A stretch of DNA of 40,476 nt from Pseudomonadota bacterium (lineage in GTDB: Bacteria; Pseudomonadota; Gammaproteobacteria; GCA-001735895): contig JADFJT010000012.1 of NCBI GenBank assembly GCA_022566015.1, forward strand, positions 1 to 40,476, written 5' to 3'. This document shows, piece after piece, positions 1 to 40,476 of the stretch. Position numbers and translations under genes: made by a program. Within the stretch, counting starts at the first letter, position 1. The number at the start of each line of letters is the position of its first letter. The notes under the pieces are model-generated. The model made no database searches. It worked only from the letters and a program-made list of their open reading frames with translations, and was not told where the DNA came from.

Positions 1-1638
1 TTTGAAAAATCAATTTTAATTCGTCGCGTTAAACAATTAGAAATTTTTATTATGCTGCTTGGCGCTGTGGCGTTTTATTTGCAAAGCGCCCCTATGTTAA
101 TTTCGATATTATTTTTAATGGGGGCACAGTCGTCCCTGTTTGGCCCGGTTAAGTATAGCCTCTTACCGCAAGTTTTAAGCCCTGAAGAACTGGTGGGTGG
201 CAATGCGATGGTTGAGTTCGGAACCTTTCTGGCAATATTGATGGGTTTGATCGCGGCCGTTTTTATAATCGGCTTTGGCCTTTATATACTATCTCTTGCG
301 GTGGTAGTGTTCGCAATTGCAGGTTACTGGGCGAGTCGCTCAATTCCCACTCTGGCTGCTAACGCACCCGAATTGTCAATTAGTTTCAATATAATAACTC
401 AGACCAGGAGCATACTCCGCGATGCTCGTGAAAACCGCACCGTATTTTATTCTATCCTCGGTATTTCCTGGTTCTGGTTTATCGGCATTACTTACGTCAC
501 CCAGTTACCCAATTATGTACGTTATGAATTAGGCGGTAACGAACAGGTCTATGTACTGTTACTCGCTATGTTTTCGATCGGAATCGGGATGGGTTCTTTT
601 TTGTGTGAGCGACTATCTGGACGCATTGTTGAAATTGGGTTGGTGCCAATAGGCGCGCTGGGTCTGTCCCTTTTTGGCATCGATATTTACTTTGGTCAAT
701 CGCAAGCATCGGGTAACACTTTGATCGCACCGATGGTTTTTCTTTCGAACAGCAGTAATTTGCGCGTCATGTTCGACATCGTCATGCTTGGGATATCGGG
801 TGGTCTGTACATCGTGCCACTCTACGCATTGATCCAGCAACGCAGCAATCCAAAAAAGCGTTCACGTGTTATCGCAGCCAACAATGTCTTAAATGCATTG
901 TTCATGGTAGTGGCTGCAATTTACGGGATGATCGCTCTATCCTCGGGCATTAATATATCGACCCTGTTTTTGATCATGGCGATTATGAACGCCGCTATCG
1001 TATTGTTTATCTTCAAGCTAGTACCCGAATTTATTTTGCGTCTGCTGATCTGGCTAGTGATCCACATCCTATACCGCGTGCGCCAGATCGACCTGGACAA
1101 GATACCCGATACTGGCCCAGCGGTGCTGATTTGCAATCATGTTAGCTTCGTCGATGCGTTACTACTCGCAGGCTGTATCAAACGACCGATTCGTTTCGTG
1201 ATGCACTACCGTATCTTCCAGCTGCCGATTCTTTCTTTTGTATTTAAAACCGCCAATGCCATTCCAATTGCAAGCCCGCGTGAAGACGCGACGATGATGA
1301 AAGAGGCCTTCGATCAAATAAACGCCGCATTAGAGCAAGGAGACCTGGTGTGTATTTTCCCCGAAGGCAAGTTAACCGAAGATGGTGAAATAAATTCATT
1401 CAAGTCTGGTGTGAGCAAAATTCTGGAGCGTGATGCGGTCCCAGTGGTGCCACTCGCTTTGCGTGGCCTGTGGGGCAGCTTTTTCAGCCGTAAATACGGA
1501 AATGCGATGACCCGATGGTTTCCGCGTGGATGGTTCAGTAAAATTGAGTTGGTTGCAGGAGATCCAATCGATGCTGCCGACGCCTCGCTTAAAACTTTGT
1601 ATCGGCAGGTATCGAAGCTGCGCGGCGATATCAGGTAA
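1..1638 (+). CDS. MFS lysophospholipid transporter fused to PlsC acyltransferase (5' end cut by window)
   Basis: The frame is open from base 1, so the true start lies upstream. The first ~335 residues are strongly hydrophobic, with several predicted membrane helices typical of the major facilitator superfamily (LplT-like). From about residue 355 a soluble glycerolipid acyltransferase domain follows. It has the catalytic NHxxxxD motif (NHVSFVD, residues 379-385 of the visible part) and the FPEG substrate motif (453-456). Proteins of this build flip lysophospholipids across the inner membrane and re-acylate them. Aas-type homologues often carry a third AMP-binding acyl-ACP ligase domain. Here the protein stops after PlsC, so it is the two-domain form. 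No partner ligase gene is visible downstream. The family is secure; the exact lipid substrate is inferred. Confidence 0.88.
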   Translation, partial: FEKSILIRRVKQLEIFIMLLGAVAFYLQSAPMLISILFLMGAQSSLFGPVKYSLLPQVLSPEELVGGNAMVEFGTFLAILMGLIAAVFIIGFGLYILSLAVVVFAIAGYWASRSIPTLAANAPELSISFNIITQTRSILRDARENRTVFYSILGISWFWFIGITYVTQLPNYVRYELGGNEQVYVLLLAMFSIGIGMGSFLCERLSGRIVEIGLVPIGALGLSLFGIDIYFGQSQASGNTLIAPMVFLSNSSNLRVMFDIVMLGISGGLYIVPLYALIQQRSNPKKRSRVIAANNVLNALFMVVAAIYGMIALSSGINISTLFLIMAIMNAAIVLFIFKLVPEFILRLLIWLVIHILYRVRQIDLDKIPDTGPAVLICNHVSFVDALLLAGCIKRPIRFVMHYRIFQLPILSFVFKTANAIPIASPREDATMMKEAFDQINAALEQGDLVCIFPEGKLTEDGEINSFKSGVSKILERDAVPVVPLALRGLWGSFFSRKYGNAMTRWFPRGWFSKIELVAGDPIDAADASLKTLYRQVSKLRGDIR

Positions 1639-1683
1639 TCGAACAGGACCTGGTACACACCCTTTGCTTAGCGAGGGGTAAAT

Positions 1684-1717
1684 GTGTAATAACGCACAAT
1701 GGGTGTGCGAGTTACAC
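1684..1717. other. 34-bp interrupted inverted repeat upstream of mmsA
   Basis: GTGTAA (1684-1689) pairs with TTACAC (1712-1717), and CGCACA (1693-1698) pairs with TGTGCG (1704-1709) around a 5-nt loop. The two stems are separated by short unpaired bases. No T-run follows on either strand, so it is a poor intrinsic terminator. Its position just upstream of the putative mmsA promoter fits an operator equally well. The pairing is seen directly; the role is inferred. Confidence 0.45.
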
Positions 1718-1737
1718 CATAGAAATACACTAATATC

Positions 1738-1767
1738 TTGTTTATACTGCTCGCCTCTCAATATATC
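1738..1767 (+). promoter_or_regulatory. Possible mmsA promoter
   Basis: TTGTTT (1738-1743) could be a -35 box, followed after 17-18 nt by an AT-rich ATATATC segment (1761-1767) as -10. This would place transcription start a few bases before the GGAG ribosome binding site of mmsA. The match is weak at the -10. Confidence 0.25.
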
Positions 1768-1787
1768 GGATCATTCACGGAGTCATC

Positions 1788-3314
1788 ATGAGCCAGCCCG
1801 CAGAAGTAGTCAGCTCGAAGATCAGTCAGTTATTCCATTACATTAACGGCGAAAGGGTCGCTGGCAACAGTGGTCGTTTTGGCGATATCTTTAATCCAAG
1901 CCTGGGCGTCCGGGCAGCCGAAGTGCCGCTTGCCTCGAAGGCAGAAGTCGAAGATACGATAGCGGCAGCACAGGAAGCGTTTCCAGCCTGGGCTGCGACT
2001 TCGGTCCTGGCGCGCTCACGCATCATGACAAAATTTGTGCATTTGCTATATGAGCATCAGCACGAACTGGCCGAGCTAGTTTGCAAGGAACATGGCAAGG
2101 TGATCGAGGACGCAATGGGGTCGGTATTGCGCGGTATCGAAGTCGTCGAATTTGCCTGTGGCGCCCCGCACCAGCAAAAAGGCGAGTTCTCCGATAACGT
2201 CGCGCGGGGAATTGATATCTACTCGATGCGTAAACCGCTCGGTGTTGTCGCCGGTATTACTCCGTTCAATTTCCCGGCGATGATTCCTTTATGGATGTCG
2301 GGTATGGCACTGGTCACCGGCAATACCGTGGTCTTAAAGCCATCTGAAAAAGACCCTTCCTGCCCATTACGAATGGCTGAATTATTTGTCGAAGCGGGCG
2401 GTCCTCCCGGCGTATTCAATGTTATCAATGGCGACAAGGAAGCAGTCGATGCACTGCTCAACGACGAGCGCATCAAAGCCGTCAGCTTCGTCGGTTCCAC
2501 CCCCATTGCACAGTACGTTTATGCTACCGCGAGCGCCAACGGCAAACGCTGCCAGGCGATGGGTGGTGCAAAGAATCACATGCTAATTTTGCCAGACGCC
2601 GAACTCGAAGATGTTGCCAATGCGCTAATGGGCGCGGCTTACGGCTCAGCCGGCGAACGGTGTATGTCGATATCAGTTGGCGTTTGTGTCGGCGACGAAG
2701 TCGCGGATCGGCTGATCGATATACTCAAGCCGCGGGTCGAATCGTTGCGTATCGGCTCAAGCCTGGATACCGGTCTCGAAATGGGGCCACTAGTGACCAA
2801 AGAGCACCGCGAAAAAGTGATGAATTATATCCAGATGGCTAAGGATGAAGGTTCGCTACTGGTGGTTGATGGCCGCGATTTTGTCTGCGATGGGCACGAG
2901 AATGGCTACTTCCTTGGCGGTTCGCTGATCGATCAGGTAAAACCCGAGATGCAGTCTTACCAGGAAGAAATTTTCGGCCCCGTATTGCAAATCATACGCG
3001 TCGGGTCGTTCGACGAAGGAATGGCGCTAGCGACCGACCATCCTTTCGGCAACGGAACTTCGATTTTTACCAAAAATGGTGCGGCGGCACGAACTTTCGC
3101 CGACAAGGTTGAAGTCGGGATGGTCGGAATTAATGTTCCTATTCCGGTCCCGTTGGCGTTTCACAGTTTCGGCGGCTGGAAGTCATCCTCCTTCGGTGAC
3201 CATAACCAGTACGGCATGGAAGGATTGCGCTTTTACACCAAAGTCAAAACCGTGACCGCGCGCTGGCAGGATAAGGGGCTGGAAGCCGAATTCTCGATGC
3301 CAGTGCTAAAGTAA
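1788..3314 (+). CDS. mmsA: CoA-acylating methylmalonate-semialdehyde dehydrogenase
   Basis: This 508-residue protein has the length and motifs of MmsA, an NAD-dependent aldehyde dehydrogenase. MmsA converts methylmalonate semialdehyde or malonate semialdehyde plus CoA to propionyl-CoA or acetyl-CoA in valine, beta-alanine and inositol breakdown. The catalytic cysteine is C292 in GERCMS. The segment GGAKNH replaces the usual aldehyde dehydrogenase motif with the general-base glutamate, a hallmark of the CoA-acylating MMSDH branch. TPFNFPAM and the C-terminal FGGWKSSSFGD segment are also characteristic. The ATG start has a GGAG ribosome binding site about 5 nt upstream. No other valine or inositol catabolic genes are next to it, so it appears monocistronic here. 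Cytoplasmic tetramer in known homologues. Confidence 0.95.
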   Translation: MSQPAEVVSSKISQLFHYINGERVAGNSGRFGDIFNPSLGVRAAEVPLASKAEVEDTIAAAQEAFPAWAATSVLARSRIMTKFVHLLYEHQHELAELVCKEHGKVIEDAMGSVLRGIEVVEFACGAPHQQKGEFSDNVARGIDIYSMRKPLGVVAGITPFNFPAMIPLWMSGMALVTGNTVVLKPSEKDPSCPLRMAELFVEAGGPPGVFNVINGDKEAVDALLNDERIKAVSFVGSTPIAQYVYATASANGKRCQAMGGAKNHMLILPDAELEDVANALMGAAYGSAGERCMSISVGVCVGDEVADRLIDILKPRVESLRIGSSLDTGLEMGPLVTKEHREKVMNYIQMAKDEGSLLVVDGRDFVCDGHENGYFLGGSLIDQVKPEMQSYQEEIFGPVLQIIRVGSFDEGMALATDHPFGNGTSIFTKNGAAARTFADKVEVGMVGINVPIPVPLAFHSFGGWKSSSFGDHNQYGMEGLRFYTKVKTVTARWQDKGLEAEFSMPVLK

Positions 3315-3454
3315 CAACAACCACACCATCCATCAGGGGTATAGGTACGGTATGCCGATTAGCATCGTTACAGACAGGCGATGCAGGAGCAATTGCCGAG
3401 AAGCAAAAATCGGTGACACGACTATTGCAAAAAAAGTATTTTAATTCATACCTG

Positions 3455-4159
3455 TTAGTTATTCATGCTGTAGTTGTACTCCATAACCCTCTTGCTGGCG
3501 AAAACCTGCGCGTGGAATGAAACGATTACGCGGTCTTCGTCACCGTTGTAGGGAAAAGGCATGTGCTTGATATGCGATGGAAACACGACCAGCTTACCGT
3601 CCTGCGGGTAAGAATCCCAACTACTGTCTTGAAGGTAATAATTGCCATAATCACCATGGCCACCCGCCATATATTCCATATGCGGTCCATATAAGCGCGT
3701 GACGCCATTGGGCTGTTTGCCCGCGTGCGATTCGGGCGAACTGCTAGAATCGCCTGCGCGCACATAGTAAACCCCTGACCAGGAACAATTGCCGTGCACG
3801 TGGGTTTCTTGAAACGCGTGTCCGTTGGTGATCTGAAACCATAGACCGGTGATATTGATCTTGACTTTATCGTTTGCCTGCCAGAGGTGCGCATTTGCGT
3901 CTTTCGCGACTTCCATAATGCTTTCACCGATAAAATCGGTCAGTTCACCGAGTTCTCTGTGCAACGGGTATTGTTTCAACAGGTCGTCGCGACTGGCATA
4001 GAACAGTTTCGGGCTACGTTGCTTCTTATCCCGATGTGCGTAGAACAAATCAAGTAATACCGGGTTGACCTTTTGGTGGTGACCAAAGCGTCTTGTCAGC
4101 AGGGTAACCGGCCAGAGTTTGATAATATTCGGATTCTTACGGGTTTTGTTTTTGGCCAT
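3455..4159 (-). CDS. Putative 2OG-Fe(II) oxygenase (TIGR02466-type)
   Basis: I place the start at 4159 rather than at the longest-frame start 4216, because AGGA lies about 9 nt upstream of this ATG. The product is 234 residues. It resembles the uncharacterised TIGR02466 group of putative 2-oxoglutarate/iron oxygenases. A histidine-rich strand ETHVHGNCSW is followed by SGVYYVRAG, and near the C-terminus come FPSHIKHMPFPY and DRVIVSFHAQ. Together these fit the double-stranded beta-helix layout with HxH and distal His/Arg ligands for iron and 2-oxoglutarate. The N-terminus is basic, with no signal peptide. It lies downstream of, and in the same direction as, the unknown gene at 4253-5152, but the 93-nt gap contains a Fur-like site, so it may have its own promoter. 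The substrate is unknown. Confidence 0.75.
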   Translation of the reverse strand: MAKNKTRKNPNIIKLWPVTLLTRRFGHHQKVNPVLLDLFYAHRDKKQRSPKLFYASRDDLLKQYPLHRELGELTDFIGESIMEVAKDANAHLWQANDKVKINITGLWFQITNGHAFQETHVHGNCSWSGVYYVRAGDSSSSPESHAGKQPNGVTRLYGPHMEYMAGGHGDYGNYYLQDSSWDSYPQDGKLVVFPSHIKHMPFPYNGDEDRVIVSFHAQVFASKRVMEYNYSMNN

Positions 4160-4171
4160 CTGGATTCCTGT

Positions 4172-4190
4172 ATTAACGATTATCGTTATA
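4172..4190 (-). promoter_or_regulatory. Fur-box-like operator upstream of the putative oxygenase
   Basis: Read on the minus strand, this 19-mer is TATAACGATAATCGTTAAT. It matches the classical Fur consensus GATAATGATAATCATTATC at 14 of 19 positions by hand count, with the central GATAATC intact. It contains a perfect inverted repeat, AACGAT-T-ATCGTT (4175-4187). It lies 12 nt before the chosen start codon at 4159, overlapping the expected promoter/leader. Iron-dependent regulation of an iron enzyme is plausible but inferred. Confidence 0.4.
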
Positions 4191-4252
4191 ATCGCGCAAA
4201 ACCTCGCCGCCGTCACGCAGGTTCTTGGCAGAAGGACTTGTTCCGAGGTTCC

Positions 4253-5152
4253 TTAGAAGTCCGGGGCCTCGTATTGCCGACATTTTTCAATGTATTTCGC
4301 TGTGCCTAACGGCATCGGAACTCGCGCGCCAGCTATATTACCCAGTAGTTCCCTGCCCTCGCGCAACAGTGCCTTACCCTGATCGGTACGCATTTTCAGC
4401 AATTGATCGGGGTTGTCGGGCAAGTCCGGTTCGAATGAATCGAGTGCTTCCGCAAGTGCCACAAACTCTGGCCATATTTTGAAAATATGCGGATCTTTTT
4501 TCATCGTTTCAGCCGCGTGCCTGGCTGCAGCGGCATATTCGATAATGGTTTCCCTGGCATCTGCAAATAATACGCTGGAACAAAATGTTTCAACCATGGT
4601 ATCGGCGATCAGGTCGATATCGCGCATGCTTTGCGCAATCTTGACAAATCTGGACTGGTAAAATTCAGCCGGGGGCATGGTAAAAGCTTTAAACGGTTCG
4701 CCCCATATCTCGTCTATTCCTTCGCAGCCGCTTTGGTGCTTAACTTGTTTACCCAGCTGCAATGCCTCTTGAAAACAGTCGCTACATTCGCGCATCAGTT
4801 CGTTAGTCTTACTCACTTTGACGCCGAGCTCAGCAAGATCAACGATCGAGGTAAACAAATCGGTAGCCCGATTGAACAGGGCCCCAGCCAGCATCGCCGC
4901 ATTAACGCGCTTGCGCTCCGGGCAAGTTTGCGCCCGGTAGGCTGCACGTGCCGCTTCGAGGCTGCGTCCCGGCGTGTTAATGCCTGCTTCGGTATGGTGA
5001 AACGCACGACGGGTCAGGCTGTCGATCAATCGCTTGCGATTGGTCAGCGTATCGTCGAGCGGTGGGTAGTAGCGAATCCAGTAGCCATAATAATAAATAT
5101 GTTCAGTGCCATCGATTTCGCGACGCTCACAGTTTTTGGGAGAATCTTTCAT
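4253..5152 (-). CDS. Unrecognised helical protein
   Basis: About 299 residues if started at 5152; the frame extends to an upstream ATG at 5218. None of the candidate starts has a convincing ribosome binding site, so the start is uncertain. I do not recognise the family. The N-terminus is rich in aromatic and charged residues (YYYGYWIRYYPP), followed by long, probably helical segments rich in Ala, Glu and Lys, with scattered cysteines. There is no signal peptide, no membrane segment and no obvious catalytic motif. A HAAETMKKDPH stretch and a C-terminal IEKCRQYEAPDF are visible. It reads toward the putative oxygenase gene and could be co-transcribed with it. Length, codon use and the lack of a competing frame support a real gene. 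Confidence 0.6.
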   Translation of the reverse strand: MKDSPKNCERREIDGTEHIYYYGYWIRYYPPLDDTLTNRKRLIDSLTRRAFHHTEAGINTPGRSLEAARAAYRAQTCPERKRVNAAMLAGALFNRATDLFTSIVDLAELGVKVSKTNELMRECSDCFQEALQLGKQVKHQSGCEGIDEIWGEPFKAFTMPPAEFYQSRFVKIAQSMRDIDLIADTMVETFCSSVLFADARETIIEYAAAARHAAETMKKDPHIFKIWPEFVALAEALDSFEPDLPDNPDQLLKMRTDQGKALLREGRELLGNIAGARVPMPLGTAKYIEKCRQYEAPDF

Positions 5153-5361
5153 CTGCGCATTAACAATAACCTGCTGCCGAATGGAACCCATCGGTGGACG
5201 AATCGATGTGCAAATCATAAATCAAACTTGCGCATCCATCCAGGATATACGTCACAGTACCAATAACTATCACCGATACTTCGTGGGAGGACTCTGATCA
5301 TAATGGCACTTAATAAATTCCGACTCGTACGCCCACTATTGTTTTTATTCCAGTAAGGATA

Positions 5362-5400
5362 GCTCATCTACTGAGCCATTATGTGTTTATAATCAGGCAA
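5362..5400 (+). promoter_or_regulatory. recC promoter region with inverted repeat
   Basis: A perfect TATAAT (5388-5393) lies only 6 nt before the recC ATG (5400), so transcription would start at or next to the start codon. No good -35 is present. The -35 zone instead holds an inverted repeat, GCTCA-tctac-TGAGC (5362-5376). The only purine-rich Shine-Dalgarno candidate (AGG, 5395-5397) is too close to the ATG. A leaderless message is one reading of this. Confidence 0.4.
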
Positions 5401-8400
5401 TGGCATTTTCCATCCTTAGCTCTAACCGCATCGAAAAATTGCAGCAGTCGATGTGTCGCCATCTGTCCGAAATACCCCTACCTAACCCATTGGCACGTGA
5501 AATTATTGTAGTTCCAACATTTGCGATGGCGCGCTGGCTCAATTTACAACAGGCCCGGCGACAGGGAATTGCCGCCAATATCGGTTACCCGCAGCCTGCC
5601 GAATGGATTTGGCAACTCGCCGCATCGTTACTCGAACAAGTCCCCGATCAGGATCCATTACGAACTGAGACCACCTGCTGGAAAATATTTTCACTATTGC
5701 CAGGCAGGTTAAAACAGCGCGCATTTGCTCCATTACAACAGTACCTGTACGACGACGAGCAGGGCGTCAGGCGCTGGCAACTATCTGATCGTATCGCCGA
5801 TGTATTCGATCGTTACCAGCACTATCGTCCTACGATGATACGAGAATGGTCGCAAGGTAAAGAAGATCACTGGCAGGCTCAACTATGGCGTGCGCTGGTT
5901 GAAGCCGATGCGCCAGTTCATCGCACCGAAGTACTCGGGCTCCTGATCGAATTACTGCACTCCAATGTAACCCTAGACAGCTTACCCGAACGGATCAGCC
6001 TGTTCGCACTTTCCAGTATACCGCCGTCTTATATTGATGTGATTTTGGCACTTGCCCGACATATCGAGATCACCTTCTACCAGCACAGCCCGACCGACCA
6101 CTACTGGGCCGATTTAAAATCGAGCAAATCGCAGGCTCGACGCAAGCTTTCTAATCCGCAACAAGATGGATACGACGAAGCAGGTAATGAGCTGCTCGCG
6201 TCCTGGGGACGGCAGGGCCAGGTGTTGCAGGACTTGTTGCTGGATCAGGATTCTCTGTTGACCAGCGACCTCGAACTATATCGCGCACCGGGTGCCGCAA
6301 CGCTGTTAACAGCAATTCAGCAAAGTATATTCGATCTCGATGCCGATGAAATTGATATTCAGGCCGATGGGTCGCTCTCGATTCACCTGTGCCATAGCCC
6401 GCTGCGCGAATGCCAGGTATTGCACGATCAATTGCTCACCATGTTAGACCGCGATCCCGATTTAACAACCGAGGATATTCTGGTGATGGTGCCCGAAATC
6501 AGCCGCTACGCACCCTATATCGAAGCGGTGTTTGAGGAAAATACCAACCAGGCGCGACCCAGTTTACACTGGAACCTGTCGGATATTACGCTCGCAGACG
6601 AACACCCGCTGGTGCTGACCTTTTTACAGCTGCTCAAGTTATCGGGCAGTCGATTTCACTATTCCGAAGTCACCGCTTATCTCGACATCGCGGAAATTCG
6701 AAAACGCTTCGATATCGATGAAACGGCGCTTCAGGATATTCACTCAATACTCGATGAATCTCGTGTACGTTGGGGCGTCGATGGGGCGCACAAAACAGCG
6801 CTTGATCTTCCTGCAACCTTGGAAAATACCTGGCAACAGGCCCACCAGCGTATTTTTGCAGGTTACGCGTTTGAGAACGCCGATTTCTGGCATGGTATTG
6901 CCCCACTGCAGGGAGTCGAGGGGGAAAGGGCTCAAAACCTGGGGAAATTCTGGTTACTCTTCGAACGACTATTATTCTGGCGCGAACAACTCAATACTGC
7001 CTGCCCCGCGTCGACGTGGCAATCCCGCCTGAACCGCCTGCTTGAAGACCTGTTTGTCGAAACAGATTCAAACTCTGGCCATCTGCAACAAATTCGCGAT
7101 GCGATCAGCCAACTGGAGCTGGCTGATGAAACAATCGTTTCCCCTGCATTACTTGACCACTGGATGGAAAAGCAGCTTGCCCGTCAGGAAACACGGGGGC
7201 GATTATTTTCTGGCGGTATTACCTTTTGTGGCATGCGCCCAATGCGTAGCCTGCCTTTTAAGGTAATCTGCCTGCTCGGGATGAATGATGATGCTTTTCC
7301 ACGTCGCGAAACGCCGGTGGAATTCGACCTGATGGCCGACCATCGGCATCCCGGTGACCCGTTAAAGTCGGACGAAGACCGCTACCTGATGCTTGAAACC
7401 CTGCTGTGCGCGCGACAGGCGCTTTACATAAGCTACTGTGGTCGCAACCTGAAAGACAATAGCGATTGCCAGCCATCGGTACTGGTTCAGGAATTACTCG
7501 ATTTCATCGATACCCGGTTTGCGCCGTCCGGCAAGTGTGATCGACGCCTGAGCGAAGCGCTCACTACCGTACATCCGATGCAGACTTTTGCGGCTAACAA
7601 CTTTGGCCCCAAATCAATCAGTTATGACAGTTACTGGTGCTCGGTCGCCAATAGAATGCTCTATCCGGAAGATCCGAATCTCCTGGCATCCTGGCCGACG
7701 AAGCCATTAGCAACTGATTCGGACTCCGAATTGGATATTAATTTGGCTCAAATGCGACGTTTCCTGCAACACCCGATCCGATACTTTTTCAATCAGCGTC
7801 TGAATCTCTGGCTGGACGAGGCGCAGACTACGGATGAAGACGAAGCTTTTTCGCTGGAAGGTCTCGAGAAATGGCAAATCAAGCAGCGACTGGCAAAGGA
7901 TTATCTCGACTGTGGAGAAATCCGACCCGAGAGATTACTCGCCGAGGGTTATCTGCCCCACGGACATGCCGCGATCGAAAGCTTCGAGCAATTAGAGCTC
8001 GAGCTCGAAAATCTGTTCGTACGGTTGGCGCCTTTTCGCGGGCTGACCGGCGAGTCGCGAGAGTTTGAGCATTATTTCGGTGGATACGGTCGGCTCAGCG
8101 GGAAGATAAAACAATACTATGCCGGCAAGGGTCTAATGCACTTCGCTACCGCTTCATTGAATGGAAAAAATCTGCTAGCACTGTGGGTAGACCATCTGGC
8201 CCTGTGTGCCAGCGAGCAGCTTGCAGACGATGAATCCAGTTCGCTAATCTGGCACGGTGGCGGCATACAATTAAATCGGCTCGAAGCCGACGACGCACAG
8301 GAACAACTACAGGATTATCTGCTTCTGTACCGAACGGGCCTGGGTTATCCACTACCCGCATTCCCAGGGGCCAGTTTCGCCTGGTCGCGTGAAGAAGATG

Positions 8401-8594
8401 AGGTTAAGGCACAAAGAGAATCCCTTAAAAAGTGGCATGGGGACAGCTTTCGTGAAATTCCAGGGGATAAGCACGACGCATATGTGAGGCTCGCTCTACG
8501 CAACACCGACGAGGCTCCAGTACCTGGTTCCGAATTTGAGCGCTGCGCAAACCGCATTTACGCCCGCCTGCACCAACGCAGCCTCGATCTATGA
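5400..8594 (+). CDS. recC: RecBCD enzyme, gamma subunit RecC
   Basis: A 1064-residue protein, close to the usual ~1100. RecC is the inactivated helicase/nuclease-like subunit of exonuclease V: it splits the duplex and recognises Chi on the 3' strand. The N-terminus (SSNRIEKL, then GIAANIGYPQPAEWIW) aligns well from memory with E. coli RecC (HSNRLDVL, GIAANIDFPLPASFIW). This supports the ATG chosen despite the absence of a clear ribosome binding site. Also typical are GGITFCGMRPMRSLPFKVICLLG and DDAFPRRE in the central region. The stop overlaps the recB start by 4 nt (ATGA), indicating translational coupling. Unlike E. coli, there is no ptrA between recC and recB. Confidence 0.96.
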   Translation: MAFSILSSNRIEKLQQSMCRHLSEIPLPNPLAREIIVVPTFAMARWLNLQQARRQGIAANIGYPQPAEWIWQLAASLLEQVPDQDPLRTETTCWKIFSLLPGRLKQRAFAPLQQYLYDDEQGVRRWQLSDRIADVFDRYQHYRPTMIREWSQGKEDHWQAQLWRALVEADAPVHRTEVLGLLIELLHSNVTLDSLPERISLFALSSIPPSYIDVILALARHIEITFYQHSPTDHYWADLKSSKSQARRKLSNPQQDGYDEAGNELLASWGRQGQVLQDLLLDQDSLLTSDLELYRAPGAATLLTAIQQSIFDLDADEIDIQADGSLSIHLCHSPLRECQVLHDQLLTMLDRDPDLTTEDILVMVPEISRYAPYIEAVFEENTNQARPSLHWNLSDITLADEHPLVLTFLQLLKLSGSRFHYSEVTAYLDIAEIRKRFDIDETALQDIHSILDESRVRWGVDGAHKTALDLPATLENTWQQAHQRIFAGYAFENADFWHGIAPLQGVEGERAQNLGKFWLLFERLLFWREQLNTACPASTWQSRLNRLLEDLFVETDSNSGHLQQIRDAISQLELADETIVSPALLDHWMEKQLARQETRGRLFSGGITFCGMRPMRSLPFKVICLLGMNDDAFPRRETPVEFDLMADHRHPGDPLKSDEDRYLMLETLLCARQALYISYCGRNLKDNSDCQPSVLVQELLDFIDTRFAPSGKCDRRLSEALTTVHPMQTFAANNFGPKSISYDSYWCSVANRMLYPEDPNLLASWPTKPLATDSDSELDINLAQMRRFLQHPIRYFFNQRLNLWLDEAQTTDEDEAFSLEGLEKWQIKQRLAKDYLDCGEIRPERLLAEGYLPHGHAAIESFEQLELELENLFVRLAPFRGLTGESREFEHYFGGYGRLSGKIKQYYAGKGLMHFATASLNGKNLLALWVDHLALCASEQLADDESSSLIWHGGGIQLNRLEADDAQEQLQDYLLLYRTGLGYPLPAFPGASFAWSREEDEVKAQRESLKKWHGDSFREIPGDKHDAYVRLALRNTDEAPVPGSEFERCANRIYARLHQRSLDL

Positions 8595-11500
8595 GCAGGG
8601 CGCAATATCCAGTTAGTCTAGATGCGGCAGCCACGCTCGAAATCGACCTGACTGGAATCAAACTCATCGAGGCGAGCGCAGGAACCGGTAAAACCTATAC
8701 CATTGCCAACCTTTACCTACGCCATATTCTCGCCGGACGTGACCCAGGCAAATTGCTGGTAGTCACCTTCACCAATGCCGCTACAGAGGAATTACGCGGA
8801 CGAATTCGCGCCCGACTACGCGACACGCTGTTATTACTGCAACAACCCACAGCGAACAAGGATGAATTTTTGACGCTATTGTTGTCGCAGTGGCAAGACC
8901 ACGATGGTGAAACACAAAAGGCCCAGCTACGCCGACTGCAACTGGCCTTACGCTGTATGGACGAAGCCGCTATCTATACTATTCACAGCTTTTGCCAGCG
9001 CGCCCTGACCGACCATGCATTTTACAGCGGTCAATCCTTCGAAGTCACATTGCTGGATGATGACCGTTTGTTATGGGAGCAGGCGCTGAAAGACTGGTGG
9101 CGAAAACAAAGCTATTCGCTCGACAGCACCGACTGGCATCTTTTTAAAACCTGCCTGGTCGATTTACCCAGACTACTGAAGTGGCAAGCCCAAATCAGGA
9201 CCAATCCAGCCCACAGATTATTGCCCGATGTGAAACAAAATCTGGCCTCCCTATACGCTACCTGGCGCGAAAAAAAACCGGAAATGCATGCGCTGGCGTC
9301 ACAGTGGAAAAAGCAAAAGAATGAAATACTGGAAATTCTACAGCTATCTCCCGCGCTGAGCCGTAACGCCAAATTACCTTACCATGCCGACAATTTGCCG
9401 GGTTGCTTCGAGCAATGGGATAATTATTTTAACTCGGATCAATTGCTAATTATTCCTGACTCGCTCAAATACCTGTCGAGTGCCTGCCTGGTCGAAAATT
9501 CTACTGCGAAAAAGAAACACTCGGATGCGAAGCTGGAAAACGACTTTTTTCTCAACGTGCAACAGGCACTCGTCTCCGTGCAGAATTTCTACCGTCAATT
9601 CAGAGCGCGCGCGCTGATCGAGGCGCATGACTTTTCAACCCAAAGCGTTCGATTACAAAAACGCGACTCTCGTACTCTTGCCTACCAGGATCAACTCACA
9701 CTGTTACTCGAGGCCCTACAGGGCGCCCATGGTGAGGTACTCGGTCAGTCCCTTCGCGATCGTTTTCCGGTCGCGATGATCGACGAGTTCCAGGATACCG
9801 ACTCGATTCAATACGGCATTTTTCATCGGTTATATTTTAATCACGAGCAGACCAGCCTGACCCTGATCGGCGACCCCAAACAGGCAATTTATAGTTTTCG
9901 CGGCGGCGATATTTTTACCTACATGAGAGCAAAAAGTGAAGCCAGTGTGCAGCATTATTCGCTGCAAACCAACTGGCGTTCCGAGGCACCGTTAATCCGG
10001 GCGGTAAACAGCCTGTTCGGGGGTCGAGAGGCCCCGTTTATCTACGCCGATTCGATCGATTTTAACCCGGCATTACCCGCACCAAAGGAACATAAGCTAC
10101 CGCTACTAATCGATAATTCAGCGACTTTTCCACTGACTATCTGGCGTATTCCACTCAATCAAAAACAAAAACCTCTCAGCAAAGATGATGCCCGCGAAAT
10201 ACTGCACCAGGCCACCGCAAACGAAATCGCGCGATTGATCCAGGGCGGCGAAAAGGGTCAGGTTAAACTGGGCGAAAATCGATTACGCAGTGCCGATATT
10301 GCGGTACTGGTGCGCTCTGGCTACGAGGGTAACGCGCTGCGAACAGTACTTTCGGAAAAAGGCATTAAGGCGGTCACCATAGGTCGCGAAAGTGTGTTCG
10401 ACAGCGAAGAGGCGAGCGGCCTGTTCGATTTGTTACGAGCGATCGTCGACTATCGTGACCGACGGCGCTTGCGCAGTGCGCTCGGCAGTTCCCTGCTCGA
10501 ACTGGACTACCTCGCTATTGCCGAGGTAATCGACGACGAAAATGCCTGGCAATCCTGGTTGGAAAAAATCCGTGCCCTGCATCAAATATGGAAAAAGAAC
10601 AATTTTATCGTGATGTTTCAACACCTTTTACTAGAATTGAAAATTGGTGCACAGCTGGCAACGAGTACCCAGGCCGACAGGCGCCTGACCAATTTGCTAC
10701 ATATCGCCGAATTATTGCAACAACAGTCTCGGGCAAGTCCCGGCCTCGACGCCCTGCTTGGCTGGTATCAGCGGCAGATATCCCAGAGCGCGGGCGAGGC
10801 ATCCGAACTACGCCTCGAAAGCGACGAAGCACTGGTCAAGATAGTCACAATTCATAGTAGCAAGGGGCTGGAATACCCTGTGGTTTTTATTCCCTATCTG
10901 TGGGGTTGTAATCCGACTGACTTGTCTGGCGATTCACTGCTTCGATTCCACGACCAGGATAATAACCTGGTGGTCGATCTGGGGTCACCAGATTTTGTTC
11001 GACACGGTTACATTGCCGAAAAAGAGCGCCTCGCCGAAGACATCCGCGTGGCTTATGTGGCGATCACTCGGGCACGCAGTAAAGTCTACCTGGCCTGGGG
11101 CGAGGTTGGGGCGAAAGGAGAAACCGCAAAATCTGGCCTGGCCTATTTGCTTCACCCGCATCAGACATCCGACGAGTTGGTTGATCAGTTACCCGCAGCC
11201 TTTAACAAATCAGCCAATCTGGATGACGATCTTGAGACTTTGCGAGTCGCTGCCGAGGGTACGATTGAAATCATAGCCGTCCCCGAGGAATCCGATTTTA
11301 AACCTCGGACGGCCCGAAAACGCACTCAAGCACCGCTAGAAGTTTCCCAATTCAACGCCAGATCATCCACCGCCTGGCGCATCGGCAGTTTCAGTTCGCT
11401 TACACAGGATATTCACCAGGTCGCTCACAGGGGAAGTAAAAACAAAGGCGATGATCCGATACTCGATTTTCCTGCCGGTAGCCATGTGGGTCTGCTATTG

Positions 11501-12190
11501 CACTCGGTACTCGAACACCTCGATTTCCAACAGGATATCCCATCTCAGTGTGACCAGCTGCTACCCCCTATCACGCGACGATATGGACTCGAATCGGCTC
11601 GCCATCAGGCGACGATTTCGAGCTGGATGGAAACGTTGGTGAAATGCCCTCTGAGTGACGATGGTCTATCCTTATCAAAACTCTCACCCGAGCAGCGATT
11701 AAACGAGTTATCGTTCGATTTTGGCCTGGATCATCTGGATATTAACCGGCTAAATACCTGGTTTGCCCGGACTGGGGAACAGCAACTAGAGCCCATCAGT
11801 GGGCGTGATTTTCGCGGCCTGGTCACCGGCGTAATCGACCTGGTTTTTGAATACCAGGGTAAATACTATATCGCGGACTATAAGAGCAATTTTCTCGGCG
11901 GTCGCATCGACGACTATGCGCCTGACAAGCTAAGGCGTGCTATGGACGACCGGCGCTATGACCTGCAATACCTGCTGTATTCAATTGCTTTACACCGTTA
12001 TCTGTCGCAACGGATTCCAGATTATCGATACGAGCAACATTTTGGTGGGGTCTACTACCTGTTTATACGCGCGATGCGACCACAATACGGCCCTGCCTAC
12101 GGCGTCTTTTTTGACTTGCCGGACCGACGCAAACTGGAATCTCTGGATCGGCTATTGATGGCACCGCCAGAATCGGAATTTAACCGGTGA
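8591..12190 (+). CDS. recB: RecBCD enzyme, beta subunit RecB (helicase-nuclease)
   Basis: 1199 residues, the normal RecB size. It is a UvrD-family SF1A 3'-5' helicase: Walker A EASAGTGKT near residues 28-35, the motif II-like IDEFQDTD, GDPKQAIYSFRGGD, and HSSKGLEYPVVF. The C-terminal nuclease has the RecB motif: D1083 in GVIDLVF, and D1096 with K1098 in IADYKSN, matching the catalytic Asp-Asp-Lys of E. coli RecB. It therefore appears fully active. It overlaps recC by ATGA at the front and recD by GTGA at the back, so the three subunits are probably made from one message. Confidence 0.97.
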   Translation: MSRAQYPVSLDAAATLEIDLTGIKLIEASAGTGKTYTIANLYLRHILAGRDPGKLLVVTFTNAATEELRGRIRARLRDTLLLLQQPTANKDEFLTLLLSQWQDHDGETQKAQLRRLQLALRCMDEAAIYTIHSFCQRALTDHAFYSGQSFEVTLLDDDRLLWEQALKDWWRKQSYSLDSTDWHLFKTCLVDLPRLLKWQAQIRTNPAHRLLPDVKQNLASLYATWREKKPEMHALASQWKKQKNEILEILQLSPALSRNAKLPYHADNLPGCFEQWDNYFNSDQLLIIPDSLKYLSSACLVENSTAKKKHSDAKLENDFFLNVQQALVSVQNFYRQFRARALIEAHDFSTQSVRLQKRDSRTLAYQDQLTLLLEALQGAHGEVLGQSLRDRFPVAMIDEFQDTDSIQYGIFHRLYFNHEQTSLTLIGDPKQAIYSFRGGDIFTYMRAKSEASVQHYSLQTNWRSEAPLIRAVNSLFGGREAPFIYADSIDFNPALPAPKEHKLPLLIDNSATFPLTIWRIPLNQKQKPLSKDDAREILHQATANEIARLIQGGEKGQVKLGENRLRSADIAVLVRSGYEGNALRTVLSEKGIKAVTIGRESVFDSEEASGLFDLLRAIVDYRDRRRLRSALGSSLLELDYLAIAEVIDDENAWQSWLEKIRALHQIWKKNNFIVMFQHLLLELKIGAQLATSTQADRRLTNLLHIAELLQQQSRASPGLDALLGWYQRQISQSAGEASELRLESDEALVKIVTIHSSKGLEYPVVFIPYLWGCNPTDLSGDSLLRFHDQDNNLVVDLGSPDFVRHGYIAEKERLAEDIRVAYVAITRARSKVYLAWGEVGAKGETAKSGLAYLLHPHQTSDELVDQLPAAFNKSANLDDDLETLRVAAEGTIEIIAVPEESDFKPRTARKRTQAPLEVSQFNARSSTAWRIGSFSSLTQDIHQVAHRGSKNKGDDPILDFPAGSHVGLLLHSVLEHLDFQQDIPSQCDQLLPPITRRYGLESARHQATISSWMETLVKCPLSDDGLSLSKLSPEQRLNELSFDFGLDHLDINRLNTWFARTGEQQLEPISGRDFRGLVTGVIDLVFEYQGKYYIADYKSNFLGGRIDDYAPDKLRRAMDDRRYDLQYLLYSIALHRYLSQRIPDYRYEQHFGGVYYLFIRAMRPQYGPAYGVFFDLPDRRKLESLDRLLMAPPESEFNR

Positions 12191-14013
12191 AACACTTGCT
12201 AGAAACACTGGTAAGACAGGGCGATATATCGGGCCTGAGTTATGGTTTTGCACGTTTTATCGCCGAGCAATCGGCCTGCGAATTCGATAGTCTGCTAGCC
12301 TATAGTGCAGCACTGGTGAGCGAAAGCAATCAGAACGGCGATGTCTGTGTTGATCTGCAGCAGTATATCGACCAACCGCTATTTGATTCAGAGTATCTTG
12401 TGCCAGGGCAATTGCCTGTTGGCCAGAGCCTGGAACAATGGCAACAAGTCCTGTTGGAAAGCCCCTGTGTGGGCAACCCGGGTGAGGAAGCGCCACTAAT
12501 CCTGGAAAACCAGCGCCTTTACCTGAACCGATACTGGTACTACGAAAGCCGGGTGGCCGAGATGATTACCAGGCGGCTTGAATCGCGACCTGAAATCAAT
12601 CCCAAGCTGTCGCAGAAACTCGACTTACTGTTTCCTGACAGTCCCCAGAAAACATCACCAGACGAACAAAAACTAGCCGTTGCTCTGGCAGCATCACACC
12701 GGTTCGTGGTGATTTCCGGGGGACCGGGAACCGGTAAAACCAGCACCGTAATTAAGATACTGGCTGTTTTGCTCGGACAGCAAAGCGATTTACGCATCAA
12801 ACTGGCGGCCCCAACAGGCAAGGCGGCAGCCCGGATGATGGAATCGATCCAGCTTCGCATCGAAGATTATTTTATTGAACCCGATATCAGGAAATTAATA
12901 CCTCGGCAAGCCTGCACAATTCATCGATTGCTCGGCTACGGTCACCGGAGCTTTCAATATAATAATAGCAACCCTTTAGCATTAGACTGTTTGGTCATCG
13001 ACGAGGCTTCGATGATCGATTTGACGCTAATGTATCGATTGCTAGAGGCGCTCCCCGAACATGCACGGATTATTTTGCTGGGCGACAGGGATCAACTGGC
13101 CTCGGTGGCCGCCGGTAATGTACTAGGCGATATAACTGGCCATGGGCAAGATATTGGTTACTCCCCATCACAGGCCGCCCAACTCGCATCCCTGACTGAT
13201 TCGTTGGAGCAGACTATTCCTGTCTCGGCCCAACCCAGCGCGATTGCCGATTCGATTGCACTGCTGACACAAAGCTATCGATTTAGCCAGGATAGTGGCA
13301 TTGGCAGACTAGCCAGACTGATCAATAAAGGCGCGGGTAAGGAAATGATCGCACACCTGCAAACGCCAGATTCTGAAATTATCTGGTACCTGCCGGATGC
13401 CGATCACCTCCACCCCTCAGCCATAGACTGGATGCTTGAAGCCTATCAGCCCGTTGTGAACAATGACAATATTGAGCAAGCGCTGACCGCTTTTGAACAG
13501 TCCAGGGTTTTATGTGCGGTTCGATCAGGGCCGTTTGGCATCGAAGAAATTAATCGCCTGGTCGAGGCCCGTATGCGTTCAGTGCAATGGATAGATGCCG
13601 GAGATGATTTCCGGGGCAAACCGATACTAATCACTGCAAATGATTACGAACTCGATTTGTTTAATGGCGATACTGGAATCTTGTGGCCCGATGAACTCGG
13701 AAATTTACGCGCCTGTTTTCGCTCGGCCGATGGAGGTATTCGTCGGCTGTCAATTTTTCACCTGCCCGATCACGTGACCGCCTGGGCGATGACGGTTCAT
13801 AAATCGCAGGGTTCGGAATTTGACTCGGTGTTACTGGTATTGCCATCACAGGCGGGTAACAACGCCTTAAACCGGGAATTGCTATACACCGGCGTTACGC
13901 GCGCGCGCGCTCAATTACGCCTCCACGCCAGTGAGCCCGCGTTGTTAAGCGCAATTGATAACATCACTCAAAGGCACTCGGGTTTAGCCCAGAAACTAGG
14001 GTGGTATACATAG
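12187..14013 (+). CDS. recD: RecBCD enzyme, alpha subunit RecD (5'-3' helicase)
   Basis: 608 residues, starting at GTG within the recB stop (GTGA overlap). It is an SF1B helicase with Walker A GGPGTGKT at 178-185, a motif II LVIDEASMIDL, the GDRDQLASV segment, and a C-terminal motif VI region TVHKSQGSEFDSV...LYTGVTRAR. RecD is the fast 5'-3' motor of RecBCD, and its presence usually means the nuclease is Chi-regulated. The N-terminal ~150 residues are the RecB/RecC-binding domain. It is the last gene of the recCBD run; no T-rich hairpin was seen after the stop. Confidence 0.96.
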   Translation: MKHLLETLVRQGDISGLSYGFARFIAEQSACEFDSLLAYSAALVSESNQNGDVCVDLQQYIDQPLFDSEYLVPGQLPVGQSLEQWQQVLLESPCVGNPGEEAPLILENQRLYLNRYWYYESRVAEMITRRLESRPEINPKLSQKLDLLFPDSPQKTSPDEQKLAVALAASHRFVVISGGPGTGKTSTVIKILAVLLGQQSDLRIKLAAPTGKAAARMMESIQLRIEDYFIEPDIRKLIPRQACTIHRLLGYGHRSFQYNNSNPLALDCLVIDEASMIDLTLMYRLLEALPEHARIILLGDRDQLASVAAGNVLGDITGHGQDIGYSPSQAAQLASLTDSLEQTIPVSAQPSAIADSIALLTQSYRFSQDSGIGRLARLINKGAGKEMIAHLQTPDSEIIWYLPDADHLHPSAIDWMLEAYQPVVNNDNIEQALTAFEQSRVLCAVRSGPFGIEEINRLVEARMRSVQWIDAGDDFRGKPILITANDYELDLFNGDTGILWPDELGNLRACFRSADGGIRRLSIFHLPDHVTAWAMTVHKSQGSEFDSVLLVLPSQAGNNALNRELLYTGVTRARAQLRLHASEPALLSAIDNITQRHSGLAQKLGWYT

Positions 14014-14186
14014 CCTTCCGCATTCGTCTCTCTTTCTTCTGATACTTCATCCACAGAAAGCTTAAGCCAGTAATCCGCCTTGATTAACTGTCGTTTTGTA
14101 CTAAAAACACTGGGTAAGCACATAAATAATTATTAGGATCCTTCATTGTCCGCTTTAAACCTTTACCGCCTGGCTATGAGTCCGTC

Positions 14187-15878
14187 ATGAGTGGCAACTT
14201 TCTGGGCAAGGCCCTGATTGTTGACGACGAGATAATCGATCGCCGCACCTTGAAAACTCTGCTGACCAAGTTGAACTACGAAACGGTAGAAGCGACCAAC
14301 GGGCAGGAGGCGATAGACCTGTTTAAACTCGAGCAACCCACTATCGTTTTCATGGACATCATGATGCCCAAAGTCGATGGTTACGAAGCGACCCGACAGA
14401 TAAAAGCCGCGGCGGGGAATCGCTTCATACCAGTTATTTTTCTAACCGCATTCACCGATCAGGATTCCCTGAACCAATGTATTGAGGCCGGAGGCGACGA
14501 TTTTCTTATCAAACCATATGACCCTTTTCATCTGCAAAGCAAAATTCAGACGATGCTACGAATTTCATTGCTGCACCAGAAATTACAGGGCATGTATAGC
14601 AGGATAAATCGCGAACAGGAGATTGCAGAGTCAGTTTTCACCAATGCGATTCAAATTTCTAATATTGAGAACCCAAATATTCAAAATTGTATTCGGCCAG
14701 CCAGTACCTTTAGTGGCGACATGATATTGTCAGCTTATGCCCCTTCGCGGGATTTATTCTATATGATTGGTGATTTTACTGGCCACGGTTTATCCGCCGC
14801 ACTGGGCGCCCTGCCAGTTTCAGAAGTTTTTCGGGCTATGGTCTCCAAGGGATTCGACGGGGAGGATATTCTTACCGCAATTAACAAAAAATTAAAATCG
14901 CTTTTACCCTCGGGTATGTTTTTCGGCACGCAACTGGTGGTTGTCAATCACGACCTTGAGCATGCGCGAATTTTCAATGCCGGGATGCCCGACATATTAA
15001 TTGTCGATGGCCTTAACAACACTATCAAGCATAGGATCAAATCGCGCGGTCTTCCACTGGGTATAGTCGAATCCATAGACCCCAAAGATATTGTCCGGTA
15101 TGTTCCCATAAAACCGAACGACCGCATTTTTATGTATAGCGATGGCCTGACCGAGGCCAGAAATCAGAACGACCACGAGTTTGGCGAGCAGCGCCTGGAG
15201 CAGGCTATCCTCGGTGCAGCTGATAATAATTCATTTAAGCAGATATTTACCGATCTGGATGCGTTTTGCGGCACGACCGCACTAGCCGATGACGTGACTC
15301 TGGTTGAAATTACCTGTGTTCATGGACTTTTTCCCAGGACCGATCCCGAGTACATTTCTCAGAGTAGAAAGGAGCGGCATGAAGATAGAGGAGACTGGAG
15401 CTTATCGATGAGATTTAACGGCGCTCGTTTGCGCGAAACCAATCCGATCCCCATTCTGATGAACCATATTGTGGAACTGGAAGGCGCCCATACCGAACGG
15501 CAAGCGTTGTTTACGATAATGACCGAACTGTATGTGAATGCGCTGGATCATGGTGTATTGGGCCTCAATTCGAGTCTGAAGTCTGACCCTTCGGGATTTG
15601 CCAGCTATTTCGAAGACCGTGAGAAAAAACTAAAGGCGCTCGACTCCGGGTATGTAAAATTCGATATAGCAATAAATAAATCCGACCGAGTACGCAATAT
15701 TACGATCCAGCTTGAAGATAGCGGCGATGGCTTCGATTATAAAAACTATAAAGCCTCTTCCGATGACCTCGCGTTGAGTGGCCGCGGAATACTGTTACTC
15801 GAAGAGTTATGCGACTCTCTCCAGTACTTTGGCAATGGAAATATCGCAAGAGCCATATTTAGCTGGAACACTGAATAA
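14187..15878 (+). CDS. Response regulator with PP2C phosphatase and anti-sigma-type kinase domains (HsbR/CrsR-like)
   Basis: 563 residues in three parts. Residues 1-125 are a receiver with acidic pocket D13/D14, phospho-acceptor D57 and K109. Residues ~165-380 are a SpoIIE/PP2C phosphatase with metal ligands in SGDM (D178), GDFTGHG (D196) and MYSDGLTEA. From ~415 to the end is a GHKL ATPase of the anti-sigma kinase type: N-box ELYVNALDHG, G1 EDSGDGFD, and GRGILLLEELCD. This architecture matches P. aeruginosa HsbR and Shewanella CrsR, which phosphorylate and dephosphorylate a STAS-domain antagonist to control a sigma or anti-sigma factor. No STAS protein gene or cognate histidine kinase lies beside it. 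The start is ATG with no clear ribosome binding site. Confidence 0.9.
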   Translation: MSGNFLGKALIVDDEIIDRRTLKTLLTKLNYETVEATNGQEAIDLFKLEQPTIVFMDIMMPKVDGYEATRQIKAAAGNRFIPVIFLTAFTDQDSLNQCIEAGGDDFLIKPYDPFHLQSKIQTMLRISLLHQKLQGMYSRINREQEIAESVFTNAIQISNIENPNIQNCIRPASTFSGDMILSAYAPSRDLFYMIGDFTGHGLSAALGALPVSEVFRAMVSKGFDGEDILTAINKKLKSLLPSGMFFGTQLVVVNHDLEHARIFNAGMPDILIVDGLNNTIKHRIKSRGLPLGIVESIDPKDIVRYVPIKPNDRIFMYSDGLTEARNQNDHEFGEQRLEQAILGAADNNSFKQIFTDLDAFCGTTALADDVTLVEITCVHGLFPRTDPEYISQSRKERHEDRGDWSLSMRFNGARLRETNPIPILMNHIVELEGAHTERQALFTIMTELYVNALDHGVLGLNSSLKSDPSGFASYFEDREKKLKALDSGYVKFDIAINKSDRVRNITIQLEDSGDGFDYKNYKASSDDLALSGRGILLLEELCDSLQYFGNGNIARAIFSWNTE

Positions 15879-15957
15879 TACAACGGACTCGCCAAATAAG
15901 AATTTTATCGCCAGGTTACATTTATTAAATGCTCCACAGCATGACACGTCTATTATT

Positions 15958-16587
15958 TCAGCGGCTTTTTAACTCGGATGCGACCAGAAAATCTATTATA
16001 TTTAACAGACGATCGAAACTGCCCGCCATGCCACCCGAAGTCATATATTTGCCGTTTACTATGACCGTTGGCACACCCGAATGGCCATAGCGCTTTTCTT
16101 TTTGATTATTTTTACGAATTTGCGTGTCAACCGGGAAAGAATTATATTGTTCTCGGAATTTACTTTGGTCTAGTCCCTGCGCTTCAATAAACTTGCCTAT
16201 CGCGTCGATGCTAGTCAGACGCTGGCGTTTAATATGAATAGCATCAAAAAACGCTTTATGAGTTTGGCTAGGTGCTCCCATCATTTTTAACGCATAAAAA
16301 GTCCGCGCATGTTCGATCCAGCGAGGGTTTAACGTCGATGGAACCTGCTCAAATATGACGCCCTCTGGCATCGTCTTAACCCATTTTTCGACATAGGGCT
16401 CAAAACGGAAGCAATGCGGGCAACCATACCAGAACAATTCGGTGACTACTATTTTCTCTGGATTCGTTGTCTTTACCACCGGATCGACGCGCCGGTAATC
16501 CACTCCTTCTTTAAACGCCTGCTGAGCAGAAACCTGGGTGGTGAACAACAGGGCTAATATTAGCCCCGGGAACCATTGTTTAAACAT
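15958..16587 (-). CDS. dsbA: Periplasmic thiol:disulfide oxidoreductase DsbA
   Basis: 209 residues. An N-terminal signal peptide (hydrophobic core ILALLFTT, probable cleavage after VSA) precedes a thioredoxin fold with an inserted helical domain. The active site is C56-P-H-C59, identical to the canonical DsbA CPHC, and the cis-proline loop is GVPTVIVNGKY. DsbA introduces disulfides into exported proteins and is re-oxidised by DsbB, which is not in this window. It lies downstream of cytochrome c4 on the same strand with about 160 nt between them. The pair next to engB/polA is a common gammaproteobacterial neighbourhood, and cytochrome c proteins need thiol redox balance in the periplasm. Confidence 0.95.
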   Translation of the reverse strand: MFKQWFPGLILALLFTTQVSAQQAFKEGVDYRRVDPVVKTTNPEKIVVTELFWYGCPHCFRFEPYVEKWVKTMPEGVIFEQVPSTLNPRWIEHARTFYALKMMGAPSQTHKAFFDAIHIKRQRLTSIDAIGKFIEAQGLDQSKFREQYNSFPVDTQIRKNNQKEKRYGHSGVPTVIVNGKYMTSGGMAGSFDRLLNIIDFLVASELKSR

Positions 16588-16660
16588 TGAAATACCTACC
16601 GGGGAGGATTATAAAATTGGCTGGTTTTCTCCCAGTCTCTGTTTAATGACCCCGAATTAA

Positions 16661-16678
16661 AGCAATAGTTTTATTGCT
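16661..16678 (-). terminator. Weak hairpin between cytochrome c4 gene and dsbA
   Basis: AGCAATA (16661-16667) and TATTGCT (16672-16678) form a perfect 7-bp stem with a 4-nt loop. On the minus strand it is followed only by TTAATT, and the stem is AU-rich. It may attenuate read-through from the cytochrome gene into dsbA, but it is a weak terminator. Confidence 0.3.
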
Positions 16679-16745
16679 ACTTAAATTAAGGAGTCTATGA
16701 ATAAGCCTGGGCGAATAAGGGGGCCCGTTAAATTGAGTCTTTGGT

Positions 16746-17354
16746 TTATTGAATGCCTGCAATATATGCCGCGACTGCCCTGATCTCCTGGTCCGTCATG
16801 CGCTTTGCCACATTACGCATGCTCTTGCCCCCGTCGTTTGCGCGCGATCCTGTCTGAAATTTTCTTAACTGCGCTTCGAGATACTCCGGGTGTTGTCCTC
16901 TTAACGAAGGATAACCGGCTGGCGCAATGCCTCCGCCACTTGGACTATGACAACTCATACAGGCAGCGACCGAAGTTTCGGTAATCCCGCCCCGGTAAAT
17001 ATTTTCCCCCAGGGCGACGAGCTTAGCATCAAATTTTACCGGCTTCATTTTTTGGCTGGAATAATAAGCAGCAATATCTTGCATGTCGATATCACTTAGC
17101 GTGCTGGCCATGCCTTTCATGACTGGATCGGCGCGATCGCCCGATTTGAAATCTTGCAATTGTTTAATCAGGTAAACTTCGTTCTGGCCAGCCAGATTAG
17201 GCCAGGTTCCGGTCGCACTATTACCGTCTACGCCATGGCAACCAGCGCACAGTGCGCTTTTTGCTTTACCGGCTTCGGGGTCACCCGCCAGCAATGCGAA
17301 TGACATTAAACTGGACACTCCTAGTAATATGGCTCCAATACGGCTCGATTTCAT
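16746..17354 (-). CDS. Cytochrome c4, di-haem periplasmic electron carrier
   Basis: 202 residues: a signal peptide of about 23 residues, then two similar cytochrome c domains. Haem attachment sites are C36-AGC-H40 (CAGCH) and C132-MSC-H136 (CMSCH), one per half. Methionines after each site (PVMKGM and KSMRNVAKRM) are probable axial ligands. The length and tandem layout are those of cytochrome c4, which passes electrons from the bc1 complex to terminal oxidases, often cbb3. The ATG has a strong AGGAG ribosome binding site 6 nt upstream. It is divergent from engB across about 95 nt. That gap holds a small inverted repeat, TGTAT-atc-ATACA (17398-17410), of unknown role. Confidence 0.94.
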   Translation of the reverse strand: MKSSRIGAILLGVSSLMSFALLAGDPEAGKAKSALCAGCHGVDGNSATGTWPNLAGQNEVYLIKQLQDFKSGDRADPVMKGMASTLSDIDMQDIAAYYSSQKMKPVKFDAKLVALGENIYRGGITETSVAACMSCHSPSGGGIAPAGYPSLRGQHPEYLEAQLRKFQTGSRANDGGKSMRNVAKRMTDQEIRAVAAYIAGIQ

Positions 17355-17448
17355 TATTTCTCCTGAGATAATACGGTGCGGAAATTAGGCGCGATAATGT
17401 ATATCATACACCAGCCCCTCGTTCAACTGGAGTAAAAAATAGAGTCCT

Positions 17449-18039
17449 GTGGCGAAGTTATTTCATCAAACTCAATTTCTAATCAGCGCTTTCGAACTCT
17501 CGCAGTTGCCCCCCGATCAGGGATTCGAGGTTGCTTTTGCCGGCCGCTCTAACGCCGGCAAGTCTACCGCGATCAATTGCCTGACACGACAGCATAAATT
17601 GTGCAAGACAAGCAAAACGCCGGGGCGTACGCAGCTAATCAATTTCTTTTCTCTGGACGAAAAGCGCAAGCTGGTCGATTTGCCTGGCTACGGATACGCC
17701 AGGGTATCGAAAAATTTGCGCAACCACTGGGATCAGGTACTGTCGACATTTTTGTTGGAGCGTGTCGCATTGCAAGGTCTTGTAATCGTGGTCGACATAC
17801 GTCGTGGCATCACCGAACTTGACCAGGCACTTATCGATATGGTCGGATCCAGTGTCGCGTTGCACATACTGTTGACAAAATCAGACAAACTCTCTCGTTC
17901 TGCTACCAAAAGTGCGATAAAGCAGGCACAGGAGCATCTGGGGAAGGGCGATCACAGTGTTTCCAGCCTGTCTGCATCAAGCCTGGAAGGACTCGATCAA
18001 CTGGAACGAAAGTGCGCACAATGGCTCGATTTTAGCTGA
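17449..18039 (+). CDS. engB: Ribosome-biogenesis GTPase EngB (YihA/YsxC)
   Basis: 196 residues from a GTG start. The G1 motif is GRSNAGKST (32-40), followed by the family-typical TSKTPGRTQLINFF, the G3 motif DLPGYGYA (77-84) and the G4 motif TKSD (143-146). EngB is a small TRAFAC GTPase needed for late assembly of the large ribosomal subunit. The gene converges with polA across about 400 nt holding a candidate small RNA, the same arrangement as yihA-spf-polA in E. coli. The minus-strand terminator hairpin lies just 15 nt beyond its stop codon. Confidence 0.95.
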   Translation: MAKLFHQTQFLISAFELSQLPPDQGFEVAFAGRSNAGKSTAINCLTRQHKLCKTSKTPGRTQLINFFSLDEKRKLVDLPGYGYARVSKNLRNHWDQVLSTFLLERVALQGLVIVVDIRRGITELDQALIDMVGSSVALHILLTKSDKLSRSATKSAIKQAQEHLGKGDHSVSSLSASSLEGLDQLERKCAQWLDFS

Positions 18040-18053
18040 TATCCTTTGCATAA

Positions 18054-18200
18054 TTAAAAAACCCTGGCAGTAAACTACCAGGGCTAAACGGTTAACCCGG
18101 ATGGGGTATCCGGATCATCGTCCGCTCATAGGAGGGAGAACGGACATTGCGCTGGGCTATAGCGCAAAATTTAGACTTTCCACCCGTGGGAAAGTTCCTT
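18054..18200 (-). ncRNA. Candidate small RNA with four C-rich-loop hairpins (Spot 42/ErsA position)
   Basis: On the minus strand a TATGAT box (18207-18202) would start RNA near 18200-18195. Four hairpins follow: ACUUUCC/GGAAAGU (18195-18175, loop CACGGGU); UUGCGCU/AGCGCAA (18167-18147, loop AUAGCCC); GUCCGUUC/GAGCGGAC (18145-18120, one wobble pair, loop UCCCUCCUAU); and CCGGAU/AUCCGG (18113-18097, loop ACCCC). A G+C-rich hairpin plus U-run closes it. Every loop holds CCC or is C-rich apart from the first, where a C precedes ACGGG; the third is complementary to a Shine-Dalgarno sequence. The location, between polA and a convergent engB and on the polA strand, is that of Spot 42 (spf) in enterics, ErsA in Pseudomonas, and, as I recall, sX13 beside polA in Xanthomonas. 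C-rich loops are a known feature of sX13. The -35 is not clear, and expression is inferred. Confidence 0.72.
18056..18083 (-). terminator. Intrinsic terminator of the candidate small RNA
   Basis: Minus-strand CCCTGG (18083-18078) pairs with CCAGGG (18067-18062), extended by two pairs beyond one mismatch, and is followed directly by TTTTTT (18061-18056) and AATTA. This is a textbook rho-independent terminator. It points away from polA and toward the end of engB, so it would end the small RNA or any polA read-through. Confidence 0.8.
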
Positions 18201-18207
18201 CATCATA

Positions 18208-18441
18208 CCCCATGTTATAGTTGATTTTTAAAAAATTACCGCCCTTTTTTGGTTCTTCGCCAAAATCTGAGGAAACTCGACTAGTCGAGAGAATTTGAGG
18301 CTTCAGGCTTAACCCCGTCATCTCCGTGAAAACCGGAATTTTCTGAACAATGAACTCAGGATTTGGTGGAATACCGCTTTCACGGAAACAACTAATTTTT
18401 AATTTTTCGGCCCTGACGAATACTTTATACCTCCGTGTCGG
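18208..18441. other. polA 3' region with inverted repeats
   Basis: No gene is seen here. The stretch holds a perfect 14-bp palindrome, CTCGACTAGTCGAG (18276-18289). It also holds a 9-bp inverted repeat, TCCGTGAAA (18323-18331) with TTTCACGGA (18378-18386), enclosing a weaker inner hairpin. On the polA strand the palindrome is followed only by TTTCC, so it is a doubtful terminator. The AT-rich part at 18220-18235 may serve the small-RNA promoter. Confidence 0.4.
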
Positions 18442-21144
18442 TTAATGCGCTTCGTGCCAGTTTTTTCCCACACCAGCGTCGACTTCAAGCGCCACAGATA
18501 GTGTGGCGGCTTGCTTCATCAACCGTACCACCGTCTTTCGTGTCCGCTCGACATCGACCTCGGCTACTTCAAAAACGAGTTCGTCGTGCACTTGCATAAT
18601 CATTCTTGTCTGGTCTCCATCATCGATCAACCATCGGTGTACATCGATCATCGCGCGCTTGATAATATCTGCTGCTGTTCCCTGCATCGGAGCATTTATC
18701 GCAGTACGTTCGGCATATTGACGTTGCACGGCATTACGCGCGTTAATATCGGGCAAATACAGGCGACGGCCAAAAACGGTCTCTACATATCCCTGGTCGC
18801 GCGCCCGCTCTTTGGTTTCTTCCATGTAGCGACGAACGCCGGGGTAACGTTTGAAATAGGTATCGACGTATAGCTGCGCTTCTTTTCTACTGATATTCAA
18901 TTGCTTGCCGAGCCCAAATGCAGACATACCGTAGATCAGGCCAAAGTTAATTGCCTTCGCCGCACGGCGTTGGTCGTCACTCACCTGATCCACTGACTCC
19001 CCAAATACTTCCGCTGCGGTGGCACGATGGACATCCTGCCGCAGTTCAAATGCCCTGAGTAAATTTTCGTCTTTAGACAGGTGTGCCATGATGCGTAATT
19101 CGATTTGCGAATAGTCCAATGCCAGGATCCGATTACCGGCATCGGCGACAAAGGCTTCACGGATGCGCCTTCCCTGGGCTGTTCGGATTGGAATATTCTG
19201 CAAATTGGGGCTGGTTGAAGAAAGACGTCCGGTCGATGCGACCGCTTGCTGATACGAGGTGTGTACCCGCCCGGTACGCAAGTCGATTTCCTGCGGTAAT
19301 TTATCGATATAAGTCGTTTTCAGCTTGTTGAGTCCGCGATGTTCGAGAATCAGAGCCGGAATATCATAATTGTGCGCCAGTTCCTCAAGCACATCTTCGG
19401 CCGTCGATGGTTGCCCCCTGGGTGTTTTTCTGAGTACCGGTAATTCGAGCTTATCGTACAATATCGCCTGGATTTGCTTGGGCGAACTCAGATTGAAAAC
19501 CTCACCCGTTTTTGCATATATATCAGTTTCTATCTGGCCGAGCTGACGATCGACTTCTACTGCCTGTTTTTGCAAAAGCCCCTGGTCAACCAGCACACCA
19601 TTTTGTTCGACCTTAAGCAATACTTCGACCAATGGCATTTCTATTTCGAGATAGACATCGTTGAGCCGACGCTCGGGCTGTAATAACAGGCTCAAATGCT
19701 GGTGCAACTGTAAGGTGATATCTGCATCTTCTGCCGCGTATTCGGTTGCCTGGCCAATCTCTACCTGATCAAAAATAATTTGTTTCGCGCCCTTCCCGGC
19801 AATATCTTCGAAATGGATGGTGTCGCGATTGAGGTAATACTTTGCCAGATCGTCCATGTTATGCCGACTGGCAGTCGAATTGAGTACATACGACTGCAAC
19901 ATCGTATCGTGCGCTATGCCCTGCATATAAATACCCTCGCCGATAAATATATGGCAGTCGTATTTGATGTTTTGACCGATCTTGCCAATCGCTGGATTTT
20001 CCAGAATTGGCTTGAGGCGCGCGAGAACCTGTTCTTTTTCGAGTTGTCTGGGAACACCGGAATAACTATGTGCGAGCGGAATATAACAGGCATTCCCCGC
20101 TTCTACACAGAGTGAAATACCCACCAGTTTGGCGAGCATGTAATCGACGCTGGTGGTTTCGGTATCGATTGCAAACTGAGAGGCATTTTGCAGTTTATCC
20201 AACCAGTGTTGTAATCTCTCTTCACTAACAACACACTCGTATTCTACTTTTGGGGCGTCGGCGACTGCCTGGACTGGGACAGATACGTTTGAATCGAGTG
20301 CCTCGTACCAGCGGTTAAATCCAAATTGCTGATAGTAGGCCGCCAACGCTCCCGTATCGGCCTCGCCCTGCACCAGATCTTCGATTTCGAAGCCCGTATC
20401 ACAGTCGAGCTTGATCGTCGCGAGCCGGTAAGACATCGGTAAAAACCCGAGGGATTCCCGTAAATTCTCGCCAACTTTCCCCTTAATTTCTTCGGCCTTA
20501 TCCATGACTCCCTGCATGCTGCCGTATTGCGCCAGCCATTTGCTTGCAGTTTTAGGGCCGACTTTCGGCACACCCGGAATATTGTCAGAAACGTCACCCA
20601 TCAAGGCAAGGTAATCGATAATCTGATTCGGTTTAACCTGAAATTTTTCAGGCACTGTCGCTTCGGTCAGAACCTGATTATTCATCGTGTTGATGAGGCG
20701 CACGTTTTCATTAACCAGTTGCGCCATATCCTTGTCGCCAGTCGATATCAATACGCTATACCCTTTACGAGTTGCTTCGACACTGAGCGTACCGATAACA
20801 TCATCCGCCTCTACACCTTCGATCACGACTAAGGGTAAACCCTGTGCTTTTATGATTTGATGTAGTGGTTCAATTTGCACACGCAAGTCATCCGGCATCG
20901 GTGGCCTGTTGGCCTTGTACTCGGGATAAATATCATTGCGGAAGGTTTTACCCTTGGCGTCGAACACGACCGCGATATAATCCGGTTGTTCGTCCGTAAT
21001 CAGCTTACGCAGCATATTCAATACGCCATAGATTGCACCTGTCGGTTCGCCGTTATGGGTTAAGGGCGGCAAACCATGGTAGGCTCTGAATAGATAAGAG
21101 CTTCCGTCTATTAATACCAGTTCTTTTTGATTCTTTTCAGTCAT
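18442..21144 (-). CDS. polA: DNA polymerase I
   Basis: 900 residues with all three Pol I modules. The N-terminal 5' nuclease (~1-290) shows LIDGSSYLFRAYH and EGVEADDVIGTL. The 3'-5' proofreading exonuclease (~300-490) keeps acidic AIDTETTSVD, KIGQNIKYD and YAAEDA motifs, so it looks active. The family A polymerase domain has the YSQIELRI motif A, the RRAAKAINFGLIYGMS O-helix and QVHDELVF motif C. Pol I fills gaps and removes primers and acts in excision repair. The chosen ATG has only a poor ribosome binding site. Upstream is a hairpin-rich repeat region; downstream is a small-RNA candidate on the same strand. Confidence 0.97.
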   Translation of the reverse strand: MTEKNQKELVLIDGSSYLFRAYHGLPPLTHNGEPTGAIYGVLNMLRKLITDEQPDYIAVVFDAKGKTFRNDIYPEYKANRPPMPDDLRVQIEPLHQIIKAQGLPLVVIEGVEADDVIGTLSVEATRKGYSVLISTGDKDMAQLVNENVRLINTMNNQVLTEATVPEKFQVKPNQIIDYLALMGDVSDNIPGVPKVGPKTASKWLAQYGSMQGVMDKAEEIKGKVGENLRESLGFLPMSYRLATIKLDCDTGFEIEDLVQGEADTGALAAYYQQFGFNRWYEALDSNVSVPVQAVADAPKVEYECVVSEERLQHWLDKLQNASQFAIDTETTSVDYMLAKLVGISLCVEAGNACYIPLAHSYSGVPRQLEKEQVLARLKPILENPAIGKIGQNIKYDCHIFIGEGIYMQGIAHDTMLQSYVLNSTASRHNMDDLAKYYLNRDTIHFEDIAGKGAKQIIFDQVEIGQATEYAAEDADITLQLHQHLSLLLQPERRLNDVYLEIEMPLVEVLLKVEQNGVLVDQGLLQKQAVEVDRQLGQIETDIYAKTGEVFNLSSPKQIQAILYDKLELPVLRKTPRGQPSTAEDVLEELAHNYDIPALILEHRGLNKLKTTYIDKLPQEIDLRTGRVHTSYQQAVASTGRLSSTSPNLQNIPIRTAQGRRIREAFVADAGNRILALDYSQIELRIMAHLSKDENLLRAFELRQDVHRATAAEVFGESVDQVSDDQRRAAKAINFGLIYGMSAFGLGKQLNISRKEAQLYVDTYFKRYPGVRRYMEETKERARDQGYVETVFGRRLYLPDINARNAVQRQYAERTAINAPMQGTAADIIKRAMIDVHRWLIDDGDQTRMIMQVHDELVFEVAEVDVERTRKTVVRLMKQAATLSVALEVDAGVGKNWHEAH

Positions 21145-21259
21145 GTTGCTGCACTACGGTTCTGCCCCAGTTGGATCCTGAGCATACGAATAAATCCTGA
21201 GAATCGATAATATCACAGCTACAATATATGCAATTTTATAAGTTACTGAGAAAGTACTA

Positions 21260-21560
21260 GCTGCCTCGGGTCTCGGCAATTGCTCCTGCGTTGCTCTACC
21301 TCCGATACGTCGGACCGCTACATCCATGTAGGCGAAGCGTTCAAAACACGCTGTGCCGATGCGTCGGACCGTCCCATCCATGGGCGCTCGGATTTTTCAT
21401 CCCTGAAAAATACGGTTTTGTGGGCTTTCACCCGAGGTAACCTCACTATTGAGATGTGACCATCGGGATGTTTTTTCGGGGCCTTACGCGACAGGGACGT
21501 CGCGTGAGAGCGTCCAGGGAAGGTTTAAAGCGTTCCCGTAAAAACATACCGGTGGTCTCA
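21260..21560. repeat. Mosaic of short hairpin repeats upstream of polA
   Basis: This gap between divergent polA and the decarboxylase gene is a string of inverted repeats. They include CTACAT-cc-ATGTAG in 21318-21331, CCCAT-cc-ATGGG in 21373-21384, ATTTTTC/GAAAAAT (21392-21411), GAGGT-a-ACCTC (21434-21444), ACGCGAC/GTCGCGT (21486-21505) and an imperfect GGGAA/TTCCC hairpin (21517-21537). The first two lie in a direct repeat: 21302-21334 and 21356-21386 share CCGATxCGTCGGACCG and CATCCATG, while the arms differ in a compensating way. This looks like a REP/MITE-like dispersed element rather than a gene. Copy number elsewhere in the genome cannot be seen from here. Confidence 0.6.
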
Positions 21561-21700
21561 TCCCCCTCCGGAAGCTTAAACTCAGTCACCGCCAGGAAAA
21601 GAATCCTACACTGACTTCGTTAAAGCATTTCTTGTGACAGACCAGTACAATAACCGAATTTGAATTTAGCCCAACCGAAACCCTGGTAATAAAAGTCGAT

Positions 21701-23308
21701 ATGAGCAAACCACAAAAACTGTGTGTCGGCGAAGCTACGATCAAACTACTCGAACAATACGGCGTTGATACCGTGTTTGGAATCCCGGGTGTACATACGC
21801 TGGATTTTTGTCGTGGACTGAATATGAGCACTATACGCCATGTGCAAGCACGCAATGAACAGGGCGCAGGGTTTATGGCCGATGGATACGCGCGCGCATC
21901 GGGTCGGCCCGGGGTTGCACTGGTGATATCGGGGCCGGGCGTTACCAATGCACTGACTGCACTCGGGCAGGCTTATGCCGACAGCATTCCGATGCTGCTA
22001 CTTTCGGCTGACGCCGCAAGTGATACTCTCGGGAAAGGCAGGGGTTTGCTGCATGAGGTACCGTGTTTAACCGATACCACTGCGCCGCTAACATCGCTAT
22101 CGGCGACCGCGATGACCCCCGACGAGGTGCCGGAATTGATCGGCAGAGCCTTTTCGATCTTCGCCTCGGAACGACCCCGCCCAGTACATATTGCGATCCC
22201 AATCGATGTACTGGCGATGCCGGTAGATTCAAACTGGCGCGCGGTCACCTTGCCCGAGCGACCAGCCGCCTCCCGCAAAAACATCGAAGCCGCCTGCCGG
22301 ATGCTGCGCGATGCGAAACAACCGATGATATGCGTCGGTGGGGGTGCCTGGCGAGCCAGTACCGGTATCACCCGGATCGCCGAACAGCTGGGTGCCGCAG
22401 TGATCGCCAGCATTGCTGGCAAGGGTATCGTCGACGACAGGCATCCACTATCGCTCAGTGCCGGTACGGTCCGAGGTGAGGTGCAGAAATACCTGAAACA
22501 GGCCGATGTAGTGCTGGCGATCGGTACAGAATTATCCGAAGTCGACAGCTTCGTCGAAACACTCGAAATCAACGGCCGCATAATTCGCGTCGATATTGAT
22601 GGTCGCAAGATGAATGATCTATATCCGGCCGAATTACCCATCATAGCCGACGCAGCATCCACCGCGGCAGCGATTGCCGATGGCCTCGCAGGCGCACTGG
22701 CGCGAGAAGGGACTGTAGGCGAAGTAGCAGCAATTAGAAAGACGATCCAGAACAATCTTGGCGGCAGCGAACCAAAGCACTGTATCGCGCTCGATGTCCT
22801 GCGCGAGGTACTACCCGCGAACACCGTGGTGATGGCAGACGTCTGTCAAATCGCCTATACCGGCGCATTTGCTTTCGACGTCGCCAGTCCGAGGCTATGG
22901 CATTACCCGGCCGGCTATTGCACGCTCGGGTCCGGTCTGCCCGATGCGATCGGCGCCAAACTCGCGTTACCCGACACCCCGGTGGTGACAATTGCAGGGG
23001 ACGGTGGTTTCATGTTCACGGTACAGGAACTCGTGACCGGGGCCGAACTGAAACTGCCGATACCGATTATCCTTTGGAATAACGAGGGCTTAAAGCAAAT
23101 ACAGGACGATATGAAATTACGCGAAATTTCTCTGGTGGGTGTTGGCGGTATCAACCCGGACTTTATTGCATTGGCGCAGTCCTGTCGTTGCCATGCACTC
23201 AAGGTAGATAGCGCGGCTGCGCTCGGCACTGCGGTGCAGGAAGCGTTCCTGGCCGACCGTCCAACACTGATCGAAATTAACGAATTCGATAGCTGGCTCG
23301 ACGCTTAG
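21701..23308 (+). CDS. TPP-dependent decarboxylase, 5-guanidino-2-oxopentanoate decarboxylase-like
   Basis: 535 residues with the three-domain fold of the acetolactate synthase/pyruvate decarboxylase superfamily. The N-terminal Pyr domain has the cofactor-activating glutamate E53 in RNEQGAGFMADGYA. The middle domain holds a Rossmann-like region. The PP domain has the thiamine diphosphate motif from GDGG (D434) to NN (460-461). The start GVDTVFGIPGVHTL and overall length resemble AruI of the arginine transaminase pathway (5-guanidino-2-oxopentanoate to 4-guanidinobutanal and CO2) more than IlvB. No IlvN-like small subunit is adjacent, which also argues against valine biosynthesis. Substrate assignment is from remembered similarity only. 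It is followed after 10 nt by nadC, so the two are likely co-transcribed. Confidence 0.75.
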   Translation: MSKPQKLCVGEATIKLLEQYGVDTVFGIPGVHTLDFCRGLNMSTIRHVQARNEQGAGFMADGYARASGRPGVALVISGPGVTNALTALGQAYADSIPMLLLSADAASDTLGKGRGLLHEVPCLTDTTAPLTSLSATAMTPDEVPELIGRAFSIFASERPRPVHIAIPIDVLAMPVDSNWRAVTLPERPAASRKNIEAACRMLRDAKQPMICVGGGAWRASTGITRIAEQLGAAVIASIAGKGIVDDRHPLSLSAGTVRGEVQKYLKQADVVLAIGTELSEVDSFVETLEINGRIIRVDIDGRKMNDLYPAELPIIADAASTAAAIADGLAGALAREGTVGEVAAIRKTIQNNLGGSEPKHCIALDVLREVLPANTVVMADVCQIAYTGAFAFDVASPRLWHYPAGYCTLGSGLPDAIGAKLALPDTPVVTIAGDGGFMFTVQELVTGAELKLPIPIILWNNEGLKQIQDDMKLREISLVGVGGINPDFIALAQSCRCHALKVDSAAALGTAVQEAFLADRPTLIEINEFDSWLDA

Positions 23309-23318
23309 AAACTAAATC

Positions 23319-24146
23319 GTGAGACTACCGCAAAACATTCAAAACGACGTTAAGCGCGTATTGCAGGAGGATATCGGAAACGGTGATATCAGTGCGCAAT
23401 TAATCGATCAAGACGCAGTGTTAGAGATGAATTTGCTGGTGCGCGAGGATGCAGTGTTATGTGGGAGCGCCTGGTTTGATGAAGTTTTCAGACAATGCGA
23501 CCGGGCGATAAAAATAAAGTGGTCAGCAGGCGACGGTGATCGGGTGAAAGCCAATACCAATTTATGCACTCTGTCAGGCCTGGCGAGGGCGCTGCTTAGT
23601 GCCGAGCGTAGCGCGCTCAATTTTCTACAAACCCTGTCTGGTACTGCCACCATCACGCGTCAATATGTCGATAGAATCAGTGACACGAACTGTCGCATAC
23701 TCGATACACGTAAAACAATTCCGCAGTTACGGCTCGCTCAAAAGTATGCGGTTGTCTGTGGTGGTGGCACGAACCACCGCATTGGGTTATTCGACGCCTA
23801 CCTGATCAAGGAAAATCACCTCGCTGCCTGCGGTAGTATTAAAGCGGCAGTCGAACTTGGCCGTACCCTGCACCCGGAGCGCTTCCTCGAAGTCGAAGTC
23901 GAAGACCTCGATCAACTGCAGCAGGTAATCGATGCACAGGCCGATCGGGCCCTGCTGGACAATTTCACGGTTGAGAAATTAAAACAGGCCGTCACGCTCA
24001 ATGACAGGCGAATAGAACTCGAAGCATCGGGTAACATCACCGACGAAAACCTGCTCGCTTTTGCCAGGACAGGCATAGATTTCATTTCTATCGGCGCCCT
24101 GACCAAACACCTTCAGGCGATCGATTTTTCGTTGCGTTATTCATAG
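23319..24146 (+). CDS. nadC: Quinolinate phosphoribosyltransferase
   Basis: 275 residues from a GTG start 10 nt after the preceding stop. NadC makes nicotinate mononucleotide from quinolinate and PRPP, the last step of de novo pyridine ring synthesis. Characteristic segments are EDIGNGDIS, SAERSALNFLQTLSGTATITRQYVD, DTRKTIPQLRLAQKYAVVCGG, NHRIGLFDAYLIKENH and EVEVEDLDQ. The C-terminal SGNITDENLLAFARTGIDFISIGALTKH is the phosphate-binding end of the barrel. All of the usual basic residues (R and K in RKT, H and R in NHR, and KENH) are present. nadA and nadB are not nearby. Confidence 0.95.
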   Translation: MRLPQNIQNDVKRVLQEDIGNGDISAQLIDQDAVLEMNLLVREDAVLCGSAWFDEVFRQCDRAIKIKWSAGDGDRVKANTNLCTLSGLARALLSAERSALNFLQTLSGTATITRQYVDRISDTNCRILDTRKTIPQLRLAQKYAVVCGGGTNHRIGLFDAYLIKENHLAACGSIKAAVELGRTLHPERFLEVEVEDLDQLQQVIDAQADRALLDNFTVEKLKQAVTLNDRRIELEASGNITDENLLAFARTGIDFISIGALTKHLQAIDFSLRYS

Positions 24147-24192
24147 CTCGCTCATTTTCTAATAACACGGTATTAAAATCCGGAACCCGTAA

Positions 24193-25131
24193 GTGCCGCA
24201 GAATAAACTAATTTTGTCCGATAAATCCGATCATGCAACGAAAGGAATTATCGCGCTCGTCGTTGCTACTTTATTTTTTGCCGGCCAGGACGCTATTACC
24301 AAACACCTGACACAATCGATCCCGGTAGCACAAATAGTCACAGTGAGGTTCTTTTTCTTTTCGCTATTCGCAATTGTCTTTGCGGCTCACAGCATAGGTA
24401 TTAAAGCTGCCTTTCATTCAACGCGGCCAAAATTACAAATTTTACGGGGTTTATTGATTAGCAGTGAAATCGCTCTGTTTGCTTTCGCGCTGTACTATCT
24501 CGGACTGGCCGAAATGCACGCAATTTTCGCCTGCTTCCCATTGATCATCACTGCACTTTCGGTGCCTTTTCTGGGTGAAACAGTGGGCTGGCGACGCTGG
24601 GTAGCGGTCGGCCTGGGATTCATTGGTACGCTTATTATTATAAGCCCCGATAGCGGGAATTTTAGCCCTTACGCGATGTTAGTGTTGATTTGTGCGTTAA
24701 TGTTTGCGATTTACAACCTGATCACGCGCAAAGTGTCTCGCCACGATCGTTTCGAGACATCATTGCTCTATTTTGGCGTGGTCGGATTTATCGGCTCGCT
24801 CCTTGTGGCACCCTTTTACTGGCAAACCCCAAATTCAGATCAAATTTTCTGGCTCGGAGTGATCAGTATAACCGGCATCATAGGCCACCTGCTTTTGATC
24901 AAGGCATTACAACTGGCACCAGCCGTGATATTACAACCGTTCAATTACTTTGTTCTGGTTTGGGCAATCATTATTGGCTATTTCGTTTACGACGAAATTC
25001 TCGAGTCACAATCTCTGATTGGCGCCGCCGTGGTGGTCTCCAGTGGCGTTTATATCGCTCGGCGTGAATACATTGTCGCACGCCAGGCACGTAAGCGGCT
25101 ACGCCGTACAATGTACCCTCCAGAGGTTTGA
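24193..25131 (+). CDS. EamA/DMT-family permease
   Basis: 312 residues from GTG, about ten hydrophobic segments arranged as two EamA repeats. The first repeat begins at GIIALVVATLFFAGQDAITKHL, includes the family-typical ALYYLGLAEMHAIFACFPLIITALSVPFLGE, and the second repeat begins near ISPDSGNFSPYAMLVLI. The C-terminus is short and basic. DMT permeases export or import small metabolites, and the substrate cannot be told. It follows nadC by 46 nt on the same strand, so it may share that transcript. Confidence 0.85.
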   Translation: MPQNKLILSDKSDHATKGIIALVVATLFFAGQDAITKHLTQSIPVAQIVTVRFFFFSLFAIVFAAHSIGIKAAFHSTRPKLQILRGLLISSEIALFAFALYYLGLAEMHAIFACFPLIITALSVPFLGETVGWRRWVAVGLGFIGTLIIISPDSGNFSPYAMLVLICALMFAIYNLITRKVSRHDRFETSLLYFGVVGFIGSLLVAPFYWQTPNSDQIFWLGVISITGIIGHLLLIKALQLAPAVILQPFNYFVLVWAIIIGYFVYDEILESQSLIGAAVVVSSGVYIARREYIVARQARKRLRRTMYPPEV

Positions 25132-25316
25132 CAAAGCCAGGCCAACCATACCCATTAATACTTCGAAACTAGTACCAAAAATGGTAATTATTTTCCGCGG
25201 CCGGGCTATTTTGGGGGCTAGTGAAACAGTACGTATTCTGTTAATATTTATCGCTTCTCTAGTAGTACTATCTGGGGATCTAATCCCAGTCTTCACCTTT
25301 TCCAGGAGTCTATAAT

Positions 25317-26987
25317 ATTAGCGGCACTACGATACTCATTAATTTGATTGGTGGGGTTGCACTGCTATTATTTGGCTTGCGCATGGTACGGATCGGCATC
25401 ACCGATGCCTGGGGTAGCGAAGTCCGCAGCGCACTCGGTGCCAGCCTGTCTAATCGATTTAAAGCTTTTTTCGCCGGCCTTGGCGTCACAGTATTACTTC
25501 AAAGCAGCAGTGCGACCGCATTGCTGACATCTTCTTTTAGCGGCCAGGGAATTATCAATACGGCCCCAGCGCTCGCTGTGTTACTCGGTGCCGACGTAGG
25601 CACCACCCTGGTGACGCAAATTTTAACCTTTGACCTGTCTGCAATATCGCCGCTGATGATCGCCGCAGGCATGGGTATGTTCACCTACTCCGACAGCGGG
25701 CGCACACGCGACATAGGCCGATTAGTGCTCGGTATCGGTATGATGCTGCTATCCCTGAAACTGATCCTCGACGCATCGACACCCATGCGCGACTCCGAAA
25801 TAGTCCTGGGTATCTTCGCATCACTGAGCAACGACCTGGTACTGGCGGTCATCTTCGCCGCAATTATCGCCTGGATGGCGCATTCGAGTCTGGCGACCGT
25901 ATTGCTGATCATCACACTCGCGAGTACCGAGGTACTCGACATTACGGTTGCGTTCGCGTTCGTGCTGGGTGCCAACATAGGCGGCGCGATCCCACCTTTT
26001 ATAGCCACACTTGGCGCGAGTAGTGCGGCCCGTCAACCCCCGCTTGGAAATTTGATTTTTCGCGTCTGCGGCGTATTAATAGCGATACCTATGGTGGGAA
26101 TGATCGCTGGCTGGATGACTCAATTCGACGTCAGCAGCGCACGTCAGATTGCCAATTTCCACATGCTATTTAATATAGCCCTGGCCCTGATGTTTCTGCC
26201 ACTGATCAATCGCATGGCCGCCTTGACTATGCGCTTAGTACCGGAAGACGATGAAGAATCAGACGATTCCAGGCCAATGCATCTGGACAAGTCGGCGTTT
26301 GAAACCCCGTTAGTAGCGCTCGTCAACGCGGAACGTGAAGTGCTACGCATGGGAGAAATAGTCGAGCGCATGTTTCGAAATACCTTTATTGCGCTCAAGA
26401 AAAACGATGTCGAGCTAGCCAAGAGCACGCGCAAGATGGATCAGGTTACGAACCATTTTTACGATGAAGTCAAATTTTACCTGACTAGTCTGAGCCGTGA
26501 GCCACTGGGTGAAAAAGAAAGTATACGCTGCAATGAAATACTGAGTTTCGCCACCAATCTGGAGCACATTGGCGACATCATTTCGGTCGATATGATTGAT
26601 AATATATTGCGCAAAAAACTCGTTACACGCTCAAAGATGTCACTCCAGGATCGCGAGGATATCAATAATCTATACCAGCCAGTCCTGCTCAGTTTTCATC
26701 TGTCGCTCAGTGTCTTTACCTCGGGCGATATAGGCATGGCCCGACAATTGCTGGCTAAAAAGTACAAGTTTATCAAACTTGAAAAGCAGGCGGTGGTAAA
26801 CCACCTGACCAAATTACGCGAAGACGTCACTTACGATTCTCGCCTGAGCGCGATGCAACTCGACGTTATCCGTGACCTGAAGCGCATCAACTCGCATTTG
26901 ACCGCCGTAGCCTATCCCATACTTGAAGCAGCAGGGCATTTGCGCAGCCGATTACGATCGAGTGATACGACCGAAACTAATGCTTGA
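25317..26987 (+). CDS. Na/Pi-cotransporter-family membrane protein, probable AUU start
   Basis: The N-terminal ~310 residues carry two inverted halves of the NptA/PNaS fold: LLQSSSATALLTSSF in the first and VLGANIGGAIPPFIATLG in the second, with the duplicated Gln-Ser-Ser signature only in the first. The C-terminal ~220 residues are a PhoU-like helical bundle (FATNLEHIGDIIS). Members import phosphate with sodium or act as efflux channels; the PhoU tail suggests regulation. Start choice: the frame has no ATG, GTG or CTG after the stop at 25281. The first ordinary start is TTG at 25344, which lacks a ribosome binding site. ATT at 25317 sits 7 nt after AGGAGT and gives the family-like N-terminus SGTTILINLIGGVALLLFG. 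I infer AUU initiation, giving 556 residues. Confidence 0.85.
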   Translation: MSGTTILINLIGGVALLLFGLRMVRIGITDAWGSEVRSALGASLSNRFKAFFAGLGVTVLLQSSSATALLTSSFSGQGIINTAPALAVLLGADVGTTLVTQILTFDLSAISPLMIAAGMGMFTYSDSGRTRDIGRLVLGIGMMLLSLKLILDASTPMRDSEIVLGIFASLSNDLVLAVIFAAIIAWMAHSSLATVLLIITLASTEVLDITVAFAFVLGANIGGAIPPFIATLGASSAARQPPLGNLIFRVCGVLIAIPMVGMIAGWMTQFDVSSARQIANFHMLFNIALALMFLPLINRMAALTMRLVPEDDEESDDSRPMHLDKSAFETPLVALVNAEREVLRMGEIVERMFRNTFIALKKNDVELAKSTRKMDQVTNHFYDEVKFYLTSLSREPLGEKESIRCNEILSFATNLEHIGDIISVDMIDNILRKKLVTRSKMSLQDREDINNLYQPVLLSFHLSLSVFTSGDIGMARQLLAKKYKFIKLEKQAVVNHLTKLREDVTYDSRLSAMQLDVIRDLKRINSHLTAVAYPILEAAGHLRSRLRSSDTTETNA

Positions 26988-27017
26988 GTCGCGATTTATC
27001 GGATACTGCTGAATTTT

Positions 27018-27659
27018 TCAAATTAATTGCCATCGCTCAACTGTCCCGACATCTACCCATTTACCTTCAAACAACTCGCCACTGACGAGTCTTTCCTCGG
27101 CGGCAGTTTGCAATAACGGAGCTAGCGCCCGTTTACCTGGCGCATAGCGCTCGAAGAACGTTTTGTGATAAATCGCGATGCCAGCGAATGTAAGGCGTTG
27201 CTCCAGGTCATTGCACAAATACCCATCTTCAAGAACAAAATCTCCCTGCTGATGATGGTCGGGATTATCCACTAATACCAGATGTGCCTTGGAGTAAACC
27301 GAACGTAGCTTTTCAAAACCATAGTCGGTATAGATGTCTGCATTCACGACGAGAAAGCGATCATCCAGCATTTCCAGTGCCTGGATAATTCCGCCCGCGG
27401 CTTCAAGTGCCTTCGGTTCACGGCTGTACCTGACAGCCAGCCCAAACCGATTACCATCACCGACCGCTGCTTCGATCTGCTCCCCGAGCCAGCTTAAATT
27501 GACCACCACATTTTTGATTCCAGCCGATGCCAGCGACTCGAGATGATAAAAAATCAATGGTTTACCGTTGACTTCGAGTAATGCCTTCGGGCATTTATCG
27601 GTATAGGGGCGCAGGCGCTCTCCGCGGCCCGCTGCAAGGATCATCGCGCATTCGGTCAT
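27018..27659 (-). CDS. murU: N-acetylmuramate alpha-1-phosphate uridylyltransferase
   Basis: 213 residues, a nucleotidyltransferase with the sugar-phosphate uridylyltransferase signature ILAAGRGERLRPYTDKCPKALLEVNGKPLI at the N-terminus, the metal-binding NADIYTD segment and the C-terminal KWVDVGTVERW. MurU transfers UMP to MurNAc-alpha-1-phosphate to give UDP-MurNAc. This recycles cell-wall sugar past MurA and confers intrinsic fosfomycin tolerance in Pseudomonas putida and P. aeruginosa. Its start codon overlaps the amgK stop by 4 nt (ATGA), so the two salvage enzymes are translationally coupled. It converges with the Na/Pi transporter gene, with only 30 nt between stops. Confidence 0.92.
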   Translation of the reverse strand: MTECAMILAAGRGERLRPYTDKCPKALLEVNGKPLIFYHLESLASAGIKNVVVNLSWLGEQIEAAVGDGNRFGLAVRYSREPKALEAAGGIIQALEMLDDRFLVVNADIYTDYGFEKLRSVYSKAHLVLVDNPDHHQQGDFVLEDGYLCNDLEQRLTFAGIAIYHKTFFERYAPGKRALAPLLQTAAEERLVSGELFEGKWVDVGTVERWQLI

Positions 27660-28645
27660 AACAGCTTTTTCACACGAAATTCAAGCCCGAGATCGGATAC
27701 CAGCGCATCGAGTCCAACCATACTCGTTTCCCTGGCACTGACCTGCTGTACATAATCGAGCGTGCGCGGGATATCCTTAAGATAGTCACCTTTACCATCA
27801 CGAATTTTTAGCCGGGAAAAGATACCAATCGCCTTTAAATGACGTTGTATCCCCATCAGGTTAAACCAGCGCATGAATATAGCTGGCTTCACATCGACTA
27901 GATTGTTGACTATGGCGAACTCGTAATAATCCAGTGCGAGCTGATCGACTCGGATTGTTGGCCAGTCGATGTAGCAATCGCGGAGTAGTGACACCAGGTC
28001 GTAGGTGACGGGCCCTTTAAGTGCATCCTGAAAATCCAGTATACCGGGGTTGTTCTGCTCTATTTTCATCAGGTTGCGGGAATGGTAATCGCGATGTACG
28101 AACACCTGCGGTTGCGCAAGTGCATTTTGTACCAGGACCTGCTTGATCGCGTCCCATTGTACGGCCTGCGCCTGGTTTAATTCAATGCCGAACAGTTCAC
28201 CCAGAAACCAGTGCTTAAACAGCTCCATTTCCTCCATCAGCAAGGCTTCGTCGTAGACAGGCAATCCAGCGCAATCGATTTTAATCTGCATTTGCAATAG
28301 CGCCGATAATGCATCGGCATAGAGCGACCCGTCGCTATCCTTGTCTAGTAGTGAAAGATAAGAAGCCTGACCAAAATCGGTCAATATCAAAAAACCCAGG
28401 GGCAGATTCACCTCGACAATTTTCGGGGCACTCAAATTTGCATCGCACAATTTTTTGGCTATCGCGATAAATTGATCGCAAGGTTCCGTATCTGGCGGGG
28501 CATCCATCACGACCCAGGAATTACCACCAGACTGTAGGCGATGGTAAGTGCGAAAACTGGCGTCTTCGGAGGCCGGGCTTAGGGTATAATCCCGATAGCC
28601 GAGGGCATCCAGCCAGTCGGTCAATAGTTTGGTTCTATCGTTCAT
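27656..28645 (-). CDS. amgK: Anomeric N-acetylmuramate/N-acetylglucosamine kinase
   Basis: 329 residues of the aminoglycoside-phosphotransferase (APH) kinase fold. The catalytic loop is HRDYHSRN (184-191), and the metal-binding motif is DFQD (204-207). AmgK phosphorylates recycled MurNAc at C1, feeding MurU encoded immediately downstream. The gene order amgK-murU is the conserved salvage pair. The ATG is not preceded by a Shine-Dalgarno sequence (AT-rich leader only), so the start could be off by a few codons. An inverted repeat, CGAAT-gaat-ATTCG (28659-28672), sits 14 nt upstream. In Pseudomonas this pair is divergent from lptD-surA; here the divergent neighbour is mazG. Confidence 0.92.
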   Translation of the reverse strand: MNDRTKLLTDWLDALGYRDYTLSPASEDASFRTYHRLQSGGNSWVVMDAPPDTEPCDQFIAIAKKLCDANLSAPKIVEVNLPLGFLILTDFGQASYLSLLDKDSDGSLYADALSALLQMQIKIDCAGLPVYDEALLMEEMELFKHWFLGELFGIELNQAQAVQWDAIKQVLVQNALAQPQVFVHRDYHSRNLMKIEQNNPGILDFQDALKGPVTYDLVSLLRDCYIDWPTIRVDQLALDYYEFAIVNNLVDVKPAIFMRWFNLMGIQRHLKAIGIFSRLKIRDGKGDYLKDIPRTLDYVQQVSARETSMVGLDALVSDLGLEFRVKKLL

Positions 28646-28902
28646 TATTATGATTAATCGAATGAATATTCGTTGTATGAATCATTAGTTTGGTTTAGCT
28701 GGATTTACAAAGCCCGCATTATCAAGTTTTTGTCGGCTCGCTGGCGATATGATAACCCGTATATTGCGTAAAGGCGGTATCGACTTATGACTTTTATAAT
28801 TAATTTTAGATAATCAGGCACCGAAGCCGTGAATTACGAAAAATACAGTTTAAATCTGAACTTTATTCCCTTCGTACCCTATGCGGATTGAAGGGCATAT
28901 TA

Positions 28903-29697
28903 ATGAATATCGACAATCTAATCGACGTGATGAAAGCTTTACGCGATCCGCAAAACGGCTGCCCCTGGGATATTAAGCAGGATAGCAAATCAATCGCTCC
29001 CTATACGCTGGGAGAAGCCCATGAAGTACTCGACGCGATCGAACGCGACGATATGGAAAATCTGGAAGAAGAGCTGGGGGATTTGCTATTCAATATCGTA
29101 TTTCACGCACATATCGCCAACGAACGGGGGATCTTTGATTTCGGCGATGTGGTAGCAGGCATCGTTGACAAGATGATACGCCGTCATCCGCATGTATTCG
29201 AAGCCACCAGCACCGACAAACTCGACGAAGATACCCTCAAGGAGCAATGGCAGGCGCACAAAAAACTGGAAAAGTCAGCTCAAAAAAAACCAGCTTCCAC
29301 TCAATTCAGGTTCGGCCATGGTTCTGCTGCGCTGTCGGCGCTTAACCGAGCTGAGCGTTTACAACACGATGCAGCAGAATTTGGATTTGACTGGCCACAT
29401 ATACGCCCGGTAATCGAAAAGCTCGAAGAAGAAGTCGCCGAGCTCAAGCACGCGGTCGAGACAGGCACGCAGTCGGAGATCAGTGATGAGCTCGGAGATG
29501 TATTATTCGTATGCCTGAATATCGCCCGTCACTCCAAAGTGAATGCCGAAATTGCGTTGCGCGATACCAACCAGAAATTTATGCGTCGATTCGAATATGT
29601 GCTTGAACAAATGAAGTCTGGCGGCTATCCGATGAACCAGAAACAACTAGGCCGTATGGAAAGTTTTTGGCAACAATCCAAATCTATCGTCGGATAG
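28903..29697 (+). CDS. mazG: Nucleoside triphosphate pyrophosphohydrolase MazG
   Basis: The frame is open from a TTG at 28888, but the ATG at 28903 has an AAGGG ribosome binding site at proper spacing, so the protein is 264 residues. Two MazG domains are present. The first carries NGCPWDIKQ and EELGDLLFNIVFHAHI, and the second carries EKLEEEVAELKHAV and DELGDVLFVCLNIARH, with the metal-binding ExxE/ExxD residues in both. MazG hydrolyses NTPs to NMP and pyrophosphate; it can lower (p)ppGpp effects and purge aberrant nucleotides. It is followed after 14 nt by a TetR-type regulator. Confidence 0.93.
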   Translation: MNIDNLIDVMKALRDPQNGCPWDIKQDSKSIAPYTLGEAHEVLDAIERDDMENLEEELGDLLFNIVFHAHIANERGIFDFGDVVAGIVDKMIRRHPHVFEATSTDKLDEDTLKEQWQAHKKLEKSAQKKPASTQFRFGHGSAALSALNRAERLQHDAAEFGFDWPHIRPVIEKLEEEVAELKHAVETGTQSEISDELGDVLFVCLNIARHSKVNAEIALRDTNQKFMRRFEYVLEQMKSGGYPMNQKQLGRMESFWQQSKSIVG

Positions 29698-29711
29698 CGA
29701 GCATTCATGCT

Positions 29712-30302
29712 ATGACAAAAAGTCGCCACCTGACTGAACAGAAAATACTCCACGCACTCGAAGTACTGTTGCTCGAACAGGGTCATTCGGCGGTAGGCAT
29801 TAATTCGCTTGCGCGCCAGGCAGGTTGCGACAAGGTGTTGATTTACCGTTATTTTGACGGGCTTGACGGCTTGCTGCTGGCGTTCGCCGAATGCACGCCA
29901 CTGTGGTGGGAAATTGACGAAATCATCACCGAATCGGGCGATGAAATAGGCCAACAGCCGCTCGGGCAGTATTTACAGTTGTTGCTAAAGCGGCATGTAA
30001 GCGCACTTCAGGCCAGGCCATTGACGCTGGAAATCATGGCCTGGGAAATGTCGGAACAAAATAACTTGACTATCGCGCTGGCACGCACGCGATCGGAACG
30101 CGGCATAGCGCTGGTGAAAAAAGTTCGAGCCCACTTCGATCAAACCAATATCGATCTCGGCGGCATGCTAGGCGTATTCGGAGCTGCAATTAATTATCTG
30201 CTCATTCGCACGCGCAACGCCCCGCCGAAGCACATGACCGAGGAATGGTGGCGCCTACAGCATACTATTTCACAGTTACTGGAATCATATGATCGAAAAT
30301 AA
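29712..30302 (+). CDS. TetR-family transcriptional regulator
   Basis: I start at the ATG at 29712 (196 residues), just after the mazG stop; the frame is open further upstream inside mazG. The N-terminal helix-turn-helix is clear: QKILHALEVLLLEQGHSAVGINSLARQAGCDKVLIYRYFDGLDGLL, which fits the TetR pattern through the YRYF recognition helix. The C-terminal helical ligand domain (from about residue 60) is unlike any I can name. It is preceded closely by mazG and overlaps the following broken gene by 14 nt, so it may be transcribed with both. Its ligand and target are unknown. Confidence 0.82.
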   Translation: MTKSRHLTEQKILHALEVLLLEQGHSAVGINSLARQAGCDKVLIYRYFDGLDGLLLAFAECTPLWWEIDEIITESGDEIGQQPLGQYLQLLLKRHVSALQARPLTLEIMAWEMSEQNNLTIALARTRSERGIALVKKVRAHFDQTNIDLGGMLGVFGAAINYLLIRTRNAPPKHMTEEWWRLQHTISQLLESYDRK

Positions 30303-30606
30303 GGCTGCAGTATGCGACGTTCTGCGATTTAGTGATGTCGACAGCCACGAACTAACCGAACTGATAGCTTGCTATCAGATCGAGCTTTGCCTGACCCCGA
30401 AAGACCTACCGGCACCTGGCAGTTTCTGCGGTGGTGAAGAAGCGGGGCTCGTGGGTAAGGCTCTCTACCTACGCACCGATACCCCGATACATTCGGTTCT
30501 ACACCAAGTCTGCCACTATATTTGCATGGATTCCAAACGCCGACTATCGCTGGATGCCGACGCTGGCAGCGACGACGATGCACAGCAATGGCTACGACAA
30601 CATTAA
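30289..30606 (+). pseudogene. C-terminally truncated HxxxH hypothetical protein
   Basis: 105 residues from an ATG overlapping the TetR gene. It resembles, from memory, a gammaproteobacterial hypothetical family of about 170-180 residues. Those proteins contain PGSFWGxxEAGL, then TPVHSxLHEACHY, then DAGGDD, then a longer C-terminal part ending in DAWGYSFRLGSARAWF. Here APGSFCGGEEAGLVG, TPIHSVLHQVCHYICMDSKRR and DADAGSDDD are visible, but the protein ends 17 residues after DADAG and the rest is missing in all frames. The glutamate of the presumed HEACH zinc site is Gln. Together this suggests a decayed gene, although a short functional form is not excluded. Confidence 0.6.
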
Positions 30607-30631
30607 CTAATCGATCCAGAGAATCAGCTAA

Positions 30632-30931
30632 ATTCTCGTTTGCGTCAGGAGGATTACCACCCAACCACAGTCCTTATGGGTGAGTTCCACAAACTTCCGA
30701 AAATATGACGCGATGCTACCCGGTAGCTTTAAAGCAACCAATCTGAGTCAGAATTTTTTTCTAATGTCTCTGTTTGTGGGAAAGAAGTCTGTCGGTTTTG
30801 TCTACTGTGATCGGTCAAATACCGAGCAAAACCTCGATCACCATCTTTATTCTGAATTTAAGTCCTGCTTAATGTTGACGAATAAAGCATTAGCATTCAT
30901 CGCCCAAAGTAATAAGCCGAAAGTTGCCTGA
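30632..30931 (+). pseudogene. 3' remnant of an HDOD/GAF-like signalling gene
   Basis: This frame is open from a stop at 30629 to 30931 and would encode about 83 residues from a GTG at 30680. The part NFFLMSLFVGKKSVGFVYCDR followed by YSEFKSCLMLTNKALAFIA resembles the extreme C-terminus of HDOD-domain proteins with a GAF-like tail. There the pattern FLMSxFxGxKPxGLFYADR...FKxLCxxAxxAL is usual. The upstream HDOD domain is absent. It lies immediately after the truncated HxxxH gene, as if a deletion had joined the two. The identity is from recalled pattern only. Confidence 0.45.
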
Positions 30932-30934
30932 AGC

Positions 30935-31297
30935 CACACGCTGATTTTCCTGCGCGGCCTGCAGCCATAGCGAAGCAAATGCGATAGTTGCACCAATGTC
31001 ACGTCCAAACCCTTGCAACGTTTTTCCCAGGCCTGACAAAACTTGCCTATTTCGCTCAAACCGGTTCTTAAAACCTGGTGTCACTCGATCCCGTCTGCGG
31101 TGAGCTCGACTGCGCGATGGTGGCGTTTGAAGAGCGTACATTCGAGACCAGTTTCGAGCGATTTGACCTGCCGACGCACCCCGCCCCGGGGTAACATCCA
31201 ATTCCCTGGCGGCTTATGTCAGGCTCCCATGGCGCGCGCAGGCATCGAAAGTACTGAGACCGGTTAGACTGGGTAGCTGGTAGAATCTACGTGCCAA
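30935..31297 (-). pseudogene. Decayed LysR-type regulator (GcvA-like)
   Basis: Translated on the minus strand, ARRFYQLPSLTGLSTFDACARHGSLT is a typical GcvA-subfamily start. It is followed by an in-frame TAA (near 31211) where homologues have Glu or Arg, then AARELDVTPG. A frameshift then leads to VRRQVKSLETGLECTLFKRHHRAVELTADG, which completes the helix-turn-helix domain, and a further stop follows. Farther on, TIAFASLWL matches the beginning of the effector-binding domain, after which no similarity is visible. At least one nonsense codon, one frameshift and a missing C-terminal domain make it non-functional. It points away from the Rieske oxygenase gene, the usual divergent position of a LysR regulator and its target. 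Confidence 0.75.
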
Positions 31298-31435
31298 TAT
31301 CGGATTCCGAAGGTTTACATTAAGTAAAGTCTTTATGCTCTTTTTTAATATTGTCAATAACCTACTATAAAGGTAACGTATAGTTTTCAATTGCCTGGGC
31401 GAATATCTCTGGCGTTGACTTTTAAGAGTAGATCG

Positions 31436-32623
31436 ATGACCCATACTATAGCGATACCAGGAACCGCAAGCATTTCCGTTGACTCTGTTTTGAAGCCAAT
31501 CGACAGGGCCAGTGGTTTACCCAACGAAGCTTATACCAGCGTCGAATTCATGAAATTTGAACGTGATCACGTCCTCGGTAAAAGCTGGGCCGGCCTTGGG
31601 TTTTTCGATGATCTACCCAAAAAATCTTATGCCAAACCGATCGATTTTATGGGATTACCGCTCCTTGTCCTGCGCAATAAAAAAAACCAAATCAAAGTAT
31701 TTCATAATGTCTGTAGTCATCGTGGCATGAGACTGGTCAACGAGGAAACCGAAATACAGGGTAGCTTACGCTGCCCTTACCATTCCTGGTCGTATAATCT
31801 CGACGGTGAATTGAAAGCCACGCCTCATCTGGGTGGAGTGGGCCAACACAAGGTAGAAGGGTTTCATCACTGCGATCACGGCCTTAAACCAGTTCGGTCG
31901 AGTGTCTGGATGGGTGTCATCTTCATCAATCTATCGGGTGATGCTCCCGAATTCGATGAATATATCGAACCGCTGGCAAAGCGCTGGAACGCTTTCCTCG
32001 GTAATAACGGGCTGGACAATGTTCGCAGCCCCCTCGACGACGGTAAGGGTTTACGAATCGAGGTTCGATCGAACTGGAAACTGCCGGTGGAAAATTATTG
32101 TGAAAGCTATCACTTACCGTGGATTCATCCAGACCTGAATCGCTACTCGCGCCTCGAAGACCATTATCACATCATGATTGGGGAAAATTTTGGCGGGCAG
32201 GGCAGCACCGCTTATCGGCTATCGATGGATGCAGACATTTCGCTGCCTCTATTCCCCGAATGGCCACAGGATAAGCTTGAGCATGCCGAGTATATTGCCT
32301 TCTACCCCAATGTATTGCTTGGCCTTCAGACCGACCATGTTTATGCGATGATTATCGAGCCGGTAGCACACGATCGATCGATCGAGCATTTACGCCTGTT
32401 TTATGTCAACGATGAAGCGATAAGCGATAAACACGCCGGCAGCAGAAAAACTATACTTGAAACATGGCGTGCGGTGTTCGGTGAAGATGTTGATGCTGTC
32501 GAAGGCCTACAAAAGGGACGGGCGTCACCTGGTTTCAGTGGTGGGGTGTTTTCGCCAGTGATGGATAATCCCACCCATCATTTTCACTGTTGGGTTGCCC
32601 AAAAACTACAAAATACCAATTAA
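31436..32623 (+). CDS. Rieske non-haem iron oxygenase, alpha subunit
   Basis: 395 residues from the ATG at 31436, which has GAG about 9 nt upstream; the frame is open from 31391 without need. The N-terminal Rieske domain binds a [2Fe-2S] cluster through C93-S-H95 (CSHRG) and C113-PY-H116 (CPYHSW). The C-terminal catalytic domain has the mononuclear iron site NWKLPVENYCESYHLPWIH, with H226 and H231. Such proteins hydroxylate or demethylate aromatics or quaternary amines, and need a ferredoxin/reductase partner, none of which is encoded here. The substrate cannot be assigned. The divergent regulator is a pseudogene. It ends 10 nt from the convergent alaX stop. Confidence 0.88.
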   Translation: MTHTIAIPGTASISVDSVLKPIDRASGLPNEAYTSVEFMKFERDHVLGKSWAGLGFFDDLPKKSYAKPIDFMGLPLLVLRNKKNQIKVFHNVCSHRGMRLVNEETEIQGSLRCPYHSWSYNLDGELKATPHLGGVGQHKVEGFHHCDHGLKPVRSSVWMGVIFINLSGDAPEFDEYIEPLAKRWNAFLGNNGLDNVRSPLDDGKGLRIEVRSNWKLPVENYCESYHLPWIHPDLNRYSRLEDHYHIMIGENFGGQGSTAYRLSMDADISLPLFPEWPQDKLEHAEYIAFYPNVLLGLQTDHVYAMIIEPVAHDRSIEHLRLFYVNDEAISDKHAGSRKTILETWRAVFGEDVDAVEGLQKGRASPGFSGGVFSPVMDNPTHHFHCWVAQKLQNTN

Positions 32624-32632
32624 TAAGTTTGC

Positions 32633-33346
32633 TCAAGAGTTGACCAGGATCAACGTGATGCGCTTGTTTTGTTTGCCCTTGCTCTTAATTTTACTCACTA
32701 CTACCTCGCCAATTTCTCCGGTATTTTGAACATGGGTACCACCACAGGGCTGATAATCGGTATCCTCGATACTGATAGTGCGCACACTACCCTGCCCTTT
32801 CGGTGGCTGAACCGACAGGGTGCGCACAAGCTCCGGATTTTGATCTAGTTCCTGATCGCTGATTGACCCAACAACGACCGGTAAATTCCTGCGAATTAAT
32901 TCGTTCATCGCAGCAGTTAGCGCCTCCTTATCTACTGCCTGTCCTTGCAGGTCAAAGTCAATTCGACTTGCGCTCTCTCCAATCGAACCTCCCGTCGCCT
33001 GTGCCGTAATCAAATGACACATTAAATGCATGCTGGTGTGCATTCGCATATGGCGATAACGTCGTTCCCAGTCCAGCTTCATCTCGGCCATATCGCCCAC
33101 CGAGATCGCACTCAAGTCGTCGGTATCGAGAAAATGGACAATCGTAGTCTTATCATCGGCGTAGCGCGTGTCATTCACCCTATGAGTCGTACCTCCTGCT
33201 GTAATGGTTCCGGTATCGCCGGGCTGCCCGCCCCCTAATGGGTAAAATATTGTTGACTCGAGTACGACTCCACCCTCTCGTACGGCCCTGACTACACTTC
33301 GATGTGTTTTCTGGTAACTGTCCTGGTAAAATATTTTTTCTGTCAT
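32633..33346 (-). CDS. alaX: Free-standing alanyl-tRNA editing protein AlaX
   Basis: 237 residues, similar to the editing domain of alanyl-tRNA synthetase and lacking the aminoacylation domain. The metal-binding residues are H103 and H107 in HTSMHLMCH, and C201 and H205 in CGGTH. The N-terminal segment YPLGGGQPGDTG is the AlaX-type glycine-rich motif. AlaX removes Ser or Gly mischarged on tRNA-Ala in trans. Its length fits the AlaX-M class (about 240 residues). The ATG has AGG about 8 nt upstream. The promoter region upstream contains the heptanucleotide repeat tract. Confidence 0.93.
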   Translation of the reverse strand: MTEKIFYQDSYQKTHRSVVRAVREGGVVLESTIFYPLGGGQPGDTGTITAGGTTHRVNDTRYADDKTTIVHFLDTDDLSAISVGDMAEMKLDWERRYRHMRMHTSMHLMCHLITAQATGGSIGESASRIDFDLQGQAVDKEALTAAMNELIRRNLPVVVGSISDQELDQNPELVRTLSVQPPKGQGSVRTISIEDTDYQPCGGTHVQNTGEIGEVVVSKIKSKGKQNKRITLILVNS

Positions 33347-33403
33347 CGCTTGCCTGCCGGGAATCCTGGTTTAATGGATTAATATATTGATTCTTCAGAA
33401 AAT

Positions 33404-33452
33404 AGTGGTTAGTGGTTAGTGGTTAGTGGTTAGTGGTTAGTGGTTAGTGGTT
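33404..33452. repeat. Seven perfect tandem copies of AGTGGTT
   Basis: The heptamer AGTGGTT is repeated seven times without a mismatch, with the next A also matching. The tract lies 58 nt upstream of the alaX start codon and about 190 nt upstream of dinB, so it may fall in the alaX promoter. Perfect short tandem repeats of this kind are prone to slippage. Copy-number changes would alter promoter spacing in steps of 7 bp. Confidence 0.97.
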
Positions 33453-33643
33453 ACAACAAATATAGATTCTCGCGAATGCGTAAAGCGAGCAAGGAATATT
33501 TTTCGATCTTACTCTCTATCAAGTCTTTTGCTTTTCCCTTTGCGTGCCTAGCCTTTTTGCGGGATCATCACAAAACTGACACTATCTATCCAACGTCAAT
33601 GTGAAACAAGTATAAACTACAGGAGCCAGGATCGCGATTTCCC

Positions 33644-34696
33644 GTGCGAAAAATCATACACATCGACGCCGACTGTTTTTATGCGGCAGTTGAAGTACGC
33701 GATAACCCCAAACTAAAGGGCTTACCTGTCGCGGTCGGCGGAAGTGCCGAGCGTCGCGGGGTAATAGCTACAGCTTCTTACGAAGCGCGGAAATTTGGCA
33801 TTTGCTCTGCGATGGCCAGCGCCACTGCGATGCGTCGGTGTCCACAGCTAATTCTGATTCCAGGCCGTATGTCGGCCTATCGCGAAGCTTCTCGAGCTAT
33901 GCAGGGGATATTTGCCGATTATAGCAATTTAATTGAACCACTCTCCCTCGACGAAGCCTTTCTCGATGTATCCGACTGTACGCGCTGCAAGGGAAGTGCA
34001 ACCCTTATCGCCAGAGAGATTAGAAGACGCATTTCCAAAACTATCGGTATAACTGTTTCCGCTGGAATTGCACCCAATAAATTTCTAGCCAAGGTGGCCA
34101 GTGACTGGAACAAACCCGACGATCAGTTTGTCATCACACCGGATGGTATCGACGCATTCCTGGTCAATTTGCCAGTTAATAAAATCTGGGGTGTTGGTAA
34201 GGTTACTGCTACACGGCTGGAAAAGCTCGGCATCAAAACCTGTGGTGATGTGAAGAAATACGATCTGATTAAATTTGTCCAGTTATTCGGGAATTTCGGC
34301 GAGCACATTCACAAGCTTGCCTGCGGGGTCGATGACCGCCCTGTGGTTTCGCAGTGGCGCAGGAAATCTATCAGCGTGGAAAATACTTATGCGCAGGATC
34401 TGGCCGATCTGTCCGCCTGCCTGAAAAAACTACCTGAACTGATGGAGTCGCTTGAGAAACGCATCGAAAAACTCGACCAGGATTACCAGATTAACAACAG
34501 TTTCCTTAAAATGAAGTTCAATGATTTTAGCCAGACAACGGTTGAAAACCAGCATTTTAAGCCAAACCTGGACGACTTCACGTTGTTGTGCAAGCAAGCC
34601 TGGCAACGTGGGAAAATGCCCGTCAGACTACTGGGGGTAGGAGTGCGATTGAATGACCTGACCCAAACAAATGGTCAAATGGAGTTATTCTCGTAG
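33644..34696 (+). CDS. dinB: DNA polymerase IV (Y-family)
   Basis: 350 residues from a GTG start. The catalytic carboxylates D8 (HIDADCF), D103 and E104 (SLDEAFLDV) are conserved. The fingers/palm segment GVIATASYEARKFGI and the helix-hairpin-helix region LPVNKIWGVGKVTATRLEKLGI are typical. The C-terminus ends in NGQMELFS, a good sliding-clamp-binding motif (QxxLF). Pol IV bypasses lesions and is error-prone. No LexA-like site was recognised upstream, so SOS control cannot be claimed. It converges with the HD-GYP gene. A perfect 7-bp stem with a TTCG loop lies directly after the stop. Confidence 0.95.
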   Translation: MRKIIHIDADCFYAAVEVRDNPKLKGLPVAVGGSAERRGVIATASYEARKFGICSAMASATAMRRCPQLILIPGRMSAYREASRAMQGIFADYSNLIEPLSLDEAFLDVSDCTRCKGSATLIAREIRRRISKTIGITVSAGIAPNKFLAKVASDWNKPDDQFVITPDGIDAFLVNLPVNKIWGVGKVTATRLEKLGIKTCGDVKKYDLIKFVQLFGNFGEHIHKLACGVDDRPVVSQWRRKSISVENTYAQDLADLSACLKKLPELMESLEKRIEKLDQDYQINNSFLKMKFNDFSQTTVENQHFKPNLDDFTLLCKQAWQRGKMPVRLLGVGVRLNDLTQTNGQMELFS

Positions 34697-34714
34697 GGTC
34701 GAATTCGTTCGACC
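34697..34714. other. Perfect hairpin immediately after dinB
   Basis: GGTCGAA (34697-34703), loop TTCG (34704-34707), TTCGACC (34708-34714). It begins the base after the dinB stop and would fold as a stable UUCG tetraloop hairpin. No T-run follows on either strand, so it is not a clear terminator; it might protect the 3' end or slow RNA polymerase. Confidence 0.5.
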
Positions 34715-34800
34715 GACCCGGTGGATTAGGGATAAAAGCCAGCGCTTTTCCAATTCCTCAGGCAAATTAAAATAAGCGATGGGGTTATTACCATATTCGC

Positions 34801-35832
34801 TCAATGGCTAATTTCCTTGGCATCCCATCTCTCTTTAAGCTCCAAAATATCCGGCATTATCGAGATAAATTTCTCCACCATGGACGGGTCGAAATGTTTA
34901 CCCGCATTTTCCCGCAAAGTCGCAATGGCTTGCTCGGTAGACCATACTTTTTTGTAGGGACGCAACATGGTCAAAGCATCGAATACATCGGTAATCGCAA
35001 CAATTCGGGCACATTCCGGAATTGATTCACCGGATAATCCATCTGGATAGCCCGAACCATCCCATTTTTCGTGATGATAATGCGCTATAGTCGCAGCCAG
35101 CTCAAAAATGGGTGTGTCACTTTCTCGCAATATTTTGTAACCGATTTCAGAATGGGTTTTCATGATTTCCCATTCGTCTTCGTTGAGCTTTCTTGGTGCC
35201 TTTAAGATCGAATCGGGTATCCCGATTTTTCCCGTATCGTGCATAGCAGCAGAAAATTCCAACATGGCAGATCTCTCTACCGTCCACCCCAATGCTTGCG
35301 CCAGAGCCGAAGAATAAGAAGCCATTCGCCAGATATGCACGCCAGTATCCGAATCGTTATAGTGACCCGCTTCGGCCAGCATTTTTATCGCAGCACGCTG
35401 GGTTTGCTCCAACTCATAGGTGCGTTCCTCTACCATAAGCTTAAATGTTCGGTTTTGATCAGCGAGCATTAAGTGCGTTTTAACTCGCGCCCTGACCAAT
35501 TCGGCATTCACTGGTTTGGTAATATAATCGACCGCCCCGACTTCGAAACCCTGCCGCTCGTCTTTAACCTCGGACATGGCACTGACAAAAATAACCGGAA
35601 TATCTGCTGTATCTTCACGCGATTTCAAAATTCGACACAATTCGTAACCATCCATACCCGACATCATGATATCGAGCAAAATTAAGTCTGGACGTGTTTT
35701 ACTGAGAATCTTTAGTGCAGCTTCACCACTGATAGCTGCCAATATTGAGTACTGTGGCACCAGAATGCCTTTCAATACCTGTAGATTTTCGGGTGTATCG
35801 TCAACCGCCAAAATACTTTGCTTGTCACTCAT
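34801..35832 (-). CDS. Response regulator with HD-GYP c-di-GMP phosphodiesterase
   Basis: 343 residues. Residues 1-120 are a receiver with acidic pair D11/D12, phospho-acceptor D54 and K106. An HD-GYP domain follows a short coiled linker, with H198-D199 and HHEKWDGSGYP (253-263), the complete GYP motif. HD-GYP enzymes hydrolyse cyclic di-GMP to GMP. The start has a strong ribosome binding site (GGAAGGAGAG). It is separated from the hybrid kinase upstream by about 50 nt and transcribed with it, so the kinase is the likely input. All catalytic residues expected of the active HD-GYP branch are present in the sequence given. Confidence 0.94.
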   Translation of the reverse strand: MSDKQSILAVDDTPENLQVLKGILVPQYSILAAISGEAALKILSKTRPDLILLDIMMSGMDGYELCRILKSREDTADIPVIFVSAMSEVKDERQGFEVGAVDYITKPVNAELVRARVKTHLMLADQNRTFKLMVEERTYELEQTQRAAIKMLAEAGHYNDSDTGVHIWRMASYSSALAQALGWTVERSAMLEFSAAMHDTGKIGIPDSILKAPRKLNEDEWEIMKTHSEIGYKILRESDTPIFELAATIAHYHHEKWDGSGYPDGLSGESIPECARIVAITDVFDALTMLRPYKKVWSTEQAIATLRENAGKHFDPSMVEKFISIMPDILELKERWDAKEISH

Positions 35833-35881
35833 CCCGATACTCTCCTTCCTTCGTGGTCTGGCACCAGATAGTTAGTTTTAA

Positions 35882-38281
35882 TCATGCCCGACTCACTTCC
35901 TGTAAGAGTTGTTCAAGCATCTGTCCCGACTGTTCAAAATCATAGCGTGCGAGTGCTGCCCGAATTGGCTCCAGTTTTATAGAAAGTTTCTCGTTCACAG
36001 CCTGCTGAATTTCTTCCAGCAATTCTTCAGACTCCGAATCAGCCAGCGATACTTTGTCCTGTAGTAAGCTCAGTCGGCTTTTAAATTCGGCTATATTCAG
36101 TTGCGCATTTTTTGGCGCGTCATGTTCCATGATATTTTCCGGAGGCAATCGTTGGATATCACCGAGTACTTTTTCTAACTCACCCTGTGCTAACTTCAAC
36201 TGTTTCGCGCAAGACCCATCATTACGCAATAATAATTCCAGTTTTTGCATTGCCGCCGCCAGGTTCTGAGCGCCAATCGAGCCCGCAAGGCCTTTCAATG
36301 TGTGAGCCATTCTCTTTGCTTCGTCTTGCTTCCCTGCCTTCAGCGCCAGCCTAATTGAATCTACTGTGCGTTTATTACTTTGCGGGAAAGACTTCAATAA
36401 TTTTCGATACAACGACTGGTCTCCATCGAGTAATTTCAATGCTTTCTGGCTATCGATTACTTTGAATTTGGCATTAAATTTATTGTGGACAGTTTTTCTG
36501 GCTGCTACTTTCGATTGACTAGATTTAGATACATCGATCCATCGCGCCAATGTCATGAACATGATTTTGATGTTGATCGGCTTGGCAATGTGGTCGTTCA
36601 TACCCGACAATCTAACTTTCTTGATATCTTCTTTCATTACATTAGCTGTCAGGGCGATTATCGGCAAATCGCTATATTTTGCTAATTTTCGGAGCCTCCT
36701 GGTTGCTTCGAAACCATCCATAACTGGCATCAGGCAATCCATTAATACGCCATCATATCTGCTGTGACTGATTTTCTCCAATGCCTGCTTACCATTTTCA
36801 GCCACCTCGACTTTGACGCCGTTGGTGGTCAGCAAATTGACTGCCAATTCCTGGTTGAGAAGATTATCTTCCACCAGCAATAGTTTTGCATTGCGCAATT
36901 TACCCAGGGCGCCCAGGTATTCTTCATCATCAGAAAGCGTTTTCCGGTCAATACTAGTTCCCAGGCCTAAAGCGTCAACCAGCGACTGATAGAGGCCAGG
37001 CAATGTGACCGGTTTCAATAAGGTTCGACTAAATGCAAAACCCCGATCTTGCATTGCCTTTTCAGCACCAGAATCAATCATCTGTTCACTCATGACCACA
37101 GTAGTCAATTTATTTTTTAATAAATGCTGAGGTTTGGCCACGCGTTCGCTAATAGCCTTGACACATTGTCGGTCGATAAGTAACAGGTCAAACTGGCTGA
37201 AATTCAATTTTCCAATCTTGCCCAAATCATCGGGCAAACATATCGGAGTAGTTTTAGTGAACAGGAACTGGCATAAACGATCCAGGATGGAAATCCCTTT
37301 CCTGCTATTGGTAACAATCAATATCCGCGAATTGGCTATTGCCGCTCCGTGAATCTCGATAGTCGATTGCATATCGGCTATCAGGTGGTTAACGATGTTA
37401 AAACTGAATTTACTGCCAACTCCAACTTTCGATTCAACTCCTAGATCTCCTCCCATCAAGCGTGACAGCTTTCTGGAAATAGTAAGGCCTAATCCAGTAC
37501 CGCCATATTTCCTGGTAGTCGAGCTATCTGCCTGGGTGAACGATTGGAAAGACTGTTTTTGCTGCTCCTTATTCATACCTATACCACTGTCCTCGACACT
37601 GAACTGCAGGTTAACAGTTTCGTCATCGAGGTAATCGGAATTCGCCGACACCTTCAAATATCCTTTATCAGTAAATTTGAGCGCATTATTCGTCAGGTTG
37701 ATCAAAATCTGTCCCAGCCTGAGAGGGTCTCCTATCAATCTTGATGGCATGCGGGGATCAATATCGAAAATGAATTCAAGGCCTTTTTCTGCCGCCTTCT
37801 GGCTCACCAGGTTTGATACATTGTCGAATACATCGTATAGCGAATATTCGATTTCCTCGATGTCGAGTCGGCCCGCCTCGATCTTGGAAAAGTCCAGAAT
37901 TTCATCGATGATGCGAAGCAGGGACTCTGCAGATTTATTTACCTTACCAAGATAGTTACGCTGCGTTGAATTAAGATCAGTTTCCAGCACAAGATACGAC
38001 ATACCGATAATCACATTCATAGGCGTTCGAATTTCATGACTCATATTCGCCAGAAAGTACGATTTTGACTGGTTAGCGTTCTCGGCCTTTTTTACCTCGG
38101 TACGTAATTCGGACGTTCGTTCCCGCACCTGTTTATCCATTTTCTCGATAACCAGTTTAGTCTGCTTCTTGTGCAAATATATTTCTCGATCCTTTTCCTT
38201 TAACTTTGCCTCAGCAGCTCGCCGCGCGCTTTTTTCTTCTTTATAACGCGCCTTCCAATCGTCTTTTCCAAACATTCGCAA
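35882..38281 (-). CDS. Soluble hybrid histidine kinase with receiver and Hpt domains
   Basis: 799 residues without a membrane segment. An N-terminal charged coiled coil (1-70) leads to HisKA with H82 (SHEIRTPMN). HATPase follows, with the N-box NLTNNALKF and [18 protein letters not shown]. Residues ~318-440 form a degenerate receiver that lacks the acidic pair (LIVTN). A normal receiver (~465-585) has E471-D472 and D515 ([15 protein letters not shown]). The C-terminal Hpt has H660 ([10 protein letters not shown]). This is a complete phosphorelay without a visible sensor domain, so the input may come from a partner protein or intracellular contact. The starts at 38281 and 38275 cannot be told apart. 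It likely signals to the HD-GYP regulator downstream. Confidence 0.93.
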
Positions 38282-38672
38282 ATGACTAACCGTTTATTCC
38301 CAATACTACAAGAGGCCTGACTGCCAACTCTAATCTACTTTCGTCTGTCGGGAGAGGAACTGGTATTAAAAAGCCCTTAGATTGCACTATGCTGTTTACC
38401 TTTTGCCTTGTTGGGGAATCTCAGATTAAGCTAGCGTACTCTAAAATTTCAAAACTATACTGGAGAAATTAAAAACGTATTTGCCAGTATTCAATTCACA
38501 GTATTTCGCGTGAGTAGAGTATAGGCAAAATATAATAGTTTGCGCTCTAAATTACGGCGAAATTTTAACTTCTGGCTCGGGTAGTTACCAGGGGTAAAGC
38601 TCGATGTCAGGTAATATTCCGGTGGAATTTTGAGACGTTTTTCCTATTGTCTGTAATGCCAACAATTTCTCA
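38282..38672. other. AT-rich non-coding stretch upstream of the hybrid kinase
   Basis: No credible gene here. The DNA is AT-rich with scattered TATAAT-like segments, such as AAAATATAATAG near 38528-38539. It must hold the promoter of the minus-strand hybrid kinase operon, but I could not fix one. No RNA gene or riboswitch pattern was recognised. Confidence 0.4.
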
Positions 38673-38700
38673 TTGTTTTTGAATATCAATGAGTTATGAT
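38673..38700 (+). promoter_or_regulatory. Candidate promoter for the 58-residue ORF
   Basis: TTGTTT (38673-38678) and TATGAT (38695-38700) are spaced by 16 nt. This would give a leader of about 80 nt before the ORF start at 38786. Confidence 0.35.
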
Positions 38701-38785
38701 ATATTGTACAAGCAAATTATCAACTAATATGGTTAAAACACCGGTTTTAAGTATTATTAGACCTGTATCAGCCCTGGAGGGAACG

Positions 38786-38962
38786 ATGCAACCCGAAAAA
38801 TTCGAATCTCTGATTTCGCCACCCTGGCCGGCCGACCCGGTGGAATCAATTTATTACTACCCCCCTCATCTGCAGCGAAAACAGGCAGAATTGGCAAATT
38901 TCGAACGCAACGACGAAGCCGATGTCAACCTGGATCGTATAGCGGTTCTTGGATACGATTGA
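38786..38962 (+). CDS. Small unrecognised protein (58 residues)
   Basis: The ATG at 38786 is preceded by a strong GGAGGG ribosome binding site with 4-nt spacing, which favours it over the longer frame from 38696. The product is soluble and acidic, with a Pro/Trp/Tyr-rich front part (SPPWPADPVESIYYYPPHLQ) and a polar tail ending in LGYD. No family is recognised. Its isolation in low-coding DNA, together with a strong ribosome binding site and a plausible promoter, supports a real gene. It could also be a fragment. Confidence 0.55.
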   Translation: MQPEKFESLISPPWPADPVESIYYYPPHLQRKQAELANFERNDEADVNLDRIAVLGYD

Positions 38963-39594
38963 GACTAATCTTACTTCCTGGACGGATTTCCTTACCGTCA
39001 GTCCCCCCGGGTAAATCCTTATTTATCCCTTTGCTGGAACCCATTCCGGTTTTGCGTATTCAAGCTGTTCAATATTCTTCCACAGTCCTCGTCGATGACT
39101 CACTTCCGTTTTGTAAATATTGTAAATTTTAAACGGCGGGTTAAATGGTGGGATCAATAACTATTTTATCCAGTAACTGTCTATATCAAATAGTTACTGG
39201 TATTAAATGGCGGCGTATACAGTCTAGCGCGAACTCGTCTCCCGAAAATCCCTGTTAAACAGGAATATACAGGGAAATAATGCTTTGTTAGTACTATAAA
39301 ATTGCCCACACTTGACCTGTCCTATAGACTAATGGGGTGAATTACCATCTAGATATTATTAAGATTTTGTATTATCAGGGAACAGGCTATTCCCTCTCTC
39401 AAAAAGTTTACACTCCCTGAAATCCCTCAATAGCACCACTTATTCTTGTTTCCCTTCAATACTATGTCTCCGGGCCTTTTTAATGGATAAATTTTTTCAG
39501 CCTAAGCTCTTGCCCAATCAATCCTATTTCCCAGCCTGTCGAATTGCGTGTCCCATTACGCCTCATTTTGAATGTAATTTAACACCCACACTTT
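38963..39594. other. Long non-coding stretch with hairpins
   Basis: No gene is supported in these 630 bases; the one open frame here runs antisense into the epimerase-like gene. Inverted repeats are seen: CCAGTAACT (39170-39178) with AGTTACTGG (39192-39200) around a 13-nt loop, and GGGAA (39378-39382) with TTCCC (39390-39394). CCTGTT-a-AACAGG also occurs near 39252-39264. None has the T-run of an intrinsic terminator. Confidence 0.4.
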
Positions 39595-40356
39595 CTAATC
39601 CAGGCACAAAGATAGTAAATCTTCGAGTCCGCGCGGCTCGATTCCGAGTTCAGCGAATCCGGCTGCGTCGGGGTCGACGATGTTGTCATGGCGCATAAGC
39701 TCGATCTGGTCCCGGGTCAGCGGGGGGTTTGGTAATACAGAGGCCAGAGTAGCAAGCAGCTCCCAAACCAAAAACGGAATTGGAAGCATTAATCTCTTTC
39801 GTTTCATGTGCCTCGCGATAGTGGACAGCAAGTCCTTGTAGCTAAGAATCTGCGCACCACCCAATTCATAAATGTTTTCGCCTAGCTCATTGCTACATAA
39901 ACCGCATTCAATTGCCCTTGCGACGTCCTCGACATAAACCGGTTGTAACCGGGTGCTACCATTTCCGAACAGAGGAATCACGGGAAGCATGCGTACCAAA
40001 ACAGACAGGGTACGAAGAAACGCATCGTTGCGGCCAAACAGTACGCTTGGCCTCAGAATGACTGCATGCGGTGCTGCTTCGCGCACCCGCTGTTCACCGA
40101 CTGCCCTGGCCCGGATATAAGTTGACGGTGATTCGGTATCGGCACCGATACCGGATATGTGCACCATTTTTGCCCCGAAGGTGACTGATTGTTGAGCAAT
40201 ATTCTGTGCCCCTACGACATGAACCGCCTCGAAAGTGGCACTCTGACTTTCCACATAAAGGCCCACAGCGTTAACAACACCATCGGCGTCCTTGATTGCA
40301 TCGGCAACGGATTGGGTTTTGCTGATAGCAACTACTGATAGATTTAGATTTATAAG
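39595..40356 (-). pseudogene. NAD(P)-binding epimerase-like protein missing its N-terminus
   Basis: The frame is read from an upstream in-frame stop at 40357-40359; the first usable start is GTG 40266 (223 residues). Sequence similar to complex I NDUFA9-like/NAD-dependent epimerases begins near 40317 (TQSVADAIKDADGVVNAVG). It continues through GAKMVHISGIGAD, AVGEQRVREAAPHAVILRPSVLFG and YVEDVARAIECGL to a normal C-terminus. The first ~60 residues of the fold, including the Rossmann GxxGxxG that binds NAD, are absent and replaced by unrelated sequence. Without it the protein should not bind cofactor. Truncation could be a genomic rearrangement or an assembly join at the window end. Confidence 0.7.
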
Positions 40357-40476
40357 TCAGGGTGCGGTAGTAACCAATACCACAGATGTTAGCGTCCTAT
40401 TCACCCCTGTCGTCGGAACGCGATATGTCGTAAAGGCTACAATTGACTCGAATGGAAACAATAACTCTCTAGAGGT
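40346..40476 (+). CDS. Open frame at window edge, partial at both ends
   Basis: From about 40346 to the end, the plus strand reads QGAVVTNTTDVSVLF followed by TPVVGTRYVVKATIDS and NGNNNSLE, with no stop. The alternation of small, polar and hydrophobic residues resembles an immunoglobulin-like or CARDB-type surface domain, but I cannot name it. There is no start codon or ribosome binding site; its upstream part is cut off where the broken epimerase begins. It may be the interior of a large gene joined here by rearrangement or misassembly. Confidence 0.3.

Follow-up and report, generated by a model that had tools for sequence, protein, structure and literature searches.

The polA–engB locus

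The window (the whole stretch of DNA analysed, 40,476 nucleotides) belongs to a marine gammaproteobacterium and contains a real small RNA (sRNA) gene beside polA. The gene lies in the gap between polA and engB, on the polA strand, where the original prediction had placed it. It is matched by two covariance models: R1, built from the order of the window only, and R2, built from 71 matches. The features of the locus are the following:

17449–18039, plus strand: engB (YihA/YsxC GTPase), convergent with the RNA and not overlapping it
18055–18167, minus strand: predicted small RNA of about 111 nt, from the R1 and R2 matches and the z-score of the fold
18056–18085, minus strand: intrinsic terminator, with an 11-bp stem (18085–18075 with 18070–18060) and a T-run (18061–18056, U6)
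18093–18117, minus strand: hairpin H3, stem UGAUCCGGAU/AUCCGGGUUA, loop ACCCC (18107–18103)
18120–18145, minus strand: hairpin H2, stem GUCCGUUC/GAGCGGAC, loop UCCCUCCUAU (18137–18128)
18147–18167, minus strand: hairpin H1, stem UUGCGCU/AGCGCAA, loop AUAGCCC (18160–18154)
18171–18198, minus strand: RpoE/AlgU-type promoter, with a -35 box GGAACTT (18198–18192), a 15-nt spacer and a -10 box GTCTAA (18176–18171)
18442–21144, minus strand: polA (DNA polymerase I), the same-strand upstream neighbour of the RNA

Judged from its distance to the -10 box, the RNA should start at about 18168–18163, and it ends with the U-run. The window sequence, which is itself part of R1, matches that model from 18055 to 18170 with 129.7 bits (E = 5e-33) and scores 104.2 bits with R2. 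H1 and H2 are separated by a single base in the fold. The three C-rich loops and the intrinsic terminator are present as originally described, and the loop of H2 is complementary to Shine-Dalgarno sequences, which supports its predicted ability to pair with G-rich ribosome-binding sites. A short protein was considered as the product and rejected: the RNA contains no open reading frame of 20 or more amino acids on its strand, and a 54-codon frame (18321–18157) shares only its first bases. Homologues of polA and engB flank most members of the RNA family. Elsewhere in the window, a single protein (14187–15878, plus strand) combines a receiver domain of the response-regulator type with a SpoIIE-type phosphatase and a carboxy-terminal HATPase domain.

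A sigma-E-type promoter

The sequence GGAACTT-N15-GTCTAA upstream of the RNA has the textbook pattern of an RpoE/AlgU promoter. In the window this region (about 18198–18173) also folds into a hairpin, which had been counted as the first of four in the RNA. A similar stem is present in only three of the relatives (L002, L004 and L007), while all 29 relatives that are readable there keep just GAAC and GTC at fixed spacing; the sequence of the spacer is free and its length is identical in 28 of the 29. The 5'-most hairpin is therefore rejected as RNA structure. Three strong hairpins stand, the remaining one is the promoter, and the transcript would consequently start about 40 nt downstream of the start first proposed. 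The -10-like TATGAT that had been read as the promoter does occur, at about 18205–18200 on the minus strand, but it is not conserved in the relatives; it is rejected in that role and is probably irrelevant.

Both elements expected of an sRNA of the sigma-E regulon are found, namely a promoter resembling GGAACTT-N15-17-(G)TCTAA and an RpoE encoded in the genome (TIGR02939, 321.9 bits). The same promoter motif, GAACTTTTTAATATATAATCGGTCATT, is located upstream of the genome's own rpoE. When the strict pattern GGAACTT-N14-17-TCTNA is searched for in the whole assembly, it is found at four places, the promoter of the RNA among them. Across the class (defined below), the motif precedes 53 of 69 copies of the RNA, against 0.3 in shuffles, and lies at -32 to -28 in nearly all cases; for RNA copies outside the training of the model the count is 29 of 45, against 0.19 in shuffles. 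The box is absent at family members L096–L099, L101 and L106; regulation may have shifted in these lineages. On these sequence grounds, transcription of the RNA appears to be activated by RpoE, the sigma factor of envelope stress.

Fold and covariation

The 154-nt stretch originally singled out folds at -61.8 kcal/mol with a z-score of -5.8. The predicted transcript (18167–18055) folds at -52.5 kcal/mol with a z-score of -7.55, and none of 200 shuffled sequences does as well. A DNA search shows the RNA to be present in 30 of 57 relatives, and in their alignment the loops are near-invariant and the stems change. Among 22 relatives, 10 of the 30 base pairs have changes on both sides, a number reached by none of 500 shuffles; when the pairings are slid out of register, only 26–46% remain paired. 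Class-wide, with 44 distinct sequences whose alignment was fitted to a covariance model and is hence biased toward structure, 94.9% of the cells are paired (67.1% when shuffled), 356 cells show double changes (92.5 when shuffled) and 29 of the 30 pairs covary.

Distribution in the class

The class is taken here as the Gammaproteobacteria in the GTDB sense, betas included, and 274 of its genomes were sampled. With R1, the RNA is recovered from 37 of the 41 genomes in the order. In the class, the same model matches 52 of the 274 genomes at E ≤ 0.05, and about 30 of these matches are full-length, with E below 1e-6. Most of these class matches are flanked by polA, engB and cytochrome c4. R2 has matches in 154 of the 274 genomes. 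This model contains no information on neighbouring genes or on the promoter, and 31 of the 36 loci outside its training, some of which come from families represented in the training, adjoin engB, polA or cytochrome c4. At E ≤ 0.001, a phylum-wide search of 299 genomes gives matches in 19, of which 13 belong to the Gammaproteobacteria. By sequence, then, the family extends over much of the class, and the part of the original prediction that described it as lineage-specific has to be given up.

In 45 class-wide copies, the H2 loop contains CUCC in 35 and CCUCC in 28, and the H3 loop contains CCCC in 40. The H1 loop is conserved in the family of the window and drifts class-wide (AGCCC in 9 of the 45). 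Conservation of the H2 and H3 loop letters and of the promoter indicates that the two C-rich loops and the promoter are what selection has held.

Tandem arrays of the sRNA are present in three genomes: five copies in G302 (contig C3, locus L171, 2501–3242), four in G210 (C33, L190, 2151–2904) and two in G190 (C7, L192, 2501–2793). Most of these copies have a GAAC(T) promoter-like box of their own. Weaker second copies are located in three genomes of the family of the window (L093 in G057:C138, L094 in G034:C178 and L095 in G027:C161); the first of these has a further polA fragment as its neighbour and may represent either a divergent locus or contaminating DNA. In genome G171, a c-di-GMP-I riboswitch is located between the sRNA and polA (L100, 2036–2120).

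Cross-matching with Rfam families

When the window is searched with Rfam 15, nothing scores above its cut-off. The best sub-threshold match is to anti-hemB (RF02837), with 26.5 bits (E = 4e-4 for 551 bases), short of the gathering cut-off of 49.5 bits. At E ≤ 10 the sX13 model (cut-off 50 bits) matches nothing in the window, nor does it match anywhere in the genome, and the window is not among the matches of the ErsA/Pseudomon-1 model (RF01719, cut-off 50 bits) at E ≤ 10. The search with the Spot 42, ErsA and sX13 models, which had been suggested as a check, therefore leaves the window below each cut-off. As it lies below every Rfam cut-off, the RNA is filed as an unlabelled branch, neither "an ErsA" nor "an sX13".

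The anti-hemB, sX13 and ErsA models do match other members of the family, in most cases with scores below their cut-offs. That of anti-hemB passes its cut-off in 11 of 258 class genomes, and does so at polA loci that are also found by R1 (L096, L099 and L100). Its strongest match (in G147) is about 1.5 kb from a hemB-like gene, does not adjoin polA and lacks a sigma-E box. At E ≤ 0.01 the anti-hemB search also returns weak background, from E. coli and from distant genomes, and evidence was therefore drawn only from matches that are strong or syntenic. The sX13 model scores above its cut-off in two genomes, beside polA, and below it on family members in G210 (48.3 bits), G122, G177 and G273, at the coordinates given by R1 or R2; conversely, R2 recovers both sX13 genes, with 31.9 and 25.4 bits. 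In Pseudomonas-type genomes, the ErsA loci score 127–134 bits with RF01719, and the polA–engB gap contains a sigma-E box of the same form as that of the window. In 55 kb searched with R2, these loci rank as the top three, yet with weak scores (19–24 bits). Genome G201 was rejected for this comparison, as its engB does not adjoin polA, and other genomes were used. Single copies in the G210 array match the sX13, anti-hemB, ErsA and ar14 models with E no higher than 7e-4. Weak matches to the alphaproteobacterial Atu_C7/ar14 are also present on sX13 and family members (L203 1502–1630, L204 1502–1604 and L207 1515–1618) and hint at alphaproteobacterial branches.

From these sequence matches, a chain of homology is taken to join the family of the window RNA to anti-hemB and sX13, and homology to ErsA is probable; the originally suggested kinship with ErsA and sX13 survives in this form. 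The alternative is an sRNA confined to one lineage that came to have its slot and C-rich loops in common with ErsA and sX13 by convergence. The failure of the window RNA to pass any Rfam cut-off, the weak ErsA matches to R2 and the report of sX13 solely from Xanthomonadaceae (PMC3771888) are in line with it. However, R1, although built from one order, matches the full length of RNAs from many other families; most of these adjoin polA or engB, they have the same promoter, and the anti-hemB and sX13 models match the same places. Convergence is therefore considered unlikely, and common descent is preferred.

Predicted function and targets

Four results come from computation here: a structured RNA, a promoter that is conserved, synteny, and models that match across families. 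Taken together, they make it likely, in our judgement, that the locus is a gene for a trans-acting regulatory sRNA of about 111 nt, with an RpoE (sigma-E)-type promoter in the polA–engB gap, whose CCUCC and CCCC loops pair with G-rich initiation regions, and which belongs to a family found across much of the Gammaproteobacteria with anti-hemB, sX13 and probably ErsA as branches. For the window RNA itself we infer expression, control by RpoE, a pairing mechanism and targets along the following lines. Upon envelope stress, RpoE would transcribe the RNA. The CCUCC loop of H2 and the CCCC loop of H3 would pair with G-rich translation initiation regions and mask the Shine-Dalgarno sequence, so that ribosomes could not enter a group of mRNAs, plausibly those of envelope genes. 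By analogy and from the anatomy of the RNA, repression of envelope-related or other mRNAs via H2 and H3 under envelope stress is the most likely function.

Genome-wide, only one ATG is preceded by an exact 8-nt match to the complement of the H2 loop, with no excess over a control with the reversed pattern; pairing is thus probably short or imperfect, or the targets are few. In a scan of duplex energies over about 0.75 Mb, a quarter of the genome, H2 pairing is favoured two-fold at start regions, a figure confounded by start calls that are weighted by Shine-Dalgarno sequences. Weak candidate targets are a MATE transporter, with UAGGAGGGG before the AUG, and a PilQ-like secretin.

Instead of pairing with specific mRNAs, the C-rich hairpins might chiefly bind a protein or the ribosome and serve as a sponge or as a mimic of the anti-Shine-Dalgarno sequence. 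The resemblance of the H2 loop to the 16S anti-Shine-Dalgarno sequence and the scarcity of exact target matches would fit such a role. Sponges of the CsrA/RsmA type need GGA, however, and the loops are C-rich and without it; moreover, sX13, with similar loops, acts on mRNAs through them (PMC3771888). We regard this role as improbable, a little more so than convergence, and favour pairing with mRNAs.

The Spot 42 model (RF00021) gives the window only 14.9 bits (E = 3.7, cut-off 80), and membership of that family, as distinct from a shared deep ancestor, is rejected. In E. coli, spf (Spot 42) occupies the same slot beside polA; with such a score, an orthologue of Spot 42 at this locus is highly implausible. 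The sX13 paper likewise remarks on the locus common to sX13 and Spot 42 (PMC3771888). Equally implausible is that there is no gene and that the hairpins are mere terminators in a polA attenuator or a processed polA 3' end: the RNA does lie downstream of polA on the same strand, but a conserved promoter of its own precedes it, with a spacer free to vary, its loop letters are conserved, and the tandem copies in G302 and G210 each have a promoter-like box.

Comparison with known systems

Anti-hemB, from Burkholderia, is like the window RNA in having an H2-type hairpin with a CUCC-rich (CCUCCC) loop followed by a GC-rich terminator; its Rfam model is 81 nt long. The sX13 RNA (RF02232; PMC12189769) adjoins polA and has three stem-loops, whose C-rich loops act on G-rich mRNA motifs; it represses mRNAs without a need for Hfq (PMC3771888). 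The window RNA has the same arrangement: its gene follows polA, and its three stem-loops end in C-rich loops. The sX13 loci lack a GAACTT box, while the window RNA has a sigma-E-type promoter. ErsA is a post-transcriptional regulator that depends on sigma-22 (AlgU) (PMC5819304, PMC8575079), and between its first two stem-loops there is a U-rich unstructured domain (PMC8575079), which is absent from the window RNA. The two have in common the position between polA and engB, a sigma-22/sigma-E promoter (by motif and synteny) and C-rich loops.

We lean towards a single origin of these RNAs: an ancestral sRNA under sigma-E control, with CCUCC and CCCC loops, would have occupied the polA–engB gap in the ancestor of this class, betas included, and have given rise to ErsA, sX13, anti-hemB and the window RNA; ar14 and Atu_C7 of the alphaproteobacteria may also descend from it. 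The sX13 paper asked whether the polA locus elsewhere also encodes sRNAs that act like sX13 (PMC3771888). The family described here offers a testable answer: yes, in a large share of the Gammaproteobacteria, and usually behind a sigma-E-type promoter. If this is true, a promoter and a predicted mode of action can be assigned to a gene that is unannotated in well over 100 of the sampled genomes. A literature search, which left subscription journals largely outside its reach, returned no paper that names ErsA and sX13 together. The pieces were known, though not as parts of one family; on this reading, work on ErsA (biofilm, anaerobiosis), on sX13 (type IV pili, virulence) and on anti-hemB, previously filed as unrelated lineage-specific RNAs, would concern one conserved envelope-stress regulator.
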